In this document: piece after piece, positions 1 through 64,000 of the stretch | How the letters are laid out: each line of letters opens with the position of its first letter | How positions within the stretch are numbered: the stretch's first letter is position 1 | The notes under the pieces: generated by a model | Told to the model about the DNA's origin: nothing | Seen by the model: the letters and a program-made list of their open reading frames with translations, nothing else | Database searches by the model: none | Assembly: GCA_022844475.1 (NCBI GenBank) | Contig: JALHLR010000016.1 | Span: forward strand, 1-64,000 | DNA from: Hyphomonadaceae bacterium | GTDB taxonomy: Bacteria; Pseudomonadota; Alphaproteobacteria; Caulobacterales; Hyphomonadaceae | DNA: 64,000 bases | Reading direction: 5' to 3' | Translations under genes and position numbers: made by a program

Positions 1-214
1 TGAGCGACAGTTTCAGTGGCATCCGTTCCTCCCGGCCGGGTACATGCCCCGGAAGCTGCCGGAGTCTGGACTTGGCCGAAGGGCCGGTCTAGCCGCCGTT
101 CCTTAAGTTTTGCTTGTGAAGGGTAAAGCGCCCGGCTGGCGAGCGAAGCTGACGCTTCCCCTTCCCCACCAAATCCGCTCTAACCGTAACGATTGTTCCA
201 GCCGAGGTTGCCCC

Positions 215-1072
215 ATGTCCGAGAAGAAGCGTTTTGAAGGGTCTGACAGCTATGTGGCGACCGACGACCTGCGGGTGGCGGTCAACGCCGCGATCGCGCT
301 GGAGCGTCCGCTGCTGGTGAAGGGTGAGCCGGGCACGGGCAAGACGATGCTGGCGCTGGAAGTTGCCCGCGCGTTGGGCATGCCGATCATCGAATGGCAC
401 ATCAAGTCGACCACCAAGGCGCATCAGGGCCTGTACGAGTATGATGCGGTGGCGCGTCTGCGGGACGGACAGCTGGGCGAGGAGCGCGCGCGCGACATCC
501 GCAACTACATCAAGAAGGGCAAGCTGTGGGAGGCGTTCACCGCGCCCGTTCGCCCTGTCCTGCTGATCGACGAGATCGACAAGGCGGACATCGAGTTTCC
601 GAACGACCTGCTGCAGGAACTCGACCGGATGGAGTTCTACGTCTACGAGACCGACGAGACGATCAAGGCGAAGGTACGCCCGGTCGTGATCATCACGTCG
701 AACAACGAGAAGGAATTGCCCGACGCTTTCCTGCGCCGGTGTTTCTTCCACTACATCAAGTTTCCCGACGACCAGACCATGTCGTCGATCATCGAGGTGC
801 ACTTCCCCGGCATCAAGAAGCGGCTGGTGAGCGAGGCGCTGGCGACGTTCTACCGGATGCGCGACGTGCCGGGGCTGAAGAAGAAGCCGTCGACATCGGA
901 GCTGCTCGACTGGCTGAAGCTGTTGATGTCGGAGGATATCGATGTCGAGACGCTGCGCGAGAAGAACCCGAACAAGCTGGTGCCGCCCCTGCATGGCGCG
1001 CTGCTGAAGAACGAGCAGGACATCCAGTTGTTCGAACGCCTCGCCTTCCTGGCGCGGCGGGAGAATGGATGA
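215..1072 (+). CDS. MoxR-family AAA+ ATPase
   Basis: This is a 285-residue AAA+ ATPase of the MoxR type, a group that usually acts as a chaperone for metal insertion or complex assembly together with a von Willebrand factor A (VWA) partner. Walker A GEPGTGKT lies at residues 37-44, Walker B LLIDEID at about 116-122, and an ITSNNEKELPDAFLRR stretch gives sensor 1 and the arginine finger. I start at ATG 215, preceded by a cgagg Shine-Dalgarno-like sequence; the track's upstream GTG at 110 would add 35 residues of non-conserved sequence. No VWA gene follows, and the next gene is a methyltransferase-like protein 310 bases away. The family is clear; the partner and substrate are unknown. Confidence 0.9.
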   Translation: MSEKKRFEGSDSYVATDDLRVAVNAAIALERPLLVKGEPGTGKTMLALEVARALGMPIIEWHIKSTTKAHQGLYEYDAVARLRDGQLGEERARDIRNYIKKGKLWEAFTAPVRPVLLIDEIDKADIEFPNDLLQELDRMEFYVYETDETIKAKVRPVVIITSNNEKELPDAFLRRCFFHYIKFPDDQTMSSIIEVHFPGIKKRLVSEALATFYRMRDVPGLKKKPSTSELLDWLKLLMSEDIDVETLREKNPNKLVPPLHGALLKNEQDIQLFERLAFLARRENG

Positions 1073-1382
1073 GCGGGTGCGTCCCCTGAAGCTGGCGCTT
1101 CCGGGGTAGACGCCAGCTGGCAATCGACCGTCGCGGGAATGCGGGCCATTGCAGGGCTGCATTTCCCCAGCCGGCCTGGCGCCAGTGTTTCCCTCGGATT
1201 CCGGTATCGGCAGGCTTCGCGTCGCGGGGGGATTTCCGCCCGGATATCGGGGTCCTCCGTTGCGTAAAGCCGGGGAGGTGGACGCGGACCAGACGGCGAG
1301 GTCCGACCGGGGGAACCCTCGATTTTCCTGTTGCGGAATGCGCTCGCCCAGCGCATGGCGCATGGGAAGGACGAGGAAGACG
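1073..1382. other. 310-base non-coding gap
   Basis: I see no convincing gene between the MoxR-type ATPase and the methyltransferase-like gene. The open frames here are extensions or shadows of the neighbours. The only structure is a perfect 8-bp inverted repeat, agctggcg/cgccagct at 1090-1097 and 1111-1118 with a 13-base loop, just after the ATPase stop. It is not followed by a T run, so it is at best a weak terminator. Confidence 0.5.
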
Positions 1383-2210
1383 ATGGGAATCGATGCGCAC
1401 GCCCTGCATTGCCTGGACTATGCCGGGCTGTTCGGCGCCTTCGGGCGGACAGTGACGCTGGGGCGGCAGAACGTCTTCATAAAGCCGCGTCGGCTGGAAG
1501 CGAAATACGGTGCCAAGCTCGACTGGAAGAGCCAGACCTATTGCGAGGGCCTGCTCGAGACGTGCTTTGGCGCAACCAAGGTCGATTCCATCGACCGCTC
1601 GAACTATGAAAAAGCGTCCGTGATCTTCGACATGAACGAGCCGCTGCCGGCTGGGTTTGCCGAGTACGACACGGTGATCGACTTCGGCACGAGCGAGCAT
1701 GTGTTCAACATCTCGCAGGCGCTGAACAATACCATCCGCCTGTGCCGCGAGGGCGGGCAGATCCTGCACGTATCGCCCGCCAACAATTTCTGCGGGCATG
1801 GCTTCTGGCAGTTTTCACCCGAGCTGTTCTTCTCGCTCTATTCGGAACAGAACGGTTTCAGGGACACCGAGGTGTTCGTCGCCGGCCGGAAGACGACGGG
1901 CGTCTGGTACAAGGTGAAAAAGCCCAGAGCGGGTGAGCGCGTGCCGCTGGGATCGCGCGAGAAGCTTTATGTCATCTGCCGGACCGTGCTCGAAAGGAAG
2001 CTTGCCGGCCGTGCGCTCGATGTGCAGCAGAGCGATTATGTTGCCCACTGGGGGGAAGGCGTGGCGCCGGCCGACCGGCAGCAGTCGGACACCTTCAACG
2101 CGTGGCTGCACCGGCGCATCCTGCACAAGTATTTCCGGACCCCGTCGCGCTTCAATCCCAATCTGATTCGCCTGCAGGTTCCGTATCGGCCGCAGATCCA
2201 GGCGCGCTAG
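1383..2210 (+). CDS. Methyltransferase-like protein of unknown substrate
   Basis: This is a 275-residue protein with the look of a class I SAM-dependent methyltransferase fold. The segment [21 protein letters not shown] resembles the acidic loop after motif I and the following helix, and [12 protein letters not shown] resembles the post-motif III strand (normally LKPGGxL). A canonical GxGxG loop is not evident, so catalytic activity is not certain. Similar proteins occur beside polysaccharide and glycosyltransferase genes, but no such genes are present here. ATG 1383 is chosen because a purine-rich aaggacgagga precedes it; the frame stays open upstream to 1149 without conserved sequence. The gene stands alone between the MoxR ATPase and sucB. 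Confidence 0.6.
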
Positions 2211-2431
2211 CGTTCCAGCGGCAGCGCGGCGCGCAGGCCCGAATCGGTTCCGCCCCCTGCCCCGCCATGCCCCGACCATGCACCCGGGGCCCGGCTGCCC
2301 AAATCGGCCATACGCGGCAAGATTGCTTCAGAAACCCGGCATTTTACCCTCCCCAAGGGGATGCAACGGGGTTACACCACGCCCAAATTCAAGGCTCGCC
2401 CGGCGGGCGAATACAGCGACCTGGAGACGTC

Positions 2432-3652
2432 ATGGACATCAAGGTGCCCGCAATGGGTGAGAGCGTCACCGAGGGAACGCTCGCCAACTGGCTCGTCAAA
2501 CCCGGCCAGGCCGTGAAGCAGGACGATCCGATCGCCGAAATCGAGACGGACAAGGTCGCCATCGAGGTGCCCGCCCCTGCTGCCGGCGTGATCACGGAAC
2601 ACCTCGTCAAGGAAGGCGAGACGGTCTCCATCGGCAAGATCATCGCGCGGCTGGCCGAGGGGGCTACGGCTTCGGCGGCGCCAGCTGCTGCTGCTGCACC
2701 CGCCGCCAAGCCTGCGGCAACGACCAAGCCTTCGGCATCGGCGGCGCCGGTCGCCAGGGCGACGGACAAGGTCGCACCCTCGGTTGGCCGGATCGCCGCC
2801 GAAGCCGGCGTGAACCCTGCCGACATTCCCGGCACCGCCAAGGGCGGACGCGCGACCAAGGGCGATGCGCTCGCCTACGTCGCATCGAACCCTGCCTCGG
2901 CGCCGGCAGCTGCGCGCGCGCCGGAACCCGTGCATACGCCGCGTGAGCTTGGACCGCGCGAAGAGCGCGTGAAGATGACGCGCCTGCGCCAGACCATCGC
3001 GCGGCGCCTGAAGGAAGCGCAGAACACGGCGGCGATGCTGACCACGTTCAACGACGTCGACATGTCGCAGGTGATGGAGCTGCGGAAGCGCCACAAGGAC
3101 GCGTTCGAGAAGAAGCACGGCGTGAAGCTGGGCTTCATGGGCTTCTTCGTGCGGGCCTGCGTGGCCGCCCTGAAGGAGATCCCCAGCGTCAACGCCGAGA
3201 TCGACGGCACCGACATAATCTACAAGAATTTCTACAACGTCTCGGTCGCGGTCGGTACGGACAAGGGCCTCGTGGTTCCGGTCGTGCGCGATGCCGACAC
3301 GATGACGCTTGCAGGCATCGAGTCCGAGATCGGGCGTCTTGGCGCGCTGGCGCGCGATGGCAAGCTGTCGATGGACGACCTGCAGGGCGGCACGTTCACG
3401 ATCTCGAACGGCGGCGTCTATGGCTCGCTGATGTCGACGCCGATCCTCAACCCGCCGCAGTCGGGTGTGCTGGGCATGCACCGCATCGAGGAACGGCCGG
3501 TTGTCGTGGATGGCAAGATCGTGGCGCGGCCGATGATGTATCTGGCGCTGAGCTATGACCACCGCATCGTTGACGGCAAGGAGGCGGTGACCTTCCTCGT
3601 GCGCCTGAAGGAGGCGCTGGAAGATCCCGAACGCCTGCTGCTCGACCTGTAA
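2432..3652 (+). CDS. sucB: Dihydrolipoamide succinyltransferase (E2 of 2-oxoglutarate dehydrogenase)
   Basis: E2 transfers the succinyl group from E1 (SucA) to CoA through its lipoyl arm. The 406-residue protein has an N-terminal lipoyl domain with the lipoylated lysine in [11 protein letters not shown] (Lys41), an Ala/Pro linker at about 75-105, a peripheral-subunit-binding domain around 112-150 ([17 protein letters not shown]), and the acyltransferase core ending in the catalytic SYDHRIVDG (His377, Asp381). Length is normal. ATG 2432 follows ctggagac; the track's GTG at 2102 runs back into the preceding gene and is not the start. A membrane-protein gene follows after 6 bases. The usual upstream partner sucA lies 4 kb away in the opposite orientation. 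Confidence 0.97.
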
Positions 3653-3658
3653 GGGCGC

Positions 3659-4180
3659 ATGGACGCCGAGGCGTTCTCCGACGGACTTCTCGGCTTGATC
3701 ATCCGGCTTGCGGGCCTGTTCTGGCTGCTCGGCGCGTTCGCGCTGGTGCGGCAGATCCGCATGGAGATGATGCTCGACCGCATGACCTCGCAGATCGAGG
3801 GCATGGCGAAGACGATGGCGGGTGACGCGGTCGGCGACGCGCCCGAATCGGGCAAGTCCGCCGCGGACGCAGCCATCGAGCGCTGGAAGGACCGCGATGA
3901 TGCAGCCCGCCGCGGCTGGATTGCGGGACAGGCGATTGTGCTGATCGCAACCTCGCTGGCGATGATCCTGCTGCATACGATCGCTGTGTTGCTGGTGGCG
4001 CTGCTGGTGATGGGCCAGGGGGTTTATTTCTTCTGGCGCGAATGGACGGCGCGGCGTGCGCCGAACGCCGATGCGGCGGCTCACGCGCGGCCGACACGCG
4101 CCACGGTGAATGCAGGGTGGGCGTCGCTGGTCGTGGCGATGCTGGTATGGTCGGCGGCGTTCAGGGGCGTGCTGCACTAG
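3659..4180 (+). CDS. Small membrane protein of unknown function
   Basis: I do not recognise this 173-residue protein. It has a hydrophobic segment near the N terminus (LLGLIIRLAGLFWLLGAFALV), a polar stretch of about 60 residues that is probably helical, then two closely spaced segments around 100-135 and a last one at the C terminus, giving perhaps four membrane spans. It begins 6 bases after the sucB stop, so it is probably co-transcribed with sucB and translated from reinitiating or closely following ribosomes. Nothing in it suggests a link to 2-oxoglutarate dehydrogenase chemistry. Confidence 0.7.
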   Translation: MDAEAFSDGLLGLIIRLAGLFWLLGAFALVRQIRMEMMLDRMTSQIEGMAKTMAGDAVGDAPESGKSAADAAIERWKDRDDAARRGWIAGQAIVLIATSLAMILLHTIAVLLVALLVMGQGVYFFWREWTARRAPNADAAAHARPTRATVNAGWASLVVAMLVWSAAFRGVLH

Positions 4181-4296
4181 TTAAGCGAAGCTTTCGCCCG
4201 CCTGCGCGATTCAAACGTCGGCAGAAGACCTGCGTTAGGCAAGCCGCGCTATTCTCCGGCCCGAGTTGGACCAGGGGCGGCGCGTGATGCGCCGGT

Positions 4297-4737
4297 ATGA
4301 GTATGCGGCGCCTATTTGCCATCTTGCTGATCGCCACGTCGGGCTGGTTGCTCTACCAGACCGCGATTGAACATCTTGGCAGCGTCGAGCGGCTGTTCAC
4401 GGGCGATGTGCTGGCGCACAGGAATGACCTCGCCTTCGTCATGCCTGCGCTGGGCGGGGCGCTCGGCTTGCTGGGCGGGCTCACCGTGTTCTTCAACGGT
4501 CCGGGCGGGGCGGCGCTGGCGATGGCGGGCGGTCTGGCGGCGGCGGGCTTCACGCTGACGCTGAAGCAGACATTCGAGCTGGATCGTCTCCTCGACAACG
4601 AGCTGGTCGTCGGCGCCTGCATCCTGATGCTGGCCATCATCACGAGTTCGATCACGCGGGTCACGGCGCGCACGCGCAGCGCCGAAGCGGAAGACAGGGC
4701 TGCACGGTTGCCGGTTGCCGGCCGGCGCGTCTACTGA
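4297..4737 (+). CDS. Small membrane protein of unknown function
   Basis: This is a 146-residue protein with four likely membrane segments (residues ~5-22, 48-66, 70-88 and 103-122) and a short charged, arginine-rich C terminus. I do not recognise the family. Two in-frame ATGs, 4297 and 4303, are both plausible. A 6-bp hairpin (cggcgc/gcgccg, 4278-4294) sits between a ggggcgg purine run and the start codons and could modulate initiation. The gene sits 117 bases after the previous membrane-protein gene and 102 bases before lpd, which has its own promoter candidate. Confidence 0.65.
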   Translation: MSMRRLFAILLIATSGWLLYQTAIEHLGSVERLFTGDVLAHRNDLAFVMPALGGALGLLGGLTVFFNGPGGAALAMAGGLAAAGFTLTLKQTFELDRLLDNELVVGACILMLAIITSSITRVTARTRSAEAEDRAARLPVAGRRVY

Positions 4738-4776
4738 CGGGTGAATCCGGGGTCGCGCCTCCCCATATTCGCTTTG

Positions 4777-4804
4777 TTGACCATGCCGCCGGGGTGCGTA
4801 TAGC
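4777..4804 (+). promoter_or_regulatory. Candidate sigma-70 promoter for lpd
   Basis: TTGACC at 4777-4782 and TATAGC at 4799-4804 are separated by 16 bases, close to the housekeeping consensus. Transcription would start near 4811, about 30 bases before the lpd ATG at 4840. Found by eye; no expression data. Confidence 0.45.
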
Positions 4805-4839
4805 TCCCGCAGCAAGCGAAAAGACGCGAGACAAGACCC

Positions 4840-6228
4840 ATGAGCGAGACTTTTGACGTCGTCATCATCGGTGGCGGACCCGGCGGCTACAATTGCGCCA
4901 CGCGCTGCGGCCAGCTGGGCATGAAGGTCGCGCTGATCGAGAAGCGCGACAAGCTGGGCGGGACCTGCCTCAATGTCGGCTGCATTCCCTCGAAAGCGAT
5001 GCTGCACGCGTCCGAACTCTACGAGACGGCGGCCAGGGATTTCGCCGGGCTGGGCATTGAGGTGACCGGGCTGAAGCTCAATCTCGACAACATGCAGAAG
5101 CAGAAAGAGGACGCGGTTTCAGGCCTCACGGCCGGGATCGCGTACCTGATGAAGAAGCACAAGGTAACCGTGTTCAACGGCGCCGGCCGCATTGATGGTC
5201 CAGGCCGCGTGGTCGTAGGCGACAAGGTGCTCGAGACGAAGAACATCGTGATTGCGACGGGCTCGGAGCCGACGCCGCTGCATGGCGTGGAGATCGACGA
5301 GGAGCGTGTCGTATCCTCGACGGGCGCTCTGACGCTGAAGGCCGTTCCCAAGCGCATGATCGTGATCGGCGCGGGCATCATCGGTCTGGAGCTTGGATCG
5401 GTCTGGCGCAGGCTCGGCGCGGAAGTAACGGTCGTGGAGTATCTCGACCGCATCCTGCCGGGCGCCGATGGCGAGGTGGCCAAGCAGTCGCAGCGCATCT
5501 TCGCCAAGCAGGGCATCGTGTTCAAGCTCGGCATGAAAGTGACCGGCGTCGAGAAGCTGAAGTCGAAGCTGAAACTCTCGATGCAGCCTGCGGCCGGCGG
5601 CGATGCGGAGACGCTGGACGCGGACGTTGTTCTGCTGGCGATCGGGCGGCGTCCGTACACGCAGGGTCTGGGCCTAGAGACGGTGGGCATCACGCCGGAC
5701 CGGCGCGGACAGATTTCCAACGACCACTATCGCACCTCGGCCGAGGGCGTCTGGGTGGTCGGCGATGTCACCTCGGGTCCTATGCTGGCGCACAAGGCAG
5801 AAGACGAAGCCGTTGCCTGCGCGGAACTGATCGCGGGCAAGGCGGGCCATGTGAACTACGACATCATTCCGGGCGTCGTTTACACGAAGCCGGAGATCGC
5901 CTGGGTCGGCAAGACCGAGGAAGAGCTGAAGGAAGCGGGCGTCGCCTACAAGGTCGGCAAGTTTCCGTTCTCAGCCAACTCGCGCGCCAAGACCAACCAC
6001 GAGACCGACGGCTTCGTGAAGATCCTGGCTGACGCCACGACGGATCAGGTGCTCGGCGCGCATCTGGTTGGCGTGGGGGCCGGTGAGATGGTCGCCGAGG
6101 TCTGCGTGGCGATGGAGTTCGGCGCGTCGTCGGAAGACATTGCCCGCACCTGCCATGCGCACCCGACGCTGACGGAAGCCGTCCGCCAGGCGGCGATGGC
6201 GGTCGAAGGCTGGGCGATGCAGATGTAG
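4840..6228 (+). CDS. lpdA: Dihydrolipoyl dehydrogenase (E3)
   Basis: E3 reoxidises the dihydrolipoyl arm of 2-oxo acid dehydrogenase complexes and passes electrons to NAD through FAD and a redox disulfide. The 462-residue protein has the FAD-binding GGGPGG at residues 11-16, the redox pair Cys43/Cys48 in GGTCLNVGCIPSKAM, an NAD-binding GAGIIGLELGSVW motif in the middle, and the C-terminal interface motif CHAHPTLTEA that supplies the catalytic His-Glu. Length is typical. ATG 4840 lies downstream of a purine-rich leader. It is in the same direction as sucB, separated by two membrane-protein genes, and probably serves the SucAB complex. Confidence 0.97.
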   Translation: MSETFDVVIIGGGPGGYNCATRCGQLGMKVALIEKRDKLGGTCLNVGCIPSKAMLHASELYETAARDFAGLGIEVTGLKLNLDNMQKQKEDAVSGLTAGIAYLMKKHKVTVFNGAGRIDGPGRVVVGDKVLETKNIVIATGSEPTPLHGVEIDEERVVSSTGALTLKAVPKRMIVIGAGIIGLELGSVWRRLGAEVTVVEYLDRILPGADGEVAKQSQRIFAKQGIVFKLGMKVTGVEKLKSKLKLSMQPAAGGDAETLDADVVLLAIGRRPYTQGLGLETVGITPDRRGQISNDHYRTSAEGVWVVGDVTSGPMLAHKAEDEAVACAELIAGKAGHVNYDIIPGVVYTKPEIAWVGKTEEELKEAGVAYKVGKFPFSANSRAKTNHETDGFVKILADATTDQVLGAHLVGVGAGEMVAEVCVAMEFGASSEDIARTCHAHPTLTEAVRQAAMAVEGWAMQM

Positions 6229-6467
6229 GGGTGGCCTGTCCGGCTGCTTTGCCGCCAGCCCCCTCTTGTCCTGAGGGTCAGCTCCCCGCCGCCTGGCGTC
6301 CGGGGAGGACTTCCCGGTGTGGCCCGCAATTCGACAGGGTCCGGCTGCGAAGCGGCCGGATCGCGCGACACAGCGCGCAACCCATGACAGTTAACAGCAC
6401 ACCGCGGCATGGCCTTTGCGGGCCTGCTGTGCTTGGGTTTCGGGCGAGGTGCTTGGGGAGGGATTTG

Positions 6468-7367
6468 TTGAGTTCGGTATCGGGCCTGGTCGGCGAACTG
6501 GCGCAGGCGCGCGAAGCCGTTGCGGCGCGGCTGCGCGGCGTCGATCCGGCTGACTTCCAGGCGCTGCGCCGCGCCTATGACGCGTTCGCCCAGAACGACC
6601 CGACGCCGAAGATCGCAACCGAATCCGGCATCGTGCTCAACGGCGTGCCCTGCCTTGGCCTGCTGCCCGAGAATGCGAGCGGGGACCATGCCGTGTTCTG
6701 GTGCCATGGCGGCGGCTTCACCATGGGCTCGTCGAAATCGCATCGCGGCCTCGCGAGCCAGGTGGCGGGCCATGCAAAGATCGGCGTGATCCTGCCCGAC
6801 TACAGGCTTGCCCCCGAGCATCGTCATCCCGCTGCGGTGGAGGATTGCGTTGCCGCCTATCTCGGCATGCTGGGCGAAGACGTGAAGGCGCACAATGTGA
6901 TCATCGCTGGCGACAGCGCAGGCGCAGCGCTCGCCATGGCGACGGTGCTGCGCCTGCGCGACATTGGCGCCTCGATGCCGGCCGGCATGATCCTGCTGTC
7001 GCCCTGGGTCGATCTTGCCAACCGCGGATGGAGCCACGTGGCGAAAGCGCAGCGTGACCCCTTCCTCACGACCAAGGGGCTGAACATCCGCGCGCAGGAA
7101 TATTTCGGCGGCGGCGGCACGATGCCGATCCTGGAGAGCGACCTGCGCGGCTTGCCGCCAGCCTATATCCAGACCGGCGAGGCGGAAATTCTCATGTCGG
7201 ATTCAACGGCGCTGGCAGAGCGGCTTGGCGCGGCCGGCGTGCCTGTCACGCTGGAGATCTGGCCGGACATGTTCCACGTCTTCCAGGCGCGGTATGCGAT
7301 GCTCAGCCAGGCGCGGCAGGCCGTGGAGCGGCTGGGACAGTGGTGCGCTGCGCATGTGGGGAAGTAG
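6468..7367 (+). CDS. Alpha/beta hydrolase, hormone-sensitive-lipase (family IV esterase) type
   Basis: This is a carboxylesterase-like protein of 299 residues. It carries the oxyanion-hole motif HGGG (residues 80-83), the nucleophile elbow GDSAGA with Ser150, and a C-terminal WPDMFHVFQ segment that would supply the catalytic His, with an Asp just before it. These are hallmarks of the HSL/family IV esterases; the natural substrate cannot be deduced. I place the start at TTG 6468 because a strong ggggaggga lies just upstream. The track's GTG at 6231 and an ATG near 6384 would add unconserved residues. The gene is convergent with sucA. Confidence 0.85.
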   Translation: MSSVSGLVGELAQAREAVAARLRGVDPADFQALRRAYDAFAQNDPTPKIATESGIVLNGVPCLGLLPENASGDHAVFWCHGGGFTMGSSKSHRGLASQVAGHAKIGVILPDYRLAPEHRHPAAVEDCVAAYLGMLGEDVKAHNVIIAGDSAGAALAMATVLRLRDIGASMPAGMILLSPWVDLANRGWSHVAKAQRDPFLTTKGLNIRAQEYFGGGGTMPILESDLRGLPPAYIQTGEAEILMSDSTALAERLGAAGVPVTLEIWPDMFHVFQARYAMLSQARQAVERLGQWCAAHVGK

Positions 7368-7396
7368 CCGCTCTCACGCGCAGGCATAGACACCCA

Positions 7397-7429
7397 ACCT
7401 GTCCTTCCCAAGAGGGCATGGGGACAGGT
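7397..7429. terminator. Inverted repeat between convergent genes, possible terminator
   Basis: acctgtcc (7397-7404) pairs perfectly with ggacaggt (7422-7429) around a 17-base loop, between the hydrolase stop and the sucA stop. There is no T run on either side, so termination is only suggested by position. Confidence 0.35.
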
Positions 7430-7451
7430 CGAGGTGTGCCGAACGCGAGTC

Positions 7452-10451
7452 CTACTTCTCGAACGCCGCATCAAGGAACGCTGCGAGTTCCTTGTTGTGG
7501 AGGGCCATCGTGCCTGCGGCGGTCGATGCCGAGGCGGGGCGGCCGACATAGCGCGGGCGCTTGTGCTTCACGTCCAGCTTTTCGAGTGTCTTCTCGATGT
7601 TCCAGTCGACAAAGGTCCACGCGCCCATGTTGCGCGGTTCTTCCTGGCACCAGACCATGTCGGCCTGCGGGAAGCGCGCGAGCTCCTTCATCAGGGACGC
7701 GACGGGGAATGGGTAGAGCTGCTCGACACGCAGAAGGTAGACGTCGTCGATCTTGCGCTTCTCGCGCTCTTCGAAGAGATCGAAATAGACCTTGCCCGAG
7801 CACATCACGACGCGACGAATGTCCTTGTCGGCCTTCAGCGTGATGTCAGCGCGGCATTCCGGCACTTCGGCGCCATCGACCAGGATGCGGTGGAAGGAGG
7901 TGCTGGGGCCCATGTCCTTGAAGAAGGACACGGCGCGCTTGTGGCGCAGCAGCGACTTCGGCGTCATCACGATGAGCGGCTTGCGGAAGTCGCGGTGCAT
8001 CTGGCGACGCAGGGCGTGGTAGTAGTTGGCCGGCGTGGTGCAGTTGACGACCTGCATGTTGTCCTGCGCGCACATCTGCAGGAAGCGCTCAAGGCGGGCG
8101 GAGGAGTGTTCCGGCCCCTGCCCCTCATAGCCATGCGGCAAGAGGCAGACGAGGCCAGACATGCGCAGCCATTTGCGTTCGCCCGAGGAGATGAACTGGT
8201 CGAAGAGGACCTGCGCGCCGTTGGCGAAGTCGCCGAACTGGGCTTCCCACAGAACCAGCGTCTGCGGCGCCGTGAGCGAGTAGCCGTATTCGTAGCCGAG
8301 CACGGCTTCTTCCGAGAGCAGCGAGTCGATGACTTCGTAATGAGCCTGCGTGGGCGAGAGGTTGTTGAGCGGCGTATAGCGCTCTTCCGTGGTCTGGTTG
8401 ACGAGGTGGGAGTGGCGTTGGGTGAAGGTGCCGCGGCACGAATCCTGGCCTGACAGGCGGACGGGAAAGCCTTCTTCCAGCAAGGTCGCGAAGGCCATGT
8501 GCTCGGCCATGCCCCAGTCGAGATTCTCTCCGGTCTCGGCCATCTTGCGACGCGCTTCGACGGTGCGGGCGACGGTCTTGTGAATGTTGAAGCCGTCGGG
8601 GACGGTGGTGATCCGCTTGCCGAGATCCTTCAGTTTCGCGATCGGCACGCCCGTCTTGCCACGAGCCTCCTCATCCTTCGGCAGTCCGAGCCCAGCCCAT
8701 TTGCCATCGAGCCAGTCGGCGGCGCCGGGCTTGAACGTCTTGGCCTTCTCGAACTCCTCCTCGAGATGAGTGTCCATCTCGGCGATCATGTTGTTGAGGG
8801 CGTCCTCGGTGATGACACCTTCGTCGACGAGGCGGCGCGAGTAGAGTTCGCGTGTGGACGACTGATCGCGGATCTTTGCGTACATCAGCGGCTGGGTCAT
8901 CGTCGGGTCATCGCCCTCGTTGTGACCGAAGCGGCGGTAGCAGAACATGTCGATGACGACGTCCTTGCAGAACTGCTGGCGGTATTCGGTGGCGACCTTG
9001 GCGGCGTAGACGACCGCCTCGGGGTCATCGCCGTTGACGTGGAAGACCGGCGCGTCGACCATTTTCGCCATGTCCGACGGATAGGGCGACGAGCGCGAGA
9101 ATGACGGCGCGGTGGTGAAGCCGATCTGGTTGTTGATGATGAAGTGCATCGCCCCGCCGGTGCGATAGCCGGCAAGGCCCGACAGCGCGAAGCATTCGGC
9201 GACGACGCCCTGGCCCGCAAAGGCCGCATCGCCATGCAGCAGCAGCGGCATGACCTTCACGCGGCGCGCGTCGCGTTCCTTCGGATCGGTGGCGCGGGTG
9301 CCGCCGGCTTCGATCTCGTCGAAGAACTGTTTCGCGCGTGCCTTGCCCAGCACGACCGGGTTGACGATTTCGAGGTGGCTGGGGTTCGCCGTGAGGGACA
9401 GGTGAACGCTGTGGCCGTCGAACTCGCGATCCGACGAGGCGCCGAGGTGATATTTCACGTCGCCCGAGCCGTAGTCGTCGGAGCCCTGCGTGTTGCCGCC
9501 CTGAAACTCGAAGAAGATCTTGTGATAGGGCTTGCCCATGACGGCGGCGAGCACGTTGAGACGGCCGCGGTGGGGCATGCCGACGATGATCTCGTCGACG
9601 CCGAGCGCGCCGCCGCGCTTGATCATCTGCTCAAGCGCCGGGACGGCGGCTTCACCGCCATCGAGGCCGAAGCGCTTGGTGCCGGGATAGCGCTTGTGCA
9701 GGAAGCGTTCGAAGGCTTCGGCTTCGACGAGCTTCCTGAGGATTGCGCGCTTGCCCTGGGGCGTGAAGGAGATTTCCTTGTCCTTGCCCTCGATGCGCTG
9801 CTGCAGCCAGGATTTCTCGTCCGGATCCGAGATGTGCATGAACTCGACGGCGAAGGTGCCGCAATAGGTGCGGCGCAGGATGTCGAGCATCTGGCGCGGC
9901 GTCGCGTAGTCGAGGCCCAGCACGTTGTCGATGTAGATGCGGCGGTCCATGTCCTTCGGGCCGAAGCCGTAGGTCTTCGGATCAAGCTCCGGCGGCTCTT
10001 CGCGGCCGAGCATGCCCAGAGGATCGAGATTGGCGGCGAGGTGGCCGCGCATGCGGTAGGCGCGGATCATCATGATGGCGCGGATCGAGTCCTGCACCTG
10101 CTGGTGGAGATCGGCGGGGGCGATCGTTGGGCCGACCTGCGGCGCCTTCTTCGCGTCCTTCACGGGCGCCACGCCCCAATTGCCGTCGATGGCGGAGACG
10201 AGGTCGCCGTTCTGGTGCTTCAGCGGTTCCTGCCAGGTGGGGCCGCGCGCAGCGTGCGCGGCATCGGCGGCGGGGTCAGCCACGCCGCGGAAGAAGCGCT
10301 GCCAGCTTTCGGGGACGGAGGCGGGGTCCTCGGCGTACTGGGCATAAAGCTGTTCAATGTAGGCGGCGTTGGCGCCGTAGAGGAACGCCGTATCCAGCAT
10401 GGCTTCGTTGTCCATGCCGCGGACTTCGCCTGCCTTCGCCTCGATGTTCAT
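7452..10451 (-). CDS. sucA: 2-oxoglutarate dehydrogenase E1 component
   Basis: E1 decarboxylates 2-oxoglutarate with thiamine diphosphate and succinylates the lipoyl arm of SucB. The 999-residue protein is of normal length for alphaproteobacteria and shows the E1 landmarks: an N-terminal peripheral segment (FLYGANAAYIEQLYAQYAED), MPHRGRLNVLA, GDAAFAGQG for the thiamine diphosphate/Mg region, and HVNGDDPEAV. ATG 10451 is preceded by aggacgcag; MDNEAM twelve codons later is an alternative. It is the last gene of the minus-strand sucC-sucD-sucA group, 207 bases after sucD. That gap contains a 6-bp hairpin (cgggac/gtcccg, 10477-10492) about 26 bases upstream of the start. Confidence 0.97.
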   Translation of the reverse strand: MNIEAKAGEVRGMDNEAMLDTAFLYGANAAYIEQLYAQYAEDPASVPESWQRFFRGVADPAADAAHAARGPTWQEPLKHQNGDLVSAIDGNWGVAPVKDAKKAPQVGPTIAPADLHQQVQDSIRAIMMIRAYRMRGHLAANLDPLGMLGREEPPELDPKTYGFGPKDMDRRIYIDNVLGLDYATPRQMLDILRRTYCGTFAVEFMHISDPDEKSWLQQRIEGKDKEISFTPQGKRAILRKLVEAEAFERFLHKRYPGTKRFGLDGGEAAVPALEQMIKRGGALGVDEIIVGMPHRGRLNVLAAVMGKPYHKIFFEFQGGNTQGSDDYGSGDVKYHLGASSDREFDGHSVHLSLTANPSHLEIVNPVVLGKARAKQFFDEIEAGGTRATDPKERDARRVKVMPLLLHGDAAFAGQGVVAECFALSGLAGYRTGGAMHFIINNQIGFTTAPSFSRSSPYPSDMAKMVDAPVFHVNGDDPEAVVYAAKVATEYRQQFCKDVVIDMFCYRRFGHNEGDDPTMTQPLMYAKIRDQSSTRELYSRRLVDEGVITEDALNNMIAEMDTHLEEEFEKAKTFKPGAADWLDGKWAGLGLPKDEEARGKTGVPIAKLKDLGKRITTVPDGFNIHKTVARTVEARRKMAETGENLDWGMAEHMAFATLLEEGFPVRLSGQDSCRGTFTQRHSHLVNQTTEERYTPLNNLSPTQAHYEVIDSLLSEEAVLGYEYGYSLTAPQTLVLWEAQFGDFANGAQVLFDQFISSGERKWLRMSGLVCLLPHGYEGQGPEHSSARLERFLQMCAQDNMQVVNCTTPANYYHALRRQMHRDFRKPLIVMTPKSLLRHKRAVSFFKDMGPSTSFHRILVDGAEVPECRADITLKADKDIRRVVMCSGKVYFDLFEEREKRKIDDVYLLRVEQLYPFPVASLMKELARFPQADMVWCQEEPRNMGAWTFVDWNIEKTLEKLDVKHKRPRYVGRPASASTAAGTMALHNKELAAFLDAAFEK

Positions 10452-10658
10452 TTTCTGCGTCCTGTAGCGCCAGAATCGGGACCCCTGTCCCGGGCGCGAT
10501 TGGTGGCACTCAAATGCTGCTTTTTCGGCCCCGACTCAACCAGAAAGGGTGCGGTATTCTGCACATGGCACCGCCCAATACACCGCCGCCCGTTAGCAGA
10601 TCGTTTCTGTTCCAAAACGAGTCTGGAATCAGTGCTCTGAGCCCGTCCGGATGAAACG

Positions 10659-11570
10659 CTAGCGCTTCAGCACTTCCGACATGGTCGTGCCGAGGCGCGC
10701 CGGGCTCGGCGAGACGACGATACCGGCCGATTCCATGGCGGCGATCTTCGATTCCGCATCGCCCTTGCCGCCGGACACGATCGCGCCGGCGTGGCCCATG
10801 GTGCGGCCCTTGGGGGCCGTGCGGCCGGCGATGAAGCCGACCATCGGCTTCTTGCGGCCGCGCCTTGCCTCGTCCTTGAGGAACTGGGCGGCGTCTTCCT
10901 CGCCCGATCCGCCGATCTCACCGATCATGATGATCGCCTTGGTCTCGTCGTCGGCAAGGAACATCTCGAGCACATCGATGAAGTCCGTGCCTTTGACCGG
11001 GTCGCCGCCGATTCCGACGGCCGTGGTCTGGCCGAGGCCTTCGGCGGTCGTCTGGAACACAGCCTCATAGGTGAGCGTGCCCGAGCGCGAGAGCACGCCG
11101 ATATTGCCCTTGGAGAAGATCGAGCCCGGCATGATCCCGATCTTGCACTGGCCCGGCGTGAGCAGGCCCGGGCAGTTCGGCCCGATCAGGCGCGATTTCG
11201 ACTTCGCGAGCTTGTCCTTGACGCGCACCATGTCGAGTACGGGCACGCCCTCGGTGATTGTCACGATCAGCGGGATTTCGGCGTCGATGGCTTCTTCGAT
11301 CGCGGCGGCGCAGAATTTCGGCGGCACGTAGATGACGGTGGCGTTGGCGCCGGTCTTCTCTTTGGCTTCGGCGACGCTGTTGAACAGCGGGCGCTGGACT
11401 TTTGAGCCGTCCGGCAGTGTGCCTTCCCACTGTGTTCCACCTTTGCCGGGTGTGATGCCGCCGACCATCTGCGTGCCGTACGCAATGCCCTGCTCGGTGT
11501 GGAACGTGCCGGTCTTGCCGGTCATGCCCTGGGTGAGGACCTTGGTGTTCTTGTCGATCAGGATGGACAT
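10659..11570 (-). CDS. sucD: Succinyl-CoA synthetase (succinate-CoA ligase), alpha subunit
   Basis: The alpha subunit binds CoA and carries the phosphohistidine intermediate of succinyl-CoA synthetase. The active histidine is His260 in [12 protein letters not shown], preceded by [12 protein letters not shown]. The N terminus is the CoA-binding Rossmann domain ([15 protein letters not shown]), and [13 protein letters not shown] is the family signature. The length of 303 is slightly above the usual ~290. The gene lies 45 bases downstream of sucC and shares its direction, so the two are almost certainly co-transcribed. Confidence 0.97.
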
Positions 11571-11615
11571 CGCTGGGCCTTGTTCGGTCGGAAGCGGGAA
11601 AACGGAAGTGACGGA

Positions 11616-12812
11616 CTATTTGCCTTTGACGGCGGCGACGATCTTCTGAGCTGCGTCGTCGAGATCGTTGGCGGGGACGACGTTGAGACCGCTATCCTTG
11701 ATGATCTTCTTGCCGAGCTCGGCGTTCGTGCCTTCGAGCCGGACGACCAGCGGCACGGAGAGGTTGGTCTCGCGCACGGCGGCGAGGACGCCTTCGGCGA
11801 TGACATCGCACTTCATGATGCCGCCGAAGATGTTCACGAGGATGCCCTTCACCTTGGGATCCTTCATGATGATCTTGAAGGCGGCTGCGACCTTCTCCTT
11901 GCCGGCGCCGCCGCCGACGTCGCAGAAGTTGGCGGGCTCTTCGCCATAGAGCTTGATGATGTCCATCGTCGCCATGGCGAGACCGGCGCCGTTGACCATG
12001 CAGCCGATCGTGCCGTCGAGCGCGATATAGGCGAGGTCCCACTCGGAGGCCTCGATCTCTTTTTCGTCTTCCTCGGTCTTGTCGCGCAGCGCCTGGATGT
12101 CGGGGTGGCGGAACAGCGCGTTGCCGTCGAAGGAGACTTTGGCATCCAGCACGCGCACGCGGCCGTTCTTCATGACGATCAGCGGGTTGATCTCCAGCAT
12201 CGCCATGTCCTTCTCGACGAAGGCCTTGTAGAGGATGCGCGAGAGACCGATCATGTCGGTGCGGGCCTCACCCGACAGCTTCAGCGCATCGCAGAGCTTG
12301 CTGGCGTCGGTGTCGGTGACGCCGGTCGAGGGCTCGATCGGCAGCGTCATGATGCGGTCGGGCGTATCGTGAGCGACGGCTTCGATGTCCATGCCGCCTT
12401 CGGTCGAGACGACGAAGGCGATCTTGCCGGTGCCGCGATCGACCAGCAGCGAGAGATACAGTTCCTTCTCGATATCGGCGCCGTCCTCGATGTAGATGCG
12501 GTTGACCTGCTTGCCGCCGGCGCCGGTCTGGGCGGTCACAAGCGTCTTGCCGAGCATGGCCTTCACATGCTCAAGCGCCTGCTCCTTCGAGAAGCCGAGG
12601 CGGACGCCGCCTTTTTCACCGGCTTCCTTTTCAAGGAATTTGCCCTTGCCGCGGCCGCCGGCGTGGATCTGCGATTTGACCACCCAGAGCGGACCGGGGA
12701 GCGCGTCGATCGCCGCCTGCGCCTGGTCCACCGAGGTGATGGCGACGCCGAGCGCGACCGGAGCGCCGAAGGACTTCAGGACTTCTTTCGCCTGATGCTC
12801 GTGGATGTTCAT
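11616..12812 (-). CDS. sucC: Succinyl-CoA synthetase (succinate-CoA ligase), beta subunit
   Basis: The beta subunit holds the ATP-grasp domain that binds nucleotide and succinate. The 398-residue protein opens with [16 protein letters not shown], has [13 protein letters not shown]-like residues in its ATP-grasp lobe ([15 protein letters not shown]), MLEINPLIV for Mg/nucleotide binding and [15 protein letters not shown] near the C terminus. The start is ATG 12812, preceded by caggaacagg; the track's version adds 26 unconserved residues. First gene of sucC-sucD-sucA. Confidence 0.97.
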
Positions 12813-12920
12813 GAAACCTGTTCCTGAAAGACGGGCTTGGCAGGCCCTGCTCGGGCGTGTGGCGATAGCGCATGGTGCGCAGCGACGCAACGTAGGCGAT
12901 CGGCGCTGTTCTGTGTCGAT

Positions 12921-14207
12921 TCAGACCGGTTTGGGCTCGGACGCTGGCGGCGGTCCATCGCTGCCAGCAGCGGCACGTTCAGCCTCGTCCGCCACAGCGC
13001 CCTGCACGACGCTTGTGGCCTGGACCGGCTTGAAGGACGATCGTTGCGAGGAGCCTGGCCGGTCGCGGATGAACAGCCGCCCGAGATTGGCCGCCATCAG
13101 CCCGAAATAGCCCAGGGCGACGGCGAGGAATACGCCCGACTGGCCGGCCTGCGTGTCGGCGACAGCGCCGGTGAGAATTGGCCCGATCACCGATCCGCCT
13201 GCCCAGATGAAGAGCATGCCGGACATGACCTGCGCGATCTGGCCGGCATCCGTGCGGTCGGTCGCATGGCTGGCGGAGATCGAATAGAAGGACAGCGCTC
13301 CCCCACCCCACAGCGCCGCCAGCAGGACGGTGATCGAGAACGAGACCCGGCCTGCCGTGAGATAAAGCGCGATGCAGGCGACGAGCGCCAGGAAAGCGAG
13401 GAAGGCAACCACCAGTCGCCGGTCGACCCTGTCGGAGATCAGCCCCGCAGGCCATTGCGTGACGACGCCGCCGAGCATTGCGGCAATGTAGAGCGTGGCG
13501 GCGGACGACGACCCCTGGCCAGGCTGGAGCTCCTGCGCATAGAGCGGCAATTGCGCGGTGACGCCGGTGTTGCACAGCCCTGCCACCGCAGCGCCGGCCA
13601 GGGCTGCCGGCGGAATGCGCAGGATGCTGCTGAGGCTGAGCGCTTCGCGGTCGGGCAGGACAGGTTGCGCGCGCTGAGTGGCGGAGAGCGGAATGACCGC
13701 GAGGATCATCAGCAGGCCTGCCCAGATGAACGGGCGAATGTCCTCGGGTGCATGGTCGAGGATCAGCAACGGACCACCGCAGATCGCAAGCTTCAGCATC
13801 AGCTGGTAGAGGCCCATCACGCCGCCGCGTCTGGAGCGGGGCGTTGAATCCGCGATCCAGCTTTCTGCGGCGGTGAACATCACGGCGGAGGCCGCGCCCT
13901 GGGCGAGGCGGAACAGGGCCCACGCGACGGCATCGAACGACAGCCCCATGGACAGGATGCCGACGGCGTAGATGGCGGCGGCCGCCGAATAGGCGCGGAT
14001 GTGCCCGACCTGGCGCACGATGTCGGGCGCGAACCACGCGCCGGCCATGAACCCCGCCGAGAATGATGCCGCGACCAGCCCGACCCCAAGCGCCGAGGCG
14101 CCCATGTAGTCGAGCGCCAGCGGCGTGGTGACGCTCAGCACGCCGGAAGCGGCCTGAAGCAGCATCACTGCAAGGATGAGAGATGCGACGTTCCGGTAGA
14201 CGGTCAT
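12921..14207 (-). CDS. MFS transporter (YcaD-like)
   Basis: This is a 428-residue major facilitator superfamily permease with about 12 membrane segments and the typical two six-helix halves. The loop between segments 4 and 5 carries AAESWIADSTPRSRRGGVMGLYQ, as in the YcaD/quinolone-resistance-like subgroup, and the central loop is basic. The C-terminal tail after the last segment is polar. The transported compound cannot be deduced. It is upstream of sucC in the same direction with a 108-base gap, so read-through is possible but not evident, and it is divergent from the gene at 14375. Confidence 0.85.
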   Translation of the reverse strand: MTVYRNVASLILAVMLLQAASGVLSVTTPLALDYMGASALGVGLVAASFSAGFMAGAWFAPDIVRQVGHIRAYSAAAAIYAVGILSMGLSFDAVAWALFRLAQGAASAVMFTAAESWIADSTPRSRRGGVMGLYQLMLKLAICGGPLLILDHAPEDIRPFIWAGLLMILAVIPLSATQRAQPVLPDREALSLSSILRIPPAALAGAAVAGLCNTGVTAQLPLYAQELQPGQGSSSAATLYIAAMLGGVVTQWPAGLISDRVDRRLVVAFLAFLALVACIALYLTAGRVSFSITVLLAALWGGGALSFYSISASHATDRTDAGQIAQVMSGMLFIWAGGSVIGPILTGAVADTQAGQSGVFLAVALGYFGLMAANLGRLFIRDRPGSSQRSSFKPVQATSVVQGAVADEAERAAAGSDGPPPASEPKPV

Positions 14208-14374
14208 GGAGAAGATCGCCGGGCGATTCTTGTTATCACACCGGCTTTAGCGGGGTTTGCTGCAACGCGCGTCTAAAATCTTGTTACCGAAAGCATGAAA
14301 TCTCACGGATCGCGTTGAAGTGAATCTTCAGTGTGATGCGGCAAGGTTGGCGCTTACCGTGGGGAGGCTACGCG

Positions 14375-15355
14375 ATGATTCCGAACACACTGCTTGCACT
14401 GATCGACAAGCTGGCCGCCGATGGCCGGATTGCCGCAGAGGAGGCGCTCGATGTGCGCCGCGCCGTGTTTCCGGATGGAGCCGTTTCCCGTGGCGAGGCC
14501 GAAGCGCTGTTCCACCTCAACGACCGGGTGGGCGGCGATGATCCGGCGTGGAACGCCTGCTTCGTCGAAGCGATCTGCGATCACCTGACGCTTGCGCACG
14601 ACCTGCCCGGCCATGTCACCGACGAGGGTGCGGCCTGGCTGGAAAGCCGGATCAGCCATGACGGCGTGGTCGAGAGTTTTACCGAGCTGGAACTGTTGCT
14701 GAAGCTGCTGGAGCGCGCGGAGTCATGCCCAGCGCGCCTGCACGAATTGGCGCGTGACTGGGTCTCGCGCGCGGTGCTGGCTGGCAAGGGCTATGAAGGC
14801 CGCGACACGTCGCTCGTTCCGGGACAGATCGGCGCGACCGAACTCGCGCTGATCCGGCGCGTTCTCTACGCCGCCGCAGGGGCGGGGAACGCTGCTGTGA
14901 CGCGAGAAGAAGCCGAGTGGCTGTTCGACCTCGACACCTCGACGGAAGGCTTCGCCCATGTCGCAGGCTGGCGCGACATGTTCGTGTCGGCGGTCATGAA
15001 TCACCTGTTCGCCGCAGGTCCGTCAGCCCTGCTGGAACGCAGCGAGATGGTGCGCCGGGCGGCCTGGCTGCAGAGGCGCGAGACAGGCGGCGTCGGCCAG
15101 TACCTCAAGCGCGCGCTTCACAGTCTCGGATCCGGCCCTTCCGAATTCCTCAGCGATGTCACCTTCAACGGCGCAGCGAATGACCATGTCGAACGCCGCC
15201 AGGTTGAAGCCACGCTTGCCGAGGCCCTGACCACGCCGGAAGCAGCCTGGCTTGTTACCCGCATTCGCGCCGATGGTCGTCGCACGACAAACGAACAGGC
15301 CCTGCTCGCCGCGGTGAAGGCGGCCAAGGGCGAGGAGCTGCTGAAGTCGGCTTGA
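14375..15355 (+). CDS. Conserved-looking cytoplasmic protein with an internal duplication
   Basis: I do not recognise a named family. The 326-residue protein has no signal peptide or membrane segments and appears to consist of two copies of one unit. Copy 1 (about 7-135) runs RGEAEALFHLND, AWNACFVEAICDHL, AAWLESRISHDG. Copy 2 (about 157-326) runs REEAEWLFDLD, GWRDMFVSAVMNHL, AAWLVTRIRADG. The units are helical and acidic, with conserved Trp, Phe-Val and His-Leu positions. ATG 14375 has a strong ggggagg upstream, so the longer track start at 14333 is not needed. Divergent from the MFS gene and convergent with the carotenoid oxygenase. Confidence 0.75.
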   Translation: MIPNTLLALIDKLAADGRIAAEEALDVRRAVFPDGAVSRGEAEALFHLNDRVGGDDPAWNACFVEAICDHLTLAHDLPGHVTDEGAAWLESRISHDGVVESFTELELLLKLLERAESCPARLHELARDWVSRAVLAGKGYEGRDTSLVPGQIGATELALIRRVLYAAAGAGNAAVTREEAEWLFDLDTSTEGFAHVAGWRDMFVSAVMNHLFAAGPSALLERSEMVRRAAWLQRRETGGVGQYLKRALHSLGSGPSEFLSDVTFNGAANDHVERRQVEATLAEALTTPEAAWLVTRIRADGRRTTNEQALLAAVKAAKGEELLKSA

Positions 15356-15361
15356 CCCTCG

Positions 15362-15389
15362 CCTCCCCGCTTCCGGGAGGGGCGGCTTT
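15362..15389 (+). terminator. Rho-independent terminator candidate
   Basis: cctccc (15362-15367) pairs with gggagg (15375-15380), followed by ggcggctttt, immediately after the plus-strand stop at 15355. The short T run supports termination of the 14375 gene; the T run ends at the carotenoid oxygenase stop codon. Confidence 0.5.
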
Positions 15390-16853
15390 TCAGGCGCCCG
15401 CCCACGTCCCGTGGAAACCGAGCGGCCAGGCGTAATCGGCCTGCCACACGGCCACCGGCCCGTCCTCGATGTTGGACGCGTCGAAGGCCCAGACTTCGGT
15501 GCGGCCCGCGCGCGTGTTGATGGCGGGGCCGATGAGCCAGGAGTCTTTCTCCGATGAGCCGCCGGGCTTCGGGGTGAAAAGGTGCTCTTCGACGATGTAG
15601 TGCGATCCGAAATCGTAGACCTGCGCCTTGCCGGAGGACCAGTCCTGCAGAGCAAGGGCGCTGCCGCCGGGCTGATCCTTGACCGAGCCGGTGACCATGG
15701 CGGTGAGTTTTCGGGACAGGCCGTGGCGGCGCGGATCGACCTGCGGGAAGTCGCCGGCGATGTCCGTTTCGGTGAGCTTTGCATCGCCTGACTTCGCGAT
15801 GGTGACCATCGTCAGTTTCGACGGCCGGTCATAGCCCGACAGTTTTCCGCGTATCTCCTGCGCGCCGCCGCCTGAGCCGAGCACGGGTTCGGGATAGAAG
15901 GCGGCGTCGAGGCGGATCGTGCCGTCGCTTTCCTCCCAGGCAGCGCCGGTGTGGTAGAAGGCGCGCGCAGGGCCCTGGGCCCAGCGGGTTTTCGCAAGGT
16001 CGTCCTTGTCGACGATGAGATACTTCATCCCCTGTTCCGGCTTCCACTCGAAGCCATCGATGAAGGGGGGCCTCGTTCGCGTCTGGATCCAGGGCTGGAC
16101 GAGAATGATCAGCTTGCGGTCGGTCATCGCCCAGTCGTGGATGTAGGATGCGACGCCGATATCGACCATGCCGAAGCTGGCGATCGAGCCGTCAGGGTTG
16201 ATGTTGTAAATTCCCGCCGTGCGGCCGTTGAGGGCGAGGTTCCAGATGCGGCCATCGGGATCGCGCTTGGGGTGCGCGAGGAAGGGCATGCCCTTCAGGT
16301 CGCTCCTGAATTCCTTGAGGCCTTTTGTTTCGAGCGTCACCGGATCCATGCGGTACGGCGTGCCTGCTTCCCACAGCGCCAGCAATTCGCCGCCCGACAT
16401 CATCACCGAGATGTTGCCGGGGTTCACGTCGTTGGAGGATGAGACCGGATAGCTGGGATCGCCCACCGTGCCGAAACCGGGCGCGAGGAATTTTCCAGCC
16501 GCCATTTCAAGCCGGCGCTTGGGCGTGTCGACATAGCGGCCGGTGTGGACCGCCTTGCCGTCGGCGATGCTGATGCGCTGGACCATGCCGTCACCGTCGA
16601 ACCAGTGCGTAGCGTAGGCGTCGCCATGCTGGAAGTGCGCGGGGCCGTTCCGGTAGAGCGTGCCGGCGAGACCCGCAGGCGCCTTGCCGGAGACGAGGCG
16701 CATCGGCGCGGGGCCGAAGCCTTTTGCCGGGGCGGTGGCATAGCCGACATGCCATGGCGGCATCTCGCCATTGGCGAAGGCCGAAGGGCTGACGGCGAGG
16801 GTCGCGCCAGTCATCAGGCCGGCATGGAGGAAGAGGCGGCGGGAGAGGGTCAT
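15390..16853 (-). CDS. Carotenoid cleavage oxygenase (RPE65 family), Tat-exported
   Basis: This is a 487-residue member of the carotenoid/apocarotenoid oxygenase family, which uses an Fe(II) held by four histidines on a seven-bladed propeller. Family markers include GTLYRNGPAHF, HWFDGDGMV, SYIHDWAMTD and the C-terminal FHGTW; candidate iron ligands are His in AHPKRD, IHDW, YHTGAAW and FHGTW. Residues 1-27 form a twin-arginine signal peptide (SRRLFLHAG, ending SAFA), so the enzyme should be exported folded to the periplasm, which is less usual for the family. A DUF2141 gene lies just upstream in the same direction. The substrate could be a carotenoid, apocarotenoid or a stilbene/lignan-like compound. 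Confidence 0.88.
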   Translation of the reverse strand: MTLSRRLFLHAGLMTGATLAVSPSAFANGEMPPWHVGYATAPAKGFGPAPMRLVSGKAPAGLAGTLYRNGPAHFQHGDAYATHWFDGDGMVQRISIADGKAVHTGRYVDTPKRRLEMAAGKFLAPGFGTVGDPSYPVSSSNDVNPGNISVMMSGGELLALWEAGTPYRMDPVTLETKGLKEFRSDLKGMPFLAHPKRDPDGRIWNLALNGRTAGIYNINPDGSIASFGMVDIGVASYIHDWAMTDRKLIILVQPWIQTRTRPPFIDGFEWKPEQGMKYLIVDKDDLAKTRWAQGPARAFYHTGAAWEESDGTIRLDAAFYPEPVLGSGGGAQEIRGKLSGYDRPSKLTMVTIAKSGDAKLTETDIAGDFPQVDPRRHGLSRKLTAMVTGSVKDQPGGSALALQDWSSGKAQVYDFGSHYIVEEHLFTPKPGGSSEKDSWLIGPAINTRAGRTEVWAFDASNIEDGPVAVWQADYAWPLGFHGTWAGA

Positions 16854-16875
16854 GGTTGCGCTCCTGCGGGCCGGA

Positions 16876-17346
16876 TCAGTTGAACTTGATCGTGTGGGCG
16901 GTCACCGGGGCCGCCACGGCGAACTTCGCCGCGTCCCACTTGGCCGGGCCGAACTGGGCAGGGGCGTTGTTCGAGAAGGCGAAGGGCTCGGTCGGCATGC
17001 CGAAGGGGTTCGTGCTCATCTTCCCGTCGCCATTGACGTCATGGAACATCTTGATGCCGTACTGGCCAGGCGGGAGGTCGAAGGTGGCGGTCACCGTCCC
17101 GCCAGTGACGGGGATCGAGCCGCCATTGACGGCCTTGTCGGCGTCGTACCCGGCCGCGTCGTAGATGCCGAGCGAGAGGGTGCCCTTTTGCTCTTTTATG
17201 TTCGTGATCGTGACCGTGAGCTGGGCCTTGGCTGGCTCGGCGGCGGCTGCCTGTGGATAGACCAGCATCACAGCCAGCATCGCGGCCGGAAGGATGCCGG
17301 CTGCCGCCAGCAGGGAGGAGAGGATCGGGAGGCGGGTCGTGGACAT
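16876..17346 (-). CDS. DUF2141 family exported protein
   Basis: This is a 156-residue protein with an N-terminal signal or anchor segment (LLAAAGILPAAMLAVMLVYPQAAAAEP) followed by a DUF2141 beta-sandwich-like domain. LTVTITNIKEQKGTLSLGIYD, then DLPPGQYGIKMFHDVNGDGKM and FGMPTEPFAFSNNA are characteristic of that domain. Its function is unknown. Start ATG 17346 is chosen because the hydrophobic segment begins shortly after it. The carotenoid oxygenase starts 22 bases downstream, so the two are probably one transcript. The 182-base upstream gap is shared with the divergent LytTR regulator. Confidence 0.82.
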   Translation of the reverse strand: MSTTRLPILSSLLAAAGILPAAMLAVMLVYPQAAAAEPAKAQLTVTITNIKEQKGTLSLGIYDAAGYDADKAVNGGSIPVTGGTVTATFDLPPGQYGIKMFHDVNGDGKMSTNPFGMPTEPFAFSNNAPAQFGPAKWDAAKFAVAAPVTAHTIKFN

Positions 17347-17528
17347 GGGAGGAACTCCGTTGGTTCGGGGTTTCGGATCAGCATTTTCATCCGGGTTTCG
17401 TCCCGGCCCGTGCAACCTCCGACGAAGCGGGCCGGTCCACCACACCAATTGCGCGAATAAGCTGTTTTGCTTCGTGAAATGCCGGGCTACACCGTTCACG
17501 AAGCGCGAAATGCAGCTGCGAAACGCCG

Positions 17529-18347
17529 ATGACCGAGCCCGGTAACCCTTCGACACGCGCGCCCGGCGGCCGAATACCGGCGTGGGCGGTCACTGTCCTG
17601 CGGGGCGGCGCGATCTCGGTTGGGCTGGGGGTCATCTTTGCCTGGCTGGGCGTCTATCAGTCGGGCGAGATCCCCTTCCCGGAACGGATCGTCTACTGGT
17701 CCGCCCTGATCGCGCTGGGGTCGGCGGCTGCCATGCTGATCAACCCGCTGGTGTTCGATCGCTGGATGGCAGGCTCGCACCCTGCCCTCCAGATCGCGGC
17801 GGTGTCGTGCGTTATATCCATACCGGTCACGATCGGTCTCGTTGCCATCGAATACGTGTCGGTTGGAACACTGGCGGAGCCCGGCTGGTGGTGGGTGCAG
17901 TTCGGCTACGTGCTGGTGATCTCGGGCCTGCTGACAACGGGGGGATGGGCGCTTGACCGGCTCGGCGAGAAATCGCCCGCAGCGGCGACACTGTCCGGCG
18001 ATCCACCGGCACCCACGACGCCCTCGGCCATCCCGTATGTCTTCGCCGACCGGCTTCCGGCGAAGTTTCGCGCCGGGGCGATCTACGCCGTCTCTGCCGA
18101 GGACCATTACCTTCGCGTCCACACCAGCGCGGGCGAGACGATGATCCTGATGCGCCTTGCTGACGCGATCCGGGAGCTGGCTGCACTCGAAGGCCTCCAG
18201 ACCCACAGGTCATGGTGGGTGGCGCGGCAGGGACTTGCCGACGTCACCAAGGGCGATGGCCGGGTGACGCTGAAGCTGAAGTCCGGCGTGGAGGCGCCGG
18301 TCAGCCGCGCGAATCTCAAGATCGTGAAAGACGCGGGCTGGCTGTAG
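17529..18347 (+). CDS. Membrane-anchored LytTR-type transcriptional regulator
   Basis: This is a 272-residue protein with four predicted membrane helices (about residues 22-42, 55-72, 84-106 and 114-137) followed by a linker and a C-terminal LytTR DNA-binding domain (about 175-270). AIYAVSAEDHYLRVHT, MRLADAIRELAALEGLQTHRSWWV and VSRANLKIVKDAGWL are typical LytTR landmarks. Such membrane-tethered regulators often control divergent neighbours, here possibly the DUF2141-carotenoid oxygenase pair. It ends with a 32-base overlap onto the convergent gene at 18316. Confidence 0.88.
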   Translation: MTEPGNPSTRAPGGRIPAWAVTVLRGGAISVGLGVIFAWLGVYQSGEIPFPERIVYWSALIALGSAAAMLINPLVFDRWMAGSHPALQIAAVSCVISIPVTIGLVAIEYVSVGTLAEPGWWWVQFGYVLVISGLLTTGGWALDRLGEKSPAAATLSGDPPAPTTPSAIPYVFADRLPAKFRAGAIYAVSAEDHYLRVHTSAGETMILMRLADAIRELAALEGLQTHRSWWVARQGLADVTKGDGRVTLKLKSGVEAPVSRANLKIVKDAGWL

Positions 18348-18678
18348 GGGCCTCCGCTTCCCAATCGCTCTCGACCTCGATGCCCGGAAGCTCCGCGCGC
18401 AGTTTCGGAAGCAGCGCCCTTACCCGCGTCGCGAAGGGCGGGTTCTCCTCATAACCGGACATGGTGCGCTCTGGTTCGACAATGCTGCCGGACCCTGGAT
18501 CGTCCCACGGGAAGGTGTCGTCATAGTCGGTCACCAGCTGCTCGATCTCGGCGCGAAGGTCGTCCGGGATGTCGAGGTCGCGGGAGTCAACCGGATAGCC
18601 GAAGCGCGCTTTCGCTTCAGCGTCCTGCGCCCACAGGCAGACGCCGGAGCCTGCATCGAAGAAGAAGCGCAGCCGCAT
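18316..18678 (-). CDS. Hypothetical acidic cytoplasmic protein
   Basis: I do not recognise this 120-residue protein. It is soluble and acidic, starts RLRFFFDAGSGVCLW, and contains IPDDLRAEIEQLVTDYDDTFPWDDP. It follows the TAXI-type gene by 11 bases with a purine-rich agagacc leader, so the two are likely one operon. Its 3' end overlaps the end of the LytTR gene by 32 bases. Confidence 0.6.
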   Translation of the reverse strand: MRLRFFFDAGSGVCLWAQDAEAKARFGYPVDSRDLDIPDDLRAEIEQLVTDYDDTFPWDDPGSGSIVEPERTMSGYEENPPFATRVRALLPKLRAELPGIEVESDWEAEAPTASPRLSRS

Positions 18679-18689
18679 CAGGTCTCTTT

Positions 18690-19982
18690 CTAGATCCGTG
18701 CGTGCCGTTCCTGCGCCGACAGCTTGTCGACCAGTTCGGCGACGAAGCGGATGTGCGCACGCAGGCGATAGAGGTCATCGGTGTAGCTGACGGGGACTTC
18801 GACCTTGCCCGCCTCTTCCTGCAGGTCGGCGAGCTTGGCGCGCACCTCCATGCGGTCTTCCGGGCTGGTCGCTGCGCGGCCGTCGGCTTCGAGCTGGCGA
18901 AGGTCGTTGTACCAGACATAGATCTTGCGCCGGATTCGCCAGCGATAGAGCGGCGGCGCTGCGCGGATAAGCGGGATCATCAGCGTCACCAGCGGGATCG
19001 CCAGCACCCAGGCGCGCTCGAGAAAGTTCGCGACACTGTAAGGGAAGACGCGACGCAGGAAGCTGGGGCCGTTTTCGTAGTACCGCTTCGCTTCGTCCGA
19101 GATCGCGATATCCGACAGTTGCGACGTGGGGAAATGTCCGGGGTCGGACAATAGCGAGCCGCCGCCATGGGCCGCCAGCGCCGCCTCGATCAGGAGCGAC
19201 TGGATGGCGGGATGCAGATCCTCGCGCACAACGATCTGGGCGGTGGGCGCGATCAGCATGACGTCCTCGCGCGGCAGTATCGCCTTGAGATCAAGCACGC
19301 CGCGATAGAGCATCACCTCGTCGAGATAGGGATGCCGGCGTGCAAGCGCGTGGGCTTCGCGCATCGACAGCAGGGTTATCTCTGGATCGCCAGCGAGACC
19401 CGCGAGCCATGGCGCCGTCGGGCCCGACACCACCATCGCGATGTCGATCTCGCCCGCCTGCAACGCCGCCGCGGCAGCCTGCCCAGCCAGGGGCACGGCG
19501 GTGTAGCTCTCCGGCGCAACGCCAGCTTCCGTGAGCAGCAGTGTCGCCAGAACGCGCACGCCAGACCCTTCCGGTCCGATCGCGACACGGCGACCCACAA
19601 CGGACTGCAATCCTTCGACGCGGATGTCTCTGCGATGGAAGACCCAGAGCGGCTCGTAGAAGACCGCGCCGAGCGAACGGACGCCGTCCTGTCCCAGATC
19701 GCTGGCCAGCCCGGTCTGGACGATGCCGACATCCGCCTGTCCCGATTTCACGCGCGCGAGGTTGTCGACCGAACCGGCGGTCTCCAGGACCTCCACCGCG
19801 ACATCGAAGCCGCCCAGCGTTTTCGCATAGGCATCCGCCGTCGCCGCGTATGCGCCGCCGGCCCCGCCGCCGGCGATGACGATGCGCTTTGGCGGGGCCG
19901 GCGACATGAACATGAAGGCCACGACAAGGCCCAGCACGACAATGGCGATCGGCGCGCCGTAGACGCGAAGGAAGTTCTTCAT
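18690..19982 (-). CDS. TAXI-family TRAP substrate-binding protein with C-terminal membrane anchor
   Basis: TAXI proteins are the periplasmic binding subunits of TRAP transporters. The 430-residue protein has an N-terminal membrane segment (IAIVVLGLVVAFMFM), then RIVIAGGGAGGAYAATADAYAKTL and GQADVGIVQTGLASD, the normal TAXI fold to about residue 300, then a second membrane segment (AWVLAIPLVTLMIPLI) and a ~90-residue helical, probably coiled-coil cytoplasmic tail. TAXI proteins of ordinary length lack that tail. No TRAP permease gene is nearby. ATG 19982 is favoured over GTG 20009, which has no ribosome-binding site. Confidence 0.82.
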   Translation of the reverse strand: MKNFLRVYGAPIAIVVLGLVVAFMFMSPAPPKRIVIAGGGAGGAYAATADAYAKTLGGFDVAVEVLETAGSVDNLARVKSGQADVGIVQTGLASDLGQDGVRSLGAVFYEPLWVFHRRDIRVEGLQSVVGRRVAIGPEGSGVRVLATLLLTEAGVAPESYTAVPLAGQAAAAALQAGEIDIAMVVSGPTAPWLAGLAGDPEITLLSMREAHALARRHPYLDEVMLYRGVLDLKAILPREDVMLIAPTAQIVVREDLHPAIQSLLIEAALAAHGGGSLLSDPGHFPTSQLSDIAISDEAKRYYENGPSFLRRVFPYSVANFLERAWVLAIPLVTLMIPLIRAAPPLYRWRIRRKIYVWYNDLRQLEADGRAATSPEDRMEVRAKLADLQEEAGKVEVPVSYTDDLYRLRAHIRFVAELVDKLSAQERHARI

Positions 19983-20173
19983 TGCCGATGACCCATCCGA
20001 TTCCGCCACGCCCGCGGCGCCACCCTAAGGGGTCACCTGACGATTTGGAATCGCAAACACCATGCGCGCGGGTTTCGCCGCAATCGCCTTCGATATGCCT
20101 TGGCTCGCATCGCATTTTCGCCTGCGCGCCCTCCTTTCCTGCGCCCTCGCCGACGAGAAGGAAACGGGACGTC

Positions 20174-21586
20174 ATGTCGGACTCACATACAGGCGCCAGC
20201 CCCAGCGTGGGCGGCGGCTTCGATCTTGGACGGCTTTTGCCGCAGAGATCGTTCGGACTGAAATTGCTGCTGGTGTGCGCACTGGCGTTGTCGATGGCCG
20301 TACCAGCTGGCTTCGTCTACATGATCTTCACCTCCCGGGCGATGGCCGCCCAGACAGCCATCATGGACGTGACGTCGCTGCAGGCGGGATCGCAGAACCT
20401 GATGGGGCCGGTGATCGTCGTGCCGTTCGATCGCGAAACGGTCGTCTCGCTGGCCAACGTGAATCAGATCCGCCGCAAGCCAGGCCACATGATTCTCTAT
20501 GCCGAAACGGGCGAGGCGAATGCCGAGCTCGCAACGGCGATCCGGAAGCGCGGGTTGCAGCAGGTTCCGGTCTACAACGTCACCGCAAACTTCATCGCCA
20601 CATTCAACACGGACCGCATCGCCGCGGAAGCTCCCTCCGGCGCGGTTCTGCGCTGGAGCGATGCGCGGATTGTCATGAATGTCAGCGACCTGCGCGGAGC
20701 AAAAGACGCGCAGATCACCGTTGCAGGACGGCCCCTCGAAATTGCTCCCGTCGAGTTCGACAGAACGGATGCGGACGACCAGCCCAACCAGACGCTGCGT
20801 GTTCTGGGCGCGCCGCTTGGATGGACGGAGCAGCCCACATCGGCAACGCTTCCCGTGCAGGCCATACTGAATGTGGCAGGCGCGCAGAACATCTCGCTCG
20901 CCACGTTCGCCCGCGAAACGACAATCGCCCTTGCCGGAAACTGGGGCGCACCGAGTTTCGACAGCGGCGTCCTGCCCGATACGCGCGAGATCGCGGCGAA
21001 TACCTTCTCCGCCAGCTGGCGCATTCCGTTCCTGGCCCGTGGGGTTCCCGGCGCCGGCGCGGACCTGTGGTTCGACGGGCTGATGAGCCCCGGCGCAAGC
21101 CTGATCGACGAGGCCAGCCCCTACCAGAGCGTCGATCGCGCACTGAAATATGCGCCGATGTTCATAGGGCTCGTGTTCCTCACCTACTTCCTGTTCGAGG
21201 TGACGAGCGGCCGGCGGGCGCACCCTGCCCAGTACGTGCTCGTCGGACTGGCGCAGACGATCTTCTACATGCTGCTGCTTTCGATCTCGGAAGTGGCCGG
21301 GTTCAACATGGGCTTCATCGCCGCCGCTGTCGCGACCGTGCTGGCGCTGTCTCTCTATGCGGGATCGGTCTTTGGTTCACGCATGGCGGCGGTGAAGGCG
21401 CTGGGTGTGTTCTCGCTGCTCTATGGCCTGATCTACGTGCTGCTTCGGCAGGAAGACTACGCCCTGCTGGTGGGCTCCATCGCGTCGTTCCTCGCCATCG
21501 CCGGCACGATGTGGATGACGCGGAAGCTGGACTGGTATGGCGTCGGCCGCGGCTCGCCCCCGGCGCCGCGCGACAAGACGGCCTGA
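20174..21586 (+). CDS. creD: CreD-like inner-membrane protein
   Basis: This is a 470-residue protein of the CreD family. One N-terminal membrane segment (LLLVCALALSMAVPAGFVYMI) is followed by a large periplasmic domain of about 280 residues containing IMDVTSLQAGSQNLMGPVIVVPF, and then about six C-terminal membrane helices beginning FLTYFLFEVTSGRRAHPAQYVLVG, the family signature. In enterics CreD is a CreBC target linked to envelope stress and colicin E2 tolerance; no creBC pair is visible here. The start MSDSHTG is chosen because the upstream extension overlaps the divergent promoter area. A strong terminator follows. Confidence 0.88.
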   Translation: MSDSHTGASPSVGGGFDLGRLLPQRSFGLKLLLVCALALSMAVPAGFVYMIFTSRAMAAQTAIMDVTSLQAGSQNLMGPVIVVPFDRETVVSLANVNQIRRKPGHMILYAETGEANAELATAIRKRGLQQVPVYNVTANFIATFNTDRIAAEAPSGAVLRWSDARIVMNVSDLRGAKDAQITVAGRPLEIAPVEFDRTDADDQPNQTLRVLGAPLGWTEQPTSATLPVQAILNVAGAQNISLATFARETTIALAGNWGAPSFDSGVLPDTREIAANTFSASWRIPFLARGVPGAGADLWFDGLMSPGASLIDEASPYQSVDRALKYAPMFIGLVFLTYFLFEVTSGRRAHPAQYVLVGLAQTIFYMLLLSISEVAGFNMGFIAAAVATVLALSLYAGSVFGSRMAAVKALGVFSLLYGLIYVLLRQEDYALLVGSIASFLAIAGTMWMTRKLDWYGVGRGSPPAPRDKTA

Positions 21587-21602
21587 CATACCGGACTGGA
21601 AT

Positions 21603-21634
21603 GGAAAGGGCGGGTCACGCGACCCGCCCTTTCC
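21603..21634. terminator. Strong hairpin terminator, probably bidirectional
   Basis: ggaaagggcgggtc (21603-21616) pairs perfectly over 14 bp with gacccgccctttcc (21621-21634) around the loop acgc. It sits between creD and the convergent acyltransferase gene. The A/T end of the stem gives a ccctttcc tail for creD, and the palindrome could also act in the other direction. Confidence 0.8.
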
Positions 21635-21669
21635 TGCTTCCACCCTGCTGGTGGCGCGAGGCGCCCTTG

Positions 21670-22626
21670 TTATGCCTTCAGCGGCTCGAACGGGCGCTCG
21701 GGATCGCGCGGCAGCTGGTTGTCGACATAATCGCGCAGCTTGTCCGTCACCGCCTGCGGGTCGCCGGCGAGATGCTCCCATGGGATCTGAGGCCCGAATG
21801 TCAGGTGCGCCCGCGCGCCCTTCTTGTTGAGCAGCTCGTGGAACAGCGTGATGTCGCGCAGTTCGCGGTTGAGGCCGCAGAACGTGTAGTAGAGTTTCGA
21901 ATTGCGGCTTGCGATGTGCAGCGGCGTCACCGGGGTCTTGCTCTTTCGGGCAAGACTGACAGCGGTCTGGTGCCAGGGCTCGTCCGTCAGCCTGCCCTCG
22001 CGCATCTGCGCCAGCGCGCCTGATGGAAAGATCATCAGCACGCGCTCGGTCGCGAATGTTGCGCTGGTGCGCCGCAGGGTCTCGCGCGTCTTCTGCATCG
22101 AGCGTTTGTCCTGCACCCACTCGACCGGGATGATCACCTCCGCAAAGCGCGGATTGATGCGGCAGGCGTCGGCATTTGCCATGATCTCGATGTCGGCCCG
22201 GATGTCTGACAGGGCAGCCAGGGCGATGGACCCATCGGCAAGCCCGGTCGGGTGGTTGGCGACAATCATCGCCCGGCCCGTTCGGGGAACCTTGTCCAGG
22301 CCGCTGCTGGTGACTTTGAGGCCGAGCACCCTGTCGAGATAGGCAAAGCAGGCCGCACCGGAATTCAGCTGCCGGATATCGTCAGCCCACCGCAGCGCCT
22401 TGCGGTAGCCCAGCATCTGATAAAGCAGGGGGCGAACAACCGGCCATGACCAGTGTTTAACCCAGGTGGGGCATCTTTCCTCGATCAGGATATCGACGAT
22501 GTGACCATCGCGGGTTTCCGGGTCGATGAAGGCCGCAAGGCCAGAGTCGGCGGCAGACGGTTCCGGGTTGGTCACTTTATATTCACCGACTTTGTCGCGG
22601 GATAATCTTTCCTTGCCGTTAATCAT
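21670..22626 (-). CDS. PlsC/lysophospholipid acyltransferase-like protein
   Basis: This is a 318-residue acyltransferase of the PlsC superfamily. IVANHPTGLADGSIAL corresponds to the NHxxxxD block, ANADACRINPRFAEVIIPVEWV and FPSGALAQM correspond to the acyl-acceptor and FPxG blocks. Related alphaproteobacterial proteins are annotated as 1-acylglycerol-3-phosphate or ornithine-lipid acyltransferases; the acceptor cannot be fixed here. The start is uncertain: ATG 22626 lacks a good ribosome-binding site, and a GTG at about 22578 giving VTNPEPS is possible. The track's longer version reads through the divergent gene. Divergent from the response regulator. Confidence 0.8.
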   Translation of the reverse strand: MINGKERLSRDKVGEYKVTNPEPSAADSGLAAFIDPETRDGHIVDILIEERCPTWVKHWSWPVVRPLLYQMLGYRKALRWADDIRQLNSGAACFAYLDRVLGLKVTSSGLDKVPRTGRAMIVANHPTGLADGSIALAALSDIRADIEIMANADACRINPRFAEVIIPVEWVQDKRSMQKTRETLRRTSATFATERVLMIFPSGALAQMREGRLTDEPWHQTAVSLARKSKTPVTPLHIASRNSKLYYTFCGLNRELRDITLFHELLNKKGARAHLTFGPQIPWEHLAGDPQAVTDKLRDYVDNQLPRDPERPFEPLKA

Positions 22627-22657
22627 TCGTAACGGTTCGCGCGGCAAAACTGTCTTG

Positions 22658-22685
22658 CACACATTTCGTAATGACGAAACGTGTG
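22658..22685. repeat. 28-bp inverted repeat in a divergent promoter region
   Basis: cacacatttcgt (22658-22669) and acgaaacgtgtg (22674-22685) pair at 11 of 12 positions around aatg. The element sits between the acyltransferase and response-regulator starts and, by position, could be an operator for either gene. Confidence 0.6.
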
Positions 22686-22752
22686 CTTGGAGTTCGCACT
22701 GCAAACCTCCGGTCTGGTCCTCGTCGACCACCCGGGTTTGGGGGAACCGAGA

Positions 22753-23184
22753 ATGAAAGTCCTTTGGGTAGAGGATCACGCTCGCGCTGGAGAGCTCCTG
22801 GCTGCTGCTGCTGCGGCGGCTTCGCGCCGGCGCTATGGCATCGATCTCGTCATCGCTACCACGTTGCTCGATGCAGAGCGCAAGCTGCGGCTCGAACGCT
22901 TCGACCTCGTTGTCATCGACCTCATGCTCCCGGACTCGGCTGACGAAGACGCAACCGTGACACGCATCGCCAGCATGGGGCGCTTCCGCGTTGCCATCGT
23001 CTCGGGCAGCGAGAAGCGCGACGATGTCGTGCGCAGCCTTGTGCGCGCCGGCGTCGACTGTGCGCCCAAGGCGATTGGCAAGGAAGACCTGCCGCTGGCC
23101 GACTTCGTGCGCCGGCCCGAGCTGTTCCGCGACTTTCTGAACGACCTGATGCCGGGCGCGCCGTCGCGTACGGCCGCGGGCTGA
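22753..23184 (+). CDS. Single-domain response regulator (receiver protein)
   Basis: This 143-residue protein is essentially a stand-alone receiver domain. The acidic pair is Glu7-Asp8 (LWVEDH), the phosphoacceptor is Asp56 (LVVIDLMLPDS), the switch Ser is in AIVSGS, and the conserved Lys is in APKAIGKEDL. No output domain is present, so it probably passes phosphate or binds a partner protein. No kinase gene is in the window. ATG 22753 begins the first beta strand directly; the track's start at 22681 falls inside the inverted repeat. Divergent from the acyltransferase. Confidence 0.85.
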   Translation: MKVLWVEDHARAGELLAAAAAAASRRRYGIDLVIATTLLDAERKLRLERFDLVVIDLMLPDSADEDATVTRIASMGRFRVAIVSGSEKRDDVVRSLVRAGVDCAPKAIGKEDLPLADFVRRPELFRDFLNDLMPGAPSRTAAG

Positions 23185-23240
23185 CATCGAGACTGCCGCC
23201 GTGATCTGGCGCCAGCATCCCCGCGGTCTGGGGACCTTTC

Positions 23241-23411
23241 ATGCGCTGCTTCATCCTTTCCGCCGCTCTCTCGCTGGCTGCCTTTCCTCAGGCTGTGGCG
23301 CAGCCTGCGATCGGGTCGCCGACGCGAAGAAGGCGTCGCAGTGCTAGCGCTGCGGCCGCGACGCGAAACCACTTTCCTTCTCCGCCCTTTCCCCGCTATG
23401 CGCGAAGCTGA
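23241..23411 (+). CDS. Possible small secreted peptide or gene remnant
   Basis: This is a 56-codon frame too short for the ORF track. It starts with a textbook signal peptide (MRCFILSAALSLAAFPQAVAQ) and continues with a low-complexity Arg/Ser/Ala-rich tail. A ggggac lies about 7 bases upstream of ATG 23241, and its TGA abuts the zapE ATG. The tail looks like readthrough of non-coding sequence, so it may be a truncated secreted-protein gene rather than a functional peptide. Confidence 0.3.
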   Translation: MRCFILSAALSLAAFPQAVAQPAIGSPTRRRRRSASAAAATRNHFPSPPFPRYARS

Positions 23412-24497
23412 ATGACGCGCGTGAAGCAGCTCTATCAGGAACGCCTCGCCGCCGGGCGGCTGGCGCCGGATCCCGCCCAGGCGGAGGCCGCCGGGCGTCT
23501 CGATGCCCTGGCGCAGGCGCTGACGGCCTCGCGTCGATGGTTCAGCTCCTCGAAGCCGCAGCGCGGGCTCTACATCTGGGGCGCCGTGGGTCGCGGCAAG
23601 TCGATGCTGATGGACATGTTCTTCGAGACGCTGGCGGTGAAGGACAAGCGCCGGGTCCACTTCCATGATTTCATGCTCGAGACGCACGCCTTCATCTTCG
23701 AATGGCGCAAGACAGGCTCGGGCGATCCGATTGCGCCTGCGGCAAAGCGCATTGCGGACACGGCCCGCGTGCTGTGCTTCGACGAATTCCACGTCACCCA
23801 GATTGCAGACGCCATGATCCTGAGCCGCCTGTTCGAACACCTGTTCGAGCGTGGCGTCACCATCGTCGCAACCTCCAACCGCAGGCCGTCGGACCTCTAT
23901 ACCAACGGCATCAACCGCGAACTCTTCCTGCCCTTCATCCGCCGGCTGGAGCAGGAGGTGGATGTGCTGGAGCTGAAAGCTGCGCGCGATTATCGCCTTG
24001 AGCGCCTGACGGCGGCGCCGGTCTACTATTGGCCGCTCGGCAGGGAAGCTGACGCCGCGATGGACGCCGCGTTCGCACGCCTCGCTGCGGGCGCAGCAGC
24101 CTCGCCTGAAACGCTCGACGTATCCGGCAGAAAGCTGCAGGTGCCGCGCCAGGCGATGGGCGTCGCGCGCTTCAGCTTTGATGAACTCTGCAAGCAACCG
24201 CTGGGCGCAGCCGACTACCTCACGCTTGCGCGACACTATCCCACTGTACTGGTCGATCGCGTGCCCCGCATGGGCAAGGACGAGCGCACCTGGGCTGCGC
24301 GCTTCGTGACGCTGATCGACGCGCTCTACGAATCCAGGACCAAGCTGCTGATGTCGGCCGATGCACCGCCCGACGATCTCTATGTTTCCGGCGACGGCGC
24401 GTTCGAATTCCAGCGCACCGCCAGCCGCCTGCACGAGATGGCCTCGGCCGACTATCTCGCGGCGGAGCGGGAACAGGCGCCCGGCCCGGGCAAGTAG
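23412..24497 (+). CDS. zapE: Cell division ATPase ZapE (AFG1 family)
   Basis: ZapE is a peripheral-membrane ATPase that modulates FtsZ at the septum and is related to mitochondrial AFG1. The 361-residue protein has Walker A GAVGRGKS (57-64), Walker B VLCFDEFHV, and the family motifs LYIWG, ATSNRRPSDLY and FSFDELC. Length is normal. The start ATG 23412 directly follows the stop of the preceding short frame. It lies 76 bases before a secreted-protein gene and is followed further on by mdh, an order common in alphaproteobacteria. Confidence 0.95.
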   Translation: MTRVKQLYQERLAAGRLAPDPAQAEAAGRLDALAQALTASRRWFSSSKPQRGLYIWGAVGRGKSMLMDMFFETLAVKDKRRVHFHDFMLETHAFIFEWRKTGSGDPIAPAAKRIADTARVLCFDEFHVTQIADAMILSRLFEHLFERGVTIVATSNRRPSDLYTNGINRELFLPFIRRLEQEVDVLELKAARDYRLERLTAAPVYYWPLGREADAAMDAAFARLAAGAAASPETLDVSGRKLQVPRQAMGVARFSFDELCKQPLGAADYLTLARHYPTVLVDRVPRMGKDERTWAARFVTLIDALYESRTKLLMSADAPPDDLYVSGDGAFEFQRTASRLHEMASADYLAAEREQAPGPGK

Positions 24498-24572
24498 TAA
24501 GTACCCTGCAGCGGGCGGATTGACTTGCGTGTCGAATGGCGGAACGTCGCGCAACCGAGGGACGGACACGCC

Positions 24573-25016
24573 ATGAAGATGAACAAGCCTTTGCTGGCCT
24601 GCGCTGCTGCGCTCGCCGCAGTTACCGCACCATTCGCGGTGGCGCAGCAGGAAACCATCAACGACTATGTCCGCAGGATGGTCGATGGATTTGCCGATGT
24701 TGACGAGAAGCTGGTCGGCGACATCCAGCTTGAAGAGCTGGAGATTGATGCAAGTACCGAGTTCGTTTTCGACATCGACCCGGAGAAGACGTATTTCGTC
24801 TACAGCGCATGCGACGATGACTGCTTCGATATCGACCTCTATGGACAAGATGCGGATGAGGAACTGGTCGACGCCGATGACGAAGACGATGCGACGCCGG
24901 TCCTGATGATCCTTCCCGGACAATCGGGAGACGAGTTGCACGTCATCGTCGGGCTGGTGGATTGCGAGACGGAGACCTGCGTCGTCGGCGTGGGCCTTTA
25001 CGAGGCGCCCGAGTAG
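24573..25016 (+). CDS. Small acidic exported protein
   Basis: I do not recognise a named family. The 147-residue protein has a signal peptide (LLACAAALAAVTAPFAVAQQ, cleavage after about residue 21) and a strongly acidic mature part rich in Asp/Glu. The pattern FVYSACDDDCFDIDLYGQDADEELVDADDEDD followed by DELHVIVGLVDCETETCVVGVGLY looks like a small beta-sandwich of the bacterial pre-peptidase (PPC-like) type, with four cysteines that could form two disulfides. Start ATG 24573 begins the signal peptide. It lies between zapE and mdh. Confidence 0.7.
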   Translation: MKMNKPLLACAAALAAVTAPFAVAQQETINDYVRRMVDGFADVDEKLVGDIQLEELEIDASTEFVFDIDPEKTYFVYSACDDDCFDIDLYGQDADEELVDADDEDDATPVLMILPGQSGDELHVIVGLVDCETETCVVGVGLYEAPE

Positions 25017-25178
25017 GCATTCCCGGAAACGTCAAGATCCGCGTTCGCGTGACCGGCGTCCAGGCGGAGACCTGCGCCTGCGGGCTCCTGATCAGGCAGG
25101 TGAAACAGCTCCGCCGCCGCGTCGTTCGCGACGCCAGCGCGCCAAAGCGGCATTGCTCCCCTGCTCCTGTTGCGCTAA

Positions 25179-26231
<1,053 letters not shown>

Positions 26232-26241
26232 GGATTGCGCT

Positions 26242-26604
26242 TTGTCATTGCTCCTGAGAATCACGGTTGCCGTGCTTCTCGGGATCGAGGCCGGCGTCTT
26301 TCTCTACTCGGGGGCAACCTGGATTGTCCCCCACGTCTTGCTGGCTGTTATCGCCGCTGGGCTGGTGATTCCTCACCAACCGCGCTGGCTGCGGATCGCG
26401 ATCACCGTGATCGCTTCGATTTATGCGATTGGGTTCGTGTTTCCAGGCAGTCTATGGATGGCGTTCGGCGCATGCGGCATTACAAGTGCGGGCTGCCCGC
26501 AAAGCTTCTGGGTGGGGGTTGCAGCTTTTGCGGTTGGCGCCGCTGCGAACTTCGTCGCGGCTTTCTTGCTGCTGAGGAGACTGGCCCCCGGGCAGGAGCC
26601 CTGA
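26242..26604 (+). CDS. Small membrane protein downstream of mdh
   Basis: I do not recognise this roughly 120-residue protein. It has four likely membrane segments and almost no soluble part. The track starts at 26197 inside mdh; a more sensible start is TTG 26242, 10 bases after the mdh stop with a tagggat stretch upstream. It is probably co-transcribed with mdh. The start is uncertain. Confidence 0.6.
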   Translation: MSLLLRITVAVLLGIEAGVFLYSGATWIVPHVLLAVIAAGLVIPHQPRWLRIAITVIASIYAIGFVFPGSLWMAFGACGITSAGCPQSFWVGVAAFAVGAAANFVAAFLLLRRLAPGQEP

Positions 26605-26798
26605 AACGTCGGGTCATCGCTTCAGGGGGAAAGACAGCGGCTCGCAGACTTGACGCAGCAATGGCCGTCAGTCGCCGGTCGAAGTGCACAAGTCTGGCGG
26701 TTCCCAGCGCCTCTCGCCATTCCGCTCCAGCGACGAAGCGAAATCGTTCGTGTCTTCTGGCGAAACGTTGAGAGCTGCAGGAGGCGCGAGTAGCGGAG

Positions 26799-27191
26799 CT
26801 AAGGCGCGATCAGCCTGACCGACGGAAAGTAGCTCGCATACCGCACGCGATCACGCGTCAGCAACGCCATGCCCTCAACCGCTGCATGCGCGCCGATGTA
26901 GAAATCAGGAAGCGTGGACATGCGCGTGCCGCCACGGCGACGATATTCCTGGAACGCCTTGCCTGCCACAAACACGGCGGCATAGGGCAGGTGAAGCTGC
27001 TGAAGTCCTTCGAGCGCTGCATCCAGAAAATCCGCATTGGCATAGCCGACGCTGACCTCGGCATAGATGATTGGGTTTATGGCGGCGTCCTCGCGATCCA
27101 TCGCAAGGGCGAGCTGCTCGGCCGACCAGTCGAACCATTTTGGATCGCGGGCGCTGATATCGATGAGGACGTTTGAGTCGACCAGGATCAT
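26799..27191 (-). CDS. vapC: VapC-type PIN-domain toxin
   Basis: This is a 130-residue PIN-domain ribonuclease, the toxin of a type II toxin-antitoxin pair. The acidic active site is visible: Asp5 in MILVDSNVLID, Glu in YAEVSVGYA, Asp in LPDFYIGAHA and Asp in LLTRDRVRY. The ATG overlaps the antitoxin stop as ATGA, indicating translational coupling. The track's longer version begins in the wrong place. VapC toxins typically cut tRNA or rRNA; the target is unknown here. Confidence 0.88.
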   Translation of the reverse strand: MILVDSNVLIDISARDPKWFDWSAEQLALAMDREDAAINPIIYAEVSVGYANADFLDAALEGLQQLHLPYAAVFVAGKAFQEYRRRGGTRMSTLPDFYIGAHAAVEGMALLTRDRVRYASYFPSVRLIAP

Positions 27192-27454
27192 CGCTTGTGT
27201 GGCGGTGCATCTGCTTCCGCCGGCGGTCCGCGCATGAGACGAATGATTTCGTCGACTCCAAGGTCGTACGATCCCGTGCCGGCAAGACGCTCGACCAGCT
27301 TCTGTCCGCGCGTCGCCTTGCCGGCAACCTTGGCCTTGCGCAGCACCACACGCTTTCCTTCCAGAACGAACTCGACGTCGGTTCCGGGCATCAGGCCCGC
27401 CTGATCGCGAACATCCTGAGGGATCGTCACCTGCCCCTTCGATGTGATGCGCAT
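27188..27454 (-). CDS. vapB: AbrB/MazE-fold (SpoVT-type) antitoxin
   Basis: This is an 88-residue antitoxin. MRITSKGQVTIPQDVRDQAGLMPGTDVEFV is the classic swapped-hairpin AbrB-type DNA-binding domain, and the C-terminal part (about 55-88) should neutralise the PIN toxin. The aagga ribosome-binding site lies inside the right arm of the 18-bp palindrome just upstream, consistent with self-repression by the toxin-antitoxin complex. First gene of the pair. Confidence 0.88.
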   Translation of the reverse strand: MRITSKGQVTIPQDVRDQAGLMPGTDVEFVLEGKRVVLRKAKVAGKATRGQKLVERLAGTGSYDLGVDEIIRLMRGPPAEADAPPHKR

Positions 27455-27462
27455 GAAAAATC

Positions 27463-27480
27463 CTTACCAGGCCCGGTAAG
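27463..27480 (-). promoter_or_regulatory. Palindromic operator of the toxin-antitoxin pair
   Basis: cttaccaggcccggtaag is an 18-bp palindrome with 8 of 9 position pairs complementary. It begins 9 bases upstream of the antitoxin ATG and overlaps its ribosome-binding site, the expected place for an autoregulatory VapBC operator. Confidence 0.6.
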
Positions 27481-27521
27481 AATATGAGCAACGTGCCTGA
27501 ACGTCGAGGTTGGCGTTGTCG

Positions 27522-28052
27522 CTAGCGCACGCCCACCATCTCGATCTCGAACAGCAGATCGGCTGCAGGCGGGATCGGTCCCCTGCCGGCGGCGCCATAG
27601 GCGAGCGCGTAGGGCAGATAGCAGATCTGGCGGTCGCCAGGCTTCATGCGCTGCAGCGCTTCGCTGAAGCCGTCGACGACTGCGCTGACGGGGAAGGTTG
27701 CGCTTTCATTGCGCTCGAAAGCGCTGTCGAAGGCCGGGCCTCCCGCATTGAGACGGCCCTCGTAGAACACTTCTGCCTGCTCGGACGCCTTTGGCGGCAC
27801 GCCGGTCTCGGGGCCCGAGGCGAGCACGACGCATTCAAGACCGGACCCCGTCTTCACGACTTCCGGAAGATCGCTCTTCCACGGGGCGTATTTCGACCAG
27901 GCGGCGGCATCGGGCGTTTTCACGGCGGCTGCTGGCGCGGGGATAGCGGGTGTCTCGGCCGTTGGCGTTTCAGGCGCAGGCGCAGCGGGCATCACTGCCT
28001 GACCACAGGCTGCGAGAGCGAACACAGATACTGCAACAAGAAGAAATCGCAT
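27522..28052 (-). CDS. FKBP-type prolyl isomerase, lipoprotein
   Basis: This is a 176-residue protein with a lipoprotein signal (VFALAACGQ, Cys16 as the acylated residue), a Pro/Ala-rich linker to about 55, and an FKBP domain. VFYEGRLNAGGPAFDSAFERN, VDGFSEALQRMKPGDRQICYLPYALAYG and LLFEIEMVGV are the family landmarks. It should catalyse proline isomerisation in periplasmic proteins from a membrane anchor. The gene starts 7 bases after the stop of a second FKBP gene of similar sequence, so the pair is a tandem duplication in one operon. Confidence 0.87.
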   Translation of the reverse strand: MRFLLVAVSVFALAACGQAVMPAAPAPETPTAETPAIPAPAAAVKTPDAAAWSKYAPWKSDLPEVVKTGSGLECVVLASGPETGVPPKASEQAEVFYEGRLNAGGPAFDSAFERNESATFPVSAVVDGFSEALQRMKPGDRQICYLPYALAYGAAGRGPIPPAADLLFEIEMVGVR

Positions 28053-28059
28053 GATGACC

Positions 28060-28578
28060 TTACCCCGCCGCGCTGACGAGGAGGATCTCGAACAGCAGAT
28101 TCTCGCCCGGGCCGATCAGGCCCGGATAGCCGCGGTCGCCATAGCCGAGCGTCGCGGGGATGTAGACCAGCCAGCGGTCGCCCGGTTTCATCGCCATCAG
28201 GGCCTCGGAGAAACCCGGCACGAGTTCGGCCACCGGATAGACGTCTGGCGCGCCGCGCTGGAAGGACGAGTCGAAAGCACGGCCGCCGGAGTTGAGACGG
28301 CCTTCATACCAGATCTGCGCCGCCTGGTTGATCTTTGGCGAGGCACCGGTCGCCGGGCCGCTTGCAATGACGACGTATTCGAGGCCGCTGCCGGTCTTCT
28401 TCACGTCCGGCAGGTTCGTCTGCCACGGCTGGTGCTTGAACCAGGCTGATCGCGTCGCCTTCATCTCCTGCGCCGTTCCCGGCTGCGCCCCTGCAGGCTG
28501 TGCAAAGGCCGCAACGCCGGACATGGCGCCGCTGGCCAGGGCCAGGACCGCCGCAAGGGCGAGGACGCGACGCTTCAT
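28060..28578 (-). CDS. FKBP-type prolyl isomerase, periplasmic
   Basis: This is a 172-residue protein with a cleavable signal peptide (ALAAVLALASGAMSGVAAFAQP) and an FKBP domain: IWYEGRLNSGGRAFDSSFQRG, VPGFSEALMAMKPGDRWLVYIPATLGYGDRG, LLFEILLVSA. It lacks the lipobox of its downstream copy, so one copy should be soluble and the other membrane-tethered. It is the first gene of the pair and is divergent from the RmlD-like gene with 100 bases between them; a gataaaat sequence there is a possible -10 element. Confidence 0.88.
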   Translation of the reverse strand: MKRRVLALAAVLALASGAMSGVAAFAQPAGAQPGTAQEMKATRSAWFKHQPWQTNLPDVKKTGSGLEYVVIASGPATGASPKINQAAQIWYEGRLNSGGRAFDSSFQRGAPDVYPVAELVPGFSEALMAMKPGDRWLVYIPATLGYGDRGYPGLIGPGENLLFEILLVSAAG

Positions 28579-28678
28579 GAAGGACTCCCGTATTTTATCG
28601 TTGATCGGAAACTAGGGCTTTCCTGAAGCGCCGTCGATGGCGCTTTGCTGTTGGCGCACAGCATGCGACACGACGCCC

Positions 28679-29569
28679 ATGAGCTTGCGCGTCGCGACAA
28701 TCGGCAGGAATGGGCAGGTCGCCCAGGCCCTCGCGTCCTGCGCTGCAGACGAGCCCGATCTCACCCTGATCCAGGCGTCCTCCGCCGAGGCTGACCTGCG
28801 CGATTCCGACAGCCTCGCCCGGTTCATCGACGCGGCTGCTCCGCACATCGTGATCAATGCGGGCGCCTACAACAATCTCGACCGGGCCGAGACGGAGCGG
28901 GACGCAGCCTTTGCGATCAACGCCGAAGGGCCCCGCGCGCTCGCGCGGATCTGCGCTGCCCGCGAGATCGGCTTCGTGCACATGTCCACCGATTGCGTCT
29001 TCGATGGAACGAAGGACGGCGCCTACAACGAGATCGACACGCCCAATCCCCTGTCCGTCTACGGCCATTCGAAACACGCTGGCGAGATCGCAGTGCTCGA
29101 GGACAATCCCGCAGCCCTGACCGTACGGGTGTGCTGGGTGTTCTCGGAGTTCGGCGAGACTTTCGTCTCCCGGATGATCAGCCTCGCGCGCACGCGCCCG
29201 GACCTTCGCGTGGTTGACGACCAGTTCGGTCCACCCACCTACGCTCCCGATATTGCCGCAGGCCTGATCGCCATCGCGCGGCGCAAGCACGCAGCGCCTG
29301 CCAATCTGTGCGGCCTCCTGCATTTTGCAGCGCCCGGCCGCATCGACCGGGCCAGCATGGCGCAGGCGATCATGGACGAATCACGTCGCCAGGGTGGACC
29401 TTTCACGCGTATCTCGCCCGTCTCGACCGGGGCGTTCGGCGCTCCCGCGCGGCGCCCTGCCAATGCCTGCCTGTCATCCGACATCGCCACCCGCCAGCTG
29501 CACCTCGCCTGGACGCCGTGGGACGCGGCGCTTGCACAATCGGTCCGCGGCATCCTGGCGCGCGGATGA
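28679..29569 (+). CDS. RmlD-like NAD(P)-dependent sugar-nucleotide reductase
   Basis: This is a 296-residue extended short-chain dehydrogenase of the dTDP-4-dehydrorhamnose reductase type. ATIGRNGQVAQAL is the nucleotide-binding loop, HMSTDCVFDG contains the catalytic Thr, and YGHSKHAGE is the YxxxK motif. PPTYAPDIAAGL matches the family C-terminal motif. Other rhamnose genes (rmlABC) are absent, so the substrate is not certain. ATG 28679 is chosen over the track start because conserved sequence begins there. Confidence 0.8.
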   Translation: MSLRVATIGRNGQVAQALASCAADEPDLTLIQASSAEADLRDSDSLARFIDAAAPHIVINAGAYNNLDRAETERDAAFAINAEGPRALARICAAREIGFVHMSTDCVFDGTKDGAYNEIDTPNPLSVYGHSKHAGEIAVLEDNPAALTVRVCWVFSEFGETFVSRMISLARTRPDLRVVDDQFGPPTYAPDIAAGLIAIARRKHAAPANLCGLLHFAAPGRIDRASMAQAIMDESRRQGGPFTRISPVSTGAFGAPARRPANACLSSDIATRQLHLAWTPWDAALAQSVRGILARG

Positions 29570-29633
29570 ATGTTGTGTCCGCAGCGGTTTGATCCTTGAA
29601 TGCGGCGTGGTTCGTGGGTGTCGGAGTTCTTGC

Positions 29634-30242
29634 ATGCGTGGTCTGATCGTTGCCTGCGCCGCATCTCTTGCGCTTGCAGCCTGCGGTGCAGAAACGCCAC
29701 CGCCTGTCGCTGAGGAACAGGCCATCGTCGCGCCGCTGGACGCAACCGCCGACTCTGATGAGCCGCCGCCTGTCGACTGTATTCAGATCAATGCCGTCTT
29801 CGCCGCCTTCAACGAGCCGGCGCCCTTTGCCTCGCTCGGCTCGGGTCCGCCGATTGCGCCTGCGAATGCCGCCTGCAAGGTCGCCGAGGCCACGGCCGCC
29901 GCGCCCGGCGGCCCCGTGATCCATGCGCTGAATTGCACACTGTATTCGTCTGGCGCGCTTGACCGCGCGACGAGCGCCGGCGCCGCAAAGGAAGCCTTCG
30001 TTGAAGCCCGCCGACAGATGGACGCGTGCCTGCCCGCAGACTGGACATCGCGCGACGGAGCCGTGAACGAGATCGATGCGAACGAAGCCATGATCTACGA
30101 AAGCGCAGCCGATGCACAGCGTGCGATGACCGGGACGTCCTACACCTATCCGGTTCAGCTGAAGAAGGCGTGGGTCGAGGACGGCGGGGCATCCGGCTGG
30201 CGCGTGACGCTCGACTTCCAGAAGGAAGCCGGGGGCCAGTAG
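29634..30242 (+). CDS. Lipoprotein of unknown function
   Basis: I do not recognise this 202-residue protein. It begins with a lipoprotein signal (MRGLIVACAASLALAACGAE, lipidation at Cys17), then an Ala/Pro/Glu-rich spacer, and a globular part with four cysteines in pairs (VDCIQINAV, NAACKV, LNCTLYSSG, MDACLP). It is 64 bases after the RmlD-like gene and may be co-transcribed. ATG 29634 is the obvious start since the signal peptide begins there. Confidence 0.65.
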   Translation: MRGLIVACAASLALAACGAETPPPVAEEQAIVAPLDATADSDEPPPVDCIQINAVFAAFNEPAPFASLGSGPPIAPANAACKVAEATAAAPGGPVIHALNCTLYSSGALDRATSAGAAKEAFVEARRQMDACLPADWTSRDGAVNEIDANEAMIYESAADAQRAMTGTSYTYPVQLKKAWVEDGGASGWRVTLDFQKEAGGQ

Positions 30243-30294
30243 TCCGGGGCGGCAAAGCTGGATACAAGGTGCGCCCGACAGGAGGCGTACTGGC

Positions 30295-30900
30295 ATGTCC
30301 GACAAGCCCAACGCGTTCACACCCAACAAATTCACACATCGCCTCGACACCGTCATCGAGACGCCGCGCCTGGTTCTGAAGGTGCCCAGCCTCGCGGAGT
30401 TCGAGCCCTGGTGCGCCTACATGGCGGACGAGGAAGCGGCTCGCTTCATCGGCAAGACACAGCCGCCCGCCGCCGTCTGGCGCGGCATCTGCACGATGAT
30501 CGGTTCGTGGCAGGCCGTGGGCTTCGCCATGTTTTCCGTCTTCGAGAAGGACACTGGCCGGTGGGTTGGCCGCCTTGGCCCATGGTCGCCGCATGGCTGG
30601 CCCGGCCTTGAGGTCGGCTGGGGCGTCACCCGCGACGTGTGGGGCAAGGGTTATGCCCTCGAGGGCGCGATCGCCTCGATGGACTTCGCCGTCGACGTCC
30701 TGGGCTGGAAGGACATCATCCACTCCATCCATCCGGAGAACATCAACTCGCAGAAGCTGGCCATGCGGCTGGGCTCGGTGAATCGCGGACCCGGCAAGAT
30801 GCCGCCGCCTTACGAGAACGAGCCGACCAATCTCTGGGGGCAGACTGCCGACGAATGGCGGGCGCGCCGTTCCGACATGTGGGAGCGCGTTATCCGCTGA
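30295..30900 (+). CDS. GNAT-family acetyltransferase (RimJ/RimL-like)
   Basis: This is a 201-residue N-acetyltransferase. The N-terminal TPRLVLKVPSLAEFE and the acetyl-CoA-binding region GWGVTRDVWGKGYALEGAIASMDFAV, plus HPENINSQKLAMRLG, follow the RimJ/RimL pattern for acetylation of protein N termini or small amines. A strong ggagg precedes ATG 30295. Its end overlaps the convergent CHAP-domain gene by 11 bases. The specific substrate is not deducible. Confidence 0.85.
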   Translation: MSDKPNAFTPNKFTHRLDTVIETPRLVLKVPSLAEFEPWCAYMADEEAARFIGKTQPPAAVWRGICTMIGSWQAVGFAMFSVFEKDTGRWVGRLGPWSPHGWPGLEVGWGVTRDVWGKGYALEGAIASMDFAVDVLGWKDIIHSIHPENINSQKLAMRLGSVNRGPGKMPPPYENEPTNLWGQTADEWRARRSDMWERVIR

Positions 30901-31510
30901 CGTTGACGCTGCTTGCGCCATCGAGCCGGTAGGGATGGATGAAGCCTTCGGCCTCGTAGGCGCGCCCGCCCCAGTAGCCGCCCGGAATGTGCCAGACGCG
31001 TACCTGGCTCCAGTCATTGTCTGGCGACACGTCGATGACCGGCACGTTGAGGCTGATCTCGCCCCCTTTCAGCCAGTTCGCATGATCGATACGCAGCAGG
31101 CGCGGCGAGACCACGTCGCGCACAAACGACACATGCCCGCGTGTCAGGTCATTATAGCCGCGCAGCACAAGCACGGAGCCCGGCGCAGGGCGGCTTGAGC
31201 GCACATAGCGGCTGGCCGCCTGCGCCCACCATGTCACCGCATCACCCCAGATCGCGATGCCTGAAATGTTGCGGGCATAGGGTACGCATTCTGAATGGGG
31301 CTGGTCCTTGATCACGATCGGCGCCGTCGCCGGCTCGAACGGAATTGCGGTAAGATCCAGGGGCGCTGGCGCGGCCGGCGGCCGCGGCGCAACCGCCGGA
31401 TGGGCTGCCGGGGCCGATGTGCCGGCGTAGTGGATGGGGGCCCGGCCGCCGCTGGCGCAGGCGGCAGCGGCGAGGCAGGCCAAGCCTGCCAGCGCCGTCC
31501 CTCGCCACAT
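30890..31510 (-). CDS. CHAP-domain lipoprotein (putative cell-wall amidase/endopeptidase)
   Basis: CHAP domains are cysteine peptidases that cut peptidoglycan peptide or amide bonds. The 206-residue protein has a lipoprotein signal with the lipobox at ACLAAAAC, a Pro/Ala-rich linker, and a CHAP domain. The catalytic Cys is in HSECVPYARNIS and the His in TRGHVSFVRDV, followed by RIDHANW. ATG 31510 has aaggg upstream; ATG 31531 is an in-frame alternative that adds a short basic leader. The gene is divergent from the NDUFA9-like gene. Confidence 0.8.
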   Translation of the reverse strand: MWRGTALAGLACLAAAACASGGRAPIHYAGTSAPAAHPAVAPRPPAAPAPLDLTAIPFEPATAPIVIKDQPHSECVPYARNISGIAIWGDAVTWWAQAASRYVRSSRPAPGSVLVLRGYNDLTRGHVSFVRDVVSPRLLRIDHANWLKGGEISLNVPVIDVSPDNDWSQVRVWHIPGGYWGGRAYEAEGFIHPYRLDGASSVNVSG

Positions 31511-31747
31511 GATCTGACCCTTGCCTGTCATGGTCGCGGACAATGGCTGGAATTTGGTGAGCGCCAAATGAACGATTCGTTGGTCGCCCATGGCGGGAGC
31601 CGCCCCGCAACAAGCCGCCTCATGGACTTCATGGCCCGATTCTGGTCTATGCCCGAGCCTGACCCGAGGCCCGGGGGCCCTGCTCCCGAAGCCACGGAAA
31701 TCACAGGCCAAAGTCGACGGCCCCCAAGTCGCGACCAGGGAATCGAA

Positions 31748-32737
31748 ATGACCGGCAGGATCGTTACTGTTTTCGGTGGTTCAGGCTTTCTCGGACGCCA
31801 TGTCGTGCGTGCGCTGTGCAGACAGGGCTGGCGCGTTCGCGTCGCCTGCCGCCGGCCGCATCTGGCCGGGGACGTCAAGCTGGCGGGCGATGTCGGCCAG
31901 GTGCAGCTGATCCAGGCCAATGTGCGGAACCGCGCCTCGATCCAGCGGGCGCTGGAGAATGCGGAAGCTGTCGTGAACCTGGTGGGGATTCTCACCGAGC
32001 GCGGGTCGCAGTCCTTCCAGGGCACGCAGGGGCTGGGCAGCGCCAATATCGCGCAGGTCGCGGCCGAGGCGGGCATCAGCAATTTCGTGCAGGTCTCCTC
32101 GATCGGCGCCAATACGGGCTCGAAATCAAACTATTCACGCACCAAGGGCGAGGCCGAGGAGGCTGTCCGCGAGGCGATCCCCACCGCCGCCATCCTGCGT
32201 CCGTCCATTCTGTTCGGACCCGAGGACGGCTTCTTCACGCGCTTTGCCGAGATCGCCCGCATCAGCCCGTTCCTGCCGCTGATCGGCGCAAAGACGCGCT
32301 TCCAGCCGATCTATGTCGCCGATGTCGCGCAGGCCGTCGCCGCGGCGCTGTCGAAACCGGAAGCCGCTGGCAAGACCTACGAGCTTGGCGGCCCGCGCAC
32401 CTACACGATGAAGGAGCTGCTGCAGTACATCACGCGCGAGATCGACCGGCCGCGCATGCTGCTGCCGATCCCGGCCCCGATCGCTGCCCCGATGGGCTAC
32501 ATCATCGGCGCCCTCTCACGGCTCAACCCGTTCTTCGGTCCGCCCCTGACGGGCGACCAGGTCCAGTCGCTGAAGGTGGACAACGTCGTCACCGGCAATG
32601 TCGGGACGATTGCCGATCTTGGCGTGAGAAACCTCGAGACCGTCGAAGCCATCACGCCGAGCTATCTCTGGCGACACCGCCCGCACGGCCAGTTCCAGCC
32701 GCCGCATGTGGACGAGACAAGCAGGGTCGACGCCTGA
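31748..32737 (+). CDS. NDUFA9-like NAD(P)-binding complex I-associated protein
   Basis: This is a 329-residue atypical short-chain dehydrogenase of the NDUFA9 type, whose eukaryotic relatives are accessory subunits of respiratory complex I. It has the nucleotide-binding loop GGSGFLGR (about 10-17), VNLVGILTERG, a VQVSSIGA strand, NYSRTKGEAE with the Tyr-Lys pair, and RPSILFGPEDGFF. It is probably a cofactor-binding protein rather than a sugar epimerase. The frame is open upstream to 31568 (MNDSL), but the conserved start is ATG 31748. Confidence 0.87.
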   Translation: MTGRIVTVFGGSGFLGRHVVRALCRQGWRVRVACRRPHLAGDVKLAGDVGQVQLIQANVRNRASIQRALENAEAVVNLVGILTERGSQSFQGTQGLGSANIAQVAAEAGISNFVQVSSIGANTGSKSNYSRTKGEAEEAVREAIPTAAILRPSILFGPEDGFFTRFAEIARISPFLPLIGAKTRFQPIYVADVAQAVAAALSKPEAAGKTYELGGPRTYTMKELLQYITREIDRPRMLLPIPAPIAAPMGYIIGALSRLNPFFGPPLTGDQVQSLKVDNVVTGNVGTIADLGVRNLETVEAITPSYLWRHRPHGQFQPPHVDETSRVDA

Positions 32738-32810
32738 GCACTTTCAGACGCTTCCGCCACGCATGGACCCGAGCTAGCCTCTTCGTGCGATAGCTCAGGG
32801 GAACGGCAAG

Positions 32811-33143
32811 ATGGACAAGCTGGCGGTCGAGTATTCCGGCATGAATCTGGGCGTGCTGGCCATCTGGCTGCTGCTTGCGACACTTGCGGGATTCGCCGCG
32901 CGCAAGATCGTGCGCGGCCGGGCGGTTTTTGGTCTGTGGGGCGATATCGGCTTTGCCCTGCTCGGCGTCTTTCTCATCGGCACGCTGATGAAGGCGTTCG
33001 ATGTCTCGCTGACAGACTGGATCGCCAGCCTCGACCTCGGCCCCCTCAATGACGTCACGCGCTGGGTCGATGTGTTCGTCGTCGCTTTCCTGGGCGCCCT
33101 CGTTCTCCGCGGTATCCTGCGCCCGATAACCGGCAAGGGCTGA
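32811..33143 (+). CDS. Small three-helix membrane protein, GlsB/YeaQ-like
   Basis: This is a 110-residue membrane protein with about three helices and Gly-rich turns (LLLATLAGFAARKIVRGRAVFG, DIGFALLGVFLIGTLM, VVAFLGALVLRGIL). The size and layout resemble the GlsB/YeaQ/YmgE stress-associated family, but the assignment is not certain. It follows the NDUFA9-like gene by 73 bases, with caggggaac as a ribosome-binding site. Confidence 0.65.
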   Translation: MDKLAVEYSGMNLGVLAIWLLLATLAGFAARKIVRGRAVFGLWGDIGFALLGVFLIGTLMKAFDVSLTDWIASLDLGPLNDVTRWVDVFVVAFLGALVLRGILRPITGKG

Positions 33144-33154
33144 ACGTGGGCCAC

Positions 33155-33174
33155 GCGCCCGCATCTGCGGGCGT
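33155..33174. terminator. Hairpin terminator between convergent genes
   Basis: cgcccgc (33156-33162) pairs with gcgggcg (33167-33173) around atct, with a G-T pair extending the stem. It sits between the GlsB-like stop and the chemoreceptor stop and could serve both strands. No T run is visible. Confidence 0.5.
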
Positions 33175-33193
33175 CGGACAGAAGCGACCCCCC

Positions 33194-35194
33194 TCAGCCT
33201 GCCTTGCGCACCGGAGCGCCCTTGCTGAGCCGCGCCAGGGTCTGCTCGAATCCTGCCGGTTTCGGATCAGCAAACTGAAGGTGCGTGCCCGACTTGTCCG
33301 TGCCGAGCACCCTGTAGGGGACTTGTGCGTCTGCAACTCCCAGGCGGCCAGTCTGTCCGCCGTGCAGGTTCGCGTCACCTGCGAGCAGTGCACCGCCCTT
33401 CGAGAGATTTTCCACCATCACCTTCTGCCGGCTATCCAGGAGGGTGCCTTCCGTATGAATCTCATAGCGCGGGTCAGTCCGTCGTTCGACATCCGGCGAT
33501 GAGGTGCGGATGACCCGCACGATGCTTTCGCGCAGGCGCACAATCGACTGGTCGACATTGCCGACCGAGCCGCTCAGCGAGCGCGCGCCGTCTCCTGTCT
33601 TGGCCGCCTCATCAAGCACGATGGCGACCGAATCCGAGACAAACGAAGCTGCGCGCGCAGTTTCTTCAACATGCCGCGCGATTTCGCTGATCGTTGCAGT
33701 CTGTTCTTCCATCGCAGCTGCGATGACCGTCGAGCCCTCATCCACGCTGGAGATCTGGCGCGCGATTTCGGAGACAACAGACGTTGTCTCGCGCATCACG
33801 ACCTGGATATCCGCAACGTGACGCCGGATTTCCTCGGTGGATCTTGCAGTCTGGCTGGAAAGCGACTTTACCTCGCTCGCCACCACGGCGAAGCCGCGAC
33901 CGGCCTCGCCCGCCCGCGCCGCTTCGATCGTGGCATTGAGCGCCAGCAGGTTGGTCTGGTCTGCAATCTCGGAAATGATGTTGGCGACCGTGGTTATCCT
34001 CTCGATGGCATCGGCAAGGTTGGTCACCGCCGTTCGCGTCCGCTCGCTGGTTTCGACCGTGGCCGCAGTGATCTTGCGCGCGTTTGACAACTGCTGCGAG
34101 ACTTCCTGAATCGACGCCGAGAACTGCTGCGTCGCGGCCGTCACGCTGGTGGCGCTCATCATGGCCTGTTGCGCAGCAGCGGCGACACCCTGGCACTGTT
34201 CAGTCACGTTGGACACGGACCCGGTCATCGCAATGGCGAGCCGCGACATCTCGGTGGCTTCGCTGCTGACACGCATCACGGCCGAGCTGGCCTCTGCTTC
34301 AACGCCCTGGGCCATCTCGCGCAGCGACGCGCGGCGATGTTCTTCGGCCTTTGCAGCATCTTCCGCCTGCTGGATCCGCATCCGCTCCGTTTCGACAAGG
34401 TTGCCGCGGAATACTTCGAGGGCGCGAACCATGTCTCCAATCTCGTCCCGGCGATCAGCGCCCTCAGCCTTTGCGTGAAGGTCTCCCGAGGCAAGCTTGG
34501 TCATGACGCCGGTTACGCCGGCGACGGGGCGGATGACCCTTCGGAACAGGAACAGGAATCCCAGCACCGTCAGCAGCAGGACGGCGGCGATCACGGCGTA
34601 AACGACGAGCGAATAGAAGCCGACTTCCTCGCGGGCGATCGTCTCGAGCATGGTCTGATCGGCTACCGCAGCCTTCACAAGCTCATCGATGACCGCACGA
34701 TGCTTCGCATAGGCTGCCGCGACCTCCGTCATGGTCGCCTCGACCCCCACGGCATCCCCGCTGCGAAGGGCTGGGATCAGACGGTTATCGACAGCGCTCC
34801 AGAATTTCTGCGCTTCAACGTGTGAGTCCCTGGAAACCAGCGTGTAGGCATGTTCGTTGACACCGTCATCGCTTTCCCAGTTGGCGCGATCACTCCAGAA
34901 GGCGTGACGGGCGAGGTAGTCCTTCTTCAGTCTCGCCAGCGCATCGATATGATCCTGACGCTTTGAGGTCTCACGGACGGCGAGATTCGCCTCGAGGTAG
35001 GATTCGAGCAGGTAAGCCGGGGGCGGCAGGACATCGGCAACCAGGTCCTTGGCTCTGATGATCTGAAGATAGTGGGGACTGTTGATCGCCGTCTTCGAGG
35101 CGGCGAACTGCTGCACCCCGGTCGCGCCGGCAAAGGCCAGGCAGACAAAGCCACCCAGGGCGATCAGCATTGAGCGAATACGCAGGTTCAGCAT
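33194..35194 (-). CDS. Methyl-accepting chemotaxis protein with C-terminal PilZ domain
   Basis: This is a 666-residue chemoreceptor. It has an N-terminal membrane helix, a ~160-residue periplasmic domain ([20 protein letters not shown] onward), a second helix ([24 protein letters not shown]), a HAMP domain, and a long signalling coiled coil whose hairpin tip contains [33 protein letters not shown]. After it comes a PilZ-like domain with RRTDPRYEI and [10 protein letters not shown] (RxxxR and NxSxxG), which should bind cyclic di-GMP. ATG 35194 is used; the track start adds 51 unconserved residues. Fused PilZ receptors suggest direct c-di-GMP input to taxis. UppP lies upstream on the same strand. 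Confidence 0.92.
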
Positions 35195-35444
35195 GATGGA
35201 CCCAACCCCGAGCTGTATGTTACCAGCACAATATCGTCGGGGCCGGTTAAGAAATTCCTGTCTGCGGTTAGGGTTCGAAAGCGTGCGATACCCATTCTGG
35301 GCTCGATAGAGTCTCGCGCACGCGAGAAATGTCGCGCTCGACGACATGACGCGCCCGGGCCGGTACCCTCGTTGTCGCCTGCTTCGGCGCGCTTTTGTTG
35401 CGCAGCGGGCCGCGGCCGCTCACCTTGGGAGGTGAAAGCCTCTC

Positions 35445-36281
35445 CTACATCGCAACGGGAACAGCGCTGCCCCACACGCCGGTGTAGATCGCCGCCAGGC
35501 CGGCAGCGCCCACAAGTATGCGCCACCATCCGAAGGGTGCGAACCCGCGCTTCTGTACGAAGTCGAGCATCAACCGCACCACGATCAGGCCGAACACGAA
35601 GCTCGCCACGAAACCCACGGCGATGATGCCGAGATTGTCGCCTGTGAGAAAATCGCGGCTCTCCCAGATGTCGAGCACGAAAGCGCCGACCATGATCGGA
35701 ATGGCGAGGAAGAAGGAGAACTCAGCTGCTGCGCGCTTGTCGATCTTCAGCAGCATCGAGCCGACGATGGTCGAGCCCGAACGCGATACGCCGGGGATGA
35801 TCGACAGGATCTGGAACAGGCCGATGATCGCCGCCTTGTGGAGCGGCAGGGTCATCGCGCTGTGATCGGCAGGCGCAGGCGCGATGCGGTCGATCACCAG
35901 CAGCACGACGCCGCCGGCAATCAGCGACCAGCAGATCAGCTCGAGCCCGGTGAAGAGATAGGCCTTGATGAAATCGTGCAGGAGGAAACCGGCAAGGAAG
36001 GCCGGCGCGCAGGCGATAATGACCGACAGCGCGAAACGGCGTGAGGCAGGCTCGGTCGGCAGCGTGACCAGCACGTTCCAGAGCCGGCCGAAATAGAGCA
36101 CCACCACCGCCAGAATCGCGCCCAGCTGAATCATCACGGTGAAGGTCGTCCAGAACGGCGAGGTCAGCCCCAGCGCCGTCTGCGTCAGCAGAAGGTGGCC
36201 GGTCGAGGAAACCGGGATGAACTCGGTGAGCCCTTCCACCAGGCCGAGCAGGATGGCCTGCAGGATTGTCGTCGCGTCCAT
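35445..36281 (-). CDS. uppP: Undecaprenyl-diphosphatase (BacA/UppP type)
   Basis: UppP dephosphorylates undecaprenyl diphosphate to recycle the lipid carrier of peptidoglycan synthesis. The 278-residue membrane protein has the signature LVEGLTEFIPVSSTGHL (with the two active-site Glu), PGVSRSGSTIVGSMLL and about eight membrane segments. Length is normal. It is divergent from gltD. The 250 bases between its stop and the chemoreceptor start hold a weak 6-bp hairpin (tcacct/aggtga) but no clear terminator. Confidence 0.96.
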   Translation of the reverse strand: MDATTILQAILLGLVEGLTEFIPVSSTGHLLLTQTALGLTSPFWTTFTVMIQLGAILAVVVLYFGRLWNVLVTLPTEPASRRFALSVIIACAPAFLAGFLLHDFIKAYLFTGLELICWSLIAGGVVLLVIDRIAPAPADHSAMTLPLHKAAIIGLFQILSIIPGVSRSGSTIVGSMLLKIDKRAAAEFSFFLAIPIMVGAFVLDIWESRDFLTGDNLGIIAVGFVASFVFGLIVVRLMLDFVQKRGFAPFGWWRILVGAAGLAAIYTGVWGSAVPVAM

Positions 36282-36438
36282 GAATTCCGCCCGGGTCGCT
36301 GAGGATGTTCGCTGGTGTCGCCCGTTTATGGTGGAAGTTGGGTTACCTGCGTATATGTCTCGTTCGGGACTTACTGACGCTCATCGGCTGAGCCGGCTGC
36401 TCTGTCTGCATGCATGCTGAACGTTTTTATGTCCTATG

Positions 36439-36454
36439 TGGTTCTTATCTTGCA
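36439..36454 (+). promoter_or_regulatory. Candidate sigma-54 (RpoN) promoter for the glt operon
   Basis: TGGTTCTTATCTTGCA at 36439-36454 matches the sigma-54 core (TGGYACR-N4-TTGCW) at the invariant GG and GC, which are 10 bases apart as required, and at the TTGCA element. Transcription would begin near 36465, 56 bases before gltD. Sigma-54 control fits the nitrogen-assimilation role of the operon. No obvious NtrC site was found upstream. Confidence 0.6.
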
Positions 36455-36520
36455 GAATCTGATTGCGGGCCGCCACGTCGCGCTGCAAGGAAGCTCCGAC
36501 GTCCAACCCCGGGTGCACCC

Positions 36521-37972
36521 ATGGCGCAGCAGCGCATGCTCACTTTTGTGTCCGTCGACCAGCAGACGCCCGAAAAGCGTGAGCCGGACGATCGCCGCGC
36601 CGACTTCCATGAAATCTACGCCGACTTCATTGCGGCCAAGGCCAATGAGCAGGCCTCCCGCTGCTCGCAATGCGGCGTGCCGTTCTGCCAGACGCACTGC
36701 CCGCTCCAGAACAACATCCCCGACTGGCTGATGCTCACAGCGACCGGACGGCTGCAGGAGGCCTACGAGATCTCCGCCGCCACATCGAACATGCCGGAGA
36801 TCTGCGGCCGTATCTGCCCCCAGGATCGGCTGTGCGAAGGCGCCTGCGTCATCGAACAGTCGGGGCATGGTTCAGTGACGATCGGCGCGGTCGAACGCTA
36901 CATCACCGACACGGCATGGGAGCGCGGCTGGGTGCAGCCGATCGCACCCTCACGCGAACGCTCTGAAAGCGTCGGCATCATCGGCGCAGGCCCTGCCGGG
37001 CTTTCGGCGGCCGACGAACTTCGCGCAGCCGGCTACAAGGTCACCGTTTATGATCGTCACGATCGCGCAGGCGGTCTCCTGATCTACGGCATCCCGAATT
37101 TCAAGCTCGAGAAGGAGATCGTCGAGCGTCGCGTGAAGCGCCTCGCGGACGGCGGTGTGAGGTTCGTGCTCAACACCGACATCGGCAGGGACATCAGCTT
37201 CGCCGAGCTGCGCGCAAGGCATGACGCGATCCTCGTCGCGACCGGCGTCTACGCTGCACGGGAGATGCAGACGCCCGGAAACACGGCGAAGGGCGTGCTC
37301 AAGGCGCTCGACTTCCTGATCGCCGCCAACAGGGTCGGCCTTGGCGAGACAGTCGCTGACTTCGACAACGGCAAGCTCGATGCGGCGAAAAAGAATGTGG
37401 TGGTCATCGGCGGCGGCGACACCGCGATGGACTGCGTGCGCACCGCAATCCGGCAGGGTGCGAAATCCGTCACCTGCCTCTATCGCCGCGACCGCGCCAA
37501 CATGCCCGGCTCCCAGCGCGAAGTCGCCAATGCCGAGGAAGAGGGTGTCAAGTTCGACTGGCTGGCGGCGCCCAGCGCCGTCGCCGAGAAGAAAGGCGGC
37601 GGAGCCAAGGGGGTACGCGCCGTCCGCATGCGCCTCGGCCCGCCGGACGCGTCCGGCCGCCAGGCGCCCGAGGAAATCTCCGGCTCCGAGTACGAGGCGA
37701 AGGCCGACATGGTCATCAAGGCGCTGGGTTTCGACCCCGAGGACCTGCCCTCACAGTTCAACCAGCGCGCCCTTGCCGTGAACCGCTGGGGGGCCGTGAA
37801 AGTCGACTACGGCACCATGATGACGTCGATGGACGGCGTCTTCGCTGCCGGCGACATCGTGCGTGGCGCATCGCTTGTCGTCTGGGCGATCAAGGAAGGC
37901 CGCGACGCGGCCGCCTCCATCGATGCTTACCTGAAAACGCGCGCCGCCTCCGCGCGCGTTGCTGCGGAGTGA
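36521..37972 (+). CDS. gltD: Glutamate synthase small subunit
   Basis: GltD feeds NADPH electrons via FAD and iron-sulfur clusters to GltB, which makes glutamate from glutamine and 2-oxoglutarate. The 483-residue protein begins with the cysteine-rich region CSQCGVPFCQTHC and CGRICPQDRLCEGAC, then the FAD-binding IIGAGPAGLSAADE, and an NADPH-binding VVVIGGGDTAMDCVRTA. AAGDIVRGASLVVWAI is the C-terminal FAD motif. ATG 36521 is chosen over the track's 36410. It leads a four-gene group that ends with gltB, the reverse of the common gltB-gltD order. Confidence 0.95.
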   Translation: MAQQRMLTFVSVDQQTPEKREPDDRRADFHEIYADFIAAKANEQASRCSQCGVPFCQTHCPLQNNIPDWLMLTATGRLQEAYEISAATSNMPEICGRICPQDRLCEGACVIEQSGHGSVTIGAVERYITDTAWERGWVQPIAPSRERSESVGIIGAGPAGLSAADELRAAGYKVTVYDRHDRAGGLLIYGIPNFKLEKEIVERRVKRLADGGVRFVLNTDIGRDISFAELRARHDAILVATGVYAAREMQTPGNTAKGVLKALDFLIAANRVGLGETVADFDNGKLDAAKKNVVVIGGGDTAMDCVRTAIRQGAKSVTCLYRRDRANMPGSQREVANAEEEGVKFDWLAAPSAVAEKKGGGAKGVRAVRMRLGPPDASGRQAPEEISGSEYEAKADMVIKALGFDPEDLPSQFNQRALAVNRWGAVKVDYGTMMTSMDGVFAAGDIVRGASLVVWAIKEGRDAAASIDAYLKTRAASARVAAE

Positions 37973-37978
37973 GCCACG

Positions 37979-38329
37979 ATGGATATCTATCAGATCTCGG
38001 TCGACCTGAAGCCCGGCGTGCGGGATACGCGCTTCCTCGCCGCCCTCGACGCATATCTTGGCGCACTGAAAGCCGACGGCCGGATCGAAGGCTGGCGCCT
38101 GCTGCGGCGCAAGCTCGGCCTCGGCATGCCAGGCCTTGGCGAGTTCCAGATCCTGATCGAGACGCGCAACCTCACCCAGCTCGACGCGGCATTCACCGCC
38201 GCCTCGAGGCGCGATGAGCCGATCGAGGGCGCGCATCACGGCGTCAGCGCGCTGGTTCACAATTTCCAGGCTGCGCTCTACCGCGACTTTCCCGACCCGC
38301 ACCGGAAGCAGGGCGAGGAGAAGTTCTGA
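37979..38329 (+). CDS. DUF6614-like protein in the glt operon
   Basis: This is a 116-residue protein, probably of the family labelled DUF6614, judged from DIYQISVDLKPGVRDTRFL, GRIEGWRLLRRKLGLG and EFQILIETRNLTQLDAAF. It may adopt a dimeric alpha/beta barrel like other small DUFs of this size; the function is unknown. It starts 6 bases after gltD, and its stop codon overlaps the start of the next gene (TGATG), so expression should be coupled. Confidence 0.7.
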   Translation: MDIYQISVDLKPGVRDTRFLAALDAYLGALKADGRIEGWRLLRRKLGLGMPGLGEFQILIETRNLTQLDAAFTAASRRDEPIEGAHHGVSALVHNFQAALYRDFPDPHRKQGEEKF

Positions 38330-38754
38330 TGTCGACGCATTCGGGGCGCTGCCTCTGCGGGGCCATCACTTACACCGGCAGGGGCGACTTCATCATGCAG
38401 GTCTGCCACTGCGCCAGCTGCCGGCGCTGGACAGGCAGCCCCGCCATGACGCTGACCTTCGCCGCTGGCATCAACATAGAGACACCTGCGAGCATTCGCT
38501 GGCATCGCTCCTCGGAGTGGGCCGAGCGAGGCTCCTGCACCGCATGCGGTACGACCCTGTTCTACCGTCTGGTCGATGGCGACTATATCAACGTGTCGGC
38601 CGGAAGCCTCGATGATCAGGGCGCGATCAGGCAGATCGACGAGCATGTCTTCATCGACGAGAAGCCGGCGCACTACGACTTTTCCGGCAATGCCCCGCGC
38701 GTGACAGGCGCAGAGGTCGTTGCCCGCTTCCAGCCACCGGGCGAGCCTTCATGA
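38329..38754 (+). CDS. GFA-family zinc-binding protein
   Basis: This is a 141-residue protein of the glutathione-dependent formaldehyde-activating enzyme (GFA/Gfa-like) family. The zinc-binding cysteines are visible: GRCLCGAITY, CHCASCRRW, SCTACGTTLF. Members are often of unknown substrate, and a role in formaldehyde detoxification should not be assumed. Its start overlaps the preceding stop and its end overlaps the gltB start as ATGA, so it is embedded in the glutamate synthase operon. Confidence 0.85.
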   Translation: MSTHSGRCLCGAITYTGRGDFIMQVCHCASCRRWTGSPAMTLTFAAGINIETPASIRWHRSSEWAERGSCTACGTTLFYRLVDGDYINVSAGSLDDQGAIRQIDEHVFIDEKPAHYDFSGNAPRVTGAEVVARFQPPGEPS

Positions 38755-41700
38755 CACACGAAAAAGCCGGCCAGGAATGGCTCGAACGCTACACGGAACA
38801 GCGCGACGCGCTGATCGCGGCCAATGCCTACGACCCCGCCGACGAGAAGGACTCATGCGGCGTCGGCCTTGTGGCGCAGATCGATGGAACGCCGCGCCGC
38901 GAAATCGTCGAGATGGCGATCCGCGCGCTGAAGGCGGTCTACCACCGCGGCGCGGTTGACGCCGATGGCAAGACCGGTGATGGCGCAGGCATCCGTGTCG
39001 ATGTTCCGCAGGACTTCTTCCGCGACGCCGTGCGCGGCATGGGCCACACGATCAGCGACGACCGGCAGGTCTGCGTCGGCCAGATCTTCCTGCCCCGCAC
39101 CGATCTCGCAGCACAGGAAAAAGCCCGTTCGATCATCGAGACAGAGGTCGTGCACTTCGGCTTCTACATCTATGGCTGGCGCCAGCCGCCGATCGACACA
39201 TCGGTCATCGGCATGAAAGCGAACGCCACGCGGCCCGAGATCGAGCAGATCCTGTTCTCCGATCAGCTGAAGCGCGAGCCGGCAGAGCTGGAACGCGCGC
39301 TCTACATCTGTCGCCGCCGGATCGAGAACCGGGCGCGCGCCTCGAACCTCGACCTCTATCTCTGCTCGTTCTCCTCGCGGGCGCTGATCTACAAGGGCAT
39401 GTTCCTCGCCCAGGACATCGACGCCTTCTATCTCGACCTGAAGGATCCGCGATTCGTCTCCGCCGTCGCGATCTACCACCAGCGCTATTCGACCAACACC
39501 TTCCCGCAATGGCGCCTCGCCCAGCCCTTCCGGATGCTTGCACACAATGGCGAGATCAACACGATTTCGGGCAACATCAACTGGATGAAGAGCCACGAGA
39601 TCAAGATGGTCTCGGACGTGTTCGGCGAGCATGGCGATGATGTGAAGCCCGTGATCCAGCCGGGCGGATCGGATTCAGCTGCGCTCGACAATGCGTTTGA
39701 ATTGCTGGTGCGCGCCGGCCGCCCAGGCCCAATGGCGAAAACCCTCCTCGTCCCCGAGCCGCTTGCGCGCGATGAGCGCATCATGCCGCGTGCGCACCAG
39801 GCGCTTTATGCCTACGCCAACTCGGTGATGGAGCCATGGGACGGTCCGGCGGCCCTCGCCATGTTCGACGGCCGCTGGGCCATCGCCGGCATGGACCGCA
39901 ACGGCCTGCGCCCCATGCGCTTTGCGCTCACGGAAGATGGCGTGCTCGCAGTCGGCTCCGAGGCCGGCATGTGCTCGATCAACGAAGAGATCATCACGCG
40001 CAAGGGCCGCGTTCCGCCCGGCGGCATGATCGCCGTCGATGTGCGCGACGGGAAGTTCTACGAACACACGGCGCTGATCGACCGTCTCGCGAGCAGCCAC
40101 CCATACGAGCAGTGGCTGTCCAACGTCGTCGAACTGGAGCCCGTGATCGGCCCCGGTCCCGAGCAGCGCCTCTATGCCGAGCGTTCGGAGTTCCTGCGCC
40201 GCCAGCACGCGGCCGGCTTCACGATGGAAGACGTCGAGCTGATCCTCTCGCCCATGGCAGAAGACGGCAAGGAAGCCATTGGCTCGATGGGCGATGACAG
40301 CCCCCTCGCCGTCCTCTCGGACGTTCACCGTCCGCTGTCGCACTTCTTCCGGCAGAACTTCGCACAGGTCACCAACCCGCCGATCGATCCGCTGCGCGAG
40401 GAACGGGTGATGAGCCTGCGGACGCGCTTCAAGAACCTCGGCAACATCCTCGCGCAGGATGCGACGCAGACCAATGTCTTCGTCCTGGAGAGCCCCGTCC
40501 TCACAAACGGCATGTATACGCGCATGCTGGAGACGATTGGCGAACAGGTCGCCGTCATCGACTGCACCTTCTCTGTTTCGGGCCCGGCCGATTCCGCGGG
40601 CTCACCGGGCATCGCCCTGCGTGATGCGGTCGCCCGCATCCGTGAAGAAGCGCGCGTCGCCGTCTCCTCCGGCCGCGGCCACATCATCCTGACCGATGAG
40701 GGCCAGAGCGCGGATCGCGCCGGCATCCCGATGATCCTCGCCGCCGGCGCCGTTCACTCATGGCTGGTCAGCCACGGCCTGCGCACCTTCTGCTCGATCA
40801 CAGTCCGCTCGGCCGAGTGCATGGACACGCACTACTTCGCGGTGCTCGTCGGCGTCGGCGCGACCTGCGTCAACGCGTACATGGCGCAGGAAACGCTGGC
40901 AGACCGTCACGCCAGGGGACTGTTCGGCGACAAGGCCCTCGGCCAGATCGTGCTGAACTACAAGAAATCCATCGAGGCGGGCCTGCTCAAGATTCTCTCC
41001 AAGATGGGAATTTCGGTCATCTCGTCCTATCGCGGCGGCTATAACTTCGAGGCGCTCGGCCTCTCCCGCGCGCTCGTGGCCGACTACTTCCCCGGCATGA
41101 CCAGCCGCATCTCCGGCATCGGCCTCGCGGGACTGCAACGCAAGGCGATCGACCTGCATGCAAAGGCCTGGGGCGCCTCCGTCGCCGTGCTGCCGATCGG
41201 CGGCTTCTACCGCGTCCGCGCAAGCGGCGACACGCACGCCCTCTCGGGCGAGCTGATCCATGCGCTGCAGCACGCCTGCGACACCAACTCCTACGCCGCC
41301 TTCCGCAAGTATTCGAAACTCGCGAACGCGAAGAAGAAGATGGTGCAGCTGCGCGACCTGCTCGACTTCAAGCCGCAGCCAAAACCGGCCTCGTTGCACG
41401 ATGTCCAGTCGGTCAACGAGATCCGCAAGCGCTTCGTCACGCCAGGCATGTCGCTCGGTGCGCTGGGGCCAGAAGCACACGGCACGCTCAACATCGCCAT
41501 GAACCGCATCGGCGCGAAGTCCGTGTCCGGCGAGGGCGGCGAAGTACGCGAGCGCTACAAGCCGATGCCCAATGGCGACAACGCCAACTCGATGATCAAG
41601 CAGGTCGCCTCGGGCCGGTTCGGCGTCACCGCGGAGTATCTCAACAACTGCAAGGAGCTCGAGATCAAGGTCGCGCAGGGCGCCAAGCCCGGGGAAGGTG

Positions 41701-43304
41701 GCCAGCTGCCGGGATTCAAGGTCACGGAGTTCATCGCACGCAACCGCTATGCAACGCCCGGCGTCATGCTGATCTCGCCGCCGCCGCACCACGACATCTA
41801 TTCGATCGAGGACCTCGCCCAGCTCATCTACGACCTGAAGCAGATCAACCCGGACTGCCGCGTCTGCGTGAAACTCGTCTCGCGCTCCGGCGTCGGCACG
41901 ATCGCGGCAGGCGTTGCGAAAGCCAAGGCCGACGTCATCCTGATCTCCGGCCATGTCGGCGGCACCGGCGCCTCTCCCCAGTCGTCGATCAAGTTCGCCG
42001 GCCTGCCGTGGGAGATCGGGCTTGCCGAAGCCCACCACGTTCTGACACTCAACAACCTGCGCGACCAGGTCACGCTGCGCACCGATGGCGGCCTCCGCAC
42101 CGGGCGCGACATCGTGATGGCGGCAATGCTTGGCGCGGAAGAGTATGGCATCGGCACCGCCAGCCTGCTGGCCATGGGCTGCATCATGGTGCGCCAGTGC
42201 CATTCCAACACCTGCCCCGTCGGCGTCTGCACGCAGGACGAACGCCTGCGCGCGAAGTTCACCGGCACGGCGGACAAGGTCGTCAACCTGATGACCTTCA
42301 TCGCCGAGGAAGTGCGTGAGGTCCTCGCCGAGCTTGGCTTCACACGCCTCGACGAGGTGATCGGTCGCACCGATCTGCTGCATCAGGTCTCGCGCGGTTC
42401 GGCGATGCTCGACGACCTCGACCTGTCACCGCTGCTTGTGCGCGCCGACCCGACAGCGAAAGTCACCTACAAGCCGACGCTTCGCAACGAGGTGCCCGAC
42501 GCGCTGGATGAGCAGATCCTTCGCGACGGAGCGCCCTTCTTCGAGCGCGGCGAGAAGATGCAGCTCGACTATCACGTCAGGAATACGCAGCGCGCCATCG
42601 GCACGCGCGCCTCGTCTCACATCGTGCGCAAGTACGGCATGGACGGCCTTCCCGAGGATCGTCTCTGGGTGACGCTGGAAGGCTCGTGCGGCCAGTCGCT
42701 CGGCGCCTTCGGCGTCAAGGGCCTGACGCTCGAGGTCGTGGGGGACGCCAACGATTATGTCGGCAAGGGCCTGTCAGGCGCGACCATCATCATCAGGCCG
42801 CCATCGACCGCAAGGTTTGCCGCGAAGGACAACACCATCATCGGCAATACGGTTCTCTACGGCGCAACCTCCGGCAATCTCTTCGCCGCAGGTCAGGCAG
42901 GCGAGCGCTTCGCCGTACGCAATTCCGGCGCGACGGTCGTGGTCGAGGGTTGCGGATCCAATGGCTGCGAATACATGACCGGCGGTACGGCCGTGATCCT
43001 CGGCGCGGTCGGCCAGAATTTCGGCGCCGGCATGACGGGGGGCATGGCCTTCGTCTACGATCCGCAGGAGCGGTTTGCGCTGATGGCGAACGCCGAGACC
43101 ATTCTCTGGCGTCCCGTGGTCACCGATCACTGGAGCAAGGTGCTGCACGACCTCATCGCGGAGCACGTGAAGCGTACTGGCTCGCTTCAGGGCAGGACCA
43201 TCCTCGCCAACTGGCAGCTGGAGCTACGCAATTTCGTTCACGTCGTGCCCAGGGAATCGGTTGCGCGACTGGCAGCGCCACTGGAGCTGAAGGCCGCGGA
43301 ATGA
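38751..43304 (+). CDS. gltB: Glutamate synthase large subunit
   Basis: GltB combines a glutaminase domain, which releases ammonia from glutamine, with an FMN/iron-sulfur synthase domain. The 1517-residue protein has a 35-residue propeptide before the mature N-terminal Cys36 (KDSCGVGL). It contains the synthase signature KLVSRSGVGTIAAGVAKAKAD and GHVGGTGASP, the 3Fe-4S cysteines QCHSNTCPVGVC, and a C-terminal beta-helix (GATIIIRPP, GATVVVEGCGSNGCEY). The length is normal. Its ATG overlaps the GFA stop by four bases. Confidence 0.97.
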   Translation: MTHEKAGQEWLERYTEQRDALIAANAYDPADEKDSCGVGLVAQIDGTPRREIVEMAIRALKAVYHRGAVDADGKTGDGAGIRVDVPQDFFRDAVRGMGHTISDDRQVCVGQIFLPRTDLAAQEKARSIIETEVVHFGFYIYGWRQPPIDTSVIGMKANATRPEIEQILFSDQLKREPAELERALYICRRRIENRARASNLDLYLCSFSSRALIYKGMFLAQDIDAFYLDLKDPRFVSAVAIYHQRYSTNTFPQWRLAQPFRMLAHNGEINTISGNINWMKSHEIKMVSDVFGEHGDDVKPVIQPGGSDSAALDNAFELLVRAGRPGPMAKTLLVPEPLARDERIMPRAHQALYAYANSVMEPWDGPAALAMFDGRWAIAGMDRNGLRPMRFALTEDGVLAVGSEAGMCSINEEIITRKGRVPPGGMIAVDVRDGKFYEHTALIDRLASSHPYEQWLSNVVELEPVIGPGPEQRLYAERSEFLRRQHAAGFTMEDVELILSPMAEDGKEAIGSMGDDSPLAVLSDVHRPLSHFFRQNFAQVTNPPIDPLREERVMSLRTRFKNLGNILAQDATQTNVFVLESPVLTNGMYTRMLETIGEQVAVIDCTFSVSGPADSAGSPGIALRDAVARIREEARVAVSSGRGHIILTDEGQSADRAGIPMILAAGAVHSWLVSHGLRTFCSITVRSAECMDTHYFAVLVGVGATCVNAYMAQETLADRHARGLFGDKALGQIVLNYKKSIEAGLLKILSKMGISVISSYRGGYNFEALGLSRALVADYFPGMTSRISGIGLAGLQRKAIDLHAKAWGASVAVLPIGGFYRVRASGDTHALSGELIHALQHACDTNSYAAFRKYSKLANAKKKMVQLRDLLDFKPQPKPASLHDVQSVNEIRKRFVTPGMSLGALGPEAHGTLNIAMNRIGAKSVSGEGGEVRERYKPMPNGDNANSMIKQVASGRFGVTAEYLNNCKELEIKVAQGAKPGEGGQLPGFKVTEFIARNRYATPGVMLISPPPHHDIYSIEDLAQLIYDLKQINPDCRVCVKLVSRSGVGTIAAGVAKAKADVILISGHVGGTGASPQSSIKFAGLPWEIGLAEAHHVLTLNNLRDQVTLRTDGGLRTGRDIVMAAMLGAEEYGIGTASLLAMGCIMVRQCHSNTCPVGVCTQDERLRAKFTGTADKVVNLMTFIAEEVREVLAELGFTRLDEVIGRTDLLHQVSRGSAMLDDLDLSPLLVRADPTAKVTYKPTLRNEVPDALDEQILRDGAPFFERGEKMQLDYHVRNTQRAIGTRASSHIVRKYGMDGLPEDRLWVTLEGSCGQSLGAFGVKGLTLEVVGDANDYVGKGLSGATIIIRPPSTARFAAKDNTIIGNTVLYGATSGNLFAAGQAGERFAVRNSGATVVVEGCGSNGCEYMTGGTAVILGAVGQNFGAGMTGGMAFVYDPQERFALMANAETILWRPVVTDHWSKVLHDLIAEHVKRTGSLQGRTILANWQLELRNFVHVVPRESVARLAAPLELKAAE

Positions 43305-43477
43305 CCCTCATGCAAGCCGCAGCTGTCTGCTCCGCGAAGACCTGAAGCGCCTGAGGCCCGACCGGCTTGCGGAAGTCCAGGCGGCTGCTGACCTTCGGGC
43401 ACGTCGTTGGGTTGCTGCGGCGCACCCTCCCGCGCCCCGGCTGAGACGGCACGGGGGCGATGCTACGCCGGGCCGCC

Positions 43478-43789
43478 TTATCGCCAGGGCGACTTTACCG
43501 AGTAGGCATCCTCATCCACCGGCGCGGCCGGCGCGGTCTGTACCGAGAAGGTTTCACCGCCGGGAATACTGAACCCTGCGATCTGCTTCGGCGGCACGAT
43601 CTCGAAGCCGAGCCCGTGGAACAGGGCCATGAAGCCGACGAACGACAGGACTGTCGTCGCGATCACCTGCGCGATCACGCGCGTGATCAGCCCCCGGAAG
43701 AAGAACGCAGCGCTCAGCGCGGCGACTGTGCTGCCCCCAAGGCCGGCCATGCCAGCCACCGTCGCAAGATCGAGATCAATGCCGCCCAT
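43478..43789 (-). CDS. Small membrane protein near the Anbu cluster
   Basis: I do not recognise this 103-residue protein. It has about two membrane helices (VAGMAGLGGSTVAALSAAFFF and IAQVIATTVLSFVGFMALF) and a periplasmic or cytoplasmic Pro-rich C terminus. It lies 175 bases downstream of the DUF2233 gene in the same direction, so it may belong to the same transcript, and it is convergent with gltB. Confidence 0.6.
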   Translation of the reverse strand: MGGIDLDLATVAGMAGLGGSTVAALSAAFFFRGLITRVIAQVIATTVLSFVGFMALFHGLGFEIVPPKQIAGFSIPGGETFSVQTAPAAPVDEDAYSVKSPWR

Positions 43790-43964
43790 CAGGTCCTCCC
43801 ATTCGGCCGCGCGAGGGTTTGCGTCGGCCAGACATTCGGGCCGACATTAGTCGAAGCAGCGACAGGAAGGAAACCCGCCCCATCAGCACTTGCGATGGTG
43901 CGTGACATTGCGGCGCCGTCACGTTGCGGGTCAGACCCGGGCAAGTGCCTGCAAGCCGGTTTTT

Positions 43965-44723
43965 TCAAGGGGACGTGACGACAACCATCGGTCCGAGATT
44001 GCGCCCGGCATCCAGCCTGTCCAGGGACGGCGCCCACAGGCTCGACACGGCGCCATCGAAGTAGAGCGCGTCGTCACACTTCAGCTGGTCGCGATACAGC
44101 CGCGCCAGCTTGCCGAACGACACCGGCGCATCGCTGATCACGAACAACGCATCGCCCGCATCAGTCACACCGACGCCGTTGCGGATATGGCGTGACTCCC
44201 CGTCATGGTCGAATTTCGGATGCAGCTTTCCATCGACCACCAGCATGGGTCCCGACTGCGTCGCCCAGGCGGGCTTCGGCTTCTGCGCGACCCAGGCCTC
44301 CGTTGCGGTCACGTGCATGCTGCCATCGCCGCCGATCCAGAACACGCCATTCGGCTTGAGGTGAAAATTGCCGTACCCGTCGCGCGTGTTGACCGCCTTC
44401 AGCTGGCGGCCGTTCTCGACATAAAGACCGATCGGCGCGCCGCGGACATCGAACATTCCTGCATTCATCGCAAAGCGCACCTGGTCCGCCGCCTCGCCGA
44501 GGTCGCGCTTCAGCAGGGAAAGTCGCCGATGCGGCTTGCCATCGGGCCCGCGCAGCGACAGCGCAATCCTGTCCTCGCCGGGCCTCGCCGTGCAGACAGT
44601 GAAGCCGTCGCCCTCGAAGGTCAGCGATACACACGGTGCATCGCTCGCCTGCGCTGCGCCATCGGGCGAAGCCGACAGAAGCGCAATGAACAGAACAGCC
44701 AGCCCGGCGCGGATGAATCCCAT
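43965..44723 (-). CDS. DUF2233 (NAGPA-like phosphodiester glycosidase) exported protein
   Basis: This is a 252-residue protein with a signal peptide (LAVLFIALLSASPDGAAQAS). The DUF2233 domain is visible in MNAGMFDVRGAPIGLYVENG, NFHLKPNGVFWI, TQSGPMLVVDGKLHP and ALYFDGAVSSLWAP, as in the alpha-N-acetylglucosaminidase that uncovers mannose-6-phosphate and related bacterial phosphodiester glycosidases. It may hydrolyse sugar phosphodiesters in the periplasm, perhaps on wall polymers. The gene begins 39 bases after the Anbu stop and appears to be part of the same operon. Confidence 0.8.
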   Translation of the reverse strand: MGFIRAGLAVLFIALLSASPDGAAQASDAPCVSLTFEGDGFTVCTARPGEDRIALSLRGPDGKPHRRLSLLKRDLGEAADQVRFAMNAGMFDVRGAPIGLYVENGRQLKAVNTRDGYGNFHLKPNGVFWIGGDGSMHVTATEAWVAQKPKPAWATQSGPMLVVDGKLHPKFDHDGESRHIRNGVGVTDAGDALFVISDAPVSFGKLARLYRDQLKCDDALYFDGAVSSLWAPSLDRLDAGRNLGPMVVVTSP

Positions 44724-44762
44724 GGATCGCTGATGCCCGTGAAATCCGGCGGTTGTGTGGAG

Positions 44763-45497
44763 TTACAGCTTCACGCTCGGCAGGTTCATGAACGCTGTCT
44801 TGAGCGAGGCAGCCCAGCTGTCGCTGATCTGGCGGAACTCCTTGTGGTCGCTTTCGATGCGCTGCGTCTGCGCCCTCATCGTGTCCACCGGAATGACGCA
44901 GAGGTCGAGCGGCATGCCCACCGACAGGTTGGAACGCAGCGTCGAATCCATCGAGACAAGCACCGCCTTCACTGCATCGTCGATCGAGGTGTCCGGCCTG
45001 ATCACGCGATCGAGGATCGGTTTGCCATACTTGTGCTCGCCGATCTGGAGATAGGGGGTGTCCTCCCCCGCCTCGATGAAATTCCCTGCCGTGTAGATCA
45101 GGAACAGGCGGAGCTCTCCGCCCCTGCGCTGACCAGCCATGATGATGGTGGCGTTCGCCGCTGCGCCCTGCGCTTCGATCTCGGCGCGGTCACGCTTCTG
45201 GATCTCGCGCATCGCTTCACCGACGAGCTGGGCTGCGCGATAGAGCGTGTCGCAGGTCATGACGCTCTCGATTTCCGGGTCGATCTTCGCGCGCTTCACC
45301 GCCGCCCCGATATGCGTCACCACGCCCTGCGTGATGCCGAGATTGCCCGCGCACATCAGCGTCACGACGCGCTCGCCCGGCTCCTCGAACACGAACATCT
45401 TGCGGAAGCGCGCGATGTTGTCGACGCCCGCATTGGTGCGCGTGTCCGACAGTAGCACGAGGCCAGCCTTGAGCTTGAGGCCAACGCAATAAGTCAT
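44763..45497 (-). CDS. Anbu, proteasome-like peptidase (HslV-related)
   Basis: Anbu is a bacterial homologue of the proteasome beta subunit, predicted to form oligomers with an N-terminal nucleophile. The 244-residue protein begins MTYCVGLKLKAGLVLLSDTRTNAG, so the nucleophile would be Thr2. It has the family features LMCAGNLGITQGVVTH and FLIYTAGNFIEAGEDTPYLQIGEHKYGKPILDR. It is the fourth gene in a minus-strand operon with ATP-grasp, alpha-E and transglutaminase-like genes, and starts 44 bases after the latter. Confidence 0.9.
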   Translation of the reverse strand: MTYCVGLKLKAGLVLLSDTRTNAGVDNIARFRKMFVFEEPGERVVTLMCAGNLGITQGVVTHIGAAVKRAKIDPEIESVMTCDTLYRAAQLVGEAMREIQKRDRAEIEAQGAAANATIIMAGQRRGGELRLFLIYTAGNFIEAGEDTPYLQIGEHKYGKPILDRVIRPDTSIDDAVKAVLVSMDSTLRSNLSVGMPLDLCVIPVDTMRAQTQRIESDHKEFRQISDSWAASLKTAFMNLPSVKL

Positions 45498-45541
45498 GTG
45501 CCGCCCGATCTCCGGCCAGTTCCGGCGAACATCCGACCCCC

Positions 45542-46381
45542 CTATTGCTGGGTCTGCCCGTCCTGATTCTGGGTCTGAGACTGGCCCGGCGTCTGGGCAA
45601 TGTCGACCGAGGCGCTAAGTCGCTCCTTCGGTCCGCCCGAGACATTGCCGCGAATCGGGGCTGCATCTGCGGCATCGAGGCCACACCCGAGCCGCACATA
45701 GCGATCTGTCGGGCACAGCCGGTTCGAGGCATCAAACCCGACCCAGCCGATATCCGGCGCCCATGCCTCGGCCCACGCATGCGTCTCCGTCAGTTTCGTG
45801 TCCGACGCGAGGAGGTAACCCACGACATAGCGCGCCGGGAACTTCAGGGCGCGGGCTGCAGCGATGAAGACATGCGCATGGTCCTGGCAGACGCCATGCC
45901 CCGCTTTCAGCGCTTGCGCCGCCGTGGTCGATGACGAGGTCGCGCCCGGCTTGTAGGCCACTGCATCCGCGACCGCGTTGAACAGTCCGTGCATCCGGTC
46001 CAGCGCCTTGGCGCCCGTGATGCTCGCGGCAAGCTCCTCGATCCGCTTGTCAGTCTCGGTCAGCGGCGTCGGGCGCAGATAGACCTGCGGCCGCACCGTA
46101 TCCTTCAGGCCCTTGACCACACCTGCCGCATCGTGCGTCTCGATCTCGCCCTCGGCGACGATGGCGACCTCCGCGCCACCCGCCGCCGCCGTCCAGATCG
46201 ACTCGCGATCACCCGTCGCTGTCGACAGCAGCGGGGGAACGACCTGCCCGTTGACGCTGACCTTCCAGGCGATCACCCGCTGGCTGTCAAAGCCCGGGGG
46301 GTACAGGCGCAGGCGCAGCGCACATCGCTCCGCGGGCGGGTCATAGGCATAGGTCGTCGCGTGTCTGATCGAGAGCCGCAT
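45542..46381 (-). CDS. Transglutaminase-like cysteine protease domain protein
   Basis: This is a 279-residue protein with an N-terminal beta-sandwich region (MRLSIRHATTYAYDPPAERCALRLRLYPP) and a transglutaminase-core domain. The catalytic triad is readable: Cys165 in GHGVCQDHAH, His201 in ETHAWAEAW and Asp217 in VGFDASN. Such bacterial proteins act as proteases or peptide-cutting/crosslinking enzymes. The gene starts 2 bases after the alpha-E stop and lies upstream of Anbu. Confidence 0.9.
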   Translation of the reverse strand: MRLSIRHATTYAYDPPAERCALRLRLYPPGFDSQRVIAWKVSVNGQVVPPLLSTATGDRESIWTAAAGGAEVAIVAEGEIETHDAAGVVKGLKDTVRPQVYLRPTPLTETDKRIEELAASITGAKALDRMHGLFNAVADAVAYKPGATSSSTTAAQALKAGHGVCQDHAHVFIAAARALKFPARYVVGYLLASDTKLTETHAWAEAWAPDIGWVGFDASNRLCPTDRYVRLGCGLDAADAAPIRGNVSGGPKERLSASVDIAQTPGQSQTQNQDGQTQQ

Positions 46382-46383
46382 GG

Positions 46384-47319
46384 TCAGAAGTGATACGCCT
46401 TGCTGATTTCGAAGGACAGCCGCCGCGTCGTGGTGATCGCCTGCGACACGAACTCGTGCAGCCCGTGCTGGAACAATTCCTCGATACCGGTCCTGTCCAG
46501 CTGTTCCACCATCTGGCTCGCAACCGCCTGCGGCGACCCCCGCTCGCCATAGAGTTCGGCAAGGTCATCCAGGAAGCGGCTGATGGAACGGTAGCAATAG
46601 GCAACCGATCGCGGGAAAGCACTGTTGAGAATCAGAAAGTCTGCAATCCCCCACGGGGTGTAGTCGCCCTTGTAGACGTGGTGATAGGCGCGAAGGGCCG
46701 ATGTCGCCCGCAGCACGCTGGTCCACTGGTGATAGTCGCGTCCTCCGCCGACCACATCGGTCTCCGGCAGCAGCACATAGTATTTCACGTCGAGCAGCCG
46801 GAGCGTCATGTCCGCCCGCTCAATGAGTCCGCCCATCCGCAGGAAATAATAGCCGTCATTGCGCAGGAGCGAGATTTCCGACGCGCCCCGGAACGCCGCC
46901 GTCCGGTGCTTGGTCCACTCCAGCAGCGAGGGCAGGTTCTTCAGCGCCGTGTCGGCATCCATCTGGCCCAGCGATCGCCAGCCGTCATTCAGCGCTTCCC
47001 ACATGTCCTGCGTCAGCGCCGTACGGATCGCCCTCCCGTTGGCGCGCGCCGATGTGAGGCACGACCTGATCGAGGATGCATTGTCAGGATCAAGCAGCAG
47101 GCGCTGGACCACCGCGCTGGCGCTGAAATTCCTGGCGTCCGGATGCGCCAGCTCCGGCGCCGACCCGGACGCCGCCGCAACCGAACGCCACTCTTCCTGC
47201 TCGTTCGATCCGGGCAGCATCGCCATGCGATACCCCATCTCGATGAGGCGCGCGGTGGCATCCGCCCGCTCCATGTAACGGCCCATCCAGAACAGGTTTT
47301 CCGCGGTACGGCTCAGCAT
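46384..47319 (-). CDS. Alpha-E domain protein
   Basis: This is a 311-residue, almost entirely helical protein of the alpha-E family, named from its clustered genes. The N-terminal MLSRTAENLFWMGRYMERADATARLIE is diagnostic. In this gene neighbourhood it is thought to act with the ATP-grasp ligase, possibly as part of a peptide-bond-forming complex, but no activity is established. The ATG follows the ATP-grasp stop after a single base, so translation is probably coupled. Confidence 0.9.
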   Translation of the reverse strand: MLSRTAENLFWMGRYMERADATARLIEMGYRMAMLPGSNEQEEWRSVAAASGSAPELAHPDARNFSASAVVQRLLLDPDNASSIRSCLTSARANGRAIRTALTQDMWEALNDGWRSLGQMDADTALKNLPSLLEWTKHRTAAFRGASEISLLRNDGYYFLRMGGLIERADMTLRLLDVKYYVLLPETDVVGGGRDYHQWTSVLRATSALRAYHHVYKGDYTPWGIADFLILNSAFPRSVAYCYRSISRFLDDLAELYGERGSPQAVASQMVEQLDRTGIEELFQHGLHEFVSQAITTTRRLSFEISKAYHF

Positions 47320-47320
47320 G

Positions 47321-48727
47321 TCATTCCGCCAGAATCCACGTATCCTTGACCCCGCCGCCCTGCGAGGAGTTTACCACCAGCGACCCCTTCTTCAGCGCCA
47401 CGCGCGTCAGACCGCCCGGCGTCAGGCGGATGTCCTTGCCCACTAGGCAGTACGGCCGGAAGTCGACATGTCGCTCCTCCACGCCCTCGCTCCCGAGGAT
47501 CGGGGCTGTCGACAGATCCAGCGTCGGCTGCGCGATGAACTCGCTCGGATTCGCCCTGATCTTGGCGCGGAACGCCTCGATCTCCTTCTTTGTTGCGTGC
47601 GGGCCGATCAGCATGCCGTAGCCGCCTGACCCGTGCACGCGCTTCACGACGAGGTCCTTGAGGTTGTCGATGACATACTTGCAGTGGTCCGGCTCGGCGC
47701 AGCGCCATGTCTGGACATTCTCGAGGATCGGCTTTTCGCCGAGATAGAATTTGATCATGTCCGGCACGAAGACATAGATCGCCTTGTCGTCGGCAACCCC
47801 GGCCCCCGGCGCCGAGCACAGCGTCACGCCGCCCGAGCGATAGACGTCGAAGATGCCCGGCACGCCGAGCAGCGAATCCGCCTTGAAGGCCAGCGGGTCG
47901 ATATAGGTGTCGTCAATCCGTCGGTAGATGACGTCCACACGCTGCGGCCCGCGCGTCGTGCGCATCCAGCACAGCCCGTTCTCGACGAAGAGGTCCTGCG
48001 GCTCCACCAGCTCGATGCCCATCAGGTCGGCGAGGAAGGAGTGTTCGTAGTATGCCGAGTTCAGCGACCCTGGCGTCAGCAGCACCATCGTCGGATCATC
48101 ATCGCACTTGATCGGCGCGACTTCCTCCAGCGTCTTCTTCAGCAGGCTCGGATAGCTGTCGACGGCCTCGACGATGCCCGCCTGGAACAGCTGCGGAAAC
48201 ATCCGCATCATGATCTCGCGGTTCTCGAGCATGTAGGAGACGCCCGACGGCGTGCGGCAATTGTCCTCGAGCACCTGGAACCTGTCGCCATCGGTGCGCA
48301 CGATGTCCACGCCGACGATGTGGCTGTAGACCTTCCCCGGCGGATCGACGCCCACCATCTCCGGCAGGAAAGCCTCGTTCTGGTAGACCAGCTCTTCGGG
48401 CACCACGCCCGCCCGCATGATCTCGCCGCGGTGATAGACGTCATAGAGGAACGCGTTCAGCGCCCGGCTGCGCTGCTTGATTCCCCGCGACAGCTTGCGC
48501 CACTCGGCCGCCCCGAAGACGCGCGGGATCAGGTCGAACGGGATCAGTCGCTCGGGGTCGGCCCCTTCGCCATAAACGGCGAATGTGATCCCGATCTTGC
48601 GGAAGATCGCCTCCGCCTCGCTCTGGCGCAGGTTCAGCAGGTCAACGCCAGTCGCGTTGATCCATTCCGCGACCTTCTCGTAAGGACCCCGGACCGATCG
48701 ATCGTCAGCGAACATTTCGTTGTACAT
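47321..48727 (-). CDS. Circularly permuted ATP-grasp (type 2) putative peptide ligase
   Basis: This is a 468-residue member of the circularly permuted ATP-grasp family, predicted ATP-dependent amide ligases. Markers are DLIPRVFGAAEWRKLSRGIKQR and LYDVYHRGEIMRAG in the N-terminal half, VLEDNCRTPSGVSYMLENR, and LVVKRVHGSGGYGMLIGPHA for the nucleotide-binding part. It is the first gene of the alpha-E/transglutaminase/Anbu operon. The start is ATG 48727; no clear ribosome-binding site is visible and a downstream Met (MFADD) is possible. A 278-base divergent region separates it from the PAP2 gene. Confidence 0.9.
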   Translation of the reverse strand: MYNEMFADDRSVRGPYEKVAEWINATGVDLLNLRQSEAEAIFRKIGITFAVYGEGADPERLIPFDLIPRVFGAAEWRKLSRGIKQRSRALNAFLYDVYHRGEIMRAGVVPEELVYQNEAFLPEMVGVDPPGKVYSHIVGVDIVRTDGDRFQVLEDNCRTPSGVSYMLENREIMMRMFPQLFQAGIVEAVDSYPSLLKKTLEEVAPIKCDDDPTMVLLTPGSLNSAYYEHSFLADLMGIELVEPQDLFVENGLCWMRTTRGPQRVDVIYRRIDDTYIDPLAFKADSLLGVPGIFDVYRSGGVTLCSAPGAGVADDKAIYVFVPDMIKFYLGEKPILENVQTWRCAEPDHCKYVIDNLKDLVVKRVHGSGGYGMLIGPHATKKEIEAFRAKIRANPSEFIAQPTLDLSTAPILGSEGVEERHVDFRPYCLVGKDIRLTPGGLTRVALKKGSLVVNSSQGGGVKDTWILAE

Positions 48728-49005
48728 GCCAGCCCAGTCCTAGCGGGTGGAACCGCCATCGCGAAGCCACCCCGGTACGCCCATCCTCGCAGCAGACACC
48801 CCTGCTTAAACTTTGGGCAGACAAAGGAAATAGCCCGCAGCCGCTGCTGAGGCCAATCCTCTCAACAATTGGTGTCAGCGCCTGGCGCCGATCGCAATGG
48901 AACAGCCCCGTCCGCCTGCCCGTTCGCCACATGCAGCCCCCCTGGGCCCGAGGCAGGGCTCCCGTGATAGAAGGGGCTGCCCACAAGGCTCAGCAAGGAG
49001 GATGA

Positions 49006-49716
49006 ATGCCCGAGAAGCTGCTGCACAACCTCCGCCGCCTCGCCCTGTCGGAAATCGGCGCCGTGATCGCAATCGGCGTTGCAGCTCTTGGGGCCCTCGC
49101 CTTCATGATGATTGCCGACGAGGCGCTGGAGGGCGACACGCATGCCTTCGACCTGTCGATCCTGATGGCGCTGCGCGAGCCGGGAGACGCCGGCAACCCG
49201 ATCGGCCCGGACTGGCTGACGGACGTCATGACCGACCTGACGGCCCTTGGCGGGATCGCCGTGCTGACGCTTCTGGTGGTCGGTGTCGTCTTCTACCTTT
49301 TGTCGGTCGGCAAGCGCGGCACGGCCCTGCTGGTCGGCGGCGCCGTCGGCAGCGGCGCAATTGTCTCCGCCCTCCTCAAGCTCGGCTTCGACCGCCCGCG
49401 CCCCGACCTCGTGGCCCACCTCTCGCACGCCTACAGCTCAAGCTTTCCAAGCGGGCACGCCATGCTCTCGGCCGTCACCTACCTGACGCTCGGCGTGCTG
49501 CTCGCCCGCGCGCACGAACGCAGGCGGACGAAGATCATCGTGATGACTTACGGCGTCACGCTCACCGTGCTGATCGGCCTGAGCCGGATCTATCTCGGTG
49601 TGCACTGGCCCACCGACGTCATGGCCGGCTGGGCGCTCGGCGCCGCATGGGCTGCGCTCTGGTGGCTTGTCGCCTGGCTGCTCCAGCGCCGCGGCAAGAT
49701 CGAACAGCCGGCCTGA
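49006..49716 (+). CDS. PAP2-family phosphatase
   Basis: This is a 236-residue integral membrane lipid phosphatase with about six helices. The three catalytic motifs are present: KLGFDRPRPD, SSFPSGHAM and SRIYLGVHWPTDV. It may dephosphorylate phosphatidate, undecaprenyl diphosphate or a related lipid phosphate. A strong aaggagg precedes ATG 49006. It is divergent from the ATP-grasp gene and convergent with an unrecognised secreted-protein gene. Confidence 0.92.
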   Translation: MPEKLLHNLRRLALSEIGAVIAIGVAALGALAFMMIADEALEGDTHAFDLSILMALREPGDAGNPIGPDWLTDVMTDLTALGGIAVLTLLVVGVVFYLLSVGKRGTALLVGGAVGSGAIVSALLKLGFDRPRPDLVAHLSHAYSSSFPSGHAMLSAVTYLTLGVLLARAHERRRTKIIVMTYGVTLTVLIGLSRIYLGVHWPTDVMAGWALGAAWAALWWLVAWLLQRRGKIEQPA

Positions 49717-49749
49717 CGACGGATCCTGACGACGGATCCTGACGACGGC
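49715..49749. repeat. 13-bp tandem repeat (2.7 copies)
   Basis: gacgacggatcct occurs twice in a row (49715-49727 and 49728-49740), followed by a partial third copy gacgacggc. The repeat starts inside the PAP2 stop codon and ends at the stop of the convergent gene; it probably arose by slippage. Confidence 0.75.
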
Positions 49750-50882
49750 TACTGCCTGCCCTTCGCGGGCTTGGCCCTGGCCGCTGCCTCCCGCGCCTCA
49801 AGCACACGCGCGCCTTCGAGAATGCCGTACAGCGCGTAGTTGCCTTCATGGCAGGCATACTCGTACATCTTGCCATTGAGCGCGGCGAACTCGTACTCGC
49901 CGCCCCACGGCGCATCCCACAGCGTCGGGTCCTCGATCGTGAAGCCGTAATAGAGCCGGTCGTCGGCCACGCGGCGGAAGCGCTCGGTGACTTTCAGGTC
50001 CTTCCACGATCCCATGAATTGCTGGCTCTGTGGAATGTGCGTGGTCTCCACCACCAGCGTGTCGCCCTCCCACCAGCCGATCGAATCCCCGAAATAGGGA
50101 CGCACGTCGTCGGTGCGGTGTTTCGAATTCAGCCGCACGATGCGAGCGTCATGCACCATCTCGGTCGCGATCACGACATGGTCCGGCGACTGCACGATCT
50201 GGTAGCTGTTGTTGTAGAACCCGTTGGCAAACATCGGCGGCCCGGCATTGCGCCCGAACGAGATGATGCAGCGCTCAGTCGCGCGCGATTCCGGATTGTC
50301 GAACGACTGCCCGCGCGGCGGCGTTGGCCCCAGCAGCTTCACGAAAGCCGGCGGCTCTGGCGCCGGAGCAGTCGTTGCGCCGGCCTTGCGCGGCGGCGCC
50401 GTTCCGGTCGGCGTCGTGATGATCGAGGAACGCGGCTGGCCGTTGACCCGCATCACATGGTTGCCGGGATCGATCCAGAACCGGTTGTACCCGCCGGTCG
50501 CCCCGCCGCCAGCGAGATACTCCGGCTTGATGTCTTTCGGGATGACGTATTCGGCCGGCGCATCCGCCGCGGTCGGCTCATTGCCTTCCTCGATTTCCTC
50601 GATCATCTCCTGTTCGATCCTGGCGACCTCTTCCTCTGTATAGACGAGGCTCTTCACACCGGCGGGACGCGTCATCTTTGTCAGCGTCGTGTTGTGCCAG
50701 AAGCCCTGCAGGTCGGGCTGCCCGATCTTCAGTTTCGGCGCCGCGTAGGGCGGGTAAGGCTTGGTCGGATCGTATTTCGGCGCGGCCTGCGCGGTCGGCG
50801 TCTGCGCCTGCGCGGCCGGGGCGCCGATGGCAAGCGCGATCGAAAGGGAAACGGCGATGGTGGCGAGCAGAGCGTGGCGCAA
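49749..50882 (-). CDS. Exported protein of an uncharacterised family
   Basis: This is a 377-residue protein with a signal peptide (LRHALLATIAVSLSIALAIGAPAAQAQ). The body contains QPDLQGFWHNTTLTKMTRP, an acidic stretch, PYFGDSIGWWEGDTLVVETTHI, FRRVADDRLYYGFTIEDPTLWDAPWGGEYEF and MYEYACHEGNYALYGILEGAR. This pattern is widespread in exported proteins of Acidobacteria and soil proteobacteria, but no function is known to me. The start is TTG 50882, eight bases after a clear aggag; the track's start adds 27 unconserved residues. Confidence 0.75.
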   Translation of the reverse strand: MRHALLATIAVSLSIALAIGAPAAQAQTPTAQAAPKYDPTKPYPPYAAPKLKIGQPDLQGFWHNTTLTKMTRPAGVKSLVYTEEEVARIEQEMIEEIEEGNEPTAADAPAEYVIPKDIKPEYLAGGGATGGYNRFWIDPGNHVMRVNGQPRSSIITTPTGTAPPRKAGATTAPAPEPPAFVKLLGPTPPRGQSFDNPESRATERCIISFGRNAGPPMFANGFYNNSYQIVQSPDHVVIATEMVHDARIVRLNSKHRTDDVRPYFGDSIGWWEGDTLVVETTHIPQSQQFMGSWKDLKVTERFRRVADDRLYYGFTIEDPTLWDAPWGGEYEFAALNGKMYEYACHEGNYALYGILEGARVLEAREAAARAKPAKGRQ

Positions 50883-51110
50883 GTCAATTCTCCTGCAGCA
50901 TGGGACGCGTCTAACTGCCCGAAGCGTAAAGGCCCGTCTCCGGGCCTGCAATGCGCGGCACATGTGCGCTGCGCGCCCGGTCAGCGCGAAGCCCGCTTCA
51001 ACGCTAGGTCAAGCTGTCGTCACGTCTGGGTGATTTCTGGGGCCTCGCGGCTTGCCGCAGCGCTGGCTGCGCCGCTTGCTCCTCACCACGCCTCTCGCTA
51101 GCAGTCGCGC

Positions 51111-52259
51111 ATGACCACCCCGGAAGCATCGCTCAAGGACAGCGCCCGCGCGCTCGGCTTCGACGTCGCCCGCATCGCCCGCGCCGATACTGCATGGGAG
51201 GCTGGCGATCGCCTCGCTGACTTCGTGGCTCAGGGCTTCCACGGCGAGATGGGCTGGATGGCGGAAACCTTGCTGCGCCGCCAGCACCCGACGGCCATGT
51301 GGCCTGACGCAAGATCAGCGCTCGTCGTCGGCCTCAATTACGGCCCGAAGATCGACCCGCTCGAACCGCTCACCCGGCGCGAGCACGCTACCATCTCCGT
51401 CTACGCCCAGAACGCCGACTATCACGACCTGATGAAACGCAAGCTCCGCCAGCTCGCCTCCAGCTTTGCCACGTCCACCGGCCACGACGTGAAGATCTTC
51501 GTCGACACCGCGCCGCTGATGGAGAAACCCCTCGCGCACAGGGCAGGTGTCGGCTGGCAGGGCAAGCACACCAACCTTGTAAGCCGCGAGCATGGCTCAT
51601 GGCTCTTTCTTGGCGTCATGCTGACGAGCGCGGACCTTGCGCCCGATGATCCTGCATCGGACTCATGCGGAACGTGCCAGGCCTGTCTCGACATCTGCCC
51701 GACCAGGGCCTTCCCCGTGCCCTACCAGCTCGATGCGCGCCGCTGCATTTCCTATCTCACCATCGAAACGAAAGGCCCGATCCCTCGCGAATTCCGCCGC
51801 GCCATCGGCAACCGCATCTATGGCTGTGACGACTGTCTCGCCGTCTGCCCCTGGAACAAGTTCGCCCACGCCGCCTCGGAGGCTGCGTTTCATCCGCGTG
51901 CGGAACTGACCGCGCCGCTTCTGTCCGATCTTGCGGGGCTTGATGACGCAGGCTTCCGCGAGGTCTTTGCCGGTTCACCGATAAAGCGCATTGGCCGCGA
52001 CCGTTTTATCCGGAACGTCATGATCGCGATCGGGAATTCCGGTCAAAATAACGGGCAGACGCGACTCGTGGACTTGTGTATCCAGATGCTCGACGATGCA
52101 TCGCCCCTGGTTCGCGGCGCATCGGTGTGGGCGCTGGGTCAGCTGTCTCAGACTGCGAGCGACGAACAATGCAAGCTGCGACGGGCGCACGAGCCCGATC
52201 CCGCAGTGTGTGAGGAGTGGGATGCTGGACGAGAAGCCAGACCAGCCGCCGGGTTCTGA
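51111..52259 (+). CDS. queG: Epoxyqueuosine reductase
   Basis: QueG makes the last step of queuosine synthesis in tRNA, reducing epoxyqueuosine with cobalamin and two 4Fe-4S clusters. The 382-residue protein has VDTAPLMEKPLAHRAGVGWQGKHTN with the catalytic Asp, and the cluster motifs CGTCQACLDICPT and CDDCLAVCPWN, then a HEAT-like C-terminal part. Length is typical. The last 38 bases overlap the start of mtgA. Confidence 0.95.
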   Translation: MTTPEASLKDSARALGFDVARIARADTAWEAGDRLADFVAQGFHGEMGWMAETLLRRQHPTAMWPDARSALVVGLNYGPKIDPLEPLTRREHATISVYAQNADYHDLMKRKLRQLASSFATSTGHDVKIFVDTAPLMEKPLAHRAGVGWQGKHTNLVSREHGSWLFLGVMLTSADLAPDDPASDSCGTCQACLDICPTRAFPVPYQLDARRCISYLTIETKGPIPREFRRAIGNRIYGCDDCLAVCPWNKFAHAASEAAFHPRAELTAPLLSDLAGLDDAGFREVFAGSPIKRIGRDRFIRNVMIAIGNSGQNNGQTRLVDLCIQMLDDASPLVRGASVWALGQLSQTASDEQCKLRRAHEPDPAVCEEWDAGREARPAAGF

Positions 52260-53082
52260 TGGGGCCCGCCGGCCGAAATCGGACAGCAATCCCGAACCGG
52301 TCCGTCCTGCGGGCGAAGCCGGCGGCATGCTCAGCCGGTTTCGCGGAGCGATCGTCCCGCAGGGCGAACGCTACTCCTACGACAAGCCGCTCTGGCGCCG
52401 CATTCTCGTCGGCTTCTTCCTCTGGACAGGCATCCTCGGGTTCGGCTTCGTGGGCCTCAGCCTGCTCGCCGTCTTCGCCATCGGCTGGACCGGCCCGCCG
52501 CCCACGCTGAACATGGCCGGTACAGCCATGAAGGGCATCGAGGTCCGTTCCACCTGGGTCGACCTCAAGGATATCTCGCCCCATCTCGTTCGCGCCGTGA
52601 TCGCATCCGAAGACCAGAATTTCTGCACCCATGACGGCTTCGACCTCAAGGAAATCCAGAAGGCGATGCAGGCAGCGGAGAATGGCGGCGACCTGCGCGG
52701 CGCTTCCACCATCTCGCAGCAGACTGCCAAGAACGTCTTCCTCTGGAATGGCGGAGGCTGGTTCCGCAAAGGTCTCGAAGCCTGGTTCACCGTCAATGTG
52801 GAATGGATGTGGTCCAAGCCCCGCATCATGGAGACCTATCTCAACATCGCCGAGTGGGGCGACGGCATCTACGGCGCCGAACAGGCAGCTCAGGAGCGCT
52901 TTGACGTTTCAGCCAGGGACCTCACGCCAAGACAGGCGGCTGCCCTCGCCGCTGTCCTGCCCAGCCCCAACCGCTGGAAAGTCGATGGCCAGTACGCCTC
53001 CGGCCGCCGCAACACGCGCATCCAGTCGCTGATGGCCATGGTCAAGCGCGACAAGCTGGATGCCTGCGTCGTCGGACCTTAA
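52222..53082 (+). CDS. mtgA: Monofunctional peptidoglycan transglycosylase
   Basis: This GT51-family glycosyltransferase polymerises lipid II into glycan strands. The 286-residue protein has an ~60-residue basic, Pro-rich cytoplasmic N terminus, one membrane helix (ILVGFFLWTGILGFGFVGLSLLAVFAI), and the GT51 domain with AVIASEDQNFCTHDGFD (catalytic Glu), GASTISQQTAKNVFLW and ETYLNIAEWGDGIYGAEQAA. Start ATG 52222 has gaggag upstream and lies inside queG, so expression is likely coupled. An in-frame later Met (MLSRF) is possible. Confidence 0.92.
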   Translation: MLDEKPDQPPGSDGARRPKSDSNPEPVRPAGEAGGMLSRFRGAIVPQGERYSYDKPLWRRILVGFFLWTGILGFGFVGLSLLAVFAIGWTGPPPTLNMAGTAMKGIEVRSTWVDLKDISPHLVRAVIASEDQNFCTHDGFDLKEIQKAMQAAENGGDLRGASTISQQTAKNVFLWNGGGWFRKGLEAWFTVNVEWMWSKPRIMETYLNIAEWGDGIYGAEQAAQERFDVSARDLTPRQAAALAAVLPSPNRWKVDGQYASGRRNTRIQSLMAMVKRDKLDACVVGP

Positions 53083-53169
53083 CCGCACGCGCGCGGCAGA
53101 CACCTCTGCAAGGGCGGGGCTTTCCTCCCTCGCCTGCAATGAAGGTGGGCGAGGTGGATCGCGCGTTCC

Positions 53170-53301
53170 CTACACGCGGGACGGTGGGGGCCCATCGGCA
53201 GCCCGCAGGCGTTTCAGAACTTCGTGGGCATGGGAAACGCGCCCGTCGAAGCACGCGTCGCAAATTTCGCCCCCGGCCGACGGCCAGGATCGCAGCCTCA
53301 T
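53170..53301 (-). CDS. Possible 43-residue ORF coupled to mutM
   Basis: A 43-codon frame starts with ATG 53301 that overlaps the mutM TGA as ATGA, the arrangement seen for coupled genes. The peptide contains [25 protein letters not shown], with a CxxC pair, and ends at TAG in the mtgA-mutM gap. It was shown by the track only as the tail of a longer frame that starts inside mutM. It may be real or chance; conservation is the test. Confidence 0.35.
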
Positions 53302-54146
53302 GTCCGCTGACAAGCCGCGCAGTAGAACGTCGATCGCCCCGACTGCACCATCCGCTTCACCGGCTTCTCGCACACGACACACGCATCCCCCTCACGGTCA
53401 TAGACCTGGAAGGCGTGCTGGAAGTATCCGAGCTCGCCACTGGCCGTCTTGAAGTCCGAAATCGTCGAGCCGCCGGCGACGATCGCCTCCTCGATCACTT
53501 TGCGCACTTCCACCGCCAGCCGCTCCAGCCGGTCCTTCCTCAAGGACCCCGCCAGCTTCTTCGGCGAAATGCCAGACCTGAACAGCGCCTCGCATACATA
53601 GATATTGCCCAGACCCGCCACGACATTCTGGTCGAGCAGCGCCGACTTCACCGGCGTCTTCTTGGCCCTGAAAGCCTCCGCCAGATACGCGCCCGAGAAT
53701 TCATTCGAGATCGGCTCCGGCCCCATGCCCGCGAACGGAGGATAGTTCTCCAGATCATCCAGCGCCCACAGATCCATGAAACCGAATCGCCGCGCATCGT
53801 TGAACACCACGCGCCCGCCGCCCTGCATGCCGAACACGACATGGTCGTGCTTTTCATCCTCGCCGGCCTGATGGTGGAATTTCCCTGGCGTCGACCCGGA
53901 GACCGTGAATCGCCCTGTCATGCCCAGGTGCATGATCAGCGCCTCGCCATTGGAGAGCTCACCCACGAGGTATTTCGCCCGCCGCCCCAGACGCGTCATC
54001 CGGGCGCCTTCAATGCGCTGGTTAAAGTTCTCCGGAAACGGGAAACGCAGGTCCGGCCGGCGCGTCTCCACCCGGATTATGCGTTTACCTTCCATCGCCG
54101 GGCCAAGCCCGCGACGAACAGTCTCGACTTCAGGCAATTCTGGCAT
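53298..54146 (-). CDS. mutM: Formamidopyrimidine-DNA glycosylase
   Basis: MutM (Fpg) excises 8-oxoguanine and other oxidised purines, then cuts the backbone. The 282-residue protein begins [14 protein letters not shown] with the catalytic Pro2 and Glu3, has [26 protein letters not shown] with the conserved Lys, and a C-terminal zinc finger ([15 protein letters not shown]...CAACQ). ATG 54146 is used, since Pro2 must be the second residue; the track start is three codons too long. It is divergent from ubiE with only 45 bases between, so promoters must overlap. Confidence 0.97.
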
Positions 54147-54191
54147 CGCGTGCATATAGCCCCGGGCAAGCCGTTCGCCTATGTTCGCAGG

Positions 54192-54950
54192 ATGGACGAG
54201 GACAAGGTTTCCTTCGGATTCGAGGATGTCAGCCGGGATGAAAAATCCCGCCGTGTCAAAGGTGTCTTCGCGTCCGTCGCCGGCAGATACGACCTGATGA
54301 ACGACCTGATGTCAGCTGGCATCCACAGGATCTGGAAAGCCAACATGATCGCGTGGCTGAACCCCCAGCCCGGCGAGAGGCTGATCGATGTGGCCGGCGG
54401 AACAGGCGATGTCGCCCGCGCCTTCCAGAAACGCGCCAACGATGTCGCACGTCGCCGCAATGTGACGGCCGAAACGATGACCTTCGTTTCCGACATCAAC
54501 GAGGCCATGCTGGTGGCCGGCATCAAGCCGGACGACCACAACATGCCGCGCCTCGCCTGCGACGCCGCAGCTCTTCCCTTCCCGGATTGCTGCGCCGACG
54601 CCGTGACGATTTCCTTCGGCATCCGCAACGTGGTCGAGATCGACAGGGCGCTGTCGGAGTTCCGCCGCGTGCTGAAGCCGGGCGGACGCTTCGCCTGCCT
54701 CGAATTCTCGCACATGACGCACCGCGTCCTGCAGGAGGCCTATGACCAGTATTCGTTCAGCGTGATCCCCGCCCTTGGCGGCCTCGTGACGGGCGACAAG
54801 GACAGCTACAAGTATCTGGTCGAATCGATCCGTCGCTTCCCGAACCAGGACGACTTTGCGGCGCGCATCCGCGCCGCCGGCTTCGGCGAGGTCAATTACT
54901 GGAACTATTCCGGCGGCATCGCCGCCCTCCACACCGGATGGGCGGTGTAG
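54192..54950 (+). CDS. ubiE: Ubiquinone/menaquinone C-methyltransferase UbiE
   Basis: UbiE performs the C-methylation step of quinone synthesis with SAM. The 252-residue protein has the SAM-binding [12 protein letters not shown] and the family signatures [32 protein letters not shown] and [20 protein letters not shown] 54192 follows caggatg; the track's much longer start reads antisense through mutM and is not used. ubiB starts 1 base after its stop. Confidence 0.95.
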
Positions 54951-54951
54951 G

Positions 54952-56493
54952 ATGTTCACTGCCCTCAGCGACTATCTGCGCCTCGCCCGCGCCGGCGCGG
55001 TCATGGTCCGCAACGATGTCATCATCCCTGCCGCCTACCGCTCGCGGATTCCGTTTGCCGCGAAGGCCGCAGGCGCCGTCCTCCGCATCCTTCCCGGCGG
55101 CGGCGGTCGCGGTCGTCCCGGTGAACGCTTCGCCCGCGCGCTGGAAAAACTCGGACCCGCCTGGATCAAGCTCGGCCAGTTCATGGCCACCCGCCCTGAC
55201 GTGATCGGCGTCGAAGCGGCAGGCGATCTCTCACGCCTCAAGGACCAGATCCCGCCCTTCCCGAAGTCGCAGGCCCTGAAAACACTGCGCTCCGAATTCG
55301 GCGCCGAGACCGACCGCCTGTTTCCGGATCTCGGCAATCCCATCGCCGCCGCCTCGGTCGCGCAGGTCCACCGCATCGAAACGCCCAAGGGGCCTCGCGC
55401 AGTAAAGATCCTGCGCCCGAATATCGAGCGCACGATGGAACTCGAACTCCGGGCGATGAAGCGCATTGCCTATTCCGCGCAGAAGCACGGCAATGCGGAA
55501 GTCCAGCGCATGGAGCCGGCCGCCTTCATCGACACGATGGCGACCTCGCTCACCCGGGAGATGGACCTGCGTTTCGAAGCCGGCGCCGCTTCCGAGTTCG
55601 CCGAGATCGCCGCCATCGACGGCTATGTCCACGCCCCTCAGGTCGACTGGGAGCGCACCAGCCAGCGCGTCCTTACCACCGAATGGATCGAGGGCCGTTC
55701 ACTCACCAATCCGGGTCCGCTGTCGGCCGACCAGCGCATCGATCTGGCCAATCGCATCACGCGCGGCTTTCTTGCCTGCGCCCTTGATCACGGCTTCTTC
55801 CATGCCGACCTGCATGAAGGGAACATGATCCTTGCGCCTGACGGCCGGCTTGTGCTGGTCGACTTCGGCATCGTGGGCCGCATCGGCCCCAACGAGCGCC
55901 TGTTTCTCGCTCAGATCATCAAGGGCTTTCTCGAGCGCGACTACAAGCAGGTCGCCCGCGTCCACTTCGAGGCCGGCTACGTGCCTGCCTCGCACTCGAT
56001 GGATGAGTTCGCCCAGGCGCTCCGCTCGGTCGGCGAGCCGATCTTCGGCAAGGACGCATCCAACCTGTCGATGGCCCGCGTGCTCCTGCAGCTGTTCGAC
56101 ATCACCCGCCAGTTCGGCATGCACCTTCGCCCCGAACTGATCCTGCTCCAGAAGACGATGGTTCAGGTCGAAGGCGTCGCCCGCACGATCGACCCTGCCC
56201 ACAATATCTGGCAAGCCGCCCAACCCATCGTCGAACGCTGGAGCCGCCGCGAATTCGGCGCCGAGGGCCTGCGCAACCTCGCCATCGACGCTGCCCGCGA
56301 AGCGTTCGCCCGCCTCCGCCGCCTGCCCGAAACCCTCGCAAAGCTCGACGAAGCCCTGAACCGCGCCGCCTCGCCCCCGTCTGCTCCCCTCGTGGTCAAG
56401 CAGACCACCGGCTGGGCCTGGCTGCTCACGGGCGCCGCGATCTCCGCAGTTTCAGCTGCAGGTTTGTGGTTCCTGCTGATTTACCGACCGTAA
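54952..56493 (+). CDS. ubiB: Ubiquinone biosynthesis kinase-like protein UbiB
   Basis: UbiB is an atypical kinase/ATPase (ABC1/ADCK family) needed for ubiquinone synthesis. The 513-residue protein has the KxGQ motif (GPAWIKLGQFMATRPD), an Ala-rich nucleotide loop (AAASVAQVHRI), EWIEGRSL, the catalytic loop HADLHEGNM, and DFGIVG, with a C-terminal membrane helix (WLLTGAAISAVSAAGLWFLLI). The gene follows ubiE by one base and is closed by a strong hairpin. In many relatives coaBC follows; here a histone-like gene does. Confidence 0.95.
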   Translation: MFTALSDYLRLARAGAVMVRNDVIIPAAYRSRIPFAAKAAGAVLRILPGGGGRGRPGERFARALEKLGPAWIKLGQFMATRPDVIGVEAAGDLSRLKDQIPPFPKSQALKTLRSEFGAETDRLFPDLGNPIAAASVAQVHRIETPKGPRAVKILRPNIERTMELELRAMKRIAYSAQKHGNAEVQRMEPAAFIDTMATSLTREMDLRFEAGAASEFAEIAAIDGYVHAPQVDWERTSQRVLTTEWIEGRSLTNPGPLSADQRIDLANRITRGFLACALDHGFFHADLHEGNMILAPDGRLVLVDFGIVGRIGPNERLFLAQIIKGFLERDYKQVARVHFEAGYVPASHSMDEFAQALRSVGEPIFGKDASNLSMARVLLQLFDITRQFGMHLRPELILLQKTMVQVEGVARTIDPAHNIWQAAQPIVERWSRREFGAEGLRNLAIDAAREAFARLRRLPETLAKLDEALNRAASPPSAPLVVKQTTGWAWLLTGAAISAVSAAGLWFLLIYRP

Positions 56494-56516
56494 GCTCTCT
56501 GCCCCCCCAAACGCAA

Positions 56517-56544
56517 ACGGCGCGACCTGTAAAGGTCGCGCCGT
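56517..56544. terminator. Strong hairpin terminator after ubiB
   Basis: acggcgcgacct (56517-56528) pairs perfectly with aggtcgcgccgt (56533-56544) around gtaa. It lies 24 bases after the ubiB stop and between convergent genes, so it can serve both strands. Confidence 0.75.
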
Positions 56545-56564
56545 CGCATCCTGTCGGAGGATGT

Positions 56565-56579
56565 CTACCCGTCGGGTAG
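56565..56579 (-). terminator. Short hairpin after the H1-like gene
   Basis: ctaccc (56565-56570) pairs with gggtag (56574-56579) around gtc, a few bases beyond the stop of the minus-strand H1-like gene. It is a short, weak second structure next to the larger terminator. Confidence 0.35.
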
Positions 56580-56582
56580 CTC

Positions 56583-56906
56583 CTACTTCTTCTTGCGCGC
56601 CACTTTCTTGGCGGGCTTCACGGCGGCGGCGGCCATCTTCATCTTCGGCGCCGGCTTCTTCGCTGCGGGTTTCTTCGCGACGGCCTTCTTCGCCGAGGCC
56701 TTAACAACCGGCTTCTTCTTGGCGACCGGCTTTTTCGCCGCCGGCTTCTTCGGCATCGGGATCACGTTCGACACCGGAGCAAGTGCAACCGGAGCCGGCA
56801 TCGGCGCGGACGGCATCGGCGCCGGCATCGCGATCACTTTCGCGACGGGCTTGGCGGCGGCCTTGACGGCGGGCTTCTTCGTGACGGTCTTTTTCGAGGT
56901 AGGCAT
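56583..56906 (-). CDS. Histone H1-like Lys/Ala/Pro-rich DNA-binding protein
   Basis: This is a 107-residue, very basic low-complexity protein. It consists mostly of Lys, Ala and Pro, with repeated KKPAAKKP-type units, a Met/Pro/Ala-rich middle (IAMPAPMPSAPMPAPVALAP), and a lysine tail ending ARKKK. This composition is that of bacterial histone H1-like nucleoid proteins, which coat and compact DNA. No fold can be deduced. It follows ubiB convergently. Its 173-base upstream region holds unusual A/T-rich inverted repeats. Confidence 0.75.
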   Translation of the reverse strand: MPTSKKTVTKKPAVKAAAKPVAKVIAMPAPMPSAPMPAPVALAPVSNVIPMPKKPAAKKPVAKKKPVVKASAKKAVAKKPAAKKPAPKMKMAAAAVKPAKKVARKKK

Positions 56907-56993
56907 TCTGCTCTCCTGCTTCTCTGTTGGCGACGCTGCGCGCGGCAGTCATCGATCGATCTGATGACCGGCAACCTGCCCTGAGAAACTGAA

Positions 56994-57020
56994 CGCGAAG
57001 TTTCCAGAATCGTCTTCGCG
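56994..57020. repeat. Inverted repeat upstream of the H1-like gene
   Basis: cgcgaag (56994-57000) pairs with cttcgcg (57014-57020) around a 13-base loop, and just beyond it gcaaacttttttgc (57030-57043) forms a second small stem. The area lies between two minus-strand genes and could be a terminator for the 57080 gene or a regulatory site for the H1-like gene. Confidence 0.4.
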
Positions 57021-57079
57021 AGTCCCTGCGCAAACTTTTTTGCAGAAAACTTTTCGCGCGATGATCCGTGTGGGGACGA

Positions 57080-57460
57080 TCAGTCGTCGTCGCGATCGTC
57101 ATCGTCCCAGCGATCATCGTCGTCGCGGTCGTGGTCGAAGCGATCGCGGTCACGCCAAACGTAGAGATAGCGGGCCTCGCCGCGATCATCGCGACGGTAT
57201 TCGCGCCGCTCGTAGCGCGTGGAATCGCCGCGTCGGTCAACGCGCTCATCAATGCGCACATCACGCACGCCTTCCCGGGATCGCGACTGGTTGCTCGACG
57301 AATTCGAACTGGAATTGCTCGAATTGCGGTCCGAACTCGTATTCGTCGACGTGTTCGTGCTGGTATTGCTGCTTTGCGCATCGGCGGCGCCAACCCCGGC
57401 GAAGGTGAGCCCGGCGAGCATGCTGACGGCCGTCAGGATGGCCTTGGTCCCTGTTGGCAT
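57080..57460 (-). CDS. Secreted low-complexity protein with Ser/Asn and Asp/Arg repeats
   Basis: This is a 126-residue protein with a signal peptide (MLAGLTFAGVGAADAQ). After it comes a Ser/Asn/Thr repeat region (NTSTNTSTNTSSDRNSSNSSS), an Arg/Asp-rich stretch, one aromatic YLYVWRDRDRFD segment, and a polyaspartate-type tail (DRDDDDRWDDDDRDDD). It is probably exported and disordered, with an acidic tail that could bind metal ions. I do not recognise a family. ATG 57460 begins the signal peptide; the track start is 68 codons earlier. Confidence 0.6.
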   Translation of the reverse strand: MPTGTKAILTAVSMLAGLTFAGVGAADAQSSNTSTNTSTNTSSDRNSSNSSSNSSSNQSRSREGVRDVRIDERVDRRGDSTRYERREYRRDDRGEARYLYVWRDRDRFDHDRDDDDRWDDDDRDDD

Positions 57461-57548
57461 TGGTGCTGTCCCTCCTGCTGATGAGGGAGGCTCACGCCCG
57501 GGCACTGAACCTGTCCTGAACAGTTCGTTGGTATTGGCGGCTACAAAG

Positions 57549-58214
57549 TCAGAACAGCTCGCCTTGCGCCTTCGGCATCGCAGCTTTCGACGACTTCGCT
57601 GGCGCCTGCTCCGCCAGCTCCCAATTGCCTTCATCGTCGAACGTGCGAAGCAGCGTCTTGACATCCCTCAGGGGCGCATCAGCTTCGCCGAGCCACACAG
57701 CCCAGTCCTTCTGGAGCAGGATCGCCGGCATGCGGTCAGTGATGCGGGCGATCAGCGGGTTCGGCGGCACGGTCACCATCACGAAGGTCGCCTCGGAGCC
57801 AGTGTCACCAGCCCACTCCTCCCAGATCACGGCAATGGCGACCGGCTTGCGATCCTTCGGGCGGATAACCCATTGCCTGGTCTTGCCGCTGGCAAGCTGC
57901 TCGCCCTCGTTGAACGTTTCGACCAGAACGAGCCCGCGACGTTCTGCAAAAGCCCCGGCAAAGGTCGGGCGCGTGTCGATCGTCTCTGCGCGGGCGTGCA
58001 TGTGATCGGGCTTGAACGACGGGTTCCCGGGCTTCGAGAACCCCCAGCGCATCGGCGCAAGCTCACGTCCGCCATCTTCGCCCAGCCGCATCACCCTGGC
58101 GATCCGCATCGGCGTCGAGACCGTCACGGGCTCGCCATCGGGAATGGCGGTCAGGGGCCGGGAGAAGGCGACGATCTCCGCCCAGCTGGCCATCTGGGTG
58201 AACTTCCCGCACAT
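57549..58214 (-). CDS. SRAP domain protein (YedK/HMCES family) with altered active site
   Basis: SRAP proteins covalently attach to abasic sites in single-stranded DNA through Cys2. The 221-residue protein starts MCGKFTQ with Cys2, has MRWGFSKPG, HARAET, ETFNEGEQ and DRMPAIL. The usual asparagine of NARAET is His73 here, and the usual His of IHDRMP is Thr159, while the Glu (Glu103) is kept. Catalysis may therefore be altered. It sits just downstream of the HerA-like gene (4-base gap), suggesting shared transcription. Confidence 0.82.
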   Translation of the reverse strand: MCGKFTQMASWAEIVAFSRPLTAIPDGEPVTVSTPMRIARVMRLGEDGGRELAPMRWGFSKPGNPSFKPDHMHARAETIDTRPTFAGAFAERRGLVLVETFNEGEQLASGKTRQWVIRPKDRKPVAIAVIWEEWAGDTGSEATFVMVTVPPNPLIARITDRMPAILLQKDWAVWLGEADAPLRDVKTLLRTFDDEGNWELAEQAPAKSSKAAMPKAQGELF

Positions 58215-58218
58215 CTGG

Positions 58219-59781
<1,563 letters not shown>

Positions 59782-59933
59782 GTTGCGTTCCGCTATCGTG
59801 GGTGGCCAGCCTAGAAGCCCAGCGCCGCCTCGCCAAGCGCGCTCGGCGGGGCCGGAACCAGTCCTTCGCCACAATGCGCGAGATTCTTGCGAACCTGCCT
59901 TGCTTGTCGCGCGACGCGAAATAAGGCTGTCGC

Positions 59934-61136
59934 ATGCGACATTCCGACGGCATCAACAATCGGACCTGGTTTACGGCCGGCATCTGGGTGATCGCCACGG
60001 TTGCCATCGGCATGGTGCTGCATCAGGGCGCCCGCATCCTGGCGCCCTTTGCCATGGCGATCTTTGTCTGGCTGGTGATGGAAGGCTTCGCCCGCGCCAT
60101 CCGCCGCCCCTTCCCCAGCCTGCCCGGCTGGCTGGCCTACCTCTTCGCCGTCATCATCGTCGTGCTGAGCATCGTGATCTTCATCGGCGTCATCCGCGGC
60201 GCCGTCGAGGAGTTCGTCGGCAAGTCGAGCGACTATGAGAGGCACATCAACGACATCATCAAACAGGTCTACACCCAGCTCAACCTGCTCGGCCCCGCAG
60301 CGCCTGCCCAGCCGCTTGCGCCGGGAGCAGCGCCCTCCCCTGTGGCGATCCCTGACGCAATGTCCGCCCAGCCGCCCACCGTGGCCCAGCTCCTGTCCAG
60401 CAACGCCACCAGCATCGCACAGATCGCCGGAAACGTCGCTTCCAGCCTCGTCGGCGACATGGCCCTGGTCTTCATCTATGTCGCCTTCCTGATCGCGTCG
60501 GCCAGCGCCTTCTCCAATCAGCTCGACCAGATCTTCAAGCGTCAGGATGACAGGACGCGCGCGCGCCTGATCGGCCAGGAAATCCGCCACACGATGGAGC
60601 AGTACCTCTGGGTGCAGACCGCGCTGTCGATCGTCTCGACCCTCCTGACCTATGCGACCCTGCTCATCGTGGGCCTCGACAATGCGCTGTTCTGGGCTTT
60701 CGTCATTTTCGTGCTGAACTTCATCCCGACGGTCGGCTCGATCATTGCGACCGTGCTGCCCTCCCTGTTCGCCGTGGTCCAGCCGCTGTCTGCATGGCCG
60801 GAGTGGATGCCGGACGACAGCCTGCTCTGCGCCGCCATCGTCTTTCTGGGTGTCGCCGTGTGGCAGTTCCTGATCGGGAACTTTGTCGCTCCGCGCATGC
60901 AGGCCAACAGCCTAAATCTCTCACCGCTCGTCGTTCTGCTCTCGCTTGCGGTATGGGGCGCCCTCTGGGGGCCAGCCGGCATGTTCCTCTCGGCGCCGCT
61001 TACGGTCATGGTGATGATCGTGCTGGCGCAGGTTCCCGGCGCGCGCTGGATCGCTGTGCTCCTGTCCGCCAACGGCAATCCGGGCGAATATGCCGTTAAG
61101 GAAGAGGAGCACGCGGAAGGCGCCGCTTCAGGGTAG
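59934..61136 (+). CDS. AI-2E family transporter
   Basis: This is a 400-residue membrane protein of the AI-2E (DUF20/TqsA-like) family, with about eight helices. It has the typical central [23 protein letters not shown], a cytoplasmic segment, the [22 protein letters not shown]-like block ([20 protein letters not shown]) and [38 protein letters not shown]. The substrate is not known; the AI-2 link of the family name is not established for all members. Divergent from the HerA-like gene and upstream of the glutamate dehydrogenase. Confidence 0.9.
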
Positions 61137-61272
61137 AAGCGCGCGCGTTCATCGCACGGCAACACGAAACCCGCACGATCCTGCCCTTGCACGGCAAAGC
61201 CGCGCGGGTTTAGCACTCGTCTGTCGTGATTCCCGCGTTGTTGCTGCGCCATTTCGCTTTCCGTCCGGAGAG

Positions 61273-64000
61273 TTGCCCCTGTCAAACGACCTCGCCTTTT
61301 CACGGGATGATCTTGTCAGGGCGGTCCGCGCGCTCGCGCCGGCAAAGGCGGACGCGGACGATCCGGCCCTGCTGGCGTTTCTGGACCAGTACCGCGCCGA
61401 TGCGTTCCTTGAGGATTTCCTTGCGCTCACGACGCAGGACTCCGCCGCGCTTGCGCTTGGCCTCTGGGACTTCAACCGCCAGAACGAAGCCCATGACAGG
61501 CGCGCCATCCGCGTGCGCCGCGCGATTGGCGCAGGCGGCCACCCGCTGCGTCTCGACGTGGCGGAAATTGTCGGGCCGGACATCGCCTTCCTTGTCGACA
61601 GCGCGATCGTTGCCTGTCAGGAGGCGCGGATCGAGATCCGCGCGGCCCTTCACCCCGTGATCGCCGGCCCCAAGGGCCAGCGCTCCGCGATCCAGATCCA
61701 CCTGCCATTGCTCGACGACCACCTGCGCGGCGAGCTGCAGAAGCGTCTCGAGGACACATTCGCCGACGTCGCGGTCGTCAATGCCGACTTCCACGCGATG
61801 CGCGAAAAGATGGATGCGGTCGCCGCCGACCTGGCAGGCGTCAGGGCAACGGGCGGACGCACATCGGCCGAGATCAGTGAAGCGCGCGCCTTCCTCACCT
61901 GGCTCGCCGACGAGAACTTCACCTATCTCGGCGCGCGCGACTATACCTTCCCCATGGACGCAGATGGCCGCCTCGCCGCCGAGGAGCCGATTGTTGACGA
62001 AGCCTCCGGCCTCGGCATCCTGCGCGACTTCAACCGCAACGTGCTCTCGCGCGGCGCAGAGCCGACCATGCTGACGCCCACCATCCGCGCCTTCATAAAT
62101 GAGCCCTCCCCGATCATCGTCGCCAAGGCCAGCTTCGTCTCCCGCGTGCACCGCCGCAGTCATGCCGACTATATCGGCGTCAAGCGCTATGACGCGCGCG
62201 GCGAGGTGATCGGCGAGACGCGCTTCGTCGGCCTGTTCACGTCGGAAGCCTATATCCGCGCGGCCGATGAAGTGCCGCTGATCCGCCGCAAGATCGAGAA
62301 TGTGAAGGCGGCCGCCCCGCAGGGCTCTCGCTTCACCCAGAAGCAGCTCGATTCGGTTCTCAAATCCTATCCGCGCGACGAGCTCTTCCAGATTTCCGAG
62401 CCCGACCTGGAGCGCATCTCGTCGGGCGTCCTGCGCCTCCTCCTGCGCCCGAGAACCCGCCTGTTCATCCGCCGCGATCGCTTCGACCGCTATGTTTCCG
62501 CTCTCCTTTATACCCCGCGCGACAGCTACAATTCCGAGCTCCGCACCCGCGCCCATCGCCTGCTGGCCGAGGCCTATGGCGGCCGGACCACCGCATACTA
62601 TCCGTCCTTCGGCGAGGGTCCGCTTGCGCGCGTGCACCTGATCATCGGCGTCGACCGCGGCCACCCCGAGCCGGACGAAGATGCACTGGACCTGCAGCTG
62701 CGCCAGCTGTTCGAGACGTGGGAAGACGCTCTTGCCCGTGTCGCTCGCTCGACCGGTGCTGATCAGGCGCTCGCCACGCACGCCCATTTCACCGCTGCCT
62801 ACAAGGAGGCTTTCCAGCCGGAGGAAGGTCTTGCCGATCTCCTCGCAATTGGAGCGCTTGCGCCGGGCAAGGCGCTGCGCGCCCGTGTCTGGGGACCGGA
62901 CTTCGAGGCAAACCGGAGCCGCGTGAAAATCTACCACCGCGACAGCCCGCTCGATCTTGCCGAGATCGTGCCGGTGCTCGAGCGGATGAGCCTGCGCGTG
63001 CAGGCGGAGGTCGGCTATCCGATCCGCATCTCACAGCACGAGGACCACGCAGGCGGGACAGTCTACGTCCACGATCTCGCCATCGAGCGGCCGCCCGGAC
63101 AAAAACGCCTCGACGCACGCTTCGAGAACGCCTTCGAGGCGATCTGGGCGCGCGATACGGAGAATGACCGCTTCAACAGCCTGGTCGTCGCACTCGGGAC
63201 CGACTGGCGCCTGGCCGCCCTGCTCCGGACACTCTGCCGCTATCGCAGCCAATCCGGTCTCGACCCGTCGGAACAGGTGCAGGTCCGCGCGCTGGCCGAG
63301 CATCCGGACATCGCCAACAACCTGCTCAGGCTGTTCAGCATCAAGTTCGATCCTTCAGCCAGGGCGGACCTCGCTGCGCGGACGCTGGCGGCCGCGCCTG
63401 TCATCGCCGAGATCGAAAAGCAGCTCGAGGCCGTCGCCACGCTTGACGCCGACCGCGCTCTGCGCAGGCTTCTGGCGCTCGTGAAATCCCTGCAGCGCAC
63501 GAACTTCTATCTCACCGACTCCACGGGCAAGCCTCACCGGCATATCGCCGTGAAGATTGCCAGCCGCGAGGCGGAACCGCTGCCAGCACCGCGTCCCTAC
63601 CGCGAAATCTTCGTCTGGTCGCCGGATGTCGAGGGCGTCCACCTCCGCTTCGGCCCCGTCGCGCGTGGCGGACTGCGCTGGTCCGATCGGCGCGACGACT
63701 TCCGATCCGAAGTGCTCGGCCTCGTGAAGGCGCAGCAGGTCAAGAACGCCGTCATCGTGCCAGTAGGCTCGAAAGGCGGCTTCTATCCCAAGAACCTCCC
63801 CGCCAAAGGCACGCGCGAGGAAATCCAGGCGGCGGGCATCGTCGCCTACAAGGTCTTCGTTGGCGCATTGCTGCAACTCACGGACAACATCATCGACGGC
63901 AGGACCGTTCATCCACCGGGCGTCGTGGCGTGGGATGGCGATGACCCCTATCTCGTCGTCGCCGCCGACAAGGGCACAGCGACCTTCTCCGACATCGCGA
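61273..64000 (+). CDS. NAD-specific glutamate dehydrogenase, large type (partial, 5' part)
   Basis: This is the large (about 1600-residue) bacterial NAD-dependent glutamate dehydrogenase, which oxidises glutamate to 2-oxoglutarate and ammonia. About 909 codons are present before the window ends. Readable landmarks are IHLPLLDDHLR, FTYLGARDYTF, a long regulatory N-terminal region, and the catalytic core RFGPVARGGLRWSDRRDDFRSEVLGLVKAQQVKNAVIVP. The ORF track omits it because it has no stop in the window. There is no ATG start: TTG 61273 or CTG 61279, near ggagag, are the candidates. In Caulobacter the homologue is GdhZ, which links to division. Confidence 0.92.
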   Translation, partial: MPLSNDLAFSRDDLVRAVRALAPAKADADDPALLAFLDQYRADAFLEDFLALTTQDSAALALGLWDFNRQNEAHDRRAIRVRRAIGAGGHPLRLDVAEIVGPDIAFLVDSAIVACQEARIEIRAALHPVIAGPKGQRSAIQIHLPLLDDHLRGELQKRLEDTFADVAVVNADFHAMREKMDAVAADLAGVRATGGRTSAEISEARAFLTWLADENFTYLGARDYTFPMDADGRLAAEEPIVDEASGLGILRDFNRNVLSRGAEPTMLTPTIRAFINEPSPIIVAKASFVSRVHRRSHADYIGVKRYDARGEVIGETRFVGLFTSEAYIRAADEVPLIRRKIENVKAAAPQGSRFTQKQLDSVLKSYPRDELFQISEPDLERISSGVLRLLLRPRTRLFIRRDRFDRYVSALLYTPRDSYNSELRTRAHRLLAEAYGGRTTAYYPSFGEGPLARVHLIIGVDRGHPEPDEDALDLQLRQLFETWEDALARVARSTGADQALATHAHFTAAYKEAFQPEEGLADLLAIGALAPGKALRARVWGPDFEANRSRVKIYHRDSPLDLAEIVPVLERMSLRVQAEVGYPIRISQHEDHAGGTVYVHDLAIERPPGQKRLDARFENAFEAIWARDTENDRFNSLVVALGTDWRLAALLRTLCRYRSQSGLDPSEQVQVRALAEHPDIANNLLRLFSIKFDPSARADLAARTLAAAPVIAEIEKQLEAVATLDADRALRRLLALVKSLQRTNFYLTDSTGKPHRHIAVKIASREAEPLPAPRPYREIFVWSPDVEGVHLRFGPVARGGLRWSDRRDDFRSEVLGLVKAQQVKNAVIVPVGSKGGFYPKNLPAKGTREEIQAAGIVAYKVFVGALLQLTDNIIDGRTVHPPGVVAWDGDDPYLVVAADKGTATFSDIA

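Follow-up and report, generated by a model that had tools for sequence, protein, structure and literature searches.

The ATP-grasp, Alpha-E, transglutaminase and Anbu genes found in the window (the whole stretch of 64,000 nucleotides that was analysed) are the standard, already published Anbu operon, and this operon is probably under nitrogen control, with a 17-bp inverted repeat upstream of its first gene as the predicted NtrC operator. Anbu is a split-ring relative of the proteasome, and its function has been in question since 2008. The useful new element is the nitrogen operator; the extension of the system to a DUF2233 protein and a small membrane protein, proposed in a sequence-only reading of the same DNA, fails.

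The cluster lies co-directionally on the minus strand in the order ATP-grasp, Alpha-E, transglutaminase, Anbu, DUF2233 and an open reading frame of 103 amino acids, the intergenic gaps in the ORF list being 1, 2, 44, 39 and 175 bases. The first gene of the operon (47,321-48,727, minus strand) encodes an ATP-grasp protein of the circularly permuted type (CP_ATPgrasp_2, PF14403, 4.3e-162; PF04174, 5.6e-146), close to PDB entry 3n6x (2.8e-185), and the second (46,384-47,319, minus strand) an Alpha-E protein (PF04168, 3e-91), for which a PDB sequence search detected no solved relative. The product of the third gene (45,542-46,381, minus strand) is transglutaminase-like (Transglut_core PF01841, 2.9e-23; Bact_transglu_N PF08379, 3.8e-10; PDB 3isr, 1.2e-16) and carries the expected triad of Cys (GVCQD), His (THAW) and Asp (GFDASN). 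The fourth gene (44,763-45,497, minus strand) encodes Anbu, a proteasome beta-like Ntn hydrolase with a Pfam Proteasome match of 4e-6, which is close in the PDB sequence search to the solved Anbu chains 5loy (7e-80), 5nyj, 5nyw, 5nyf and 5lox. An alignment of 17 homologues shows no variation at Thr1, Asp17 or Lys32 of Anbu, the numbering of the catalytic residues (Thr1, Asp17, Lys32/33) being that of PMC6376114; Thr1 directly follows the Met, and there is no signal peptide. The same four genes in the same order make up the Anbu operon of Yersinia bercovieri and Pseudomonas, and this set and order are published (PMC6376114, PMC5666114), the operon having been described by Iyer et al. 2009 and Valas and Bourne 2008, as cited in PMC6376114. 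The block is kept throughout the genus and in the majority of the 80 named genomes, which bears out the earlier view of the four genes as one operon; their shared direction and gaps of 1, 2 and 44 bases, also part of that view, agree with the ORF list, and the gene identities with the Pfam and PDB matches.

Variants of the arrangement occur in relatives. At four loci (L071-L074, from genomes G021, G060, G056 and G025) the transglutaminase gene is outside the operon, Anbu directly follows Alpha-E, and a distant transglutaminase (27-34% identical) is encoded divergently upstream. At a locus of an uncultured Nitrosomonadales (L179), two Anbu-like genes flank one ATP-grasp/Alpha-E pair and a distant transglutaminase follows the second. 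In the window, a PAP2 gene diverges from the operon and shares its upstream region; further on, at 49,749-50,963 on the minus strand, lies a gene for a predicted exported protein of 404 residues with no match in Pfam or NCBIfam.

What the operon products do can be proposed only tentatively. The ATP-grasp protein, together with Alpha-E, and the transglutaminase would form or remodel amide or isopeptide bonds in the cytosol, and Anbu would hydrolyse the resulting product or conjugate, so that nitrogen would be recovered or stored. Such a cytosolic amide-bond cycle is conjectural and rather doubtful. In published assays the ATP-grasp protein showed ATP hydrolysis only, and no peptidase activity of Anbu was found (PMC6376114). 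It is unlikely that the ATP-grasp protein and the transglutaminase attach a peptide tag to proteins which Anbu then degrades in the manner of a proteasome. This scheme, which is compatible with nitrogen control, has already been proposed from gene context (reported in PMC6376114), and the catalytic residues of Anbu are intact; however, an AAA+ unfoldase is absent from the operon, and the published assays detected neither proteolysis by Anbu nor any interaction among the operon proteins (PMC6376114).

Alignment of 13 congeners identified one conserved element before the ATP-grasp gene, the 17-bp inverted repeat, with the consensus TGCCYAAANTTTRGGCA. In the window it occupies 48,803-48,819, reads TGCCCAAAGTTTAAGCA on the minus strand and is located at -92 to -76 from the ATP-grasp start codon. 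A strict pattern, TGCYYAAANTTTRRGCA with at most one mismatch, has a single match in the 3.17-Mb genome, namely the operon repeat, and a looser pattern also matched the dusB-ntrBC and amtB promoters. Given that the loose pattern gave 9 matches genome-wide against 21 for its reversed control, the pattern by itself is no evidence, and it is the matrix, the positions and the gene context that count. Genomes of the genus carry the repeat before nitrogen genes too: all 13 have it at -44 to -47 of dusB-ntrBC, 11 of 13 have it upstream of amtB (-159 to -168), and most of 8 have it upstream of glnBA (-130 to -165). The predicted operator is common to the Anbu operon and to the ntrBC, amtB and glnBA promoters of the same organisms.

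A symmetric matrix was trained on 27 distinct ntrBC, amtB and glnBA sites, with the Anbu sites left out. The top match to this matrix in the 64-kb window was the operon repeat, at 17.4, followed by a next best match of 7.4; the site is imperfect, scoring below the mean of the training sites (22.2) though within their span of 14.2 to 25.1. Each of the 12 congener loci has its best match between -90 and -108 relative to the ATP-grasp gene. Of 70 genomes outside the genus, 33 had a site scoring at least 10 within the 250 bases upstream of the operon, a count that overstates independence since the 70 are interrelated and many are Rhodobacteraceae; the other 37 have no high-scoring site there. Dinucleotide shuffles gave an expectation of 1.05 genomes with such a score, and control stretches reached it in 0.7% of cases. 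Among more distant relatives, Achromobacter, Tepidiphilus and one further proteobacterium have sigma54-type -24/-12 elements (TGGCACG-N4-TTGC) there instead.

Other upstream regions yielded separate observations. The dusB-ntrBC promoter on G000:C3 (L212, L252) has, at about -108, another and weaker copy, CGCCTCTAGATTGTGCA, with one mismatch to the loose pattern; 10 of 12 congeners have one in a comparable place, an arrangement suggestive of tandem autoregulatory sites. A site before a second gltB-like gene (C4:47781) was set aside, as its score was only 11.5 and it may be due to chance. No obvious nitrogen-type repeat was seen in the aligned upstream region of a third PII group (MKYVTAVFKPSRLDAV; L192-L199), where the congeners examined have a different conserved element, in most of them TGTTGAAnnTGTGTAAG...TGCAATATAT.

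The NtrC of this genome reads ELFGGGRDSNGKRRGKVSEADGGTLFLDE and is without GAFTGA. From these sequences we infer NtrC as the predicted binder of the repeat and activation of the operon under nitrogen shortage. NtrB-NtrC, whose NtrC has no sigma54-contact loop, would most likely bind at -92 to -76 and most likely switch the operon on at low glutamine; induction at nitrogen limitation is predicted because the repeat matches those of nitrogen-assimilation promoters. In this the operon differs from the known Anbu operon, its predicted operator being of the type associated with an NtrC that has no sigma54 loop. The NtrC of Caulobacter and of Rhodobacter capsulatus is also without GAFTGA according to PMC10274813, and the Caulobacter NtrC ChIP-seq peaks given there include glnBA, glnK-amtB and ntrB, the three promoters that were also used to train the matrix and that define the repeat here. 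This comparison is one of the same promoters and not a letter-by-letter match of motifs, and the Caulobacter regulon differs in that the available text names no Anbu operon as one of its targets (PMC10274813).

It could be argued that the repeat, although functional, acts on the gene that diverges upstream or has some other nitrogen-responsive regulator, for example NtrX, as its binder, and that the Anbu operon is outside NtrC control. The repeat does sit between divergent genes in the window, with PAP2 upstream, and its binder is a predicted one. However, this is quite improbable for three reasons: first, in three congeners (G002, G011 and G008) the neighbour is not PAP2, yet the repeat is found at -91 or -92 of the operon. 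Second, in the 33 genomes outside the genus that have the repeat before the operon, nearly all sites lie at -100 to -170. Third, the published NtrC binding in Caulobacter (PMC10274813) takes in the promoters from which the matrix was trained.

Control of the Anbu operon by NtrC is consistent with observations in other proteobacteria. The NtrC/sigma54 regulon of B. cenocepacia takes in DUF404/407, DUF403 and transglutaminase genes (PMC5491218), and the H111 cluster of these (I35_5080-83) shares three of the four gene families with the operon and is under NtrC control at nitrogen limitation, as predicted here; that cluster differs in that the available text names no Anbu in it, in having a second large transglutaminase-like protein and in its sigma54 promoter. 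In P. putida, Anbu is raised under nitrogen limitation (cited in PMC5666114), as is a transglutaminase-like gene cluster, PP2685-PP2689 (PMC3325844), and in marine metagenomes the abundances of DUF403/404/407 and Bact_transglu_N track those of urea-metabolism domains (PMC3597751). The text of a Paracoccus nitrate transcriptome does not mention these families. No paper combining Anbu and NtrC was found in the open literature searched, and the link of the operator to the Anbu operon in alphaproteobacteria appears to be a new element, unreported in that literature. A broader proposal, which falls a little short of an even chance, is that Anbu operons are a conserved NtrC output across the Proteobacteria, by way of sigma54 promoters in certain lineages and, in Hyphomonadaceae, Rhodobacteraceae and relatives, by way of an operator for an NtrC that acts independently of sigma54.

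The gene that follows Anbu (43,965-44,723, minus strand) encodes an exported protein of the DUF2233/NAGPA type (PF09992, 2.8e-24), PF09992 (NAGPA) presumably being the family earlier named DUF2233. That it begins 39 bases after Anbu, as first noted from the sequence, is correct, but the accompanying claim that it extends the Anbu system did not hold: DUF2233 is a clade-local neighbour and not a conserved member of the system. Anbu is present in all 15 genomes of the genus, whereas DUF2233 is present in 6 and adjoins Anbu in 4 (G000, G005, G004 and G009), a feature that the known Anbu operon lacks and that is confined here to a single clade in the tree of the operon. The junction of G009 falls between two contigs, both contig ends showing Anbu and then DUF2233; in G003 and G013 the DUF2233 gene is located away from Anbu. 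The adjacency was seen in none of the remaining 11 congeners, among which the G006 contig stops within the Anbu gene, and in none of the 13 relatives outside the genus that carry both genes; four relatives outside the genus have DUF2233 without any Anbu match. Among 80 named loci, surveyed over at most 8 kb per side (less at contig ends), none of the 77 from non-congeners has DUF2233 near Anbu, and the sole trace (L103) corresponds to the G009 contig. The slot 3' of Anbu is variable, being filled directly by gltB (G001, G014), by an opposite-strand GFA-type gene (G010, G012) or by other genes.

The regulatory evidence points the same way. In the matrix scan the nitrogen-type repeat was absent upstream of stand-alone DUF2233 genes, and within the window there was no match before the start of DUF2233 or of the membrane protein. 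By its distribution, and by the lack of this repeat before stand-alone copies, DUF2233 is ruled out as a member of the system; the suggested search for DUF2233 travelling with Anbu across lineages came out negative. The sequence-only reading had also held that an adjacency unique to this genome, with a promoter of its own for DUF2233, would reduce the cluster to the known four genes. This is what was found in spirit but not to the letter, the adjacency being that of a clade and a generic promoter and terminator scan having found neither element in the 39-base gap. DUF2233 is possibly transcribed by read-through from the Anbu operon. The N-terminus of DUF2233 is a signal peptide, in some congeners a lipoprotein signal, and Anbu has none, which makes a shared compartment unlikely.

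The small membrane protein of 103 residues (43,478-43,789, minus strand) goes with gltB, the gene named from its sequence as that of the glutamate synthase large subunit (38,751-43,304, plus strand), which is convergent with the cluster. G013, G003, G023 and G020 have a homologue of the small protein at the 3' end of gltB, and G007 has one 5.6 kb from gltB, with Anbu elsewhere in all five; homologues also occur in G028 and G035, neither of which has an Anbu match. The earlier suggestion of a sixth operon member is ruled out, since the protein accompanies gltB also where Anbu is elsewhere. In most congeners where the small protein and Anbu are near one another, an opposite-strand GFA-type gene separates them. 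This GFA-type gene (CHCG motif, named from sequence) is kept beside the small protein near gltB in the genus (L059, L060, L062, L063, L068, L095-L097) and is missing at the window locus. A general linkage of Anbu and gltB was likewise rejected, the two being neighbours in some congeners but widely separated in others, and the matrix has no match before gltB in the window. A system of five or six genes, with DUF2233 and the membrane protein joining Anbu in acting on a target that is exported or in the cell wall, has in its favour the short same-strand gap in which no separate promoter or terminator was found and the gene order shared by four species of one clade, but is highly improbable in view of the missing adjacency elsewhere, the DUF2233 genes that occur without Anbu or the repeat, the different compartments expected and the association of the membrane protein with gltB.

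With DUF2233 and the small membrane protein set apart from the system, no target in the cell wall need be sought on weak evidence. Should the operon prove to be a dedicated target of nitrogen limitation, the earlier negative assays may reflect the wrong growth condition and the wrong substrate class, and the function of Anbu becomes directly testable. Furthermore, if NtrC control of Anbu operons does extend across the Proteobacteria, Anbu would be a nitrogen-scavenging or nitrogen-storage machine and not a protease of protein quality control.
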